A stretch of DNA of 39,546 nt from a virus: positions 1-39,546 of the IMG/VR virus record IMGVR_UViG_3300036841_000390; one strand, given 5' to 3'. Of the stretch, positions 1 through 39,546 are shown one piece after another. Within the stretch, counting starts at the first letter, position 1; each line of letters begins with the position of its first letter. The notes beneath the pieces were generated by a model. That model was given only the letters and a program-made list of their open reading frames with translations, did no database searches and was not told where the DNA came from. The position numbers were made by a program, and so were the translations under genes.

Positions 1-127
1 TGCTTTTGGCCGAAAATAAAATATCATTATACCCGAGATACCTTTTCATTAAGCTGGACAAGAACGGAATGCTGCCGCGCATTTTTGAATATAGACTTGA
101 TCTTAACATAAGAGCGCAGTGCGTGAA
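1..127. repeat. Terminal direct repeat (copy of 39420-39546)
   Basis: These 127 bases are identical to the last 127 bases of the window. The reading frame that runs off the right end continues here without a break. This is what a circular or circularly permuted genome gives when the assembler leaves a k-mer-sized overlap; 127 is a common maximum k-mer. It is more likely an assembly overlap than a biological terminal repeat. Confidence 0.95.
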
Positions 128-173
128 TGCCATCCGCACATACTGGAAAAACAAAGAAAATGAGAAAAAGTGA
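1..173 (+). CDS. PD-(D/E)XK exonuclease, C-terminal part (gene crosses the ends)
   Basis: This is the 3' end of the gene that starts at 39032. The frame enters at base 3 (CTT) and ends with TGA at 171-173. On the circle the protein is 186 aa. This part holds the last 56 residues, after the catalytic motifs, and ends in a basic Lys-rich tail. The gene heads the operon that contains recT downstream, so it is the likely 5'-3' exonuclease partner of the annealing protein, as in RecE/RecT or lambda Exo/Bet pairs (inference from family and context). Confidence 0.85.
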   Translation, partial: LLAENKISLYPRYLFIKLDKNGMLPRIFEYRLDLNIRAQCVNAIRTYWKNKENEKK

Positions 174-202
174 TTCTCATTTAATCGCACTTACGTTATG
201 AT
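174..202 (+). promoter_or_regulatory. Possible promoter upstream of the 264 operon
   Basis: TTCTCA at 174-179 and TATGAT at 197-202 are separated by 17 bp. They match the sigma70 hexamers at 4/6 and 5/6 positions. A transcript would start near 209 and carry the hairpin at 227-247 in its leader. This is pattern matching only. Confidence 0.35.
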
Positions 203-220
203 TTAGCCATCAACATCAAC

Positions 221-247
221 AAAAAACCCCTGACCACGAATCAGGGG
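221..247 (-). terminator. Rho-independent terminator reading leftward
   Basis: On the minus strand, CCCCTGA, a 7-nt loop and TCAGGGG are followed by six T. No minus-strand gene ends nearby. The nearest is 1887-2279, so the terminator would stop antisense read-through of the recombination operon before it reaches the exonuclease gene. On the plus strand the same hairpin lies in the leader of the gene at 264. Confidence 0.7.
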
Positions 248-263
248 CACACGAGAGGAACAT

Positions 264-437
264 ATGAAAAATTACTCAGACGTCAGTGTAACCGAACTAG
301 AAGAATCGGTACAACAAATTTTGCAGTGCCAAGAAAATATTTTAGAACTAGAATCCAAATCGGCTGAGATGCGGTCCGCCCTTATCCAGGCTTTATGGTC
401 TGAAATCAGCGAAGTCGAGAGGATTCTGCGATGCTAG
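264..437 (+). CDS. Small coiled-coil protein in the recombination operon
   Basis: A 57-aa protein. The ATG at 264 is preceded by GAGAGGAA at a good spacing. The sequence is acidic and helical, with heptad-like Leu/Ile spacing (LEESVQQILQ, then NILELESKS), and a single short coiled coil fills it. I recognise no family. It lies between the exonuclease (ends 173) and a zinc-ribbon gene whose ATG overlaps its last 7 bases, so it is translated as part of the recombination operon. A role as a small accessory or anti-host factor is possible but nothing in the sequence shows it. Confidence 0.65.
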   Translation: MKNYSDVSVTELEESVQQILQCQENILELESKSAEMRSALIQALWSEISEVERILRC

Positions 438-559
438 ATATCTATTTAGAACCCGAACCACAAGTGTTTTGCCCAGAATGCGGAGAAATAGCTGATTTTT
501 TCAGAGGCCGAATCATTTGTAACGAATGTTATGAAGAGGAGGCTTGTAATGACGCTTGA
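431..559 (+). CDS. Small zinc-ribbon protein
   Basis: A 42-aa protein with two CxxC knuckles, C14-C17 and C30-C33, separated by 12 residues: a minimal treble-clef or zinc-ribbon fold. The ATG overlaps the end of the preceding gene. The stop codon overlaps the next start (549), and the next gene's GAGGAGG ribosome site lies inside this gene, so the three genes are translationally coupled. Function unknown. Small zinc ribbons are common in phage recombination and early operons, where they may bind nucleic acid or host proteins (family knowledge, not shown here). Confidence 0.7.
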   Translation: MLDIYLEPEPQVFCPECGEIADFFRGRIICNECYEEEACNDA

Positions 560-1160
560 TATCTTTTCAGAAGAAATGCCAGTCAGCTTGGAGGAAAATA
601 CCCTCCAAGTGAAAAGCGTAATCAAAGACATGTTCAGCTTCGCCTCGGCTTTAGTCGTGGATAACGAAGTTACTTATAAAAAGATGACCTCGTTGTACAG
701 TCAAGCCCGGGCGTGGAAGAAATGTGTGGACGAGAAACGCAAGCTCCTAACCGAACCGCTCCGCAAGCAAGTCGCTTCGATTAATGACAAAGCCAAAGAA
801 TTAACAGATCCATTGGACGGAGTCATCGAGGTCGCGAACGCCAAGGCAACCTCTTACCAAAGTCTTTTGGAACAGAAACGCCAAGAAGAAGAAGCTCGGC
901 TTCGCGCGGCGGCGGAACTTTTCGACGCGGCCGACGAAGTTTATGTACCGGCTTTGGAGAAGGTGATTCGCGGTGAAGGGGCCTCGGCGGTGACCAAGGT
1001 CCAGAAGCGTTTTCGCGTCGTCGACTTGTCTAAAGTTCCCCCTAAGTATCTCATGATCGATGAGAAGAAGCTTTTACAAGACATCAAACTCGGCCTCGAC
1101 TGCGTCGATGGAATCGAGATTTACGAAGAATCGGTTACAACATTAAGGACAAGATCATGA
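549..1160 (+). CDS. RecT-associated phage coiled-coil protein
   Basis: I choose the ATG at 549 rather than the one at 531 because GAGGAGG ends 7 bases before it; this gives 203 aa. Residues about 20-115 are a long, charged helical region rich in Glu, Lys and Ala. Near the C-terminus is a compact segment containing VPPKYLMIDEKKL and a GIEIYEE ending. This architecture (helical front half, small C-terminal VDxxxVPxxYxxxDEKxI domain) is seen in conserved phage proteins encoded beside RecT- or ERF-type annealing proteins. The biochemical role is not established to my knowledge. It overlaps recT by 4 bases (ATGA). Confidence 0.75.
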   Translation: MTLDIFSEEMPVSLEENTLQVKSVIKDMFSFASALVVDNEVTYKKMTSLYSQARAWKKCVDEKRKLLTEPLRKQVASINDKAKELTDPLDGVIEVANAKATSYQSLLEQKRQEEEARLRAAAELFDAADEVYVPALEKVIRGEGASAVTKVQKRFRVVDLSKVPPKYLMIDEKKLLQDIKLGLDCVDGIEIYEESVTTLRTRS

Positions 1161-1969
1161 CTCAAATAATCAAATATGAAGAACAAAAACAAAAAATCAC
1201 CACTTACAAGGAACTCGCAACCATTGCCATCAGATCCGGTTGCTACGGACAAATGTCGGTCGATCAGGCCACGAACGTCATGCTAAGCGCGGCTGACCTA
1301 GGAGTTTCGCCCATGAAGGCTCTTAATGGAGGGTTTCACGTTATAAAGGGTAAAATAACCATGGCAGGCCACCTTATCAGCGACCGCATCCGAAGCGCGG
1401 GACACAGCGTCAAGGTGACCGAGCATACTAGAGAGAAATGCGTGATCATCGGCGTGCGAAAAGACAATGGCGATTCTTATAAAAGCGAATTCGATATGGA
1501 AGATGCAAAACTGGCCGGATTGCTGGCTTCGCCGACGTGGAAGAGTTACCCCAAAGACATGTTATACAATCGAGCGATTGCAAGGCTTGGGAGGGTATTG
1601 TTTTCGGATGTGGTCGGAGCGTGCTACTCGGAAGACGAGGGCCATGATATTGCCGGCATTCCTGCGGAGCAACGCTTTTGCGAAGATCCGGATGAAATCA
1701 TCTTGCAACCAAAACTTTTAGAGAAAGAGCCGCCCATTCCACTTAATAGCCTAGAGGAGCATCTTAAGTCGGACGGCATCGATGTAACTGCGTTACAACA
1801 GTACCTTAGTGAGTTGGCGGCCAAGAAGAACGAGAATCCCGATGTAATCATCAGATCGGCACTCATTCCCGATCTGCTTCCCAAATTCAAGACGGCGTAT
1901 CAAAAGTTTTTGGTCCGGCTTTCGGAGGCGCAGAATCTTCCCCTTCCCGACGAGGTCGTTTCCGCTTGA
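1157..1969 (+). CDS. recT: RecT-family single-strand annealing protein
   Basis: A 270-aa protein. Residues about 15-170 match the RecT/Redbeta pattern: the VDQATNVMLSAADLGVSPMKAL helix, a GGFHVIKGKITM strand, and ISDRIRSAGH before the core sheet, then a KDMLYNRAIARLGR helix. RecT proteins coat single-stranded DNA and anneal complementary strands during phage replication and repair. The C-terminal 90 residues form a less conserved acidic tail, a region used for partner contacts in relatives. It is the last gene of the recombination operon. The 3' 83 bp overlap the convergent minus-strand gene 1887-2279. Confidence 0.85.
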   Translation: MTQIIKYEEQKQKITTYKELATIAIRSGCYGQMSVDQATNVMLSAADLGVSPMKALNGGFHVIKGKITMAGHLISDRIRSAGHSVKVTEHTREKCVIIGVRKDNGDSYKSEFDMEDAKLAGLLASPTWKSYPKDMLYNRAIARLGRVLFSDVVGACYSEDEGHDIAGIPAEQRFCEDPDEIILQPKLLEKEPPIPLNSLEEHLKSDGIDVTALQQYLSELAAKKNENPDVIIRSALIPDLLPKFKTAYQKFLVRLSEAQNLPLPDEVVSA

Positions 1970-2279
1970 CGCCTTGAGCCACAACCCCGAGGGAGAGTTT
2001 AGAAAGCTCTTCCTCTTCTTTGGCCTTGAGCGCTTCGCGTAACCGATGAAATTCGGCTGCGTTGTGCAAAATGTCTGACTTCAATTCTTTAAAATGAATT
2101 TCGTTCTGATACTTCGTTTCTGAATTATATTTTATAATTTTCTGATTTATATCACTTAACAATTGTATAACTTGTTCCTTCCTGTCTTTCAAATGAAAGA
2201 TTAACTTTTCCAGCTTATAACTAATTATAATTAACATTAATATAAAGAAAGTTAACGCAAAAACGTAAAAGTAATTCAC
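1887..2279 (-). CDS. Membrane-anchored coiled-coil protein, unknown
   Basis: A 130-aa protein starting at a GTG that overlaps the upstream stop (GTGA, 2276-2279). Residues 1-22 form a hydrophobic helix, followed by a long charged coiled coil (about 23-100) and a basic, Pro-rich tail. This is the topology of single-pass phage membrane proteins such as inner-membrane spanins or superinfection-exclusion factors. I cannot choose between these. It is convergent with recT and overlaps its 3' end by 83 bp. Confidence 0.6.
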   Translation of the reverse strand: MNYFYVFALTFFILMLIIISYKLEKLIFHLKDRKEQVIQLLSDINQKIIKYNSETKYQNEIHFKELKSDILHNAAEFHRLREALKAKEEEELSKLSLGVVAQGVKRKRPRREGEDSAPPKAGPKTFDTPS

Positions 2280-2692
2280 GCTGATACCCTGGTACAGCGT
2301 TGCACGGGCTTAGGAATCGGCATCGCAGGTGCGGCCGGTTTGACTTGCTCGCGCAATTTATTCCAATTAAATAGGTCTTGTTGCATGGGAGTCCGCTTCG
2401 GATTTTCGCGCGAAAGCCGGCGCATCTCTTTTTTGAGCCACGGAGTGCGGTGCGTCCAGTCCAAAAAGTTTTTACCGGAAAAATATTTGCCGACAAGGTA
2501 CACTAAAAAAGAATTTTCCTCTGCAGAGAGGAACCCTTCGCGCATGCAACGCTTGATTAAAATCAAATAGTCATTATGCTGGAATGGAATAGCTTGCGAC
2601 AAATTGTCCAAAGCCAACAACTTTTTCTTGTGAACATACAAATGTTGAAATTTCTCTCTAAAATCTTCGATTTTATCAAACAGGTAGGACAT
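2276..2692 (-). CDS. Unknown protein, first gene of a leftward pair
   Basis: A 138-aa protein. The ATG at 2692 follows AAGGAG at about 8 bases. Helical and basic in the middle (LKKEMRRLSRENPKRTPMQQ), with a Pro-rich end (PAAPAMPIPKPV). I recognise no domain. It is coupled to the membrane-protein gene at 2279. A candidate promoter (-35 complement at 2741-2746, -10 complement at 2717-2722, 18-bp spacer) lies directly upstream. The pair stands alone, convergent to the recombination operon and divergent from the replication operon. Confidence 0.65.
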   Translation of the reverse strand: MSYLFDKIEDFREKFQHLYVHKKKLLALDNLSQAIPFQHNDYLILIKRCMREGFLSAEENSFLVYLVGKYFSGKNFLDWTHRTPWLKKEMRRLSRENPKRTPMQQDLFNWNKLREQVKPAAPAMPIPKPVQRCTRVSA

Positions 2693-2716
2693 GAGCTGCG
2701 CTCCTTTTTTCGGAAA

Positions 2717-2746
2717 AGTTTACGCTTGCAGAGAAATTTTGTTCAA
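2717..2746 (-). promoter_or_regulatory. Possible promoter for the 2692/2279 gene pair
   Basis: On the minus strand, TTGAAC (2746-2741) and TAAACT (2722-2717) are 18 bp apart, each matching consensus at four of six positions. Transcription would start near 2710, just upstream of the AAGGAG site of the 138-aa gene. Confidence 0.35.
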
Positions 2747-2761
2747 GAAATTTTGGAAAAG

Positions 2762-2789
2762 AAAAAACCCCGAGGCACAGGCCCCGGGG
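2762..2789 (-). terminator. Rho-independent terminator reading leftward
   Basis: On the minus strand, CCCCG-G-GGC, loop CTGT, GCC-T-CGGGG make a 9-bp stem (one G.T pair) followed by six T. It lies upstream of, and points toward, the start of the 2692 gene. It can therefore only end a transcript that begins between it and the divergent replication operon. See the small-RNA candidate. Confidence 0.8.
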
Positions 2790-2871
2790 CAACTAGTTTA
2801 TTAATGATCCTGAAGCCATCACACTCGGATCAAAATAACAAAGTGTTCTTACTCGAACACGTAAGATCTTA
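2762..2871 (-). ncRNA. Candidate small RNA in the divergent control region
   Basis: A minus-strand promoter-like pair, TTGCGT (2907-2902) and TACAAT (2883-2878) with an 18-bp spacer, would start a transcript near 2871. The terminator at 2762-2789 would end it, giving about 110 nt. Inside are a 12-bp palindrome GTAAGATCTTAC (2861-2872), a GTGTTC/GAACAC hairpin (2843-2860) and the sequence GGCTTCAGGATC (2817-2806). The last is repeated in the leader of the replication gene at 2930-2941. No open frame of useful length is present. Inferred from signals only. Confidence 0.4.
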
Positions 2872-2941
2872 CTCCTCATTGTATTTTTAACCAAATTAAA
2901 AACGCAATAAAGAAAAGGTTTTATACTCCGGCTTCAGGATC
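2806..2941. repeat. 12-bp inverted repeat flanking the control region
   Basis: GATCCTGAAGCC at 2806-2817 and its exact complement GGCTTCAGGATC at 2930-2941 are separated by 112 bp. The right arm sits about 10 bp before the ribosome site of the replication gene. A -10-like TATACT lies at 2922-2927. Paired operators for a dimeric regulator, or a long-range RNA stem, are both possible. Confidence 0.7.
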
Positions 2942-2964
2942 TCCAATGAAAAAGGAGATCACAT

Positions 2965-4017
2965 ATGGCATCAATTTCCTCACAACATCACAGTTTTGAC
3001 ATCGCTTTAGCCACAGAATATGGCATTGAGTGCGCAATTCTAATTCACCACTTTCAGCATTGGATTAGAATCAACCGGTTTAAGGAAGACCATATACATC
3101 AAGAACGGTGCTGGATGTATGAAAAGAAAAAAGATATCAAAGCTCACTTTCCTTACTGGAGTTTCGAAGAAGTAAAATATTTGATTGATAAGTTGGTAGC
3201 GTTTGGAGTTTTGATGAAAGGAAACTTCAACAAAAACCGTTTAAATCACACAAATTGGTATGCATTTGTCAATGAAAAAGCCTTTCAAGTGGATCAAGAA
3301 AGCTGTATAAGATTTAAAGAAATGTTTACGAAAAGGGAAAAGTCCCCATTCGATGAGGGAAAAGTCCCCTCTCGAATGGAGAAAAGTCCCCGATCTTATA
3401 TAGGATCATATTCTAAACATACAGATTCTAAACCTACAGATATAAAGGCTAAAGAGAGAGAGAGGGCTTCGCCAAAGTCGGCTCCGCCTCCCGCACCCGC
3501 CCCGGCCAGCCACTACGTTGGTCGCTTTGAAGATAAAATTTTGATTACAACCGAACAGCGCTCGAGGTTGATTGAGAAGTACGGGGGCATGGAATCCCTG
3601 GTGGATCAGTACGCCGAAAGGTTGTACCGTCACTCCCAACAAAACCCGGCAAGCTTCAAAAAATATAAACGCCACGATCTAAAAATCGAAGATTGGATCG
3701 ACCAAGATTTGGCCAAGCCAAAGGAAGAAACTAAACCAAAAACCCAAAAACAACTGCCGTTCACTGAAAATTTAAAACCCAAACAACTTGAAAACTTTAA
3801 GAAAAATCATGCAATCGTGGAACGCTTGGTGACGGAGCATCCAGCGGAATGCTCAGGACTGGAATTTTATTACAAAGCCCACGTGTTACGAGACAAAAAA
3901 AGCCCCAACTTTAGCGTTAGCGGCTTGATTGAACATCGAGATTTTTGCCGAGTTTTAGACAAACATTTAGGCTCAAGCATCGAAGAGGAGGTTTTTGGCA
4001 ATGTCGAATTTATTTAA
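2965..4017 (+). CDS. Replication initiator with winged-helix N-terminus
   Basis: A 350-aa protein; the ATG at 2965 follows AAGGAGAT at 7 bases. Residues 1-105 match the N-terminal winged helix of phage and plasmid replication proteins of the DnaD/replisome-organiser type: ECAILIHHFQHWI, CWMYEKKKDIKAHFPYWSFE, a recognition-helix region (EEVKYLIDKLVAFGVL), then NFNKNRLNHTNWYAFV. A low-complexity linker follows (about 120-180, charged then Pro/Ala-rich), then a C-terminal domain that probably recruits host helicase (family inference). The DNA encoding the linker holds three 22-bp-spaced iterons and an AT-rich stretch, as lambda gene O contains the lambda origin. It heads the second rightward operon. 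Confidence 0.75.
   Translation: MASISSQHHSFDIALATEYGIECAILIHHFQHWIRINRFKEDHIHQERCWMYEKKKDIKAHFPYWSFEEVKYLIDKLVAFGVLMKGNFNKNRLNHTNWYAFVNEKAFQVDQESCIRFKEMFTKREKSPFDEGKVPSRMEKSPRSYIGSYSKHTDSKPTDIKAKERERASPKSAPPPAPAPASHYVGRFEDKILITTEQRSRLIEKYGGMESLVDQYAERLYRHSQQNPASFKKYKRHDLKIEDWIDQDLAKPKEETKPKTQKQLPFTENLKPKQLENFKKNHAIVERLVTEHPAECSGLEFYYKAHVLRDKKSPNFSVSGLIEHRDFCRVLDKHLGSSIEEEVFGNVEFI
3335..3440. other. Probable replication origin: iterons plus AT-rich region
   Basis: GGGAAAAGTCCCC occurs at 3335-3347 and 3357-3369, and GAGAAAAGTCCCC at 3379-3391. The spacing is exactly 22 bp, about two helical turns. Because 22 is not a multiple of three, the copies fall in three different reading frames and encode different residues (EKSP, GKVPS, EKSPR), so the repeat is kept as DNA. 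The unit is nearly palindromic. To its right, 3392-3447 is AT-rich and contains a tandem 15-bp repeat (3410-3424 and 3425-3439, one mismatch). Iterons beside an AT-rich tract inside an initiator gene is the layout of the lambda origin. Confidence 0.7.
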
Positions 4018-4354
4018 AAACAAACCACAACAACAAGAACCCTCCGGAGAAGGCCACCGCGATTATGAATTCAATCTCGATTGGTCAAAAAAATTCATTA
4101 AAAAAGTCGAAGCCGGCTTGCCAAAAGGTGTTCGCGTGGCCATAACCTCGTCTCACCACTTTCCCAACAGCTTGTTGATGATTTCATGGACACCGCCTCG
4201 AAATGCTCCCATAGGGAATTTCGCTGTTCCGATCTTCATGCACACGCCAACTAAAGAATTTATTAATAAATCGCAAACAGCTTTAGATCTACACGTGAGC
4301 ATGGCATTAAATTACATCGCGAAGCATGCCGAATTGGAGGTAAAAATTGCTTAA
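4001..4354 (+). CDS. Unknown protein coupled to the replication gene
   Basis: A 117-aa protein. The ATG at 4001 is preferred over the TTG at 3995 because AGGAGG (3986-3991) lies 9 bases before it. It overlaps the end of the initiator gene by 17 bp. A disordered polar N-terminus precedes an alpha/beta-looking domain with a WSKKFIKKVEAGL helix and strands around VRVAITSSHHF and SLLMISW. No family recognised. The context suggests a replication accessory protein, but that is inference from position only. Confidence 0.65.
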   Translation: MSNLFKNKPQQQEPSGEGHRDYEFNLDWSKKFIKKVEAGLPKGVRVAITSSHHFPNSLLMISWTPPRNAPIGNFAVPIFMHTPTKEFINKSQTALDLHVSMALNYIAKHAELEVKIA

Positions 4355-4574
4355 ACAAATCGCCACCAAAATCTGCACAGCATGCCACAAGGAAGTCTTC
4401 GCGGCCCTCTTCCCTTCGATGAAGCACTCTGAATGCGCGGATTGTTCTAGAGAACGGAATGCAAAATACAAGAAAAAAGCCTTCGGAAAGACCGGATCAA
4501 AGCGCAGCAACAACCTCCTCTTCGGCAAGAAAGGCACGCAGTTTGAATGGGAAAGACATCTCGATTTGCAGTAA
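4347..4574 (+). CDS. Small zinc-finger protein
   Basis: A 75-aa protein starting at a TTG (4347) placed 6 bases after GGAGG and overlapping the preceding stop. No ATG fits. C10-C13 and C30-C33 form two CxxC pairs, and the C-terminal half is strongly basic, so it is probably a small nucleic-acid-binding zinc finger. It follows two coupled replication-operon genes. Function unknown. Confidence 0.65.
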   Translation: MLKQIATKICTACHKEVFAALFPSMKHSECADCSRERNAKYKKKAFGKTGSKRSNNLLFGKKGTQFEWERHLDLQ

Positions 4575-4588
4575 ATTAATTAATTTGG

Positions 4589-4604
4589 TACGTTGTAGAA
4601 CGTA
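4589..4604. repeat. Intercistronic hairpin
   Basis: TACGTT, loop GTAG, AACGTA form a perfect 6-bp stem in the short gap between the zinc-finger gene and the gene at 4627. There is no T-run on either side, so it is not a standard terminator. It may be an mRNA processing or stability element. Confidence 0.5.
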
Positions 4605-4626
4605 AATAACAAAAAAAGGCGCTAGC

Positions 4627-4797
4627 ATGAAATTGCAAACCATATCGGAATCTCAGATGGCCTTAATTCAGCGTTTAAAGGCCTTTTTAGACGATGTTGT
4701 AGAAAAAAGGACTCCAGAGTGCTTAAAACGAAATGACGCGATTTTTGACCCCTTAGAACAAGAAACAGAGACATTCTCACCTCCGGAGCCCTTATGA
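4627..4797 (+). CDS. Small acidic unknown protein
   Basis: A 56-aa acidic protein (MKLQTISESQ start, PPEPL end) with a central amphipathic helix of about residues 8-30. The ribosome site is weak (AAGGCG). Its TGA overlaps the ATG of the next gene (ATGA, 4794-4797), which supports it as a real member of the operon. No recognised family. Confidence 0.55.
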   Translation: MKLQTISESQMALIQRLKAFLDDVVEKRTPECLKRNDAIFDPLEQETETFSPPEPL

Positions 4798-5072
4798 CAG
4801 AAAACCAATCTCTACTTGCGTGGGTCGGCGGCATCGTCGGCGCGGCGCTCGTCCTCGTCGTCGGTGTCGTGGCTCATGACAGGCTCGCCATCGTAGACCA
4901 TCTCTTCGATTTTCACTTAGACGTGGCGGAAGTGCAGCGCGAATTGGAACAAGAGAGAGAAGATCGAGAACACAACAAAGCCGTGCAGCGCGAATGGTGT
5001 CGAGATCTAAGCTTTCGCGATCACGAAGTCGGGACCTGCACCCCTCCCGAGAACAACGGGAATCGGGATTAA
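4794..5072 (+). CDS. Single-pass membrane protein (spanin- or holin-like topology)
   Basis: A 92-aa protein. Residues about 8-28 form a strong hydrophobic helix (LLAWVGGIVGAALVLVVGVVA). A highly charged, helical soluble part follows (EVQRELEQEREDREHNKAVQ). An N-terminal anchor followed by a coiled coil is the layout of inner-membrane spanins, and the location among small genes at the end of an operon fits a lysis role. No outer-membrane lipoprotein partner with a lipobox is visible, so this is not certain. Confidence 0.6.
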   Translation: MTENQSLLAWVGGIVGAALVLVVGVVAHDRLAIVDHLFDFHLDVAEVQRELEQEREDREHNKAVQREWCRDLSFRDHEVGTCTPPENNGNRD

Positions 5073-5078
5073 AGCAAA

Positions 5079-5180
5079 ATGACCATGACCAAAGCAGATA
5101 TAGCAATCGTAAGCAAAAACCAGTCCTTCGGCGGCGGAAAAATGCCCACTCGATCCGTCATGGCCTTGGCGCGGATTTGA
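5079..5180 (+). CDS. 33-aa unknown protein
   Basis: The frame 5079-5180 begins with ATG ACC ATG and encodes 33 residues, basic overall with a Gly-rich turn (SFGGGKMPTRS). Its TGA overlaps the next ATG by one base (TGATG at 5178-5182), a classic termination-reinitiation junction. That junction is the main reason to call it. Confidence 0.45.
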   Translation: MTMTKADIAIVSKNQSFGGGKMPTRSVMALARI

Positions 5181-5473
5181 TGTCGATTTCGATGTTTGAT
5201 TTGGATTTAATGGCATCTTTGGCCAAGGATTCCAGCTCATCGGACGACCTCGAACCGCAACTTGCTAACAACATTAAGAAAATTAGATATTTCATGCTTC
5301 CTCCTGTAGATACATTTGTTACGCACTTTGAATATCAAGAGAAGATTCCGGCACAAATCTGGCAGTTCGAGGATTATTTTTATCTAGAAGTCAATGGACA
5401 TTTATTTATGATTCCGCTTGCGAAGCACTCCATCAATTGCCCATGCTACTTTAAACCGAAAGAAACTCAGTAA
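5180..5473 (+). CDS. Unknown protein at the end of the rightward operon
   Basis: A 97-aa protein. I choose the ATG at 5180 because it overlaps the preceding stop. The same frame is open back to 4994, but that upstream part is antiparallel-style Arg/Ser noise overlapping two other genes. An acidic N-terminus is followed by an alpha/beta segment rich in aromatic residues (QIWQFEDYFYLEVNGHLFMI) and a late CPC. No family recognised. The 3' end overlaps the convergent fibre gene by 23 bp. Confidence 0.6.
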   Translation: MSISMFDLDLMASLAKDSSSSDDLEPQLANNIKKIRYFMLPPVDTFVTHFEYQEKIPAQIWQFEDYFYLEVNGHLFMIPLAKHSINCPCYFKPKETQ

Positions 5474-6779
5474 TTATCACAATTCCTGCAAATCCGTCTC
5501 CTCCTGCAACAGCAGCAGAACTTGCAAAGGTTATGCCTCCGCCGCCTCCGCCTCCATAAGAAGTTCCTGATGTTCCTATGGCAGTTCCTGCTGTACCAGA
5601 TGATGTTCGCCCTCCTCCTCCGAAAAAAGAAGAACCACCAAATCCACCATATCCAACAGACAAAACTCCCAGACCAAAAGAACAAGATCCTGAGTTTCCT
5701 ACGGTATTAAAATCACCTCCAGAACCCGCTCCTGCCAATCCAGCAGATTGAGCCACAACAGCGCTATTTGAAGCGCCCAATCCACCTTGACCCCCTGTGG
5801 CTGAAATTATAGCCCCTACAGAAGTAGTTCCGCCTGCGCCTCCATTCCCTCCAGAGACGGCACCCGCAGCACCCGCAGCACCAATCGTTACAGTTTGACT
5901 TGCACCAATAGTCGCAGCAGATACAGTCTTTCTCGCATAGCCTCCACCACCTCCGCCGGAACCCGCTGAAATCTCTCCAGCACCCGTTGCCGTAGTAGCT
6001 CCACCACCGCCTCCACCTCCAACTACCTCAATGATGCAATATTTCATACCCGTAGTAGGAGTGTATGTGCCGCTAGAAGTGAAAACTTGAGTAGCTATTC
6101 TATCAAAGGCTGATAATGCAATAGAAGCCCAACTTGGCGCCGCGCCCGTAGTTGCCGTTAAAACCTGACCCGTTGTTCCATTTGGTAACAGTGAAGGAAT
6201 TCCAGTTGTCCCAGTTATCAAAACTCCATTATTAACAGTGGATAAGCCAGAAACGACGTTCGTCGCCGAAGAATATAAAATCTGATTAACGGTAGTTGTG
6301 GCCGGATAAGTTGCCGTGGAGAATGCCGGATCCGCGCTGCTTCCGCCTGACTGTAGTACCTGACCCGCTGTCGCCGATGGACCCACTTGCGTGAGCGTGG
6401 TCGTTGCACTCCCAACCTGAACCGCGTGATTCGTGAGCCCAGTCAGTTGGACCGTGAGTGTGCTGGTGCCTGGATTTCCAACCGTGGTTATGCTGCCTGC
6501 TCCAATCACGTTGATGTTGTTTCCAGTCGGAGACACCGCGCCGCCAGAATTTCCCGTCAAAGTCTCCGTGACCACAGTGCTCCCGGCGAAAGATTGCCAA
6601 GCTGCCACGTTCATGGGCTTGCCAAGCAAGATGTACCCTCGCTCCGCGGCCGTGTTGATCCAGATCGTGGGCACGTTAAACTGGAAATTCGACGTAGTGG
6701 GATCCGTCGTCCTGTTGATGAAAGGAACAACGACTTGGCCCTCGTAGCTAAGTACATTGGGAGGAAGTAGACCGCTCAT
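5451..6779 (-). CDS. Tail fibre / receptor-binding protein with glycine-rich tip
   Basis: A 442-aa protein. Residues 1-65 form a distinct N-terminal segment that may attach to the virion. Residues about 73-150 carry the LTGNSGGAVSPTGNNIN module shared with the neighbouring fibre. From about residue 230 a glycine-rich domain begins at FTSSGTYTP and continues to the end with long Gly runs. Such polyglycine-rich C-terminal domains form receptor-binding tips in several tailed phages (family knowledge). It is the last gene of the leftward late block and is coupled by ATGA (6776-6779) to the S74 fibre gene upstream. Confidence 0.75.
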   Translation of the reverse strand: MSGLLPPNVLSYEGQVVVPFINRTTDPTTSNFQFNVPTIWINTAAERGYILLGKPMNVAAWQSFAGSTVVTETLTGNSGGAVSPTGNNINVIGAGSITTVGNPGTSTLTVQLTGLTNHAVQVGSATTTLTQVGPSATAGQVLQSGGSSADPAFSTATYPATTTVNQILYSSATNVVSGLSTVNNGVLITGTTGIPSLLPNGTTGQVLTATTGAAPSWASIALSAFDRIATQVFTSSGTYTPTTGMKYCIIEVVGGGGGGGATTATGAGEISAGSGGGGGGYARKTVSAATIGASQTVTIGAAGAAGAVSGGNGGAGGTTSVGAIISATGGQGGLGASNSAVVAQSAGLAGAGSGGDFNTVGNSGSCSFGLGVLSVGYGGFGGSSFFGGGGRTSSGTAGTAIGTSGTSYGGGGGGGITFASSAAVAGGDGFAGIVIITEFLSV

Positions 6780-8845
6780 GTGATACCTTTCAGTGCGTTG
6801 ATTTCTTTTCTTAACTTTTGAATTTCTGCCAAAAGGAAGATCGGCAATTCATGGTATTTCACGGATTCTGGCAACCCTTCTTTATCATAAACAACAAGGT
6901 TGGGCATAACTTCGTTCACCTCTTCGGCAATCAGTCCGAATTGCGTTTGCATATTTACATCTGACTTATATACATAAGAAACAGGACGCAATTTCATGAT
7001 TTCTTGGCTGTAAGAATCCATGTCTTGAACGTGAGATTTATATCGCAAAGAAGAAACAACCGTTCCTAGCTGACCTGTTGTTGTATCAATCAAAACGGCT
7101 GCCGAATTGGAAACTGTGACTCCGGTAATCCCTGCAATGTAGCAAGTATTTTGTTGCGCTGTCGAAGAACCTTGAGTCCCAATACGAATTACATTATTTT
7201 CAGCCGCCGTTCCACCATTTCCGATTATAATGTTTGAATTTTCAGTCCCCGCATAATTAACTGCGCTTTGATATCCAATAAATATGTTATCGCTTCCTGT
7301 GCAACTAGTCCCAGCATGGCCACCAATTGCAGTGACAAAACTTCCAGGGGTTTGGACTGTGCTGGCTCCAATTAAAACGGAATTATCGGTACCACTGGCA
7401 GAATTATTTGCTACACGCGCTCCTATAAAAACACTGTTAGATATGTTTAATGCACTCGTTGCTGCATTAAAACCTGCAAACACACTTTCAGATACAGTAG
7501 TAGATCCCACTCCACAATTCTGACCCAAATAAGAAGATTGAGCAACCGAAGTAGATCCGCTTCCGCATCCGTTTCCGATCATCACCGCGCCATCACACCC
7601 GGTACAATTGTTTCCAGAAAAACTTCCCAAGTAAGAACAAGCAGCATTACTACTGCAAGTATCACCCGCACTTTCCCCGATAAAATCGCATCGAATATTA
7701 TTAGTGCTTGAACTTCCTGCTGCAACTCCAATTGCTGTACAATCTGTGTTACCAGAAGCGCCACTGCCTGCAAACTTTCCTTCAAATATGTTAGAATCTG
7801 CATCTGTGTTAGAATAAGTCAAGGTCGCGCCGCTTCCAGTAAATAGAACTGTCGATCCCGCCAAAACGCCCGCAACATTCGTTTCAATTGTAACCGTGGC
7901 TCCCGTAGCAGACCCCGTGTCACCATCCAACGTAGTTATACCACTACCTCCTGAAGCAGGCTGCCAGGTAGGAAGCATCGAAGCGCCATTAGATGTCAGT
8001 ACTTCGCCTGATGATCCCAAACCCGATACGTTTTGCAATGCACCTGTAGATGTAGTTCCTCCGCAAATTACACTGTAGGCCGTAAAGCTGGTATCACCTG
8101 TACCCCCTCCAGCCACAACAGCAGTGCCAAATGTAGGATCAGCAGCCGCGCCTTGAGAAATGAGAGGTACTCCAGAAGTTGCCGCCGGAGCCACTTTCGT
8201 GATTGTTGCCGTGCCTGCACCAACCAAAACGTTGTGATTTGTAAGACCAGTCAATTGCACTGTTTCCGTGTTTGCTGAGCCCGCTACTGTAATGCTTCCC
8301 GTTCCTAAAATGTTAAAGTTGCCTGCCGAGGGAGATTCTGCACCGCCGGTGTTGCCTGTTATGGTTGTAATTCCTCCTAAGGTAGCTATCGTTTGGAATG
8401 TGGGATCCGCACCTGTATTGCCTGCTAATACTGTTCCTGTTGCACCTACCCCGGTTGCCACAACGGCCGATGTTCCTTGACCTAATAGGACTCCATGGTT
8501 TGTCAATGTGGTAGCTCCAGTACCTCCACCACTAACTACTGCGGTACCGAAAGTCGGATCTGCTGAGGCACCTTGGCTGATTAAAGGAACACCTGAGGTT
8601 GCGCTAGGAGCAACATTAGTTATAGTTGCAGTTCCAGCGCCAATGAGAACATTGTGATTAGTTAATCCAGTAAGCTGAGTTGTCAAAGTGCTTGTTCCCG
8701 GACTCCCCACAATCGTAATACTACCGGTTCCCAATGTGTTGATATTATTAGCTGTCGGAGAAACTGCTCCACCTGAATTGCCCGTTAAGGTTTGAACATT
8801 ACCCGAACCCCCTCCAGTTGCGTTAAGTGCGCCCGCTTGACTCAT
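6776..8845 (-). CDS. Tail fibre with C-terminal S74 self-cleaving chaperone
   Basis: A 689-aa protein. Residues about 19-108 and 161-250 are two copies of one module (TGNSGGAVSP and TGNTGGAESP starts, GVPLISQGA ends). Residues about 350-560 are short Gly/Ser/Asn-rich beta repeats resembling trimeric adhesin heads (SVFIGARV, NVIRIGTQG). Residues about 596-680 are a Peptidase_S74 intramolecular chaperone: S598 and K603 are spaced as the Ser-Lys dyad, followed by FGLIAEEVNEVMPNLV and a final helix. These chaperones trimerise the fibre and then cut themselves off. Unusually Cys-rich in the head region. Confidence 0.85.
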   Translation of the reverse strand: MSQAGALNATGGGSGNVQTLTGNSGGAVSPTANNINTLGTGSITIVGSPGTSTLTTQLTGLTNHNVLIGAGTATITNVAPSATSGVPLISQGASADPTFGTAVVSGGGTGATTLTNHGVLLGQGTSAVVATGVGATGTVLAGNTGADPTFQTIATLGGITTITGNTGGAESPSAGNFNILGTGSITVAGSANTETVQLTGLTNHNVLVGAGTATITKVAPAATSGVPLISQGAAADPTFGTAVVAGGGTGDTSFTAYSVICGGTTSTGALQNVSGLGSSGEVLTSNGASMLPTWQPASGGSGITTLDGDTGSATGATVTIETNVAGVLAGSTVLFTGSGATLTYSNTDADSNIFEGKFAGSGASGNTDCTAIGVAAGSSSTNNIRCDFIGESAGDTCSSNAACSYLGSFSGNNCTGCDGAVMIGNGCGSGSTSVAQSSYLGQNCGVGSTTVSESVFAGFNAATSALNISNSVFIGARVANNSASGTDNSVLIGASTVQTPGSFVTAIGGHAGTSCTGSDNIFIGYQSAVNYAGTENSNIIIGNGGTAAENNVIRIGTQGSSTAQQNTCYIAGITGVTVSNSAAVLIDTTTGQLGTVVSSLRYKSHVQDMDSYSQEIMKLRPVSYVYKSDVNMQTQFGLIAEEVNEVMPNLVVYDKEGLPESVKYHELPIFLLAEIQKLRKEINALKGIT

Positions 8846-8854
8846 ATTTTTACC

Positions 8855-10156
8855 TTAAACAAAATAGAAACCTTCAAATCTTAAACCTGTATTATTAGCA
8901 AAATTAGCATCTGTCGCAGCCACAGTATTAGCCGCATTAGAAAACTGTAAAAAAGTGAAATTGGTAGAAGCAGCACTGACCCAAGTCAAATTCGTATAAG
9001 TTGCTGAGTATGTAAAATTCTGTGTTTGGGCAATGACAGCACGCTGGTTTGCATTTACTGCTGCTATGGGTAATCCAGTAAAAGTCGCATTTCCCGTTGA
9101 ACTGCCTTTATTTGTTAAAACAATCACAGCTGAAAAAAATACTGTATTTCCAATTCTGGTGTAAGTTCCCGTTTGAGTTCCATATGTTATGCCAGTCGTT
9201 CCACCGCCAAAAGCCACACCCGGAGTGAATGTCCCCTCCACATAATTGCCCAAAGCCGTACCACCCCCTAAGGTGATACTTGTGACAGACGGCGACGCGC
9301 TCCAGGCCGGAAGAGTCGAGGTACCTGCACTCACCAATACTTGTCCAGTGGCAACCGAAGCAATGTTTTGCAAAGCCCCTGTGGTGGTTGTTCCAGATGC
9401 TAAAAGAGCGGAAGTGTTAGCAAAAGAAGTAACTCCAGTTCCTCCGTTTGCAACCACTACACTATTGGTGGAACCAAGCTGACTTGTAGAAGTATTAATT
9501 GTGACGATATTAATATTTGAGACAGAAACACTGGCAATTCCGGAAATAAAACATGTAGTTTGTGTTCCATCTATGCCAATACGAATTACACCACTATCTC
9601 CAACCGTTCCATTATTTCTAAATATAATATTGTTACTTTCTGCACCTGAATAGTTTGCCCCTGCTCCCACGCCAATGGCTATATTGGCTCCTCCTGTTAA
9701 CAAGTTAGCAAGCGCAGAAGTTCCAATTGCTAAATTATAATCTCCAGGATTTAAATTTCTTAATGCATTAACTCCAATACCAACATTTTGCTGTCCAGTT
9801 GTATTGACATTAACTGAAAAAGCCCCCAAAGCAAAATTAAAGTCTCCAGTCGTGTTTCCTGCTCCCGCGGCAGCCCCCATACATACATTGAAAGTTCCTG
9901 AAGTCAATGCAGCAAGCGCACTAAGGCCTATACCAAGATTACTATTGCCAGTATTAGTAAAATTTCCGGCTCCCCCTAGAAAAGCAGTAAGCGTTCCAAA
10001 ATTGGACATGAATGGCGTGGTTCCCAGCTTAATAACTCCGTTTGTCCCTCCAGAATTCGTGTTGGGAAGCGTTAAATTCCCAGCCTGGATGGTAACATCG
10101 CCCCCGGTGACCGTCAAAGTCTCAGTTCTTTTATTAATGGAGTTGTTGGTTACCAT
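8855..10156 (-). CDS. Tail fibre paralogue without S74 domain
   Basis: A 433-aa protein starting MVTNNSIN. Residues about 55-210 have the same adhesin-head-like repeats as the 689-aa fibre (GIGLSALAALTSGT, NVGIGVNALRNLNPG, GVIRIGIDG, then CFISGIASVSVSN). Instead of the S74 chaperone the C-terminus is a different domain beginning near YVEGTFTPGVAF and containing GTYTRIGNTVFFSAVI and FTGLPIA, a pattern found at the ends of many phage tail proteins. This looks like exchange of tip domains on a common shaft. AAGG lies 8 bases before the ATG. Confidence 0.75.
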   Translation of the reverse strand: MVTNNSINKRTETLTVTGGDVTIQAGNLTLPNTNSGGTNGVIKLGTTPFMSNFGTLTAFLGGAGNFTNTGNSNLGIGLSALAALTSGTFNVCMGAAAGAGNTTGDFNFALGAFSVNVNTTGQQNVGIGVNALRNLNPGDYNLAIGTSALANLLTGGANIAIGVGAGANYSGAESNNIIFRNNGTVGDSGVIRIGIDGTQTTCFISGIASVSVSNINIVTINTSTSQLGSTNSVVVANGGTGVTSFANTSALLASGTTTTGALQNIASVATGQVLVSAGTSTLPAWSASPSVTSITLGGGTALGNYVEGTFTPGVAFGGGTTGITYGTQTGTYTRIGNTVFFSAVIVLTNKGSSTGNATFTGLPIAAVNANQRAVIAQTQNFTYSATYTNLTWVSAASTNFTFLQFSNAANTVAATDANFANNTGLRFEGFYFV

Positions 10157-10162
10157 GAAACC

Positions 10163-10765
10163 TTAAACAATTGTTATGTTTCCTATGCTCTGGGTCACAG
10201 TGAACTCCAAATTGGCCACAGTACACAGCAAATAAACCACATCATATTGATTAGTTGAAGCCAAAGAACCACCAGTTCCAGTCGTCGTTGGCGAAGCGGA
10301 ACCAAAGTGAATCAATTGACTGGCATTTTGAGCGATTTTCCATCCTCCCGCGCCCTTTCCCACCACAGCAAGAATAGATCCATAAGCAGCTGTCGTAGGA
10401 AGCGTAAGCGTTACCAATCCCGCATTGTTAGCCGTGTAACCGTTATTCACAGCCATCGCTTGAGAAGTGCCTGTAACATCAGTCCACGTTAAACCGCCTC
10501 CCGTGCCCGCAATTGTGATCGAGCCAGCTGCATTGGTGATGCTGATGCCCGTACCTGCGGTCAATGTAGCCAAAACCGGATCTGCACCCGTGCTGCCGAT
10601 GGGAAGTTGACCATTTGTGGCTACCCCGAGGTTATTGATGGTGTGAGAATTGGCGCCCCCTAGAAGAAGGGAGTGCTGAGTCATAGTGCTAGCATTAAAG
10701 GTCCCGGCCCCATCATAGCCGGCGACCCCAACCGCATTCAGATTAATTGCATTATTTGTAGCCAT
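10163..10765 (-). CDS. Short fibre-like protein
   Basis: A 200-aa protein starting MATNNAIN. Residues 1-90 resemble fibre shaft and linker sequence. Residues about 105-200 form a compact C-terminal domain (LTLPTTAAYGSILAVVGK, GWKIAQNASQLIHFG, ending SIGNITIV). The same domain ends the neighbouring 170-aa protein, so the two are paralogues. Likely a receptor-binding or collar-fibre subunit by context. It lies 4-9 bases from both neighbours in the fibre cluster. Confidence 0.65.
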   Translation of the reverse strand: MATNNAINLNAVGVAGYDGAGTFNASTMTQHSLLLGGANSHTINNLGVATNGQLPIGSTGADPVLATLTAGTGISITNAAGSITIAGTGGGLTWTDVTGTSQAMAVNNGYTANNAGLVTLTLPTTAAYGSILAVVGKGAGGWKIAQNASQLIHFGSASPTTTGTGGSLASTNQYDVVYLLCTVANLEFTVTQSIGNITIV

Positions 10766-10769
10766 ATAC

Positions 10770-11282
10770 TTATACCACTGTTAAATTTGCCATGGAGTCA
10801 ATCACCTTCCAAACCAAGTTCGTCTGCACGCAAACCACCGTCACATGATCCCCGGTTCCCGTTGAGGCTATCGAGCCACCCACACCCGTCATTGTCGTAA
10901 GCATCCCAAAAATGATGCTTTGATTGGCGTTCTGCGTAATCTGGAATAAACTACTCAATCCCGTCACAATGAATGAGTCGCCGACGTTCGCCGTCAGAGG
11001 CAGAAGTAGCACGCATTGAGACACCCCACTCGTGATGTAAGCATTCTCGATTAAAATCTGCTTGACGTTGTCCGCGCTTGTGATCGTATTCCATGTGTAA
11101 CCTGTGCCACTAATCGATATTGTAATAGTGTTTCCAGAGCCCGTAGTGGTAACGGTACCATCGCCGAGAACATTAAGCACATTCAGAGCCGGAACTGCCG
11201 TGCCGCTGTTGGTTACATACTCAGTAGCAATCTCCGGAGGAAGTGGGCTTGATTCTAAATTTAATGCACCCGCCTGGCTCAT
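10770..11282 (-). CDS. Short fibre-like protein, paralogue of 10163-10765
   Basis: A 170-aa protein. Its first seven residues (MSQAGAL) equal those of the 689-aa S74 fibre, suggesting a common attachment peptide. The C-terminal ~95 residues ([31 protein letters not shown], ending SMANLTVV) match the 200-aa neighbour. So the gene combines the start of one fibre with the tip of another. The ribosome site is weak. Confidence 0.65.
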
Positions 11283-11284
11283 AT

Positions 11285-12181
11285 CTATCGATTAAGTTCA
11301 TATTTCTTAATAATCAAATTTAGGTTTTCCAGTTTCTTTTCTAATAATGCCAGTTGGGTTGCACAATTATTCGATTTTAAATATGCATTTTTACCATCGA
11401 GAGCCAAAGCTTGTATTTCGTTAAAAAGCTCGTTTCGCACGCTTTGGGCCGACAACGGGTTCGCATCAAAATCTTTTGCCAAATCGGTTATCTTTTTATC
11501 CACGTAAGCGGTTGCTTGTTTTTCCCTGTAAGCGGCATCTTGTTGCACGCGCCCATACAAGTTGTTTGCCCATTCTTGTAGGCTCGGGAGGGAAGCAATC
11601 GCCTTGGAAAGCTTCGCTTGGTCTTTGGCTGTTTCGGCTTGGGAGACTGCTGTCGCGTCTTTAAATTTGATATGGTCATCTGTCAGTTTTTCTAACGCTT
11701 TAGTAGTTGAAGCCTGCCACGATTTGATTGTTGCCAGAGAATTTTGAAATTCGGCAAAAGAATTTGTGATTTGGTTTTTTTGATCGAATGATACTGCTAA
11801 GCTTTCTTTGATTTTTGCGATGACTTCATTGAAATCTTGATAAATTTTGTTATGAGTCGCAACAAACTTACTAACATAATTCTTGTGTTCATCCAAAGCC
11901 TTTGCATTTGATTCTCCCTTTGAGTGCAAGATTTGAAATTGAGCCCCATAAGTATTGACCTTAAGGCTCAACTCATCAAAAATTGAAGAAGTCGCCGCAA
12001 CGAAAGATTCAATCGTTTTCTTGTTGCCTTTCAACTCAGACTTGAGAGACCGAAATTCATCCAAAACCGCGTCATATGCTTGTATTCTCTGCTGAATAAC
12101 AGAAAACTTTTGTTCCACATCGGCCAGCCTCTCCTCAGCGCTAGCAAGAGATTTGGGACCAAACTTTTTGCCATCGCTCAT
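11285..12181 (-). CDS. Long coiled-coil virion protein
   Basis: A 298-aa protein, almost entirely alpha-helical with heptad patterns from residue ~12 to the end ([19 protein letters not shown], then a long run with few prolines, ending [16 protein letters not shown]). It lies inside the fibre cluster, 4 bp from each neighbour. It could be a coiled-coil fibre shaft, a fibre-tail connector or an assembly chaperone. Nothing decides between these. Confidence 0.65.
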
Positions 12182-12184
12182 GGA

Positions 12185-12511
12185 TTACCCCAGACATTCG
12201 ATGTAAACCGCACCCGACGTTGGAGCCGTGCTTTGCTTTACATAATACTGCGTCCCTTTTGGAATGGCCCAGACAGGTTGTAAAGCATTGCGATTCGAAG
12301 TGAAATCGAACAGCTTGAAAGATCCCGCAGCCACAAACAGTTTGTTGTTTGTCCCATCATCGCTGAAAAAAACATCTCCGTTCGTGTTGTTGGTGAAGCA
12401 AATCAATTTGACGGGAAAACTGAAAACGGTTCCCACAGTTGCGTAGGTTCCAGAAATCCCTCCGAACGCAAGCGTTCTAATTGTATCGATTGTGACGACA
12501 AGTGGGCTCAT
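12185..12511 (-). CDS. Conserved small podovirus virion protein
   Basis: A 108-aa protein; AGGAG precedes the ATG. Predominantly beta: TLAFGGISGTYATVGTVFSFP, then FTNNTNGDVFFSDDGTNNKLFVAAGSFKLFDF and GTQYYVKQ. I associate this strand pattern (ISGTYATVGT, DGTNNKLFVAAGS, YVKQ) with small structural proteins of environmental podoviruses; their role is not defined. It sits between a fibre gene and the coiled-coil gene. Confidence 0.65.
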   Translation of the reverse strand: MSPLVVTIDTIRTLAFGGISGTYATVGTVFSFPVKLICFTNNTNGDVFFSDDGTNNKLFVAAGSFKLFDFTSNRNALQPVWAIPKGTQYYVKQSTAPTSGAVYIECLG

Positions 12512-12520
12512 GAATTACTC

Positions 12521-13711
12521 CTAGGCGTTTATAATCCACCAGTTGAATGTACTGGTTTCATTTGCTGTGCTCGTGAGGGTGAATCCCGTTCCGTCTTGCG
12601 CAGTAATGGAAACTTCACCTGGAGTGCCCCCAGTTACATTTCGGCTGAAGAATATTAACGCTGTGCCGCTCGAAGCTGTTGTTGCCACAGTTACGGCCCC
12701 TGGAGTTCCTGACATAGCAGAAGAAGTTCCCACCGATGCATTGGCTCCCGTAGCAATCACCAGTTTGTTCCCTGCTGTGCCCAGTGCAACGTTTCCGTTA
12801 GTAGCGGTGATGTTTCCTAAAGTTGCTGTTATGGAAGTGCTCGCCGTTAAAGCGCCCGCTTGGGAAAGAGTTAGCGCATTGCTCGTGCCAACTGCCGTGC
12901 TATTTGATATTACGAAGAGGTCTGAGGCAGAGTTGTCAAGCCCCATAGTCATAGTAGAGGGTGCCACACCGCTGATTTGAAAACTCAAGTAGGGATCGCC
13001 CCCAGATGCGCCGCCCGTTGCAATCTCAACACCCGCTCTAGAAGCACCGTTAGTATTGTCCGAATTGGTGACCTCGATCGTAACGTCGGTTCCCGCATTA
13101 CTGTGAGAATTGATAATGTCTCCGCCAGAAACTAGAATTCCACCTGTAGTCACCGTCAGTCCTGTGCCCGCAGTCATGCTAGTTCCAGCGTTGACCTGTC
13201 CGGCTGTAGCAACAATGTTACCTGTAGTGGCCGTGATGCCCGTTCCAGCCGTTACTGTAGTGGCTGCCGACATGGAACCAAGAGTCGACGTGATGTTTCC
13301 AGTAGATGCCACAATATTTCCGGTTGTAGCTGTGATTCCGGTGCCTGCTGTGACTGTAGTGCCGCCCGCCAAAGACGTAGTCGTGGTTAACGAGCCAGGA
13401 GCCGTGATCGCCGAAGGAAGACTTACAGTTGCAGTGTTTCCGACCGTGTTAACCGTGATTTGGTTAGCTGTGCCCAATACCGATGCAATAGCTCCCGAAG
13501 AACCACCCAGAAGCACCCATGTGTCCACGCCGCCCGACTTTTTGGCCAACCCATAAATGTTCCCTGCCACGTAGTCAACTGTGATCGTTCCGAGTGCATC
13601 TTCTGTTAACTTAGTACCAGGAGCAGTAGTTGCTTGTTTTACATTAGCGGGATTGAGAACTTGACCGCCTCCATAGAAAGGGGTCGTTTGGGGGGAAAGT
13701 GTTGGTGGCAT
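12521..13711 (-). CDS. Fibre-like protein with TTVTAGTGITATTGN repeats
   Basis: A 396-aa protein; AAGGAG precedes the ATG. Residues about 1-75 contain a YGGGQVLN stretch and a W-V-LLGG strand. Residues 100-185 are short beta repeats built on TAGTGITATTGNIVA, two near-perfect copies plus variants. Thr, Ser, Gly and Ala dominate, as in triple-beta-helix shafts. The end is STFNWWIINA. It is the first fibre-like gene of the leftward cluster, next to a divergent control region. Confidence 0.7.
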   Translation of the reverse strand: MPPTLSPQTTPFYGGGQVLNPANVKQATTAPGTKLTEDALGTITVDYVAGNIYGLAKKSGGVDTWVLLGGSSGAIASVLGTANQITVNTVGNTATVSLPSAITAPGSLTTTTSLAGGTTVTAGTGITATTGNIVASTGNITSTLGSMSAATTVTAGTGITATTGNIVATAGQVNAGTSMTAGTGLTVTTGGILVSGGDIINSHSNAGTDVTIEVTNSDNTNGASRAGVEIATGGASGGDPYLSFQISGVAPSTMTMGLDNSASDLFVISNSTAVGTSNALTLSQAGALTASTSITATLGNITATNGNVALGTAGNKLVIATGANASVGTSSAMSGTPGAVTVATTASSGTALIFFSRNVTGGTPGEVSITAQDGTGFTLTSTANETSTFNWWIINA

Positions 13712-13732
13712 AAGGGCTCCTTGAAAGCACGT

Positions 13733-13759
13733 TGTCTAAATTCAATTTTAATTTAGACA
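13733..13759. repeat. 9-bp inverted repeat in a divergent gap
   Basis: TGTCTAAAT (13733-13741) and ATTTAGACA (13751-13759) are exact complements with a 9-bp spacer. They lie between the leftward fibre gene (starts 13711) and the rightward small-membrane-protein island (starts 13848). This is a good operator candidate. It has no adjacent T-run. Confidence 0.65.
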
Positions 13760-13778
13760 TCGATTTACTGCCATGGAA

Positions 13779-13807
13779 TTAAAATAATCATTCAGTATGA
13801 GTAAAAT
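13779..13807 (+). promoter_or_regulatory. Weak promoter candidate for the 13848 island
   Basis: TTAAAA (13779-13784) and TAAAAT (13802-13807) are 17 bp apart, matching consensus at 4/6 and 5/6. The region is AT-rich, so chance matches are likely. Confidence 0.25.
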
Positions 13808-13847
13808 GAGACAAAATGATAAAATAGATGGGAAATCAGGAGGATTT

Positions 13848-13922
13848 ATGATCTGGCCAATAATGTTTTGTGTAGCAGTACTTGGAATGGGAATTTATTG
13901 GAGCTTCCCACATGGCAAGTAA
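13848..13922 (+). CDS. 24-aa membrane peptide
   Basis: ATG at 13848 follows a strong CAGGAGG site. The peptide is one hydrophobic helix with a short polar end (MIWPIMFCVAVLG start, SFPHGK end). The next gene starts inside it, overlapping by 11 bp. It is the first of three tiny rightward genes placed in the leftward late block. A transmembrane microprotein such as a holin, antiholin or membrane regulator is plausible. Confidence 0.5.
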   Translation: MIWPIMFCVAVLGMGIYWSFPHGK

Positions 13923-14082
13923 AAAATTAAAACAATTTAATTGGGAAAAGATAAGTGTTTATATAGCTATCGTCGGTGGGTTTTTCATGATGATAAACTA
14001 TCTTTTTTCCATGAAAGATGAAATTTCTTTGCTTAGAGAAAGAACTGCAAGATTAGAAGTTTTAATTAAAAAAGGAGATTAA
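13912..14082 (+). CDS. 56-aa single-pass membrane protein with coiled-coil tail
   Basis: Start at the ATG at 13912 (MASKKLKQFN); GGAG is 9 bases upstream. A basic N-terminus is followed by one TM helix (about 17-35, ISVYIAIVGGFFMMINYLF) and a C-terminal helix LLRERTARLEVLIKKGD. The layout resembles the 80-aa protein at 17433 and the XhlA-type haemolysin/holin accessory proteins, which carry a helix plus a TM segment. A lysis or membrane-remodelling role is inference. Confidence 0.6.
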   Translation: MASKKLKQFNWEKISVYIAIVGGFFMMINYLFSMKDEISLLRERTARLEVLIKKGD

Positions 14083-14083
14083 C

Positions 14084-14152
14084 ATGTGGAGTATTATTAT
14101 GGGTATAATTGGTGCAATATGGGGATGGAATTCAGATGATTCATGGTTTTAA
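14084..14152 (+). CDS. 22-aa membrane peptide
   Basis: AAGGAG lies 7 bases before the ATG at 14084. The peptide is hydrophobic for 15 residues, then acidic (MWSIIMGIIGAIWGWNSDDS...). It begins one base after the stop of the 56-aa membrane protein. The ribosome site and packing are the only support; it is too short for family assignment. Confidence 0.45.
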   Translation: MWSIIMGIIGAIWGWNSDDSWF

Positions 14153-14164
14153 AAGAAAATTAAT

Positions 14165-15772
14165 TTATTTTGATTCTTTTTCTAGTTTTGCAAAATCTTT
14201 TTCGGCTTCTTTGTAATTTCCTTTTTTGAAATTGTCGATACCATTTTTCCAGGTTACCGATAATTGAGGTTTATCCAAAAGTGATTTCCAAAGGTTTTTG
14301 GCAATTTCACCCGTTATTTTTAGTTTTGCAAGACTAGGATGAACCAAATATGCCCCAACAGATTTTGCAAGACTTCCGAAGCCAGCGCTTTCAGCTTTCT
14401 TAATATACCCATAAGCTTTCTCTTGGCTCATAAGGTCATTCATTAACCCTTTGATGTCTTTGAATCCCTCTTCTCCCAAGATGCGTTTGAATGGCCGTGC
14501 AACATGCTCCTTGTCTTTGTTTAAGATCTGCTTCGCGCGATTGAAATCGATTTTTCCTTTGAATACGTCTCCGAAGAATTTATCGATTTGTTCAATATCG
14601 TTGATTTCTGCCCAACGGTTATTGGTGAACTCGAAGAGATCTGTGAACTCGGTATCCGGATACTTTTTCTTAAAAACATCCTCAATGGCGCGGTTGTATT
14701 CTAAAAGTGCTTCCCTCTTCGCACGGTTATAAGCAGAAGATTTACCGGGTTCAAACAACTCACGAAGGGACTTATTATTCTTTCGGAACTGCTCCACACC
14801 TTGTAAAGCGGTCATTTCCTCGTGAGGAATCGCATTGTTTATGTCGCGGATCTCTTTGGTGTAAGCGCGCTCGAATTCGTCCGGACTGATCCCTTTGGTC
14901 TCTCGGCCTCGGAATCGCTTTTTAAAAGCTTGGCGCAGATCGTCTGTATGCAATTTTCCCGGCACTTCTTTGGCCAAATCTTCGACTTTCTCAAATAGAT
15001 CTCCAATCTTCTCTTTGAATTGCGTATCCTCTTTTAAAGCCGAATAAGTGCGGTTTTTCTCCAAGATTTTATCAGCAATTTTCCTAAAATCTTGCTCAAC
15101 AGTTTCATTAATCTTTTCAAATCGTTCAGGAGAGACTTTGGTGGGCTTTGTGACTTTCTCAAATCGGCGAGCAGGTAAACCTGACGGCTTTACAACTTTT
15201 GAAACTGATGGAGACGGAGCCACACCAGATGCCAATAGACCAACCGGTTCAGCCACAGACTCGGGGACCCCAGCCGCATGTAGGCCACCTGCAACCGCCG
15301 GCGCTGTAACACCTGCCGTAAGAGGAGCTTTGGGGCGAAACGCTGCCGCTGTGCTTCCCAGGCGAATTAATTTCTGTAATTTGTTTTTTGGAGTAAGTGG
15401 TAAGCCTGTTTTTTCCTCTATTAACTGCTCAGCTAAACCTTGAGTTGGTAAATAACTTTCAGCTTTCTGACGCGCCTGCTCTGCAATTCCGTTCTTAAGT
15501 TCTGGTTCTTCTTCTTGAAGTTGTGCTAAGACTTCCTGAGAGGCTCCCGAGGTAAGAAGTTTAATTACATCGGCCGGATAGGTATATCTCTGCAAAGCAC
15601 CAAGCGGCAATTGAGCTAAAGTGCGAGCCGTTCCCTTCAAAAACCCTTCGGAAGGCGGCGCAAACTCGGTGCCTTCGATTGAAGAAAGGAAGCGATTCGG
15701 CTTTGACTCACCTACCGGGGAAGGTGATTGTTGTGCAGGAGAAGATATTGAATCCAGGAATCTATTTGCCAC
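14165..15772 (-). CDS. Probable DNA-ejection / internal virion protein
   Basis: A 535-aa protein starting at a GTG overlapping the preceding gene by 11 bp. The N-terminus has a repeated NRFLDSI / NRFLSSI motif. Residues about 135-210 are Ala/Gly/Pro-rich with hydrophobic stretches, and the remainder is long, charged and helical. It is the last of the ordered genes following the tail nozzle gene, where podoviruses encode ejection proteins that form a channel across the host envelope. No lytic transglycosylase motif is visible. Assigned by position and composition. Confidence 0.6.
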   Translation of the reverse strand: MANRFLDSISSPAQQSPSPVGESKPNRFLSSIEGTEFAPPSEGFLKGTARTLAQLPLGALQRYTYPADVIKLLTSGASQEVLAQLQEEEPELKNGIAEQARQKAESYLPTQGLAEQLIEEKTGLPLTPKNKLQKLIRLGSTAAAFRPKAPLTAGVTAPAVAGGLHAAGVPESVAEPVGLLASGVAPSPSVSKVVKPSGLPARRFEKVTKPTKVSPERFEKINETVEQDFRKIADKILEKNRTYSALKEDTQFKEKIGDLFEKVEDLAKEVPGKLHTDDLRQAFKKRFRGRETKGISPDEFERAYTKEIRDINNAIPHEEMTALQGVEQFRKNNKSLRELFEPGKSSAYNRAKREALLEYNRAIEDVFKKKYPDTEFTDLFEFTNNRWAEINDIEQIDKFFGDVFKGKIDFNRAKQILNKDKEHVARPFKRILGEEGFKDIKGLMNDLMSQEKAYGYIKKAESAGFGSLAKSVGAYLVHPSLAKLKITGEIAKNLWKSLLDKPQLSVTWKNGIDNFKKGNYKEAEKDFAKLEKESK

Positions 15773-16673
15773 CTTTTGCCTTCTTTCGTAGATCTTTCAA
15801 TGCTTCAAAATACTCATCCTTTACTTGCCTGATGTATGGTTCCATCAATTTATCAACCGCGATAGGGATTTTCGAAGGAGACACGCCTTGTTCAGCAAGT
15901 TGATCAGCAAGACGCACTCTTTCCTTTCGGATGTCAAGACCCGCCTGAAGACCCCACGCAGATGCGAGATTTCCTTCTTTTGACACCCCAATCTCAGATA
16001 ACATATCTTCGGCCAGATTAATCTCAATCTTCGTGGTTGTTCCCCTGAAAGCGTCTTTGATGGTGTTTCCGATGAAAGTCTTCCTAGCGGTTTTGAATTC
16101 CTTTGATCCAGGAGTTTCTAGAGCTGTCAACAACGCATCCGGAGCCCCAAAACCACGTGCAATGTCCGCCAAATGTGCTTTAGACCAAGGGTCGATGTCT
16201 CCGCTCTTGACGGCATCGAGAATCATGTCGGAGGCCAATTGCTCTTCGGGGATTTTTGCTCGGTCACTAGCTACTTTTTCGAAGAATCCTTCAGAAGATT
16301 TCCTGCCTAAAGCCCGCTCTTCGGCTCTAATTTTTTGTTGTTCTTTTTCGTTTAACTTTTGAGATTCCAAATATCCTTTGGCTAAAATATTGGCCTGTTG
16401 AGGTCCGTAAGCTTTTGCCGCAAGATCGTATAACTGCAGCGCTTTCATTGGCAGTTGATCAACTGTTGATTGCTGCTCTCCTTGAGATTGTGCCCCGGTT
16501 TGGCCTTGTGTTGCCATGGCTGATTGCTGCTGAGATTGAGGATTCAACATCTTTTCTAAAGCTGATCGCGCTCTTCTTTGTTCAAAACCTTGAACAATAT
16601 TTGAACCCGCTTCGCCCAACACGGTTGCCAACTTCTCTCCAAAACTCGGAACTGCCGGTAATACTTGTACCAC
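15762..16673 (-). CDS. Probable DNA-ejection / internal virion protein
   Basis: A 303-aa protein. The start is a GTG at 16673 with AGAGGAG 9 bases upstream, inside the preceding small gene. The N-terminus is VQVLPAVPSFGEKLATVLGEAGSNIVQGFEQ in pattern. A Gln-rich linker (about 45-70) is followed by a helical, charged body. Gln-rich N-terminal linkers and helical bodies are usual for podovirus ejection proteins. The gene order (small 162-aa, 65-aa, this, then 535-aa) supports the call. Confidence 0.6.
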   Translation of the reverse strand: MVQVLPAVPSFGEKLATVLGEAGSNIVQGFEQRRARSALEKMLNPQSQQQSAMATQGQTGAQSQGEQQSTVDQLPMKALQLYDLAAKAYGPQQANILAKGYLESQKLNEKEQQKIRAEERALGRKSSEGFFEKVASDRAKIPEEQLASDMILDAVKSGDIDPWSKAHLADIARGFGAPDALLTALETPGSKEFKTARKTFIGNTIKDAFRGTTTKIEINLAEDMLSEIGVSKEGNLASAWGLQAGLDIRKERVRLADQLAEQGVSPSKIPIAVDKLMEPYIRQVKDEYFEALKDLRKKAKGGK

Positions 16674-16675
16674 GA

Positions 16676-16873
16676 CTATCGTCTCCTCTTAAAATCTTGC
16701 TTGCCAACCAATCCCGGATTAGCTTCCGTTTGCGATCCCCGAGCCACACCTTGACGCTTGCGCATCGTCGACGGAGAATCAGGCTCATGGCCGTTTACAC
16801 GCACACTCTCATCCCAGTGTTGATCTGGATAGGCTCCGCGCTTGAACTGACGAGAAAAGGATTTATTTGCCAC
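16676..16873 (-). CDS. Small basic virion-region protein
   Basis: A 65-aa protein starting at a GTG (16873) that overlaps the end of the 162-aa gene by 11 bp. Its final codons contain the AGAGGAG site of the next gene. Polar and basic, ending KRRR, with no predicted domain. It exactly fills the gap between two ejection-type genes, which is the main evidence that it is real. Its MAN start after a GGK end copies the junction at 15762-15772. Confidence 0.55.
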   Translation of the reverse strand: MANKSFSRQFKRGAYPDQHWDESVRVNGHEPDSPSTMRKRQGVARGSQTEANPGLVGKQDFKRRR

Positions 16874-17351
16874 CGATCCAACCTCTTGCTGCCTGTCCCG
16901 CTGCGTTGGTGCCTGCTAACAAAAGTTGCTGCCAAAACGGAGTTTGTTTCGGAGCATAAGCGAATTGATCCTTAGATCCCAAGCCCGCTTGACCCAAACC
17001 AAGGTTTCCGAGCCCCCCAGCCGCTTGCAACTGCATGTCTGCCAACTTCGCCGCGAGGTCGGTGTTAAGGTTTGCCGCTCCTGAGGCCAAAGCTTGGTTT
17101 AGAGCCGAAGACCCCTTCGTGCCTGAGCCGAATGCGTTCAAAATCGATGGAATCGTGCTTTGCTCGAAGTTTTTCTTGGCTTGCTCTTGGAAGGCTTGTC
17201 CTCCACCTCCGCCGGGAAGGAATTGCTGATAACCGGCTGCCGCGCCTTGAAGGTTCTGACCTCCTTGCGACAAAAATTGGTTCAACATCGTTGTTTGTTG
17301 TGGAGTTAGTGTGGGTAACTTTTCGTATCCGCCGCCCTTGCTCTGGCCCAT
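16863..17351 (-). CDS. Small ejection-type protein
   Basis: A 162-aa protein rich in Gly, Ala and Gln (LSQGGQNLQGAAAGY, AGGLGNLGLGQAGLG). A C-terminal amphipathic/hydrophobic helix (FWQQLLLAGTNAAGQAARGW) follows. The composition resembles the smallest of the three ejection proteins of podoviruses (P22 gp7 or T7 gp14 type), which insert in the outer membrane. Assigned by composition and gene order, not motif. The ribosome site is weak (AGGTG). Confidence 0.55.
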   Translation of the reverse strand: MGQSKGGGYEKLPTLTPQQTTMLNQFLSQGGQNLQGAAAGYQQFLPGGGGGQAFQEQAKKNFEQSTIPSILNAFGSGTKGSSALNQALASGAANLNTDLAAKLADMQLQAAGGLGNLGLGQAGLGSKDQFAYAPKQTPFWQQLLLAGTNAAGQAARGWIGGK

Positions 17352-17376
17352 GTGTGCACCTGTGTAAACTTTTCTT

Positions 17377-17382
17377 TATAAT
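17377..17382 (+). promoter_or_regulatory. TATAAT element upstream of 17433
   Basis: A perfect TATAAT lies 51 bases upstream of the plus-strand gene at 17433. No convincing -35 hexamer is found at the right distance, so this is a weak call. Confidence 0.25.
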
Positions 17383-17432
17383 AACAATAAATATAAAATA
17401 AGCGTAAGATGTATTGAAAAAGGAAATTTTTC

Positions 17433-17675
17433 ATGGACTTCTTCAAAAAGAATTACGAAACGATCAAGTCTCTGGCGATTATCATCGGGGCTGTGTGTTA
17501 CCTTCATCACTACATGGATTCCAAGTTTGAGGACATGAATCAAAGATTTTCTTCCATCGAAACTCGCCTAACCAAGATCGAGACTGTATTAATAATGAAC
17601 GGCATGATGCACCCATCGTTGGCTAAGACGGCTCAGCATCCTGATACTCCATCAAAATCTGACGGCTCTTTTTAA
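17433..17675 (+). CDS. Single-pass membrane protein with coiled coil
   Basis: An 80-aa protein; AAGGAA precedes the ATG. A basic N-terminus is followed by a TM helix about 11-27 (IKSLAIIIGAVCYLHHYM), then a coiled coil (FEDMNQRFSSIETRLTKIETVLI) and a polar tail. Same plan as the 56-aa protein at 13912. It sits alone on the plus strand between leftward late genes, and its 3' end overlaps the GNAT gene by 53 bp. Holin-accessory or spanin-like function is possible. Confidence 0.65.
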   Translation: MDFFKKNYETIKSLAIIIGAVCYLHHYMDSKFEDMNQRFSSIETRLTKIETVLIMNGMMHPSLAKTAQHPDTPSKSDGSF

Positions 17676-18090
17676 ATCCTTTCTTTGAAAAAAACTTATC
17701 ATTAGTAGTTACCCAATAAACTCTTTTTGCGTGAGCTTTCTCTTTGAGATCTCTTAAGAATTCAATCGCCTTTGATATCGCTTCGCCTTTGTTCCAGTAT
17801 TCCTTCGTGATCGAGAAAGTGTTTATAAACAGAGAATCATCTAGATAATTTTTTTCCGCCCATAAATATCCGTGTATTACCTTGTTTTCATCGATCAACC
17901 CGTACAAGTAGTTGTTCGGATTATGAGATTGCCCTTTTTGGTACTCGTAAAACTGCTCCGGAGTGAACGTTCTTCCCTTGACGTTGTCAATCAATTCCCT
18001 GGGGATGCAGCGCGGAATCTTCAACTTCACAAACGTTAAGTCGGAAAGATTTGGCACCGGATGTAAAACGGTTTTACATTCAACTGACAT
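17623..18090 (-). CDS. GNAT-family acetyltransferase-like protein
   Basis: A 155-aa protein with the pattern of a small GNAT fold. There is a central strand pair around YGLIDENKVIHGYLWAEKN. A helix follows at EYWNKGEAISKAIEFLRDLKEKA, where the acetyl-CoA loop would lie, and the end has VYWVTTND then FFSKKGFKKS. The Q/RxxGxG/A pyrophosphate loop is replaced by WNKGEA, so activity is uncertain. GNAT-like genes are often found among tail genes of podoviruses; the substrate is not known. Confidence 0.65.
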   Translation of the reverse strand: MSVECKTVLHPVPNLSDLTFVKLKIPRCIPRELIDNVKGRTFTPEQFYEYQKGQSHNPNNYLYGLIDENKVIHGYLWAEKNYLDDSLFINTFSITKEYWNKGEAISKAIEFLRDLKEKAHAKRVYWVTTNDKFFSKKGFKKSRQILMEYQDAEPS

Positions 18091-18092
18091 GG

Positions 18093-18527
18093 CTATCCCT
18101 GAGTTCCGATTACTCTGATGTTAAAGTTGCCAGACACCCCTGCTCGGTCGTGCGCCACTTGAAAATTCGTCGCAGTCGAGGTTATGGTTAAGGCATTTCC
18201 GGCCCAGGCACCCGTTCCAACTTGACTTCCGAGAACCGCAATGCTGCCCGCTGCTGTGGCGTCGGCTTTACAAAGGCTGGCGGTGAGAGTCGGAAGTGTC
18301 GAAGTCTCCCCAGAGATGCAGATGATGAACGCTCCGAAATTGGGCACATTAGGGATGTTCGCGGCAGTCGAAGTTATCGGCCATGGAAAGTACGAATTGT
18401 CTCGCTCGTTGATTGCGGCAGCGAGTTCCTCGTAAACGCGGTTTTGATAAGGGATGAACAAGTCTTTATCGGATGGAATGACCGTCGTTGTCGGCAGAAA
18501 TGGAAACTCATAAACAGGATACGTCAC
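18093..18527 (-). CDS. Unknown beta-rich virion protein
   Basis: A 144-aa protein starting at a GTG that overlaps the stop of the tail nozzle gene (GTGA, 18524-18527). The first 45 residues carry a LFIPYQNRVYEELAAAI helix. The rest is beta-rich (IICISGETSTLPTLTASLCK, ALTITSTATNFQVAH) and ends FNIRVIGTQ. Position directly after the tail nozzle gene suggests a tail or fibre-attachment component. No family recognised. Confidence 0.6.
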   Translation of the reverse strand: MTYPVYEFPFLPTTTVIPSDKDLFIPYQNRVYEELAAAINERDNSYFPWPITSTAANIPNVPNFGAFIICISGETSTLPTLTASLCKADATAAGSIAVLGSQVGTGAWAGNALTITSTATNFQVAHDRAGVSGNFNIRVIGTQG

Positions 18528-20722
18528 GGAGTCATCCTTCCCGCTGTGCGAGCCCAGATGATAAATCCAAGAATTTGGAAAGGAGCGTCGAAAACGGGAT
18601 CAATGTCCATCTTAATAAATTCGCCAAACAGATTTAAATAAATCCTTTTAAATGCAAATCCTTCTGGCTTGTTAAGCACATACTGCGCTTGAAATGGAAC
18701 TCCATTCTCTACTGTCCTTGAGGATAAAACTATAGTCCAAGCTGTGGTAACGTAATTAATTGTTCCAGTATCCCCTAAACTGCCTACAAGAATTCCAGAG
18801 CCATCATCCGTAAAACTTTCTAACCCACTGCTTGTGACAACAGAAATATTTACTGAATCTGGATATATGTAGCCACCCGGAGAAATAGTTCCGGAATAAC
18901 TCGAGCCACCATTACCAGTTGCAATTATACTTGAACCATTTTGTATAGGCCCATCCAGAGTAAGCGTCCTTTGAAGAGCATCATCCTCTGAGTTATCCAC
19001 GTAGAAACTTAAAGTCAATTGAATCGGATCATTTGGATCAGTTGAAACCACCTTATAATAGATATCTATATAGGCAAATTGAGTCTTTTGCCCAGTCTGT
19101 AAAACAGGATTCCACCTAGTAGAAGTTATCTCCGGTATGATAGGATTCCCGTTGTCTGTCACTGCATCTTCGTTATCGATCCAATAAACGTTGCCGTTTA
19201 CATCGCCAATGAGCAAAATCGGAGCCAATTTTTGATTCGAATAACTCTTCCAAGCGAAATCGGTAACCGACCAAGCCTGCGTTAAATCGGCCCACGTCTT
19301 TCCGCTTACAGAAAGGAACTTACCCATGCATGTCATCGGCACCGAGAACGTATACGTTGCCCAACTTTGCTCTGCGAAGTTGTAGATTAAAGCCGAATCC
19401 GATCCCGGCGCCCCACTTCCCACAACTGGGTTGGTCGTGCCGTTGCTCACATACAACATCCATCCCTGATTCAGGTTATCGTAGCGAATCCCAAAGGTTT
19501 GCCCAAAATATTGTTCGTTCATCTCCGTTTCATAGAAATCTATGATGGCATTGTCGTAACGCTGCACGTTGACACCGTCGCAAGCAATCAAACCAAGGCT
19601 GCCCACTGCGGTTGCTCTTTCGTCATAGGCAATCGACCCGTAAGGCGAGCTTACATTCTTGCTGATCGTCAGTTTGTCAAAGCGGAAAGGATCTGAGATA
19701 CTGCCCGTGAAGCGAAAGAGCCAAGTACTGTTCGTGAAAAACACGATAATCGAATTTCTTAAGAATTCTTGACATTGCAGTATGTCTCCTGTAGCAGCCG
19801 TAACTTGGCCTCCGTTGCCGGCGACGTCGTTTATGAAATTGAGCGGATTGAATAGCGCGCTAAAGTAGATACTTTGATTAAGTGGATTCGAAGTGGAATT
19901 TAAGGAGGGACGCAGAAGGAGCAATCTGTTTTGATAGACAGCCACGTCGAGAGCCTTGGTGATGTAATCAGTATGCGCCGAATTCACGTACAGTATGGGC
20001 CTTGAGAGGTTCATTCCGTCAAACAACGTGACGGGGTCAACGTTATTTGTCATATACAGGTAACTCACGCTCGAGACAAAAGTCGTCGGATCGGTCGGTT
20101 GCCAACTAACCCAATTGAAAAAGTTGGTGTTGTTTCCTGTAAAATAGGCGCCAGCCAGAGTTGCGGTGAGACTTAAGCTAACATTCGCAGTTGTTCCTGT
20201 AAAATTGATCGTGGCAACGCCCGTTGTAAAATTAAACGTACTTCCAGCTGCAAAAATTCCCGCCGGAGCGCTGTTCATGGCTCCGCCCGCGTCAAATGTT
20301 AGATTATTGATCCCATCTGTAATGGTGACGCTTGCCGGGGTTATGTTGGGCCAAAAAGTGGGAATGACAATTGTTCCAGTGGCAGTACCAGTCCAGAAAA
20401 CCGAAGCGCTTCCGCCCACAGCTGTCAAAGGAGAAAATGTATTTGATCCAGCGATGTATAAATAAGCATTTGTAGTAGAAGCCACCACCAACGAAATCGC
20501 ACCTGTTGACTCGTCGATCCGATTCATGATCCCCATCACCGGATTAGTGTCCGCAAGTTGATCGCCAAACGGAATGTAACCGTTCCTCTTGTTAATCACT
20601 CCTCGATAGGTGTAAGCGTTGATGAGAGGCTCGAAGGCGTCTCTAGGGCGGGTCCACGGCTGGAGAGTGGTTGAGAGGCCCGTCGAGAACTCAGAGATTA
20701 GGAATGGTTGTAAAGCCGGCAT
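18524..20722 (-). CDS. Tail nozzle / tail tubular protein B-like
   Basis: I choose the ATG at 20722, which overlaps the preceding stop (TGATG), over the TTG one codon earlier; this gives 732 aa. The N-terminus (FLISEFSTGLSTTLQPWTRPRDAFEPLINAYTYRGVINKRNGY in pattern) is the hallmark of podovirus tail nozzle/stabilisation proteins. A large beta-rich body follows. This is the expected size and place for the tube through which DNA leaves the particle. It follows the adaptor and a gp53-like fibre gene. Confidence 0.75.
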   Translation of the reverse strand: MPALQPFLISEFSTGLSTTLQPWTRPRDAFEPLINAYTYRGVINKRNGYIPFGDQLADTNPVMGIMNRIDESTGAISLVVASTTNAYLYIAGSNTFSPLTAVGGSASVFWTGTATGTIVIPTFWPNITPASVTITDGINNLTFDAGGAMNSAPAGIFAAGSTFNFTTGVATINFTGTTANVSLSLTATLAGAYFTGNNTNFFNWVSWQPTDPTTFVSSVSYLYMTNNVDPVTLFDGMNLSRPILYVNSAHTDYITKALDVAVYQNRLLLLRPSLNSTSNPLNQSIYFSALFNPLNFINDVAGNGGQVTAATGDILQCQEFLRNSIIVFFTNSTWLFRFTGSISDPFRFDKLTISKNVSSPYGSIAYDERATAVGSLGLIACDGVNVQRYDNAIIDFYETEMNEQYFGQTFGIRYDNLNQGWMLYVSNGTTNPVVGSGAPGSDSALIYNFAEQSWATYTFSVPMTCMGKFLSVSGKTWADLTQAWSVTDFAWKSYSNQKLAPILLIGDVNGNVYWIDNEDAVTDNGNPIIPEITSTRWNPVLQTGQKTQFAYIDIYYKVVSTDPNDPIQLTLSFYVDNSEDDALQRTLTLDGPIQNGSSIIATGNGGSSYSGTISPGGYIYPDSVNISVVTSSGLESFTDDGSGILVGSLGDTGTINYVTTAWTIVLSSRTVENGVPFQAQYVLNKPEGFAFKRIYLNLFGEFIKMDIDPVFDAPFQILGFIIWARTAGRMTP

Positions 20723-21270
20723 CAATTACCCAAAGCGATGTAATAATACCCCGTAGCTCCGCTTCCTGACGTCCTGGATACCGTGTATGCACTTGCGCTC
20801 AAGGCCGACACAACAAAACCTCCCGTGTACAGCGTGCTGGTACCCACGACGATCATTGCAAACGCAGCCGTTGGAAACACAGGACTGAATGCCACCGGAG
20901 ATCCCGTAACCGCCCCGACGCCCCATTTCATGATCAACCCTCCCGGCAAAAAGACGTATCCAGGATTTGCCACCACCGATGAAGCGCCCGTCAACTGCGT
21001 TGTTGTCGTTGCGTTTCGAAAGAAAAGCTGAATAAGTCCGCCCACCGTTTGTGGATACAAGACAGACTGTGTTCCCGTCGGCGCCGAAGGACTAACGCTG
21101 GCATTAAACGTGGTTTGCTTGTGATGTCCATCTCCGTTTCCAGAGCCCGTGTTAAACGCAACGTGGTCGACTGCGAATTGCGTATTCAATTGCTGAAAAT
21201 TAGCAAGAAGTTGTCCCTGGCTCACCGAGATGAGGTCTGTTGCCAATGGAATCCCAGCATTATAAGTCAT
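20722..21270 (-). CDS. Tail fibre-like protein with gp53-type C-terminus
   Basis: A 182-aa protein; GAGG is 7 bases before the ATG. Residues 1-60 are helical and polar with a GHHKQTTFNAS motif, which in other phage tail proteins can bind metal at the trimer axis. Residues about 100-182 match the pattern of a small fibre C-terminal domain: NPGYVFLPGGLIMKWG, FPTAAFAMIVVGTS, YTVSRTSGSGATGYYYIALG. It lies between the adaptor and nozzle genes, apart from the main fibre cluster. Confidence 0.65.
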   Translation of the reverse strand: MTYNAGIPLATDLISVSQGQLLANFQQLNTQFAVDHVAFNTGSGNGDGHHKQTTFNASVSPSAPTGTQSVLYPQTVGGLIQLFFRNATTTTQLTGASSVVANPGYVFLPGGLIMKWGVGAVTGSPVAFSPVFPTAAFAMIVVGTSTLYTGGFVVSALSASAYTVSRTSGSGATGYYYIALGN

Positions 21271-21271
21271 C

Positions 21272-22168
21272 TTAAAACCTCGGTACGGATTGTTGTTCGG
21301 TCAGTTGTTGCACGGTGCGCCCAAGAGCGATATTCTCCCAGCGCTTAAACACAGGGTAATAGCGATCGTAACTTTCGTTATCGCCAGTATAGTTAAAACG
21401 ATCCAGAGCGGCCCCATAAACGATCAAAGGCCCCCATTCAGCTTGCAAAGGCGTGTCACTGTCGTTAACCAGCAAGTCCGGCTTGATGTACCCTTGCATT
21501 AAAATTTGGTATGCCTGATCCGGAACCGAGCGGAACGTAAACTCGTTGTTGAAGAACAGCACGCCTTGAGGCCGATTCCCCACGTAACCTTGGTATTTGC
21601 CATAGATCACAGCGGTTGAGGCCGGAGCAGCATTAAACGTGATGGAATAAGCGCCGGTCAGGTAGTTGATCGTGCCCGTGCCGTCTCCGCTCAAAGTTCC
21701 ATCACCGTTGTCCTGAAGCACTTGTTGTGTGCCCGTCGGATCGTCCGCCGCGAAAAACAAAGAGCCGATAATGATTGGAGGATTTTGAAGGCCTCCGGAG
21801 AATGCCGTGGTCACTCCGTCGCCCGTAGCGATGTTGTTGACAGCGTACTGTTGAGGCCAATCCTGGAAAAAAATGTCGGGATCTTCGTAGAAAACAAGCG
21901 GAAAACCGTCAGCGTAAGCGCCAGGAGCATCCGTGAAAAATCCGCCCGGAAAAGCGTAAACGTCAATCCCAGGAGTGGTCAAGAACGTCAAGAACTGATC
22001 GGTGATCTGCTCTTTAAGTTCAAACGGCATGCTGTACACGTAATAATTATTGAGCAACGCTTTGACCTGATCGTCGCTCAACTGATCCGTGCTTGGCGTT
22101 CCCGTAACGGCCCTAAATGTGGTTTGCATGTTGGCAAACGTCCAACCCGCTGTCGTAGGCGAAGACAT
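21272..22168 (-). CDS. Head-tail adaptor / tail tubular protein A-like
   Basis: A 298-aa protein. It opens with a helical segment (FANMQTTFRAVTGTPSTDQLSDDQVKALLNNYY) and contains a beta insertion with TGDGVTTAFSGGL and GTINYLTGAYSITFNAAP. It ends with a helical YGAALDRFNYTGDNESYDRYYPVFKRW. The size, helical ends and position immediately before the nozzle gene fit the gp4/gp11-type adaptor ring that joins portal to tail. Assigned by architecture and order. Confidence 0.6.
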   Translation of the reverse strand: MSSPTTAGWTFANMQTTFRAVTGTPSTDQLSDDQVKALLNNYYVYSMPFELKEQITDQFLTFLTTPGIDVYAFPGGFFTDAPGAYADGFPLVFYEDPDIFFQDWPQQYAVNNIATGDGVTTAFSGGLQNPPIIIGSLFFAADDPTGTQQVLQDNGDGTLSGDGTGTINYLTGAYSITFNAAPASTAVIYGKYQGYVGNRPQGVLFFNNEFTFRSVPDQAYQILMQGYIKPDLLVNDSDTPLQAEWGPLIVYGAALDRFNYTGDNESYDRYYPVFKRWENIALGRTVQQLTEQQSVPRF

Positions 22169-22170
22169 GA

Positions 22171-22575
22171 TTAAGCCGCCATGCGATCTTGTTTTCTGAC
22201 CGCTTTACAGCTAAAAGGATACTTGTGGCCCTTCACGTACATTTCGGGGTGACCGCTCGGCCCGGGACGGTAGCCATATATGCATTCGACTCGGCTCTCC
22301 AGGTGTTCGATGATCTCAACCGGCAAATCGTATTCTTTGCCGTGGAACAAGGTATAATGCTTCAAGGGATGCGTTTTGCTGTGGTAGTGGAACATTAATT
22401 CTTGACCAGGGTCGCGGCCGTTGATGAATTGAACGCGGCGCATCTCGGGAATGTATTGCGCGATCACTATCTCTGGAGCCTGCGGTTCTTCAAATCCTTC
22501 AGGGGTTTCAACCAAAAAAGCTTGATGAACCACTTCCGCTTTAGAGGCGTTTAATTTTGACTTTGGTCTTGCCAT
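22171..22575 (-). CDS. Unknown virion-region protein
   Basis: A 134-aa protein; TAGGTG precedes the ATG. A basic N-terminus (RPKSKLNASK) precedes an alpha/beta domain with FINGRDPGQELMFHYHSKTHPLKHYTLFHGKEYDLP and YGYRPGPSGHPEMYVKGHKYPFSC. The His/Tyr-rich pattern is distinctive but I cannot tie it to a named family. It lies between the capsid-surface-type gene and the adaptor, a spot usually held by head-completion proteins. Confidence 0.55.
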   Translation of the reverse strand: MARPKSKLNASKAEVVHQAFLVETPEGFEEPQAPEIVIAQYIPEMRRVQFINGRDPGQELMFHYHSKTHPLKHYTLFHGKEYDLPVEIIEHLESRVECIYGYRPGPSGHPEMYVKGHKYPFSCKAVRKQDRMAA

Positions 22576-22582
22576 GCTACAC

Positions 22583-22954
22583 CTATGCTATGTTTTGAAA
22601 AGGTCTGTTAAAAACTTGAAAGCCTTGTTGTTCTGTCGGCGGCTCACTCGTAAGGACGCTCAGCACCCCTCCGGAGCGGTAGACAGGAAAGAAATTTGTA
22701 TTGATGTTGACGGTGAAGTTATCCGCATCCACGATGGACTGGATCAGCCCAGAAACGCCATTGATCGGCAGCATTCCTTGCACTTGGAGCGGCATGACAA
22801 AAGTCAACCCAACGTCGGCACTTGTAAAGCCGTGAGCGACGCTCGTGATCTTGGCCTGCGAAGCGTTGGTGATCCCCGTGATCGATAAAATCGTGTTGGG
22901 GTACTCATTTGGCGACGGAGGCGTGACGCTTGGAGGAACTGCGTTCGAGGTCAT
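22583..22954 (-). CDS. Small protein with E1-FCCH-like domain
   Basis: A 123-aa protein that is essentially one beta domain: ILSITGITNASQAKITSVAHGFTSADVG, then GMLPINGVSGLIQSIVDADNFTVNINT and a GFQVFN end. The same domain forms residues ~100-200 of the neighbouring 235-aa protein. This pattern resembles the FCCH-type beta barrel often annotated in phage virion proteins, which probably acts as a surface or attachment module. The pair arose by duplication. Confidence 0.65.
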   Translation of the reverse strand: MTSNAVPPSVTPPSPNEYPNTILSITGITNASQAKITSVAHGFTSADVGLTFVMPLQVQGMLPINGVSGLIQSIVDADNFTVNINTNFFPVYRSGGVLSVLTSEPPTEQQGFQVFNRPFQNIA

Positions 22955-23004
22955 TGCACCTGCTTAAGTAGGAGCGGCAGAGATATCCCTACCGCTCAAC
23001 TTCG
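22955..23004 (-). repeat. Intercistronic hairpin between virion genes
   Basis: On the minus strand, GAGCGG, a 14-nt loop and CCGCTC form a 6-bp stem. An overlapping GTAGG/CCTAC pairing could form a pseudoknot or alternative fold. There is no T-run. It may tune the expression of the gene at 22954 relative to the abundant capsid genes upstream. Confidence 0.4.
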
Positions 23005-23712
23005 TTAGTAACTAGTGAAGTCCGCATCTAGCAACGCCAGGTACTGCCATACATCGTTTGTGTTAACCATGAGAGTTGATCCCAAGGTCAAGCCGATGAA
23101 GCCCACGTTGTAAAGCGGAGTGTTTTCCACTTGGAAACCAAACTGCGTAGTAGGTGGCACGCCAGTGATGATTGTGGCAATACCCCCGCTAGTGTACGTA
23201 GTGAAGTTCGTTGTGTTGATGTTTACGGTGAACGATGTCGTGCTCGTCACGCTCTGGATCACTCCCGAAAGGGTGTTGATCTGAGTCATGCCCACCACGT
23301 TGTGGAAGGTCACTGTAGTCACGCCAATGTCAGCCGAGGTAAACGCATGCGTTGCAGTGATGCTTGCATTCGCCGCCTTGGAGATGCCGGTGATCGTCAA
23401 ACTGACGTTTGTAGCACCTGGAGGCAAGCCCGTGAGCGGGACGAATTCTGTGCCCGGAGTCGTGGTGTAAGGTGTGACCCCGTTAGTGGAAGTGTACGAA
23501 AGAACTCCTGAGCCCGTTGTGTAAGTGGTAAGATAAGCCGAAGCATTGGCCATATCGTTCCACCACTCAACGTTAGTTACGCCGGTGACGGTTCCCGAAG
23601 TTTGAATGGTTTTGTTGACCATCCTGAAATAACTCGGAATAAAGCCGAGATTTAGGTTTTGAGCAGTTCCGCCAGTCGCGACCGTAAGAGTGCCTTTTTT
23701 TACAATAGCCAT
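23005..23712 (-). CDS. Probable capsid surface or head protein with FCCH-like domain
   Basis: A 235-aa protein; GGAGGATC precedes the ATG. Residues 1-60 (VKKGTLTVATGGTAQNLNLGFIPSYFRMVNKT, then NVEWWNDMANASAYLTTY) are beta-rich. Residues about 100-200 are an FCCH-like domain (ISKAANASITATHAFTSADIGVTTVTF). It lies 10 bp after the major capsid gene. Proteins in this position commonly decorate the capsid; role inferred from position. Confidence 0.6.
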   Translation of the reverse strand: MAIVKKGTLTVATGGTAQNLNLGFIPSYFRMVNKTIQTSGTVTGVTNVEWWNDMANASAYLTTYTTGSGVLSYTSTNGVTPYTTTPGTEFVPLTGLPPGATNVSLTITGISKAANASITATHAFTSADIGVTTVTFHNVVGMTQINTLSGVIQSVTSTTSFTVNINTTNFTTYTSGGIATIITGVPPTTQFGFQVENTPLYNVGFIGLTLGSTLMVNTNDVWQYLALLDADFTSY

Positions 23713-23722
23713 GAGATCCTCC

Positions 23723-24661
23723 TTACAGCGTTGAAGTTAAGCGAGAGATCCAGTTGTCATTCAGAATGCGAGTGGCAAAAGGATATTTGTAACCAACTGT
23801 TCCCCTCTGGTTGAGCGGATCAGCAGTTCCCGAAGCACCTAAAGGCTTGACTATGAATTCGGCCTCTTTAGCGCCCAGTCTCACCACACCATAAGCCTCT
23901 TGGCCAAGGACGAAGGAAGAATAGACGTTTGGAGACGCACCGTTGGAGTAGCCGTTGGTGTTCATCAGCCATCGCACGTTGCGAGTCGAGCCCCATTCCG
24001 CCTCAAGCGCATTGAGAGGATTAGGGTAGTTGGCCACGGAAATGAAGCTGGAAACCGCCTCAAGATCGGCCTGGAGATCAACCGACATAAAGCCCCAGTA
24101 ACTGCTTCGCACGGGAGAAGTTCCAAACTTGTTCTCGCCGGGAAGAGGGTTGGTCATAAGACGTGCGTTGCCTTGTCTTAGAGCAATAACTACGTTTTGG
24201 ATGTCCGCGTCGGTGATCTCAGTGGGTGTGTTACCGTTAAGACCATTTGTGCAGGCAATTGTTGACGCAGTGCCCACGAACATGTCGCGGATGAGCGTGT
24301 CAATGGTAAGCCCAAGTTGAAGCGAAAGAACTTTCGTTGCCTCATTGAGGACGCGGTCTTGCACCACGTATTGGACTTGGTCAGTAATCGTAACAAACGA
24401 ACCGTACCATTGGATCTGAGCTTTGAAGTCAGTAACGTTAAGCGAATCTCCCGGAGGCGTTTGTCCATCTGTAAGAGGAACTGTCGCCGCGGTAAGCGTA
24501 GAATAGCGTCTGAACACGAGTTCGTTACCCGAATTCATCGGGATCTGTCGCTTCTGAGCAAATAAGTCGTAAATAAAATAGGGACGCGCAAGCGTCAAGA
24601 GCAGCCGATCAAAATACGTGCGTACTTCGGGCGGCAATACTGTGGTATTGGTAAGAGCCAT
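23723..24661 (-). CDS. Major capsid protein, N4-gp56 family
   Basis: A 312-aa protein; AAGGCA precedes the ATG. It matches the N4-gp56 major-capsid pattern. That includes an N-terminal ARPYFIYDLFAQKRQIPMNSGNELVFRRYSTL, then TPPGDSLNVTDFKAQIQWYGSFVTITDQVQ and LGLTIDTLIRDMFVGTA. A C-terminal part ends with a YPFATRILNDNW segment. The fold is HK97-like in this family. It follows the scaffold gene and precedes the surface protein genes, the expected head order. Confidence 0.85.
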   Translation of the reverse strand: MALTNTTVLPPEVRTYFDRLLLTLARPYFIYDLFAQKRQIPMNSGNELVFRRYSTLTAATVPLTDGQTPPGDSLNVTDFKAQIQWYGSFVTITDQVQYVVQDRVLNEATKVLSLQLGLTIDTLIRDMFVGTASTIACTNGLNGNTPTEITDADIQNVVIALRQGNARLMTNPLPGENKFGTSPVRSSYWGFMSVDLQADLEAVSSFISVANYPNPLNALEAEWGSTRNVRWLMNTNGYSNGASPNVYSSFVLGQEAYGVVRLGAKEAEFIVKPLGASGTADPLNQRGTVGYKYPFATRILNDNWISRLTSTL

Positions 24662-24676
24662 TGCCTTATCTCAAAG

Positions 24677-25447
24677 TTAGATCCCTTCGAGGTTTTTACC
24701 GGCAAACTTCATGAACTCCCGATCAGACATCGATGCGTAGTAATCGGCTTGGGAAAGAGCGGATTGGCCCCCAGCTTGAGACAAAGTCCCTGGCTTCTTG
24801 GCGTTTTCCACGATTCTTTGAGCATTTTCACTGACTATCGTCGCCGACTGTCGTTCCTGCATTTGCTGGTACATTTTTCCAAGCTCATAAGCCATCAATG
24901 AAGGATGGTCGGAAGCCTGAATACCCCGAGCGAGATGCGGTTTCTGTTTCACGAGAGGAGCTAAATACTTATCTAGCACCTCGGCGTAGTCGGGATGGCT
25001 TTGAGCGAACTGAAGCTCTTCGAGACGAGCCTGATACATGCTCTCCTTCTGGTCCCACTCGCGGCGCAACTCCCCTACGTTGGGGATGTCGTCCTCCTTC
25101 ATGCCTTCGAGGAATCTTCTTTCCTTTGACGGCTCGGTAGGTTGCTGCTGGTGAGGCAAGTTGGCTCGAAGCAATTCAAGTTGGAGCTGGTGCTCGCGCT
25201 TTTCTGCTTCCCTTTCGGCCTTAATTCGATCGACTTCCTCTCGAAGCGCTCTGAAATGCTCAGACTGTGGATTGGTATTCGGTTGCTCTGGAGGCGGTTG
25301 AGACGCTTTTTGCTCCTCATTCGACTCTAGATTTACCGGATACTCCTCGGCTCCTTGTTGGTAAGAATTCGTATCTACTATTTGATTCTCGGCGGCAGAA
25401 TCATCATTTGCGCCCGCGTAACTCTTCATATCGATATCAATCGACAT
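24677..25447 (-). CDS. Scaffolding protein
   Basis: I prefer the ATG at 25447 (AAGGAA upstream) to the TTG at 25480; this gives 256 aa. Acidic and disordered for 70 residues, Gln/Pro-rich. Then a long coiled coil (FRALREEVDRIKAEREAEKREHQLQLELL) and a C-terminal region with SHPDYAEVLDKYLAPLVKQKPHLARGI and a short helical end (SDREFMKFAGKNLEG). This is the usual composition of podovirus scaffolds, which direct capsid assembly and then leave. It lies directly upstream of the capsid gene. Confidence 0.75.
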   Translation of the reverse strand: MSIDIDMKSYAGANDDSAAENQIVDTNSYQQGAEEYPVNLESNEEQKASQPPPEQPNTNPQSEHFRALREEVDRIKAEREAEKREHQLQLELLRANLPHQQQPTEPSKERRFLEGMKEDDIPNVGELRREWDQKESMYQARLEELQFAQSHPDYAEVLDKYLAPLVKQKPHLARGIQASDHPSLMAYELGKMYQQMQERQSATIVSENAQRIVENAKKPGTLSQAGGQSALSQADYYASMSDREFMKFAGKNLEGI

Positions 25448-25496
25448 ACTTCGTAATTCCTTGGTGTGACGGAACCTCAAGGGCTCTTTCGTCGGT

Positions 25497-25877
25497 TCAG
25501 GAAACTAAAACTTTTAAATCCTTCCCTTTGGCTGCGATGCTTCCAAAAGAATCTTCAGGTCTGTCGGACAGTAAGGCAGGATCAAGAGGCACATCTGGCG
25601 GCGCGCTCAGCTCAGGAATGAAGTTGAACTGGCCCATAGGGTGATTCACGAACCACACCAAAATCCCCAGCATCGCTGGCGGCCTTGAGTAGTAAGCCTT
25701 CATGGTCTGGCGGAATACCGTCTTGCCAAACTTCGCGCTTGCGGGCCGATCCTCTTTGCACGCATAAACGATGTAAAACGGCTTTACTTCCGACTTCATC
25801 GCATTCGCGAAATCCTCGACCATCTTTACGACGTCTTTCCCCCACGCCTCACGGCTCTCACCGATCTCTTGAGCCAC
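25497..25877 (-). CDS. Unknown head-region protein
   Basis: A 126-aa protein from a GTG at 25877. Residues 1-85 form an alpha/beta domain with a central strand (VKPFYIVYACKED) and helices on both sides. A hydrophobic segment follows (AMLGILVWFVNHPMGQF), then a Pro/Asp-rich tail (LSAPPDVPLDPALLSDRPED). I know of similar short proteins between portal and scaffold in podoviruses but not of a function. It overlaps neither neighbour. Confidence 0.55.
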   Translation of the reverse strand: MAQEIGESREAWGKDVVKMVEDFANAMKSEVKPFYIVYACKEDRPASAKFGKTVFRQTMKAYYSRPPAMLGILVWFVNHPMGQFNFIPELSAPPDVPLDPALLSDRPEDSFGSIAAKGKDLKVLVS

Positions 25878-25880
25878 GCA

Positions 25881-26165
25881 TCAATCCCAGTGGTAATCTT
25901 TGAATTGGGAATGGATCTTTTTCTCGTCCGAAGCACAACCTTCTTTCGAAGCTTGGCCATAAGCAATCGGATCAGCCTCGCCTTTCCACTCGTGCATTCC
26001 CATGCCCATGTTCTGCATCGCGTCCACGTGGCCAAAAGGAGGAGGAGGAGGTCTTTCCACTTCGTTTTTGTACATTCCATGGGAAGAATGGTGATGTCCG
26101 TGGTGCATGTGATGTTTCATCCCTTCGTGCTCGTGCATGCGGTCTTTGAAATCTTGTTTTTTCAT
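25881..26165 (-). CDS. His/Met-rich small protein
   Basis: A 94-aa protein; GAGG is 10 bases before the ATG. Residues 9-60 contain many His and Met residues (MHEHEGMKHHMHHGHHHSSH, later MQNMGMGMHEW), a composition typical of copper, nickel or zinc binding. A PPPPPFGH segment separates two His/Met clusters. The C-terminal third is ordinary and charged. It lies between the portal gene and the scaffold. The role is unknown; metal binding is a prediction from composition. Confidence 0.6.
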   Translation of the reverse strand: MKKQDFKDRMHEHEGMKHHMHHGHHHSSHGMYKNEVERPPPPPFGHVDAMQNMGMGMHEWKGEADPIAYGQASKEGCASDEKKIHSQFKDYHWD

Positions 26166-26175
26166 GGTAAAACCT

Positions 26176-26358
26176 CTACTTGTGTAGTTTTTTCAGGGTC
26201 TCAGCTAAACGCGCGCGTTTCGCCGTTTTAGGGTTCTTCGAGTGCTCCGCTTTCTTCAGTTTCGCCTCGGGAATCGGTTCGCCTTTTTTTGCATGCAAGG
26301 TTTTGCGCAGAGCACCTTTCTTCATATGCATCGCTTGAATCCATTTTTCCTTCGCCAT
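26176..26358 (-). CDS. Small basic conserved phage protein
   Basis: A 60-aa Lys-rich protein (KKGALRKTLHAKKGEPIP, AEHSKNPKTAKRARLAETLKKLHK). Short basic proteins with this WIQ..MKKGALRK...KKGEPIP..KL.KAEHSKNP pattern occur near portal genes of many phages and are annotated as hypothetical. DNA binding is likely from charge. The ATG overlaps the preceding stop (TAATG at 26360-26356), and AAAGG lies upstream. Confidence 0.65.
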   Translation of the reverse strand: MAKEKWIQAMHMKKGALRKTLHAKKGEPIPEAKLKKAEHSKNPKTAKRARLAETLKKLHK

Positions 26359-26570
26359 TAGCGGACCTTTCCCCCTCGAACGGAGTATTGCTTGTTGCTT
26401 TCAAGTCTTCGTTGATCGTAATCTCCGGTATCCGCAGGAGGTGGAGGACTCGTGTAGCCGTAGGGCATTTCTTGCTCCAAAACCCGTTCGTCAAGCTGAC
26501 GCGAGTAGGATTCGGGAACGATCGATCCGATCTCATGGATTGAAAAACTTTGTAATGGATTGAATAGCAC
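26358..26570 (-). CDS. Unknown protein, first gene of the capsid transcript
   Basis: A 70-aa protein. I choose the GTG at 26570 because AGAGG lies 6 bases upstream; the TTG at 26585 has no ribosome site. An internal ATG at 26468, with GGAG 6 bases upstream, would give a 36-aa form. Polar, with SPPPPADTGDYDQRR and a basic RGGKVR end. It begins about 30 bases after the likely start of the leftward transcript from the motif at 26599-26616. No family recognised. Confidence 0.55.
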   Translation of the reverse strand: MLFNPLQSFSIHEIGSIVPESYSRQLDERVLEQEMPYGYTSPPPPADTGDYDQRRLESNKQYSVRGGKVR

Positions 26571-26598
26571 GGCGAGCCTCTGCAATTGATATACAATT

Positions 26599-26616
26599 CA
26601 AATTTGAATTATACAT
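26599..26616 (-). promoter_or_regulatory. Candidate late promoter motif, copy 1
   Basis: CAAATTTGAATTATACAT at 26599-26616 is repeated exactly at 28968-28985. On the minus strand each copy contains a perfect TATAAT preceded by TG. Each stands just upstream of a leftward virion operon; this one serves the small genes, scaffold and capsid. A usual -35 hexamer is missing, so an activator or extended -10 recognition would be needed. Bases 26595-26610 also form a 16-bp palindrome AATTCAAATTTGAATT. Confidence 0.55.
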
Positions 26617-26684
26617 GCTAAGGCAAATTGCTTGTATACTTTTAATTTTGAAAGCCGGATAACGGAGTTAGAAACGGTATTAAC

Positions 26685-26825
26685 GTGAGATTTGGAGCAG
26701 CCAACTTTTCCTTAAAACTCGACTGGTGGTTTTTCACATCAGACGATGAGATGTGCATGTGGCTGCTGAATCACGAACTAACCCGCTGCGTGGATTTTTG
26801 GGTTCCGGAATACATAGGCAACTAG
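26685..26825 (+). CDS. 46-aa unknown protein (weak call)
   Basis: The frame from the GTG at 26685 to TAG at 26823-26825 encodes an aromatic-rich peptide (SLKLDWWFFTSDDEMCMWLL, then CVDFWVPEYIGN). The gene at 26835 follows 9 bases later with its AGGAGG overlapping the stop. The only ribosome site, CGGAG, is far upstream of the GTG. Real or not is open; the ordinary-looking composition and packing are the case for it. Confidence 0.35.
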   Translation: MRFGAANFSLKLDWWFFTSDDEMCMWLLNHELTRCVDFWVPEYIGN

Positions 26826-26834
26826 GAGGCTTTC

Positions 26835-27023
26835 ATGAAGTTTAACATACAAAACGTTCTTGAGTGTTTCGGCATTATGATGCTGGTTCTGATCGTGCTT
26901 CTGGCTTTTTGGGTGATGTGGCTTCTTCCGGAGTGGTCTTTCCTTCCTCAAGCTGTCGCAACAACTCAATCTTCCTCTGGAGATGATCAAGATCTATGCC
27001 ATCAAGTTCCTTTACAGCCTTGA
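26835..27023 (+). CDS. Single-pass membrane protein antisense to the portal 3' end
   Basis: A 62-aa protein with an ideal AGGAGG seven bases before the ATG. Residues about 9-31 are a strong TM helix (FGIMMLVLIVLLAFWVMWLL), followed by a polar tail. The last 149 bp lie opposite the 3' end of the portal gene. The third of the plus-strand membrane-protein islands in this genome. Confidence 0.6.
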   Translation: MKFNIQNVLECFGIMMLVLIVLLAFWVMWLLPEWSFLPQAVATTQSSSGDDQDLCHQVPLQP

Positions 27024-28947
27024 TCAAGTTCAAAACACCAGCAGTTCGATCCTCATCCGCCCTTGCGATCCTCTCGGCACTGAGCGCAGCATCCAATTGA
27101 ATCTTATTCAGACGTTCGGCCGCCAACGCTTTGTCGGACTCCGTCTTAGACGTTACCGCCTCGATCTGCACTTGAGTCGCGAGCTGTTGCTGCTGCTGCA
27201 TCGCTTGTTGCTGCTGAGCCAAACGCTCCTTGTATTGCTTTTTATCATGAAGGTTGGACGCTTCCACGATTTCAGCATCGGTGAACTGAACACCCATCTG
27301 ACGAAGTGCGTTCATCTGGATGAATTGCGATTGCCTTTGAGTGTCTGTCAGCACGCCTTCTTCGACCACGACGTTGTATTTCGCGAAGATTTTGCTAAAA
27401 AACTCCGGAGTTGGCTGCTTTTTGGTAATGTTTTGGATTTTTTCCGCGGTGTAATTGAGTTGCATAAGCTTGAGCACTTTTTCGCCAAGAAGTTCCTCAG
27501 ACTCCCTTAAACCCTCAAAAATGTGAGCCATCGGCAACCACCCCGCTTCAGCACGCATTTTGGACAGAATCGCCGCGCTCTCGACGTTTTCGTTCTCCGC
27601 CATGCCAATGCTCTCGCGAGAAAGGCCCAAAGACATAAAAAAGTCGTCACCAAGCTCTTGTTCTATCTGAAAATAAGCTGGCGGCACATTTGGGGCCTCG
27701 AGGCGCTGCACATCCGTCATCTGGGCTTCCGGCTTAAGAAAAACCACCTGGCCTTGACCGCTCTTGTAAAGGCTTTTGGGGTTCGAAACACTGTTTGTCT
27801 TGGCAATCCAACCCGTATTTAATTGAGAATCCACGACATCGATCAGTTTGCTGCGACGCTTGTTCAATTCGCTCTGAGAATCCCGATTGACCCTGCACAA
27901 AGACTGAATTTTCCATGTAAAGAGGTCGTACGACGGTTCGAACACGGCGAAGAACGGCACGAAGGGGTAATCATCCAGGCCGAAAGGGTCTTTTCCATAG
28001 TACAGCAGCTCTCCCTCGACAATGATCCCTAACTCGACGGTACGTACCGGCTTTTTGATCACCTCAATGCTAGGAAATGACTGCTTGAAGAGACGCAATC
28101 TCGCACGATCCCCGTCCCACTCCTTGGTCTCGCCGGTCATCATGTCAACCAGAACTTCCTTAATAACCCACTTCGTTCTCCAGTACTCTGTGTAATTGAG
28201 CAGCTTTTGCATTCCCCACTGACGCGCGTATGGCATGTAAGTGAACTTGTCATCTCTGCTTCCCCAAGGCAGGCTTTTGATGAGGTCTTCCTTGTCAGGA
28301 ATCAATGAGATGATTTCGGTCCTCGACAGGAATTTGCGTCTTGCAACGAATGAACAATCGGACAAATCTCGCTTAGTGAGAAACGGATCAAAAATGATGG
28401 CATTCCAATCATCTTTGTGAAATTTTATGTCTCCCGAAACCGGATCGCTGCGATAGTCGATGTAAGGACTCAAGAAACTCAGACCAGATATTAAGGAACC
28501 CTTAAAAGCTGCGCTTATTGCTTCGTAACCCTTTCCATACTTCATAACATATTGCATGCTGTCGGAGAGAATCTGAGCCGTTTCCTCCGAAGAGTTCTCG
28601 ATCGGGTCGATCACGATGCTTCGACGGTTCTTGATCTGCCTTCCGCTCACCAGGTTGATGAGAGCCATCTGGCGATTGTATGTATAGCTGCTGCGCCTCT
28701 GGTTGTTGAGGTAGGCAAGCTCCTCAAGGCTCCACTGGTTACCCAGGAAGTGCGAGACGTCCTTATAAGCTTCCGCGTAAAAAGTGTTTAGCAACTGATA
28801 AGCTCTCTCGTAACTCTCACCAAAATCTTTGATTATGTCTTGGTGGAATTCGAGCCGCGGATCGTTTTTGACAACTTCGCGCTTGTAATGTTCTAGAAAT
28901 TCTGTAGAATCTTGTGAGCGGGAATAATTGGACATCGGGGAAGCCAT
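26875..28947 (-). CDS. Portal protein, P22-like
   Basis: 690 aa from the ATG at 28947 (AGGCG upstream); a GTG at 28953 is less well placed. The pattern is that of large podovirus portals: an N-terminal helical region (YERAYQLLNTFYAEAYKDVSHFLGNQWS), a core with INLVSGRQIKNRR, FKGSLISGLSFLSPYIDYRSDPVSGDI and DWNAIIFDPF, and KSLYKSGQGQVV. A long Gln-rich C-terminal coiled coil follows (about 590-640), as in P22 barrels. It forms the dodecameric vertex for DNA packaging and exit. It has its own upstream copy of the 18-bp motif. Confidence 0.85.
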   Translation of the reverse strand: MASPMSNYSRSQDSTEFLEHYKREVVKNDPRLEFHQDIIKDFGESYERAYQLLNTFYAEAYKDVSHFLGNQWSLEELAYLNNQRRSSYTYNRQMALINLVSGRQIKNRRSIVIDPIENSSEETAQILSDSMQYVMKYGKGYEAISAAFKGSLISGLSFLSPYIDYRSDPVSGDIKFHKDDWNAIIFDPFLTKRDLSDCSFVARRKFLSRTEIISLIPDKEDLIKSLPWGSRDDKFTYMPYARQWGMQKLLNYTEYWRTKWVIKEVLVDMMTGETKEWDGDRARLRLFKQSFPSIEVIKKPVRTVELGIIVEGELLYYGKDPFGLDDYPFVPFFAVFEPSYDLFTWKIQSLCRVNRDSQSELNKRRSKLIDVVDSQLNTGWIAKTNSVSNPKSLYKSGQGQVVFLKPEAQMTDVQRLEAPNVPPAYFQIEQELGDDFFMSLGLSRESIGMAENENVESAAILSKMRAEAGWLPMAHIFEGLRESEELLGEKVLKLMQLNYTAEKIQNITKKQPTPEFFSKIFAKYNVVVEEGVLTDTQRQSQFIQMNALRQMGVQFTDAEIVEASNLHDKKQYKERLAQQQQAMQQQQQLATQVQIEAVTSKTESDKALAAERLNKIQLDAALSAERIARADEDRTAGVLNLIKAVKELDGIDLDHLQRKIELLRQLEEGKTTPEEATSPKKPEARSEPAS

Positions 28948-28967
28948 GGACACGCCTGTGTATAAAC

Positions 28968-28985
28968 CAAATTTGAATTATACAT
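28968..28985 (-). promoter_or_regulatory. Candidate late promoter motif, copy 2
   Basis: This is the exact second copy of the 18-bp sequence at 26599-26616. On the minus strand TATAAT occupies 28982-28977, about 30 bases before the portal ATG. The immediately upstream sequences of the two copies also share GCA(A)TG. The same gap is the leader of the rightward gene at 29011. Confidence 0.55.
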
Positions 28986-29010
28986 TGCACGCTTAAATTA
29001 GGCAGCAACA

Positions 29011-29466
29011 ATGAACAGTCAAGATTACATAGACAAGCTTGGAATCGTTCCTTCCGAATGCAGTTGCGAGAGTTGCAAACGCATATGTCACGCTCCATGT
29101 TGCGGTTCTGTGGAAGATTTTGAGAAGATAATAGATTCCGGTTACGCTGACCGGCTAATGCTTGACGACCTGCCTGATATTAGCAATTGCGGTCCAATTT
29201 TAAAACCTGCTCTCAAAGGTCATGAAGGATGTCAAGCCCCCTGGGAAGTGCGATCTAGTGATGGTTGTACTTTTTGGAACAAGGACAGAAAGTGCGATTT
29301 ACATGATAAGGGCTTAAAACCCATTCAAGGCCGAATTTCTTATCATTCAGCTGAAAATTATGATTTATCTCTATTTGCGGAAATCAATAAATCGGACTGG
29401 GAAAGCGAAAGAGGTGTAGCCCTCATAGAAAAGTGGAAGAAGCTGGTCAAATATGACGAAACTTAA
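29011..29466 (+). CDS. Cysteine-cluster protein (YkgJ-like)
   Basis: A 151-aa protein. The N-terminal CSCESCKRICHAPCCGSVEDFEKIIDSGYADRL pattern and later C60, C74 and C87-type cysteines (CGPILKPALKGHEGC, GCTFW, CDLHDKGLKPIQGR) match the CxxCxxxCC cysteine-cluster proteins of phages and bacteria. These are thought to bind zinc or an iron-sulfur centre. The phage function is not known. It is divergent from the portal gene across a 63-bp gap and heads the short rightward segment 29011-30504. Confidence 0.65.
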   Translation: MNSQDYIDKLGIVPSECSCESCKRICHAPCCGSVEDFEKIIDSGYADRLMLDDLPDISNCGPILKPALKGHEGCQAPWEVRSSDGCTFWNKDRKCDLHDKGLKPIQGRISYHSAENYDLSLFAEINKSDWESERGVALIEKWKKLVKYDET

Positions 29467-29508
29467 ATTAAACACCCACAAACACTAACTGGGAGTTGGT
29501 GTTAAGTT

Positions 29509-29667
29509 ATGAATAAGCTGTCTGAACTTCTTATGAGTATTCTTTTCGTTTTCTGCGTAGCATGGGGAGCGCGGTTGCTATTTTCCCTGAATTTCCTACA
29601 GTTTTCTGGAGCGTTCTGCATGGTTACCGGAATTTTTTGCTTAATTTCTGTTTTAAAGCAAAAATAA
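29509..29667 (+). CDS. Holin-like two-TM protein
   Basis: A 52-aa protein with two hydrophobic helices (about 6-29 and 32-48) joined by a short turn, a charged start and a KQK end. Two TM segments, small size and basic C-terminus are the features of class II holins. The ribosome site is weak (GGAG 12 bases upstream). It lies between the Cys-cluster gene and the ParB-like gene. No endolysin gene is adjacent, so the lysis role is unproven. Confidence 0.5.
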   Translation: MNKLSELLMSILFVFCVAWGARLLFSLNFLQFSGAFCMVTGIFCLISVLKQK

Positions 29668-29772
29668 GAAAGTGTACCTGTTTCTACCAAAAGGTGACTT
29701 TTTCAAAAAGTTCTTTCAAATAATTATTACACGAAGTATGCCTTGAATTACCCGTCAAAAATTTGAGGTACT

Positions 29773-30504
29773 ATGTCAGAAATACTACGTACAAGAGATT
29801 ATTCAATTTTCAAAAAACACCCACAAAACAGAGAATTAAAGCCACTTAATTTAAAAAAATTAGAAGAATCATTAGGAGAAAAAAGCTTACTTGAATTTCG
29901 TCCAATATTAGTAGACAAAGACATGAGAGTGTTAGATGGACAACACTGCGTGAGAGTGGCTGAAAAGCTTGGAATCGAAGTATTTTACATGATAGTTCCT
30001 GATGCGCAAGTAGAAGATATAATCAGACTAAATGCCTACAAACAAAATTGGGCAACCGATGATTACATGAACGCTCACAGTTCTTTAGGTAAAGCAGAAT
30101 ACATAAAATTGAATGAATTTTGTAATAGAAACCAAATATCAATAGCTGAATTTTTACATATGATGAATATACGACATGGTTCCCAAATTAAAAAGTTGAA
30201 AAAGGGAGAAGTGATATTACCACCACAACAAACACTCGATGAGTTTGAAAAAAAATTGATAAAATTAAATGATTTATGCAGTCTAATTGATTCTTATTCA
30301 ATTAAATATAATTATATTACAAAAACTCAAAGATTTAGAAGAGCTGCGTATATTCTTTTATCAAATAAAAATACAGATTATAAAACCTTACTGAAAAAGA
30401 TAAAATTTAACTTTGATAAAATCAGACCATCTACGACATCAAAGACTTATTACTCAATGCTTAGAGACATATATAATTATAAAAATCAAAATCCCATCGA
30501 TTAA
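29773..30504 (+). CDS. ParB/sulfiredoxin-fold protein, AT-rich
   Basis: A 243-aa protein; GAGGT precedes the ATG. Residues about 10-80 match the ParB-like nuclease/CTPase N-terminal fold: NRELKPLNLKKLEESL, then FRPILVDKDMRVLDGQHCVRVAEKLGIEVFYMIV, with D55-G-Q-H58 in place of the usual DGHHR/DGQHR. The middle is helical with no clear HTH. The C-terminal half is Lys/Asn/Tyr-rich. The gene is far more AT-rich than its surroundings, as recent transfer would give. In phages such proteins act in partition, DNA modification or transcription control; here unknown. Confidence 0.7.
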   Translation: MSEILRTRDYSIFKKHPQNRELKPLNLKKLEESLGEKSLLEFRPILVDKDMRVLDGQHCVRVAEKLGIEVFYMIVPDAQVEDIIRLNAYKQNWATDDYMNAHSSLGKAEYIKLNEFCNRNQISIAEFLHMMNIRHGSQIKKLKKGEVILPPQQTLDEFEKKLIKLNDLCSLIDSYSIKYNYITKTQRFRRAAYILLSNKNTDYKTLLKKIKFNFDKIRPSTTSKTYYSMLRDIYNYKNQNPID

Positions 30505-30668
30505 GGATTAAGCTGTGTCGGCGTCACGTTCTGCACCGGAGGCACCTGTCCCGGAGGATATGGAATCCTCGGAAACGGTATGTATGGGCTCTGGACGCCG
30601 ATCGGACTCATTGGAGAACGCGGAACCGGGCTCGGGGGTCGTGGAATCTGTACCAGGCCTTTAGTCAT
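30501..30668 (-). CDS. Proline-rich small protein
   Basis: 55 aa from the ATG at 30668 (GGAGGT upstream). Pro and Ile/Tyr dominate (RPPSPVPRSPMSPIG, then YPPGQVPPV). It shares the GLVQ(I/V)P...PP start with the Pro-rich 97-aa protein at 31435-31728. It is the last gene of the leftward chain and overlaps the ParB-like gene end by 4 bp. Disordered; no function assigned. Confidence 0.55.
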   Translation of the reverse strand: MTKGLVQIPRPPSPVPRSPMSPIGVQSPYIPFPRIPYPPGQVPPVQNVTPTQLNP

Positions 30669-30870
30669 GTTTACCTCCGCAATCCTCAAAACAATCTTTG
30701 CACCAGCATTTCATGGCGAAGTTGGTACAACGTATAATCGGACCAATATGCAACTCGATTTTCTCCTCCCAGCTCTCTGCACGCTCGTAGTAAACTTTTG
30801 GGGAATGACAAATTGAACAGAAGCGTTCTTCTCCGAATGGCTGCGCCCACTTAGGGATTCTGCTTTTCAT
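30661..30870 (-). CDS. Small cysteine-rich (zinc-binding) protein
   Basis: A 69-aa protein with CxxC at C18-C21 and a C-terminal cluster (CWCKDCFEDCGG). The middle is charged (YYERAESWEEKIELHIGPIIRC). Probably one treble-clef zinc site. The gene overlaps its neighbours by 8 and 20 bp in the leftward chain. Function unknown. Confidence 0.6.
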   Translation of the reverse strand: MKSRIPKWAQPFGEERFCSICHSPKVYYERAESWEEKIELHIGPIIRCTNFAMKCWCKDCFEDCGGKHD

Positions 30871-31063
30871 ATAATTTACTCATACCATCACACATTTCGC
30901 GGAAAACGGTAGCTGGGTATTCTAATCCTTTACATAAGCGAAACCAAGCGTTGCCAAGAGCGGCCTGTGCAGTAATAGGGTCCGTTCCATACTCGTTTAA
31001 AGCTTGAAGCACCGCTGTGCCGACATCAACTGCCTCTTGAGCCATATCGTTTTCTTTTGACAT
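30851..31063 (-). CDS. Small helical unknown protein
   Basis: A 70-aa helical protein (EAVDVGTAVLQALNEYGTDPITAQAALGNAWFRLC). GAGGCG lies 5 bases before the ATG. It is the first gene after the only sizeable gap in this part of the chain, where a strong hairpin (31080-31107) lies. No family recognised. Confidence 0.6.
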   Translation of the reverse strand: MSKENDMAQEAVDVGTAVLQALNEYGTDPITAQAALGNAWFRLCKGLEYPATVFREMCDGMSKLYEKQNP

Positions 31064-31079
31064 GTTTCGCCTCTTAATT

Positions 31080-31107
31080 TGTGTCTATAATTCCATTTAT
31101 GGACACA
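31080..31107. repeat. 11-bp inverted repeat / hairpin
   Basis: TGTGTCTATAA (31080-31090) and TTATGGACACA (31097-31107) pair over 11 positions, one of them G.T, around loop TTCCAT. It lies in the 47-bp gap between two leftward genes. No T-run follows on either strand. It may be an operator or a processing hairpin. Confidence 0.65.
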
Positions 31108-31110
31108 CTA

Positions 31111-31308
31111 TCACCTTAAGCATAAGCAGTGGTACTCCATTCTCCCTTCCGGGCTCTTAAGAAGTCCGCAATTGTGGCAACGCAAGTGCGGTATTTTCTT
31201 TTCGCGCAAATCGTCCAGAGTGCAGGGCAAGCATTTCCGAATCTCGACACCGTTGGAGTATTCGTGGTGAAGGCCGTACGTGTCGCACTTTTCGTTCTCA
31301 CAGGCCAT
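31111..31308 (-). CDS. Small zinc-finger protein
   Basis: A 65-aa protein with four or more paired cysteines: a first pair near the start (CENEKC), CLPC, then CHNCG and a CLCLR end. Two small zinc sites are likely. GAGGTCCTGAG precedes the ATG. Unknown function; one of several Cys-rich microproteins in this chain. Confidence 0.6.
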   Translation of the reverse strand: MACENEKCDTYGLHHEYSNGVEIRKCLPCTLDDLREKKIPHLRCHNCGLLKSPEGRMEYHCLCLR

Positions 31309-31309
31309 C

Positions 31310-31432
31310 TCAGGACCTCAAACTCTCAATCCATTCTTCATTGAAATACCCAGGCGTCATCCACCCGCTCAGTATTGGCTCATCCGGATCAGGCTCCAGA
31401 TTGGCATCTTCGATTATAATCGTTTTGCACAT
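31310..31432 (-). CDS. 40-aa acidic unknown protein
   Basis: Start at the ATG at 31432 (AAGG 8 bases upstream), two bases after the previous stop. An acidic peptide (IIIEDANLEPDPDEPILSGW) with a WMTPGYFNEEWIESL helix at the end. The upstream in-frame extension to 31498 overlaps the Pro-rich gene and is not needed. No family recognised. Confidence 0.5.
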   Translation of the reverse strand: MCKTIIIEDANLEPDPDEPILSGWMTPGYFNEEWIESLRS

Positions 31433-31434
31433 AA

Positions 31435-31728
31435 TCAAGACCTTAAACTCGGTGTTCGTAACCCACGATAGTATTGATCCGGCACAGCGTATGGCCAATA
31501 AGGCTCAAAAGGCCCATGATAAGGCGGAAGCGGCACTTGCACCAGTCCCGAGCCGTTAGCGCAACCAATCGCTCCTTGAGTTGCCGAGTAAGGCAAAGGC
31601 CACGGAAAGGGTCGCTCTCGAGGGGGAATCGGTATCGCCACGCGTCCAGAGCCGCCAGAGGTTGCAGGCCCACCACCACCAGCGCCGCCAGTCGAGGTGT
31701 CATTTGGTCTGTTGAACGGGTAACTCAT
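31435..31728 (-). CDS. Gly/Pro-rich protein
   Basis: A 97-aa protein; GAGGTTCTGA precedes the ATG. Gly/Ser/Thr-rich to residue 28, then Pro-rich (VAIPIPPRERPFPWPLPYS, QVPLPPYHGPFEPYWPYAVP). Probably disordered or extended. The Pro-rich half resembles the 55-aa protein at 30501. This may be a small duplicated family. Function unknown. Confidence 0.55.
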   Translation of the reverse strand: MSYPFNRPNDTSTGGAGGGGPATSGGSGRVAIPIPPRERPFPWPLPYSATQGAIGCANGSGLVQVPLPPYHGPFEPYWPYAVPDQYYRGLRTPSLRS

Positions 31729-31879
31729 TCAGAACCTCAGCTTTGTATTTAAATTCTCTTTTTAAGATGAAGGATTGCTCAAGTGTTTCTCCTTTCGCGT
31801 AAAATGGCACGTCTCTATACGGGTCAGCAAAATGCATCTTTAGATACTCTTTTTCACTGCGTTCGCACTCACTGCACAT
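31700..31879 (-). CDS. Small CxxC protein
   Basis: 59 aa from the ATG at 31879, preceded by a strong GGAGGA site; the TTG one codon upstream is not needed. A single CSEC pair near the start, then a charged segment (EKEYLKMHFADPYRDVPFYAKGE) and a helical end. The 3' end overlaps the next gene by 29 bp. Unknown. Confidence 0.55.
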   Translation of the reverse strand: MCSECERSEKEYLKMHFADPYRDVPFYAKGETLEQSFILKREFKYKAEVLNELPVQQTK

Positions 31880-32177
31880 CAACTTCCTCCCTCGGATCTA
31901 TGTCGGGAAGCGGGGGAAAACCGTTCCACTGCCGTTTCTCCTCATATATCAACCTTTCGTTGGTGATGTCGATGCCGAGCGCTAGGCACTTCTTCGGGCT
32001 GCGGAGCAGTTCCAGATGCTCTTCCATGGTCACGTCGAGGGCGATCGGGTCGAGGGGGTAGCGGATCGGAGGTTGGCCGTCGGCAAGCGGAGTAATCATA
32101 TCTTTATTATAAGCCTCAGGCGGTATAAAGCTCAAAGGAGTGTTATTAGCTCCCCACTCCGTCATCCGTTGTTCCAT
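31869..32177 (-). CDS. Acidic unknown protein
   Basis: A 102-aa protein; AAGGAG precedes the ATG. A Pro-rich first half (PLSFIPPEAYNKDMITPL, GQPPIRYPLDPIALDVTM), then a helix EEHLELLRSPKKCLALGIDI and an acidic end. It overlaps both neighbours (by 32 and 11 bp). No family recognised. Confidence 0.55.
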   Translation of the reverse strand: MEQRMTEWGANNTPLSFIPPEAYNKDMITPLADGQPPIRYPLDPIALDVTMEEHLELLRSPKKCLALGIDITNERLIYEEKRQWNGFPPLPDIDPREEVDVQ

Positions 32178-32394
32178 TTAATTCTCCTTTGAACAATTTA
32201 TCCCAGTAAGCCGCGCTCTGACCATATGCCAGATTCCAAGCCTTTATCACATTAAATGCTTTCTTGTTTTTATTGGATTGCCAACCCTCGAAGATCGCCT
32301 TGTACTCGTAATGGCATTCGGCGCACAGAAGCCGGCCTCGATAATCCGTTGCTTGGACAGATCTCGCTTTGCAGATGGAGCACTTGGCTTTCAT
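32146..32394 (-). CDS. Zinc-ribbon protein
   Basis: An 82-aa protein with CSICKARSVQATDYRGRLLCAEC: two CxxC knuckles 15 residues apart, a typical zinc ribbon. A helical region follows (EYKAIFEGWQSNKNKKAFNVIKAW). The first ATG overlaps a preceding stop (ATGA at 32391-32394). Possible transcription- or DNA-associated microprotein. Confidence 0.6.
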   Translation of the reverse strand: MKAKCSICKARSVQATDYRGRLLCAECHYEYKAIFEGWQSNKNKKAFNVIKAWNLAYGQSAAYWDKLFKGELNGTTDDGVGS

Positions 32395-32465
32395 AACTCA
32401 ATCCTGATTGGCTTGTTGAGGGGCTCGTTCCGTTCGTTGACGTGCGAGGCGCTTATGCAGTCAAT
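32391..32465 (-). CDS. Possible 24-aa gene with ATT start (weak call)
   Basis: One frame is open from GGAGAGG through ATT (32465-32463) to a TGA that overlaps the next ATG in the usual ATGA fashion. It would encode IDCISASHVNERNEPLNKPI and a few more residues. The stop-start overlap and good ribosome site argue for translation; an ATT start is rare. The region would otherwise be a 60-bp gap. Confidence 0.25.
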   Translation of the reverse strand: MDCISASHVNERNEPLNKPIRIEL

Positions 32466-32881
32466 GATCCTCTCCGAGCTTTTTGTACCTTTCGAACCGC
32501 ATTATTGTTCCTGAATTTATACCTATGCGCGCCGCTTTTTCTTCCGAATCTAAGTCTCCAATAAACATCTCTGTCCATTGTTTTATCCAAGGCAACATGA
32601 TATCCAAATTCTTGAGTCTTGTGATCCTTTTGGCTTTCGTGCTCTTTTTCTTTAATTTTCGCCCGCTCATACAATTGTAATATTTCCTGTTTTAAAGATT
32701 CGCATCGAGCCAATCTTTTGGGATTATTTTTTAACTTATACCACATTTTCTCAGCGGTATTGAGCATCTCAAAGATGCAATCGGAGGAATCACGCAGCTT
32801 AACACACGGAGTGCTCAGCAGAGTGGGATTAAAAAACTGTTTTATAAAAGGTGGTGAAATGGAAAAAGTTGTTGTTATCAC
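32453..32881 (-). CDS. Basic helical protein coupled to terminase
   Basis: A 142-aa protein. The GTG at 32881 overlaps the terminase stop (GTGA), with GAGG five bases upstream. Helical and basic (EMLNTAEKMWYKLKNNPKRLARCESLKQEIL, then RFGRKSGAHRYKF). The last 70 codons are also open in a second frame (32461-32670) whose translation looks at least as natural. So the true end may be that frame, an overlapping gene, or a frameshift product. Function unknown. Confidence 0.5.
   Translation of the reverse strand: MITTTFSISPPFIKQFFNPTLLSTPCVKLRDSSDCIFEMLNTAEKMWYKLKNNPKRLARCESLKQEILQLYERAKIKEKEHESQKDHKTQEFGYHVALDKTMDRDVYWRLRFGRKSGAHRYKFRNNNAVRKVQKARRGSLTA
32461..32670 (-). CDS. Alternative overlapping frame (69 aa)
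   Basis: Within the previous gene, a +1-type frame from ATG 32670 to TGA encodes a basic start and an HTH-like end (TEMFIGDLDSEEKAARIGIN, then SGTIMRFERYKKLG). The EEKAARIGINSGTIMRFER part resembles the recognition half of a terminase-small-subunit or resolvase HTH. AGGAA lies 13 bases upstream, which is poor. Kept as an alternative reading of the same DNA. Confidence 0.35.
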   Translation of the reverse strand: MSGRKLKKKSTKAKRITRLKNLDIMLPWIKQWTEMFIGDLDSEEKAARIGINSGTIMRFERYKKLGEDH

Positions 32882-34209
32882 TCAAACCTCGGGTTTGCTT
32901 CTTTAAACCATCTCTCTGCTTGCATATCGCTCACGCCGCTCTTACTCGAATCAACGTGAAGCTTAACAGAAATCGCCAAATAGCGCATCATGTCGGCACC
33001 GTGAGAGGCCCAGTCGTGCCGCGGCTTCTCCTTATAAGACTCCATCTTCTGATCAAACTCTTTTCTGTAATTCTCAAGACATTTAACTAATCGCTTGCAT
33101 TTATCGGCATCGATCCAAAGACGCGGGAAAATACCACGCACGGCTTCAATGCCATCCTCGAGACGGAGCTTGAGAGTAGGTAAGGTAATAAATTTGATAC
33201 CGAGGCAGGAACCCACTTCCCTTGCAGAAAGTCCAGAGCTAAAGGCATGAGACTCGATGTCATGAGGGGCGTAGTGATTTTCGTATATGTATGGTTTTTC
33301 TTTGAGGACTTGGGCGTAGTGGGGCAATCCTTCTCCGTGATTCTCGTAATAGTCGATGACATGGATTTCGTTGCCGATGAGCTGATAGAATCCGATCGCG
33401 CAGGAATCTCCGTAACCGAGATCCCAAGCGGTTGAAACTCGAGACTGTTTGTCCCAGGGAATACTCGAAATTCGATCCTCATCTCGTGCTTCTTGCAAGT
33501 ATCTAGCATAGTAACTACCTTCAATGCCAAGTGTAAATGAACAATAAAATTCTTGCTGGATAAAGTCCTCTGACATTCCAGCTTCGCGTTCCTTTTGTAT
33601 GTCTTCGGCGGATATTATTCCAGTGTCTTTTACAGTTAAGATTTGACAGAACCAGTCTTGATTAGATTTAGACATCTCATAAAGGTCTTTCGCGTGATTG
33701 GCACCGCGAGGCGTAAAATTAAATACTGCCCACCCTCCATTTTCCACCAAGATTGGTCGAATGAGTTGCCACGCCACGGGATCTTGAAGACTGTATTCAG
33801 TAAAAACACACCCAACAGGGTTAGTGCCCACAATGGAATCAATATTATTAGTGCCAATAATCTGAATAATGGAACCATTTCTAAGCCTGATTTTCATTTC
33901 GGTTGCGTTAGGAGAGCCGTCAATAAGATCTTTTGGAACGTGATCCAAGAAGCGGAAGCCATCCTTGTCAACGCCATCCCACAAAATCTTACGGCCTTGA
34001 GAGAAGTGGGGGAAAAAGTAGTAATAAATGCCGACTTTCTGAACGGCTCTTGAGATGAGAAAGTTCCAACACGTCTTCTCCTTACCGGCCCGACGATGCC
34101 ACACTAGGACAGCGCGCTTCTTTCCCCTCTTCATTGCCTCCCAGAACGGGATTTGATAGGGCCGAGAACGGTAATTAAGTGGGATTTCGATGTTTACTTC
34201 TTGTTTCAT
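32878..34209 (-). CDS. terL: Terminase large subunit
   Basis: 443 aa from the ATG at 34209; the TTG/GTG-type extension to 34239 would run into the structured RNA. HRRAGKEKT (about 38-46) is the Walker A region. VGCVFTEYSLQDP (about 132-144) is Walker B, with Thr in place of the usual Asp before the catalytic Glu, as in SEY/TEY-type podovirus terminases. NFTPRGANH is the coupling motif. The nuclease domain has TAWDLGYGDSCAIGFYQ, HYAPHDIES and DWASHGADMMRY, supplying the metal-binding acids. It drives DNA packaging into the prohead with the portal. No good ribosome site is seen. Confidence 0.85.
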   Translation of the reverse strand: MKQEVNIEIPLNYRSRPYQIPFWEAMKRGKKRAVLVWHRRAGKEKTCWNFLISRAVQKVGIYYYFFPHFSQGRKILWDGVDKDGFRFLDHVPKDLIDGSPNATEMKIRLRNGSIIQIIGTNNIDSIVGTNPVGCVFTEYSLQDPVAWQLIRPILVENGGWAVFNFTPRGANHAKDLYEMSKSNQDWFCQILTVKDTGIISAEDIQKEREAGMSEDFIQQEFYCSFTLGIEGSYYARYLQEARDEDRISSIPWDKQSRVSTAWDLGYGDSCAIGFYQLIGNEIHVIDYYENHGEGLPHYAQVLKEKPYIYENHYAPHDIESHAFSSGLSAREVGSCLGIKFITLPTLKLRLEDGIEAVRGIFPRLWIDADKCKRLVKCLENYRKEFDQKMESYKEKPRHDWASHGADMMRYLAISVKLHVDSSKSGVSDMQAERWFKEANPRFE

Positions 34210-34212
34210 AAT

Positions 34213-34387
34213 TGCCAAATGCAGGATTCGAACCTGCAATCAATGTGCCCTAATGCATTACGTAAAGCTAAGCAGCATGTCCCGGCGCCGGCGCTGTACC
34301 ACTTTACCCCATTACCATTGATAGACTTGCTCCCGGCATGACTGATGGCGGCCAGGATCCGTGTACTGCCAATCTCACCAATCTGGC
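34213..34387 (-). ncRNA. tRNA-like multi-arm structured RNA upstream of terL
   Basis: It fills the gap between two genes. On the minus strand, GCCAGAT (34387-34381) pairs with ATTTGGC (34220-34214) as a 7-bp acceptor stem with one G.T. After TG comes a D-like arm, GTG / CAC with a GG-containing loop (34378-34361). Next is a 7-bp stem with a 13-nt loop (34357-34331). Then a long arm: ATCAATG/CATTGAT (34322-34316 with 34245-34239), TAATG/CATTA, GTAAAG/CTTTAC and CAGC/GCTG. Last is a canonical T-arm GCAGG-TTCGAAT-CCTGC (34237-34221). No 5-bp anticodon stem with a 7-nt loop is found, no CCA is encoded, and the length (175 nt) is double that of a tRNA. Confidence 0.6.
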
Positions 34388-34392
34388 TTAAG

Positions 34393-34566
34393 TTAAATTG
34401 AAGGAGCCTCGCAAAATAACCTGCACGCCGTGAGTTGCGGATAGTCCTTCATAACTTGCTCTTTTTGCTGACCAGAAGCGAAGAGGTACGACCCTTCTGA
34501 GTTGGCATATATATATAACGTAGTTGGCTCCAAAGCGCCTTCGTTAATTGGTGTCCAGGGTCCCAT
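34393..34566 (-). CDS. 57-aa unknown protein
   Basis: The ATG at 34566 shares a base with the preceding stop (TAATG). The protein is mixed (MGPWTPINEGALEPTTLYIY, then SEGSYLFASGQQKEQVMKDY) and looks like a small alpha/beta or DUF-type phage protein. It ends 5 bases before the structured RNA begins. Unknown function. Confidence 0.55.
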   Translation of the reverse strand: MGPWTPINEGALEPTTLYIYANSEGSYLFASGQQKEQVMKDYPQLTACRLFCEAPSI

Positions 34567-34883
34567 TAGCACATCTCCTTCTTGGCTTTCTTAAACTTAT
34601 CGATCATAGGATCTCGTTTATCGCGGTCTTCTCTTTTCAGCTTCTCGTTGTTCTTTTCGGCGCCTTTGAGCACTTGTACAGCAGCTTTACTTTTGCCGGC
34701 CTTAACATCTTTCTCGGCTTTGCGCATGCTTTGCGTGATTTTGTGTATTTTCTTGTCCAATTTGTCCTCTAACTTGGTTAGTTTTGTTTGTAATTTCATC
34801 AGTTCCCACACAGTGCGATTGTGCTTGGGAGGAAAGTCATTTAGTGAGCTGTACTTTGAGATGATGCATTGTTTTAAATTCAT
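34566..34883 (-). CDS. Basic coiled-coil protein
   Basis: A 105-aa protein overlapping the methyltransferase stop (ATGA at 34880-34883). Lys-rich and helical: TVWELMKLQTKLTKLEDKLDKKIHKITQSMRKAEKD, then a second helical segment rich in Lys/Arg/Asp. No domain recognised; nucleic-acid binding is possible from charge. Confidence 0.6.
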   Translation of the reverse strand: MNLKQCIISKYSSLNDFPPKHNRTVWELMKLQTKLTKLEDKLDKKIHKITQSMRKAEKDVKAGKSKAAVQVLKGAEKNNEKLKREDRDKRDPMIDKFKKAKKEMC

Positions 34884-35845
34884 TTCGTCTCAACTTGAGC
34901 GATGCGCGCCCTTGCAATTTCACAGTACTGTTGTTCTTTCTCGATGCCAATTGCCGTGTAACCGAGCTTCCGAGCAGCGAGGATCGTGGTTCCAGAGCCA
35001 GCGAAAGGATCGAGTAGGATTCCGTCTTTTGAAGGCATTACCAGTTTGATTAGATATTCCATGAGTTTTAGGGGTTTGACGGTGGGGTGGGGATTCTTTC
35101 GTGGAGCACTATTCGCCTGATATTTTCGTGCCGATTCAGGATTAGTTCTTATGCAACCATCTGTCGTTTGTTCTGGGATCCTTTCATCTAGCCCCCCATT
35201 CCTCTCACTCGAAGAAGCCTTGGCGCAGTAGAAGAAGCGCGACGGCTCACCAAGCATCTCGGCGGCCTCCTCATCGAGAATCACGTTCGCGGGCCAGCGG
35301 CCTTGCACTTTTTTGCCAAGATAGTCGGTTCCGCTTCCAGGAGAACAATTGAATGTATCTTTTTTTGCCGTAGCTGGCGCATTAAATCGGATTTCTTCGC
35401 CAATCCTACACCCATCAATATTAATCCCCGCCTGTCCCCACTTCTCGGCATTTTGCTTAAAAGTGCCATCGCAAGGTTTCATGGCCATTATGATGGGTTC
35501 GTAAGCAGGCTTGAGAGCGGTGCCGAATCCCTCAAGTCCGAAATGATTGTGAGACTTAGGAAATCCCGACCCATAGAGCCACATAATTGTATCTCTAATT
35601 TGAAACCCAGAGTCTTCAATCGCGCAAGATAAGCGATGAAACGTTCTAGTTCCTCCCATGGCAAGCAGATAACTACCTGGTCTACATATTCTAATTGCTT
35701 CATGCCAGTATTCAATGCCTGGTATTGCATAATCCCACCCCTTTCCCATGAAGCTTAATCCATAAGGAGGATCTGTAACAATAGCGCTGATCGAATTCGG
35801 CTCAATTCTTTTCATCTCTTCGAGGCAATCGCCGTGGATGATCAT
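34880..35845 (-). CDS. DNA N6-adenine/N4-cytosine methyltransferase
   Basis: A 321-aa protein. DPPY at residues 25-28 (catalytic motif IV) precedes a variable region and then the S-adenosylmethionine loop DPFAGSGTT (279-287), so the motif order is that of beta-class N6A/N4C enzymes. PTVKPLKLMEYLIKL lies just before the loop, as in the family. No restriction gene is next to it, so it is an orphan, likely protecting phage DNA from host restriction or modifying regulatory sites. The target cannot be read from sequence. It is coupled to neighbours by ATGA overlaps at both ends. Confidence 0.85.
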   Translation of the reverse strand: MIIHGDCLEEMKRIEPNSISAIVTDPPYGLSFMGKGWDYAIPGIEYWHEAIRICRPGSYLLAMGGTRTFHRLSCAIEDSGFQIRDTIMWLYGSGFPKSHNHFGLEGFGTALKPAYEPIIMAMKPCDGTFKQNAEKWGQAGINIDGCRIGEEIRFNAPATAKKDTFNCSPGSGTDYLGKKVQGRWPANVILDEEAAEMLGEPSRFFYCAKASSSERNGGLDERIPEQTTDGCIRTNPESARKYQANSAPRKNPHPTVKPLKLMEYLIKLVMPSKDGILLDPFAGSGTTILAARKLGYTAIGIEKEQQYCEIARARIAQVETK

Positions 35846-36009
35846 TTCGTCAGCACCACCGGAAAGATCTCGCTCTTGAACCGAACCACTAACGACTTTT
35901 CGGGATCAAACTGCTTTGACAAGGCCCACTGCCGAAGCAACTCTAAAACTTGCGATAACAAAGGATCGGACTCCATTTCGTTGTTAATCATCATTATTTC
36001 GTGCTTCAC
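35842..36009 (-). CDS. 55-aa unknown protein
   Basis: The GTG at 36009 follows GGAGGCGAA and overlaps the preceding stop (GTGA). The stop overlaps the methyltransferase ATG (ATGA at 35842-35845). Helical (SDPLLSQVLELLRQWALSKQ) with a beta-like end (SLVVRFKSEIFPVVL). The double coupling is strong evidence for a real gene. Confidence 0.65.
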   Translation of the reverse strand: MKHEIMMINNEMESDPLLSQVLELLRQWALSKQFDPEKSLVVRFKSEIFPVVLTK

Positions 36010-36158
36010 TTCGCCTCCAATTGCTCTACTCTCTCTTTAAGTTCTTTAATTTCTCCATATACGCTAAACCAGTTGTACTTCAAAAATTCGGGCCAAACAA
36101 AGTATAAAAGAAGGATCAAACCAATGCTAAGAAGTGCAGATAGTAAATATTTTTTCAC
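36006..36158 (-). CDS. 50-aa single-pass membrane protein
   Basis: I choose the GTG at 36158, because AAGGAGG lies 7 bases upstream and it overlaps the preceding stop. One TM helix (about 4-21, LLSALLSIGLILLLYFVW) is followed by a coiled coil ending KELKERVEQLEAK. The plan is that of a small inner-membrane spanin or holin accessory. Function unproven. Confidence 0.6.
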   Translation of the reverse strand: MKKYLLSALLSIGLILLLYFVWPEFLKYNWFSVYGEIKELKERVEQLEAK

Positions 36159-36400
36159 TTCGGCACCTCCTTGTCTTGAAAAACAAATTCTCCCCTCCAT
36201 CCAATTATTCCAGAATCAGGAGAAACCCTGGAACTCGAGGGCCTCAAAATTATTGACTCATTTTGGACTGAGTATTTAACATCTCCAAGAGACTCAAAGA
36301 CTGTTCGCTTTATCGCACTTACGGCCATTTCAACGTAATCAGGACATGCTATATCTGAATCTTTTGCGGGCACCCAACGTCCAAACCAACCATCCTTCAC
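36155..36400 (-). CDS. Unknown protein
   Basis: An 81-aa protein. The GTG at 36400 follows GAGGTACCGAA and overlaps the terS-like stop (GTGA). Mixed alpha/beta composition (DYVEMAVSAIKRTVFESLGDV, then strands around SIILRPSS and GEFVFQDKE). No family recognised. Confidence 0.55.
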   Translation of the reverse strand: MKDGWFGRWVPAKDSDIACPDYVEMAVSAIKRTVFESLGDVKYSVQNESIILRPSSSRVSPDSGIIGWRGEFVFQDKEVPK

Positions 36401-36777
36401 TTCGGTACCTCATTCACGTATACGTTGTATTGAATCAAAGTCGCCTCTTCGGGGAGTTTTTGAGGCTCTCGGTATCCGCACTGCTGCTTGCTAAGCCAAA
36501 CTAATGCCGACATGTCACCAGCCATTGCTTTTTCAAACAATTTGCTCTTGAGAGATCGAGATCCCCTACTGCGTCCTCTTCGCAAAATATCGGAATAGCG
36601 AGCATAGATGGTATCAACGTGAACTCGCTCAACATCGGCAATCTCTTGAACGGTGCAATTTATAGCTGCAAGATCTTCCAGTCTTTGCTCATCGACAACC
36701 GCTTTTGGACGCCCACCCTTGTTAACCGCAACCGGCAGGTTAGAAGGGGATTTCGTCTTGCTTCGCTTTTTGGCCAT
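36397..36777 (-). CDS. Terminase small subunit-like DNA-binding protein
   Basis: 126 aa from the ATG at 36777 (AAGGTCGG upstream). After a basic start, residues about 25-75 give the HTH pattern of small terminases: GGRPKAVVDEQRLEDLAAIN, CTVQEIADVERVHVDTIYARY. The following SLKSKLFEKAMAGDMSALVWLSKQQCGY is the usual helical oligomerisation part. Such proteins recognise the packaging site and load the large subunit. TerL is encoded 2.2 kb downstream in the same chain, so they are not adjacent. Confidence 0.7.
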   Translation of the reverse strand: MAKKRSKTKSPSNLPVAVNKGGRPKAVVDEQRLEDLAAINCTVQEIADVERVHVDTIYARYSDILRRGRSRGSRSLKSKLFEKAMAGDMSALVWLSKQQCGYREPQKLPEEATLIQYNVYVNEVPK

Positions 36778-36910
36778 GCACCGACCTTGTATCAAAATAC
36801 GTAGTTAAAAAAGGCATTAACTTTGTTAAATTCTCACTTATTTCTTTGAGGCTCCACGCGATGTACGACAGGCTTTTTTCTGCTGACGCGGGTGGTTTTG
36901 GTTCACTCAT
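36740..36910 (-). CDS. 56-aa unknown protein
   Basis: ATG at 36910 overlapping the previous stop (ATGA). Helical middle (SAEKSLSYIAWSLKEISENL) and a polar end. The 3' end overlaps the terS-like gene by 38 bp. The longer frame to 36985 is the same frame without support. Function unknown. Confidence 0.55.
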   Translation of the reverse strand: MSEPKPPASAEKSLSYIAWSLKEISENLTKLMPFLTTYFDTRSVHGQKAKQDEIPF

Positions 36911-37254
36911 GCTGATACCTTCACTTTTGCTGGATGTTTTCCTGTTACTTTCATTGCCGGATACCCATATTGCTCGGGATGCCATGCTTGCAGATACTCA
37001 TTCTGGCGGATCGCAAGAAGCACGTTGCCCAAGGTTTCTTCGACATTCTCATTTGTTTTGCTAACAGCTTTTAAGGATTTCTCATACTTAAGCAGAGATC
37101 CATGAATATAATTCGCAACTCCGGCGTTCTTTTTGATGGCGGCTTTCACTTCCATGAGGCTTTCCTTGAAGAATTTCTTGTGCTCTCGCAGCAATGCTCG
37201 ATTATCTTCCGCGATTTTCTCTGCTAACTTTTTGAGTTCCTCGGACGAAGTCAT
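36907..37254 (-). CDS. Coiled-coil unknown protein
   Basis: A 115-aa protein coupled by ATGA to the preceding small gene. Long helix to residue ~85 (SSEELKKLAEKIAEDNRALL, SLMEVKAAIKKNAGVANYIH), then a short polar tail with KVTGKHPAKV. No family recognised. Confidence 0.6.
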   Translation of the reverse strand: MTSSEELKKLAEKIAEDNRALLREHKKFFKESLMEVKAAIKKNAGVANYIHGSLLKYEKSLKAVSKTNENVEETLGNVLLAIRQNEYLQAWHPEQYGYPAMKVTGKHPAKVKVSA

Positions 37255-37403
37255 TTCTTTTTCTTCTTTTTTTTTCCGCCGCGCGCTTCGCTATATGCTA
37301 TTGCGACAGCTTGCTTTTGCGGTTTGCCTGCTTCCATTTCTCTTTTAACATTCTCCGAGAAGCCCTTTTTGCTTCGCGCTGCTGCACCCTTGACTAATGG
37401 CAT
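37251..37403 (-). CDS. DUF6496-type small Lys-rich protein
   Basis: A 50-aa protein; GAGGTG is 5 bases before the ATG. It matches the short DUF6496 pattern: MPLVKG, then SKKGFSENVKREMEAGKPQK and QAVAIAYSEAR, with a poly-Lys tail encoded by a run of nine A. The nine-A tract is also a possible slippery or polymerase-slippage site. It is coupled by ATGA to the next gene. Role unknown in all phages I know of. Confidence 0.65.
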   Translation of the reverse strand: MPLVKGAAARSKKGFSENVKREMEAGKPQKQAVAIAYSEARGGKKKKKKK

Positions 37404-37564
37404 TCTTCACCTCTTATAAATACATTTAAATTTCGTTTTCCGTTCAATCCTTCCGGGAAATCTTGGACCACGCCGATCTCCCCCACTTGGTCAATCTCCT
37501 CCGGAGTTAGAATCAACTCTAAAAAATCCGAATTCTCAACATTCTTCTCGAAAATCTTCCTCAT
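37394..37564 (-). CDS. 56-aa conserved-looking phage protein
   Basis: ATG at 37564 within the end of the RusA gene; the stop overlaps the DUF6496 start region by 10 bp. The pattern LELILTPEEIDQVGEIGVVQDFPEGLNGKR followed by LNVFIRGEE resembles short phage proteins found near RusA/HTH genes. No function known. The good sequence quality and overlaps support it. Confidence 0.6.
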   Translation of the reverse strand: MRKIFEKNVENSDFLELILTPEEIDQVGEIGVVQDFPEGLNGKRNLNVFIRGEECH

Positions 37565-38006
37565 GGTAACCCAGGGGATCTAATTGAAGTATGGGACGCA
37601 CTTTGATAACTGTTTTGCCTTCTTCGCCGTAATACTTGTACACGTGCTTGACGCATATTTGCTTATCATCCTCGTATACTAATTTCTTTAATGCGTTCGT
37701 GATTAAATAACTACAGTTATCTTCGTCGGGTGTAATGCATGGGAGAATTATCCTATTGAGCATCGCTTGTCGCGTCTTGGAAGCTGTCCGGGGCGGAATG
37801 GGCAGAAAGAACCACAACGTAAGCTCAACGGGGCCTTTGAGGGGTTCTTTTGGTGCGGTGGGACTAATGTGCCATTGGAGTCGAGAGATGTGTTTTTTGG
37901 AAGGGTTATACAGCCATTTTTTGCACTTGTGGGCGCCGGGACAGTCGCAAGCCATGTTCATCTGCTCTTGAGGTGTCGGGTCGCCTTCTATGACAAATTG
38001 AAACAT
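37536..38006 (-). CDS. rusA: RusA-family Holliday-junction resolvase
   Basis: A 156-aa protein. The RusA signature is present: PDEDN (93-97), a helix TNALKKLVYEDD with D113-D114, and QICVKHVYKYYGEEGKTVIKV at the end. These acids match the metal-binding Asp set of the family. An insertion with three cysteines (CDCPGAHKC, 20-28) near the N-terminus is unusual and could bind zinc. RusA enzymes cut four-way junctions made during recombination-dependent replication. The 13-bp inverted repeat at 38008-38048 stands immediately before the start codon. Confidence 0.75.
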   Translation of the reverse strand: MFQFVIEGDPTPQEQMNMACDCPGAHKCKKWLYNPSKKHISRLQWHISPTAPKEPLKGPVELTLWFFLPIPPRTASKTRQAMLNRIILPCITPDEDNCSYLITNALKKLVYEDDKQICVKHVYKYYGEEGKTVIKVRPILQLDPLGYHEEDFREEC

Positions 38007-38007
38007 G

Positions 38008-38048
38008 CTTCGCTTAAATACTTTGTAAAAATATTTATTTAAGCGAAG
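38008..38048. repeat. 13-bp inverted repeat before rusA
   Basis: CTTCGCTTAAATA (38008-38020) and TATTTAAGCGAAG (38036-38048) are exact complements around a 15-bp AT-rich spacer. The left arm ends one base before the rusA ATG. In mRNA the hairpin would abut the start codon; as DNA it could be an operator. It fills most of the only gap in this part of the chain. Confidence 0.75.
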
Positions 38049-38054
38049 AAGGAA

Positions 38055-38312
38055 TTAAAGAGAATCAATAATTTCTTTCTCTTCTAATTCCTTAGCACTC
38101 CTTAAATCCCTGGAGACATTTATAAAACTGTACAGAAGGGCAATAAAAGGTAATTGATGTTCCGTCTGATCGGCATAAAAAGCAAAAATACCCCCCAAAA
38201 GCGCGCAGCATTGCTCTAAGTCAAAGTCATTCTTTTCAAAAATAGAGATAATTTCTTGTGAAGCTTTTTTAAGTTTTTTCTGTAGAAGAACATCTGCTGG
38301 TTTTTGCGTCAT
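38055..38312 (-). CDS. Small helical unknown protein
   Basis: An 85-aa protein coupled to the HTH gene (ATGA at 38309-38312). Helical throughout, with a hydrophobic core segment (CCALLGGIFAFYADQTEHQL, then PFIALLYSFINVSRDL). It could be a small membrane-associated or anti-repressor-type protein; no family recognised. Confidence 0.55.
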   Translation of the reverse strand: MTQKPADVLLQKKLKKASQEIISIFEKNDFDLEQCCALLGGIFAFYADQTEHQLPFIALLYSFINVSRDLRSAKELEEKEIIDSL

Positions 38313-38767
38313 GCTGTTTTACCAAATTTAAATTGCCGATAATCTTCGAATTTGACCCCTTTTTCCTTTTCGATTAAAGCAATCAAATCGTCTCTCATTA
38401 CGACGAAAGTTCTTCCCACTCTGCTGGCCCTGAGTTGACCGGTCCGAATGAGATGATACACGCGTTGCATGCTATATGCTATTTTAAGCTCATTACTCAC
38501 AATCTTGGCCACCTGGTGTACCGAAAAAGTACCCTCTTCAACGCAAAAAAGCTTTCTTCCATTGATTTCCCGCTCGTCGCGATTGTATTTGCTCAGGCGA
38601 TAACGATCGATTTCGGAACGAGAAACCTTGTAATGACCCCTAACCTTTATAGCGGTTAATCGTCCTTTTTTAATGGCGGTATAGACGGCGGCTCTTCCGA
38701 TTTTCGCGTAAGCGATGATTTCCGGCATCGAGAGTAATTCTTGGGGTTTTTCCATTTGGGTCCGCAT
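38309..38767 (-). CDS. Double excisionase-type HTH regulator
   Basis: A 152-aa protein. Two consecutive winged-helix/excisionase-type (HTH_17) domains are visible. The first, about 12-57, reads ELLSMPEIIAYAKIGRAAVY, then KVRGHYKVSRSEIDRY. The second, about 78-138, reads FSVHQVAKIVSNELKIAYSM, then SRVGRTFVVMRDDLIALIEK. Each has the helix plus RVGR/KVRG wing seen in MerR/Xis-like DNA-binding proteins. GAGGAG is close to the ATG at 38767, and the 5' 112 bp overlap the upstream HTH gene. No integrase is present, so it is probably a transcription regulator, not an excisionase. Confidence 0.7.
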   Translation of the reverse strand: MRTQMEKPQELLSMPEIIAYAKIGRAAVYTAIKKGRLTAIKVRGHYKVSRSEIDRYRLSKYNRDEREINGRKLFCVEEGTFSVHQVAKIVSNELKIAYSMQRVYHLIRTGQLRASRVGRTFVVMRDDLIALIEKEKGVKFEDYRQFKFGKTA

Positions 38768-38941
38768 AGCTCCTCAACAGTAACTTTCTTAAAAGACCAT
38801 TCTTCAATCATTTTAGCACGCTTAAAGTGCATTTTTTTTCCAGCAATGTATCGGTAAACGCTGGCAATACTGCAATTAATAGCAAAAGCCAATTGAATCG
38901 GTTCAATTCTATATTTTAACATGTATTCTTTCAATTTCATT
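38656..38941 (-). CDS. Cro/CI-type small HTH protein
   Basis: 95 aa from the ATG at 38941 (GGTGAG upstream). Residues 1-60 form an HTH domain: LKEYMLKYRIEPIQLAFAIN, CSIASVYRYIAGKK, with the helix-turn-helix at about 17-38. The C-terminal 35 residues look irregular and coincide with the overlapping start of the next gene. It is the first gene of the leftward chain and adjoins the divergent promoter region. A repressor or Cro-like role is the natural inference. Confidence 0.65.
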
Positions 38942-38976
38942 CTCACCAATAATAAAAAGTTAGACTCATTTAGGGG

Positions 38977-39005
38977 TTGATGTTACCTTGTCATCGTGAT
39001 AAAAT
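38977..39005 (+). promoter_or_regulatory. Rightward early promoter
   Basis: TTGATG (38977-38982), a 17-bp spacer and TAAAAT (39000-39005) match sigma70 at 4/6 and 5/6. Transcription would begin near 39012, just before the AGGAG site of the exonuclease gene. It overlaps the leftward promoter candidate. Confidence 0.6.
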
Positions 39006-39008
39006 CAA
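38980..39008 (-). promoter_or_regulatory. Leftward early promoter overlapping the rightward one
   Basis: On the minus strand, TTGATT (39008-39003), a 17-bp spacer and TAACAT (38985-38980) match at 4/6 each. The -10 of each promoter lies over the -35 of the other, so they would exclude one another. It would feed the HTH/RusA/terminase chain. Confidence 0.4.
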
Positions 39009-39031
39009 TGCAAATTTCATAGGAGAAAAAG

Positions 39032-39546
39032 ATGATTATAAAAGATGGACGCGAGTACGCCCGAGTATCTGAGATTTTGGCTCCTTTAAATGACTTTTCA
39101 CATATAGATCCCGAAGTGCTGGCCAATAAATGCCGCATCGGGACGCGTGTGCATGAAGCGATTGCCGCTGAAATTGCCGGAGAATTCCCCATTTTGGACG
39201 AAGCGAGTTACGGATATTTTAAGAGTTTTTTGGCCTGGAACCAGGAGCTGAAGCCACATTTCCGAAACTCGGAACAACGTTATTACAGCGATGAGCACAT
39301 GATTACTGGACAGATCGATTCTTTGATTCATTTTGACGGAAAAGGTCCCTATTTAGTCGATTTTAAGACTTCGGCAAGCGAGGGGGATACTTGGATATAT
39401 CAAGGACATTTGTACCACATGCTTTTGGCCGAAAATAAAATATCATTATACCCGAGATACCTTTTCATTAAGCTGGACAAGAACGGAATGCTGCCGCGCA
39501 TTTTTGAATATAGACTTGATCTTAACATAAGAGCGCAGTGCGTGAA
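39032..39546 (+). CDS. PD-(D/E)XK exonuclease, N-terminal part (gene crosses the ends)
   Basis: Start ATG 39032 with AGGAG 9 bases upstream; 171 codons are present here and the gene continues at base 1, giving 186 aa in all. The motifs are those of RecB/Cas4-type PD-(D/E)XK nucleases: GTRVHEA with H41 and E42, GQIDSL with D96, VDFKTS with D110 and K112, and IYQGHLYHM with Q124 as the family's Q-Y motif. These coordinate metal for DNA cleavage. It heads the operon containing recT, so it probably makes the single strands RecT anneals. Control is likely through the promoter pair at 38977-39008. Confidence 0.85.
   Translation, partial: MIIKDGREYARVSEILAPLNDFSHIDPEVLANKCRIGTRVHEAIAAEIAGEFPILDEASYGYFKSFLAWNQELKPHFRNSEQRYYSDEHMITGQIDSLIHFDGKGPYLVDFKTSASEGDTWIYQGHLYHMLLAENKISLYPRYLFIKLDKNGMLPRIFEYRLDLNIRAQCV
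39420..39546. repeat. Terminal direct repeat (copy of 1-127)
   Basis: Identical to bases 1-127. Counting it once gives a 39,419-bp circle. Confidence 0.95.

Follow-up and report, generated by a model that had tools for sequence, protein, structure and literature searches.

Replication origins that lie within the gene of their own initiator are already known from phage lambda (gene O), from phi80 and from the RepA_N plasmids; SPP1 (G38P) and phage 80alpha (ORF20) are further cases, reported or inferred. The lambda origin was reportedly described in 1977, and the general idea of an in-gene origin is said to date from then. In lambda, dimers of O bind inverted-repeat iterons and an AT-rich tract of 40 bp beside them opens (PMC5043065, PMC7466680). 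The origin of plasmid pSK41 consists of Rep boxes in the linker DNA between the N-terminal winged-helix domain and the C-terminal domain; the RepA_N N-domain binds these boxes, which are central in its own gene, and its C-domain makes contact with primase (PMC5703833). Most iterons of RepA_N plasmids have a semi-palindromic sequence with a poly-A tract at its centre (PMC7145576). In pPR9, a pSK41-type plasmid, the N-domain and origin have been naturally exchanged for phage-like counterparts (PMC5703833). The initiator gene 38 of SPP1 (G38P) was shown to contain oriL (PMC5499656, PMC6316719). The 80alpha origin was inferred to lie within ORF20, since complementation in trans failed to rescue a deletion (PMC5499656), and a putative origin is marked in gp20 in the 80alpha database record.

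The locus compared here with these systems belongs to an uncultivated virus, of which the whole record of 39,546 nt (the window) was analyzed. A direct terminal repeat of 127 bp (1-127) is identical to 39420-39546, so the record is probably complete, and it is circular or terminally redundant with a length of about 39.4 kb. An exonuclease-like gene starting at 39032 crosses the terminal-repeat junction, and several adjacent minus-strand genes at 5451-13711, which contain recurring modules of the GNSGGAVSPTANNINxLG and NHxVLIGAGTATIT types, are probably tail-fibre paralogues. The replication initiator gene (2965-4017, plus strand) encodes 350 amino acids and is immediately preceded by the ribosome-binding-like sequence AAGGAG. 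A profile search matched residues 7-112 to PHROG 11233, annotated 'replication initiation protein' (E 6.3e-23), and the N-terminal 112 residues also matched PHROG 6493, 'DnaD-like helicase loader'. A Pfam search with the 350-residue protein gave no match. The N-terminal profile of PHROG 11233 was matched by all 36 of the 36 aligned family members.

Within the initiator gene the motif GRGAAAAGTCCCC occurs three times, at 3335, 3357 and 3379, in steps of 22 and 22 bp. Iterons 1 (3335-3347) and 2 (3357-3369) both read GGGAAAAGTCCCC, with the dyad GGGA-AAAG-TCCC, and iteron 3 (3379-3391) reads GAGAAAAGTCCCC, with one arm base changed; all three are given on the plus strand, and 12 of the 13 columns are identical across them. 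Their offsets from the start codon (370, 392 and 414) place them in frames 1, 2 and 0, and copies 1 and 3 encode the same peptide, EKSP, with differing codons. Synonymous codon shuffles within the gene gave a maximum of 8/13 identical columns, and 12 was reached in 0/100. These data agree with the first-pass annotation, which had described three 13-mers spaced by 22 bp in three reading frames and had proposed that they are conserved as DNA and not as protein; their dyad symmetry is an addition to that description. A search of the 39.5-kb window for further three-copy arrays, allowing spacings from 10 to 60 bp and requiring 11/13 identity or better, found none. The iteron motif alone, with up to 2 mismatches allowed, gave 4 matches against 2.1 expected and was not rarer than chance; the significance of the array lies in its spacing and clustering, not in the motif sequence alone. 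A GC-skew plot, which the same annotation had suggested as an origin check, was not diagnostic, as the skew of the window tracks gene strand and marks no clear origin.

The AT-rich tract that follows (3400-3450, plus strand) is a putative DNA unwinding element. It contains the tandem 15-bp repeat noticed earlier on the 3' side of the iterons, with CATATTCTAAA at 3407 (3407-3421) and CAGATTCTAAA at 3422 (3422-3436), which are 87% alike, and a third, partial unit, CAGATATAAA, from 3437. The three units are a divergent version of the family motif CAGATAnTAAA.

We analyzed the initiator protein with an AlphaFold model built from the window and its viral relatives. The predicted winged-helix DNA-binding domain (residues 7-112, encoded by 2983-3300 on the plus strand) was assigned from the PHROG 11233 match and from the pLDDT, which was 93-97 across residues 11-120, so that this domain is confident to about residue 120. 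A low-confidence stretch from about 130 to 190, which is predicted to be a disordered linker, separates it from further helices starting at residue 196. The C-terminal part (residues 196-342, encoded by 3550-3990 on the plus strand) may recruit replication proteins; it gave a weak match, to relative L040 only. The iterons correspond to codons 124-143 and the AT-rich units to residues 148-161, which places both mostly in the DNA of the predicted flexible linker, with the array at its start. The expected position between the winged-helix and C-terminal domains was thus confirmed on the model. Sequence-based searches for solved structures of the initiator gave no useful match. With the N-domain of the model, the top chains in VIA-align were 4pql_A, 4pt7_B and 5kbj_G (Z 9.7-10.1, rmsd 5.2-7.5); over 4pql, 4pt7, 5kbj and 4pta, Z was 8.8-10.1 and rmsd 5-8, and generic winged helices scored Z 8.8 or less. 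The Foldseek E value for RepA_N-type chains was marginal (about 0.03). Among solved structures, the chains that scored nearest to the predicted fold of the N-domain were those of RepA_N plasmid initiators.

The linker DNA of related initiators was compared in 80 viral and 15 phage-database relatives, which left 76 sequences after N-domains more than 80% identical were dropped. The viral relatives were gathered with a 5-member alignment; an alignment of 14 members had proved too divergent for searching, and a viral scan with the single initiator protein found no locus. Of the 76 non-redundant sequences, 50 had their best three-copy linker period at exactly 22 bp and 65 had it within 21-23 bp; the sequences are phylogenetically linked, so that these counts are not independent events. 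In 75 relatives, with the window excluded, the mean DNA self-similarity of the linkers at lag 22 was 0.377, compared with 0.337 for synonymous shuffles (z 16.5), and a harmonic appeared at lag 44 (z 6.9). No lag-22 signal was present in the winged-helix region before the linker or in the C-terminal region after it. The shuffled value at lag 22 itself exceeds that at neighbouring lags, so the repeat has left its mark on the protein sequence as well. Taken individually, just 23 of the 76 sequences reached p <=0.02 in the linker test. The 22-bp iterons that had been expected in the linker DNA of related genes are thus present, and array periodicity was found in most homologues, but in a minority (e.g. 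L006 and L076) the array is not clear.

The sequence of the repeat varies by relative, for example ACAATCCATTGTT (L067), TGGCGAAATCGCCA (L089), GGGCAAAAGTGCCC (L041) and TGCCCAAATGGGCA (L056), and its make is usually that of a palindrome around an A-tract. In 42 arrays, 3.40 of 6 pairs were complementary, compared with 2.76 in column shuffles (Wilcoxon p 1.6e-6). Most of the closest relatives have palindromic 12-mers with an A/T-rich centre in 2 or 3 copies, 20-23 bp apart, including perfect palindromes such as GGCAAAATTGCC, GGGAAAATTCCC and GGCGAAATCGCC; in L040, which also belongs to this closest set, one copy is a clean palindrome and the other two are poor. The GGGA-AAAG-TCCC dyads of the window are imperfect (p 0.09 alone) and have the same make as the iterons of these relatives. 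A specificity code linking the recognition helix to the iteron was rejected, as recognition-helix residues correlated with iteron sequence no better than chance (best partial r 0.11; permutation maxima averaging 0.11), in a test weakened by ambiguous dyad centres. In another, barely related group of winged-helix initiators (L019, L021, L023, L027, L028, L030, L032, L034 and L035), the iteron core GGAAAAGTCC recurs every 23 bp at the equivalent place in the linker, and the presence of this core in both groups reflects either shared specificity or coincidence. Arrays of GAAAAGTCCCC with 21-22-bp spacing were also observed in the viral contigs L022 (3057-3110), L026 (3975-4005, minus strand) and L031 (7382-7412, minus strand) with no confident initiator ORF over them, and for L031 no ORF over the array was found; these may be origins that stand alone and use the same iteron core as the window.

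Many relatives have CCTATACCAGATAnTAAA..CAGATA on the 3' side of the iterons, and codon choice in this element was compared with that elsewhere in the same genes. Isoleucine was encoded by ATA in 33/36 cases (35% elsewhere), proline by CCA in 42/45 (32% elsewhere) and aspartate by GAT in 27/27 (62% elsewhere), and threonine was ACT in 13/13 cases at one position and ACA in 14/14 two codons later (Fisher p 5e-8). The density of CAGATA was 6.4 per kb in linkers and 0.3 elsewhere, and the AT content of the linkers was 0.632 against a synonymous expectation of 0.593 (p 1.5e-9). The AT-rich element of the family is conserved as DNA, with position-specific codon choice. We also scanned viral contigs with the DNA motif alone, which matched at least 120 stretches. 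Among the matches listed, family initiator genes were present at 45 of 80 loci, and the commonest upstream repeat spacing was 22 bp. Many of the other loci (L142, L147, L149, L168, L172 and similar) hold one recurrent unrelated sequence, CCATAATTTAATGCTCTC...CTTGTTGTTG, which also contains CCWATACCAGATANTAAA.

The data suggest that 3335-3450 is very probably an in-gene theta origin, at which the N-domain would bind the iterons, the AT-rich element would melt and the C-domain would recruit, three activities assigned by analogy with lambda and RepA_N. The interpretation of the first-pass annotation, an origin inside the initiator gene, gains support from the 22-bp periodicity of the family in linker DNA. 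The winged-helix domain would bind each of the 22-bp-spaced palindromic iterons, probably as a dimer, and three iterons about two helical turns apart would stack on one face of the DNA to form a nucleoprotein complex. Strain from this complex would open the CAGATA-type repeats of the AT-rich tract beside it, and at the resulting bubble the C-terminal domain would recruit the helicase or primase machinery of the host. Such an origin could sit in the linker because a disordered peptide would tolerate whatever the DNA signal encodes.

Initiators often autoregulate, and the repeats lie inside a transcribed gene, so they might be initiator sites for autoregulation or incompatibility (as an operator or by handcuffing), with replication starting elsewhere. 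An exact 12-bp inverted pair, GATCCTGAAGCC (2806-2817) and GGCTTCAGGATC (2930-2941), flanks the intergenic stretch that precedes the initiator gene and hints at other regulatory sites; its two halves are possible operators, and no further exact copies were present in the window. However, no iteron-like copy above chance was found near the promoter region or elsewhere in the window, and most relatives have the conserved AT-rich DNA element 3' of the array, which an operator would not need. We consider this explanation unlikely. The palindromic make of the repeats is also that of parS partition sites, and the phage encodes a ParB-like protein (29773-30504; PHROG 12305, E 4e-26), whose plus-strand gene is surrounded mainly by genes on the minus strand and lies where the GC content of the genome is lowest (0.31). 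A partition role would leave the location within an initiator gene unexplained, and in the diverse phages of the family the arrays keep one position within the initiator linker, with a sequence that varies by member; this makes it very improbable that the repeats are parS-like sites for that protein.

It might also be argued that the repeats have no DNA role and have arisen by chance or as a low-complexity EKSP/GKVP linker repeat at the protein level, because the linker is predicted to be disordered and is locally repetitive. This is contradicted by the three reading frames, by the differing codons for one peptide, by the 0/100 synonymous shuffles and by a family-wide period of 22, which is not a multiple of 3, and we regard it as scarcely credible. 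Under the in-gene origin reading, a further proposal is tentative and to us somewhat doubtful, namely that the family forms an undescribed, large class of phage origins, of which the common unwinding element, CCTATACCAGATAnTAAA plus CAGATA, is a sequence-specific docking site on single-stranded DNA. In that case the element would be kept as DNA in coding sequence while the adjacent iterons turn over completely, its role would be comparable to that of the DnaA-trio of bacterial origins, and its reader would be the initiator or a common host factor.

The arrangement can be followed through dozens of uncultivated viruses, and it would allow candidate origins to be read from the sequence of uncultivated phages as a winged-helix initiator followed by 22-bp-spaced palindromes in the linker and then CAGATA. 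DNA signals appear to overwrite the protein sequence here, with iterons that change by phage at a fixed spacing and place, and C-terminal domains appear to be swapped behind a similar cassette of N-domain plus origin. With these changing iterons and swapped domains, natural variants could be used to test origin specificity and domain exchange.

The layout of the window resembles that of lambda O, phi80 gp15 and Gifsy-2 O, in which inverted-repeat iterons likewise recur within the gene at intervals of about 20-24 bp and precede an AT-rich tract. Among known O genes, our array scorer found arrays in phi80 and Gifsy-2 and a weaker one in lambda; none was found in P22 gene 18 or in Pseudomonas O genes. 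PF04492 (Phage_rep_O) matched neither the window protein nor any scanned relative, although the lambda O control was matched at 5.7e-36, and hhalign of the family N-domain against lambda-O N-domains gave a probability of 2.5%. Homology of the N-domain to lambda O was therefore not found directly, and this supports the earlier statement that the iteron and the initiator family differ from those of lambda. PHROG 678 and 277 were matched by some relatives and by lambda O, not by the window, and a link through PHROG 678 was set aside because it may reflect a mixed cluster. The C-terminal part of the window protein is not lambda-O-like, and no lambda-P-like loader was identified beside the gene. 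A C-terminal domain of the lambda-O type was found behind a window-type N-domain in L039, L004, L114 and L090.

The 80alpha N-domain is of another type, with a weak HTH_36 match and no match to the family profile, and its gp20 matches Phg_2220_C at 1.1e-31, a C-terminal domain that the window lacks. Domains of this 80alpha type stand behind a window-type N-domain in L013, L014, L082 and L015. The gene in L013 (2938-3813), from Staphylococcus phage vB_G30_01, combines a window-type N-domain, 23-bp iterons and an 80alpha-type C-domain, and would thus represent a natural swap at the origin. The initiators of PHROG 11233 and 6493 from Flavobacterium elemo phage, Bacteroides B124-14, BcepMigl and Vibrio phages have the same N-domain as the window, and several of them have 22-bp-spaced linker repeats, whereas they differ from the window in iteron sequence and C-terminal domain. 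The literature searched contained no published origin for these initiators.

With regard to RepA_N, PF06970 was matched at E <=1 in 0 of 10 records (the window record and nine others, relatives and controls) and in none of the scanned relatives. The positive control, RepA of pMP118, was matched at 2.4e-10, and pWCFS103, an intended RepA_N control, had no PF06970 match. The pMP118 RepA gene gave no three-copy array, which indicates that the scorer misses some RepA_N origins. A CAGATA element was not found described for RepA_N in the literature searched. The window is from a phage, not a plasmid, and the sequences and spacing of its iterons are particular to its family, but it shares with RepA_N the repeats in linker-coding DNA and semi-palindromic iterons around an A-tract, as judged from sequence layout. 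The likeness to the lambda origin that had been proposed therefore holds for the layout, but lambda is not the closest analogue; RepA_N (pSK41) is closer, because it combines the same layout with semi-palindromic A-tract iterons and the nearest-scoring solved fold. On this comparison the candidate origin of the window would be a further lineage of an established in-gene layout, in which the fresh features are the family-wide 22-bp palindromic design, with a sequence that changes between phages, and a putative unwinding element embedded in coding sequence and conserved as DNA.

Follow-up and report, generated by a model that had tools for sequence, protein, structure and literature searches.

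Type II tRNAs, among them tRNA-Leu (RF00005), combine a 7-bp acceptor, a D-arm with GG, a UUCGAAU T-arm, a discriminator A and a long arm in the variable position. All of these recur in the phage RNA gene described here, but this RNA and its homologues are 175–206 nt long, carry a 13-nt rather than a 7-nt hairpin loop and an 84-nt variable arm, and go unseen by ARAGORN and Rfam. With tmRNA it shares a tRNA-like shell, extra structure between the D and T arms and possibly aminoacylation, though it has a D stem and a hairpin, matches no tmRNA in ARAGORN or Rfam, and contains no recognised tag reading frame. YrlA (RF02553) likewise joins mimicry of the D and T arms to a long stem; here, by contrast, the ends form an acceptor rather than a Ro-binding stem, the model finds no match, and the analysed stretch holds no Rsr gene. 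The packaging RNA (pRNA) of phi29 is similar in length (174–175 nt) and a packaging gene lies nearby in the present phage, but our RNA is tRNA-like in fold, has no Rfam match and does not keep its place relative to that gene, terL. The stable RNAs C and D of phage T4 answer to a similar description, being phage-encoded, associated with tRNA genes and without an assigned function.

The RNA gene occupies 175 nt on the minus strand of a 39,546-base virus record (positions 34387–34213), which was analysed at full length and is called the window below. The preliminary description of this DNA had placed it correctly at 34213–34387 and gave no strand. Copies were compared in L002 (IMG/VR 3300020121_000346), the nearest relative, which has the element in the same place, and in L123 (3300031708_000004). 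The features are as follows.

34213..34387, minus: giant tRNA-Leu-like RNA, 175 nt (sequence, fold, comparison with L002 and L123)
34381..34387, minus: acceptor stem, 5′ strand GCCAGAT, partner 34214–34220; 2 of 7 pairs doubly changed in L123, none broken
34213..34220, minus: acceptor stem, 3′ strand ATTTGGC, plus discriminator A; CCA not encoded (sequence)
34361..34378, minus: D-like arm GTG/CAC, loop AGATTGGCAGTA with GG; 3 of 3 pairs doubly changed in L123 in a model-fitted alignment
34331..34357, minus: hairpin in the anticodon-arm position, 7-bp stem TCCTGGC/GCCGGGA, 13-nt loop CGCCATCAGTCAT; C-G to G-C swap against L002
34239..34322, minus: long arm in the variable-arm position, ATCAATG/CATTGAT, TAATG/CATTA, GTAAAG/CTTTAC, CAGC/GCTG; two doubly changed pairs in L123
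34297..34301, minus: internal-loop segment TGGTA, facing CTTAG (34268–34272); identical in all three copies
34246..34250, minus: bulge GGGCA; identical in all three copies
34221..34237, minus: T-arm GCAGG-TTCGAAT-CCTGC; identical in all three copies
32881..34209, minus: terL, ATG 3 nt after the RNA (PHROG terminase large subunit, E=1e-23)
34393..34566, minus: 57-aa ORF (MGPWTPINEG...), stop 5 nt before the RNA (read from the sequence; also in L002 and L003)
34566..34883, minus: 105-aa ORF, with a homologue upstream of the RNA in L123 too (sequence comparison)

The RNA fills the gap between the stop of the 57-aa ORF and the ATG of terL, so that the minus strand reads 105-aa ORF, overlapping 57-aa ORF, 5 nt, the 175-nt element, 3 nt and the terL ATG at 34209. 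As first noted, the RNA ends 3 nt before this ATG, and no Shine-Dalgarno-like stretch is seen in the sequence upstream of it. No promoter-like site for the RNA itself was seen either, which fits its excision from a longer transcript. Upstream, a DNA methyltransferase gene (34880–35845, minus) and two small ORFs separate terL from a weak PHROG match to the terminase small subunit (36397–36795, minus, E=1e-5).

Our working structure has 44 pairs and runs through acceptor, D-like arm, hairpin, long arm, T-arm and discriminator A, which is the arm order of type II tRNAs, the long arm standing where they have the variable arm. As in the tRNA family (RF00005), a 7-bp stem (GCCAGAU/AUUUGGC) closes the molecule, a 3-bp D-like stem holds GG in a 12-nt loop, and a 5-bp T-arm carries the loop UUCGAAU, of the UUCRANN form; the pattern GGTTCGAWTCC occurs once in the window, at this T-arm. 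The long arm spans 84 nt in four consecutive helices (7+5+6+4 bp) with internal loops. All five parts of the fold originally proposed (closing 7-bp stem, D-like arm with GG, 7-bp hairpin, four-helix arm and T-arm) are thus found. The remark that no anticodon arm is evident needs qualifying: a hairpin does occupy that place, but with 5–7 bp and a 13-nt loop in the window, L002 and L123, instead of 5 bp and a 7-nt loop, it is not an anticodon arm.

Thermodynamics lent this fold no help. Single-sequence folding gave no signal on either strand, the free energy of the 175-nt RNA on the minus strand was no better than that of shuffles (z = +0.72), and the L002 copy, though nearly identical, folded differently when unconstrained. 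Since energy is uninformative here, the evidence for the RNA rests on evolution. Standard tools were equally silent. At the element ARAGORN called neither a tRNA nor a tmRNA, and hence not the two ordinary tRNAs that might have been suspected, and no Rfam family matched at E up to 10 (tRNA, tmRNA, YrlA, T-box and pRNA included). In BLAST against phages and plasmids, nearly all matches were short ones between the T-arm and ordinary tRNAs, and the remainder were short and due to chance.

Comparison between phages is decisive. The L002 element differs from that of the window at 3 of 175 positions, against 180 of 1329 (13.5%) in terL, 54 of 156 (35%) at four-fold sites of terL, and 67 of 472 in the upstream ORFs. 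At the flank rate so few differences have P = 2.4e-8, and outside the element no 175-nt stretch has fewer than 8. Two of the three differences compensate each other, changing one C-G pair of the hairpin to G-C, and the third turns its basal T-A into C.A. A covariance model (R1), built from the window and L002 copies alone and run over 100 sources (1.24 Mb), found the third copy in L123 at full length (206 nt, 96.6 bits, E = 4.5e-24), in a phage whose TerL is 63% identical to that of the window. In the three-row alignment 99.2% of cells are paired and eight pairs are changed on both sides, a number reached in 0 of 500 shuffles (mean 2.8), while structures slid along the alignment gave 0 or 1; with three copies, two of them nearly identical, and an alignment fitted to the structure, this count leans towards the model. 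The model left the L123 hairpin unaligned, and by eye it reads CAGGC-(13 nt)-GCCTG, so that its loop, too, has 13 nt; an extra small hairpin is seen by eye before the long arm. The compensatory changes that the preliminary description had proposed to look for in related phages are therefore present, in the hairpin against L002 and in the doubly changed pairs against L123. Judged by these comparisons, the 175-nt RNA is real and far more conserved than the genes around it.

Further searches returned no additional copy. A pattern for the 5′ core recovered L002 only, and a relaxed long-arm pattern gave 39 new contigs, which are chance matches since the covariance model scored none of them. Covariance-model and arm searches of 234 Chlamydiota genomes gave ordinary tRNAs and chance matches; one match of 176 nt and 20.2 bits (G111) was read and set aside, as it had no tRNA-like T-arm.

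To trace the origin of the frame, the acceptor plus D and the T plus acceptor parts were compared with one extra tRNA-Leu and with 85 tRNAs taken from two Chlamydiota genomes. The window RNA had tRNA-Leu in all six top places, though Leu makes up 13 of the 85; the first of these (L185) had itself been selected with the RNA model, unlike the other five. The L123 core resembles tRNA-Leu less clearly (Leu UAG 19, Phe 14), its best match being the same model-picked L185. In E. coli, A73, G18G19, A20a, A15-U48 and contacts of the D/T loops determine leucylation, and tRNA-Leu stripped of its anticodon and variable arms is still charged; for A. aeolicus, A14 has been named as a leucine determinant (PMC9976931). 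By alignment, the window RNA has A73, G18G19, A20a, A15-U48 and the T-loop contacts, with A14 replaced by G in the D-loop, a change that may weaken the core and leucylation. Leucylation thus appears plausible, and from these matches we infer that the RNA is derived from a leucine tRNA, its acceptor, D and T parts matching chlamydial tRNA-Leu best among the tRNAs compared. Of the origins first suggested, a tRNA with an insertion agrees well with this picture: the core is nearest to tRNA-Leu, the enlargement sits at the type II variable arm and the anticodon arm has been remodelled. A fusion of decayed tRNAs does not, given one acceptor, one D-arm and one T-arm; because all three are more conserved than the flanks, the RNA is not decaying.

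On balance we lean towards a phage-encoded, non-decoding tRNA-like RNA that came from a leucine tRNA, is released by tRNA-processing enzymes, acts in trans, is possibly charged with leucine, and uses the long arm as its effector. The tRNA frame would let RNase P, 3′-processing enzymes and the CCA-adding enzyme cut a stable RNA from the late-operon transcript, and leucyl-tRNA synthetase might then charge it; with 13-nt loops it would not decode. Pairs of the long arm that change remain paired, as where TAATG/CATTA becomes TAAGC/GCTTA in L123, and the internal loops UGGUA/CUUAG and GGGCA are invariant, so that the arm could bind a partner, either protein or RNA. Among the roles to consider first, the RNA might serve as an adaptor, or it might act as a decoy for a host factor that binds tRNA. 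Rather doubtful is a more specific form, in which a leucylated RNA with a tRNA-Leu shell, the reported LeuRS determinants and no anticodon pairs the UGGU internal loop of its effector arm with its own or another tRNA's ACCA end. Were the leucylated, non-decoding reading true, the RNA would belong to a class of tRNA-derived regulatory or decoy RNAs, among several outsized tRNA-like RNAs of this phage family.

The position next to terL suggests a different function, in cis: the tRNA-like fold would recruit RNase P and RNase Z, cut the late mRNA, set terL expression and leave a nearly leaderless terL message. The RNA does stop 3 nt before an ATG without a ribosome site, and the L002 copy abuts its terL in the same way. 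In L123, however, the order is the 105-aa ORF homologue (1989–2333), the RNA (2523–2728), four ORFs and then terL at 4068, which puts the RNA about 1.3 kb upstream of terL and disfavours both terL control and a packaging RNA; the RNA is syntenic with the upstream 105-aa ORF gene but not tied to terL. Moreover, an analogous 133-nt RNA in L089 comes just after terL, and for such processing a plain tRNA would suffice, leaving the conservation of an 84-nt arm superfluous. We therefore regard control of terL in cis, one of the original suggestions, as unlikely; the trans-acting RNA that had been listed beside it gains from the same shifts of place. The similarity to the phi29 packaging RNA, claimed for length alone, is accurate in length and goes no further, with no Rfam family matching. 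On the related contig L175, from a Chlamydiia MAG, the terL match is preceded at about 70 nt by an ordinary tRNA-Thr(UGU), so a relative holds a plain tRNA in the same slot. The slot of L005, between about 180 and 50 bases ahead of terL (5001), has a terminator-like hairpin and then a CAACGTTTA/TAAACGTTG stem enclosing repeats like CCATGCCATGCCTCGCCGTGCC, in the place of the tRNA-like RNA, and L007 shows more hairpins (4749–4860; GTACGGGATTTCCGTAC, CCTAGGAGTTTAAGCTCCTAGG) between a tRNA-like gene and terL.

Long arm and T-arm are identical between the window and L123 at 84 of 92 positions, while acceptor, D-arm and hairpin differ; terL nucleotides are 62% identical, and 63 of its 95 four-fold sites have changed. 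Such identity could reflect strong constraint or exchange between phages, and it would also fit a short palindromic mobile element that had entered a phage tRNA-Leu at its variable loop. Yet the window holds a single copy, pattern searches found none elsewhere in IMG/VR, the 234 Chlamydiota genomes contain none, and an insertion would explain neither why changes in the arm come in pairs nor why the anticodon hairpin was rebuilt, which makes it quite improbable.

It is very improbable, too, that the RNA is an odd type II tRNA that nevertheless functions in decoding. The tRNA-Leu core speaks for this, as does the independence of leucine identity from the anticodon (PMC9976931), and a Leu anticodon triplet occurs in the hairpin loop of the window RNA (CAG) and of L123 (CAA), though chance often gives one in a 13-nt loop; loops of that size on 5–7-bp stems in three copies, and rejection by ARAGORN and Rfam, argue against it.

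The strands of the long arm at 34295–34322 and 34239–34255 (minus) resemble the Ro60-binding stem of vertebrate Y RNAs, with no support from Rfam. Bacterial Y RNA (YrlA) combines such a Ro60-binding stem with a tRNA-like module (PMC8394870), so that a relative of YrlA was considered; as RF02553 does not match, the 5′ and 3′ ends of YrlA make the basal Ro-binding stem where here they make an acceptor, and a TROVE gene is absent from the window and present in 3 of 234 Chlamydiota genomes, the idea fails on model, topology and missing partner and is highly improbable. Barely credible is a prophage attachment site copied from the 3′ end of a host tRNA: the 3′ 26 nt do resemble chlamydial tRNA-Leu, but they are identical to no host tRNA found, a full paired acceptor and D-arm are kept, and no integrase occurs among 30 proteins tested, though an excisionase/regulator-like protein is encoded at 38309–38767 (minus). 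The sequence AAAGUGGUACAGCG agrees at 10 of 13 specified letters with the T-box antiterminator consensus, a lead at most, with no Rfam T-box match.

We also searched about 1.15 Mb of related loci with a simple descriptor (7-bp acceptor, 5-bp T-arm and D-arm with GG, at any spacing). Besides ordinary tRNAs, this returned several that are outsized and whose anticodon or variable arm is altered.

L089, 8477–8609: outsized tRNA-like RNA, 133 nt, 9-bp hairpin with 11-nt loop, just after terL (descriptor)
L131, 9188–9287: outsized tRNA-like gene (descriptor; Rfam tRNA, 40 bits)
L136, 7484–7615: outsized tRNA-like gene (descriptor; Rfam tRNA, 35.5 bits)
L086, 1902–2020: outsized tRNA-like gene, about 50-nt arm seemingly in the anticodon place (descriptor)
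L115, 12105–12201, minus: outsized tRNA-like gene (descriptor)
L007, 4651–4748: outsized tRNA-like gene (descriptor)

The window RNA scored 22.0 and the L123 copy 23.5, while one-strand base shuffles gave three matches at 22 or above and none at 23 or above. These genes appear similar in kind to the window RNA, with no homology implied; the R1 model matched L131 alone, weakly and through its tRNA parts. The 175-nt RNA is apparently undescribed so far, and it illustrates how a phage tRNA gene can become a large, conserved, non-decoding RNA missed by standard tRNA and Rfam searches. That so cheap a descriptor found more in the same family suggests that such RNAs may be overlooked elsewhere, and if this one is leucine-charged or a decoy, it would give a direct handle on roles of phage tRNAs besides decoding.

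The family to which the phage belongs has a P22-like portal and a TerL like that of Pelagibacter HTVC010P. A portal search of 84,980 species genomes found a single relative, in the Chlamydiia MAG (L175). Portal relatives occur in 11 of 234 Chlamydiota genomes, five of them on 35–41-kb contigs, the size of a whole phage genome, with Chlamydiota being the one phylum searched in this way and MAG binning being liable to err. The likely host of this tailed phage family is thus Chlamydiota, and the window phage is probably a tailed phage of environmental chlamydiae. Members in Chlamydiota bins (L175; G001, G091, G123, G143, G164 and G225) include several phage-sized contigs, which are candidate tailed phages of environmental chlamydiae. 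In two further loci, upstream of the portal gene, ARAGORN calls a 77-nt tRNA with anticodon TCA as tRNA-SeC (L117:1850–1926; L118:1445–1521), possibly a phage tRNA that reads UGA.
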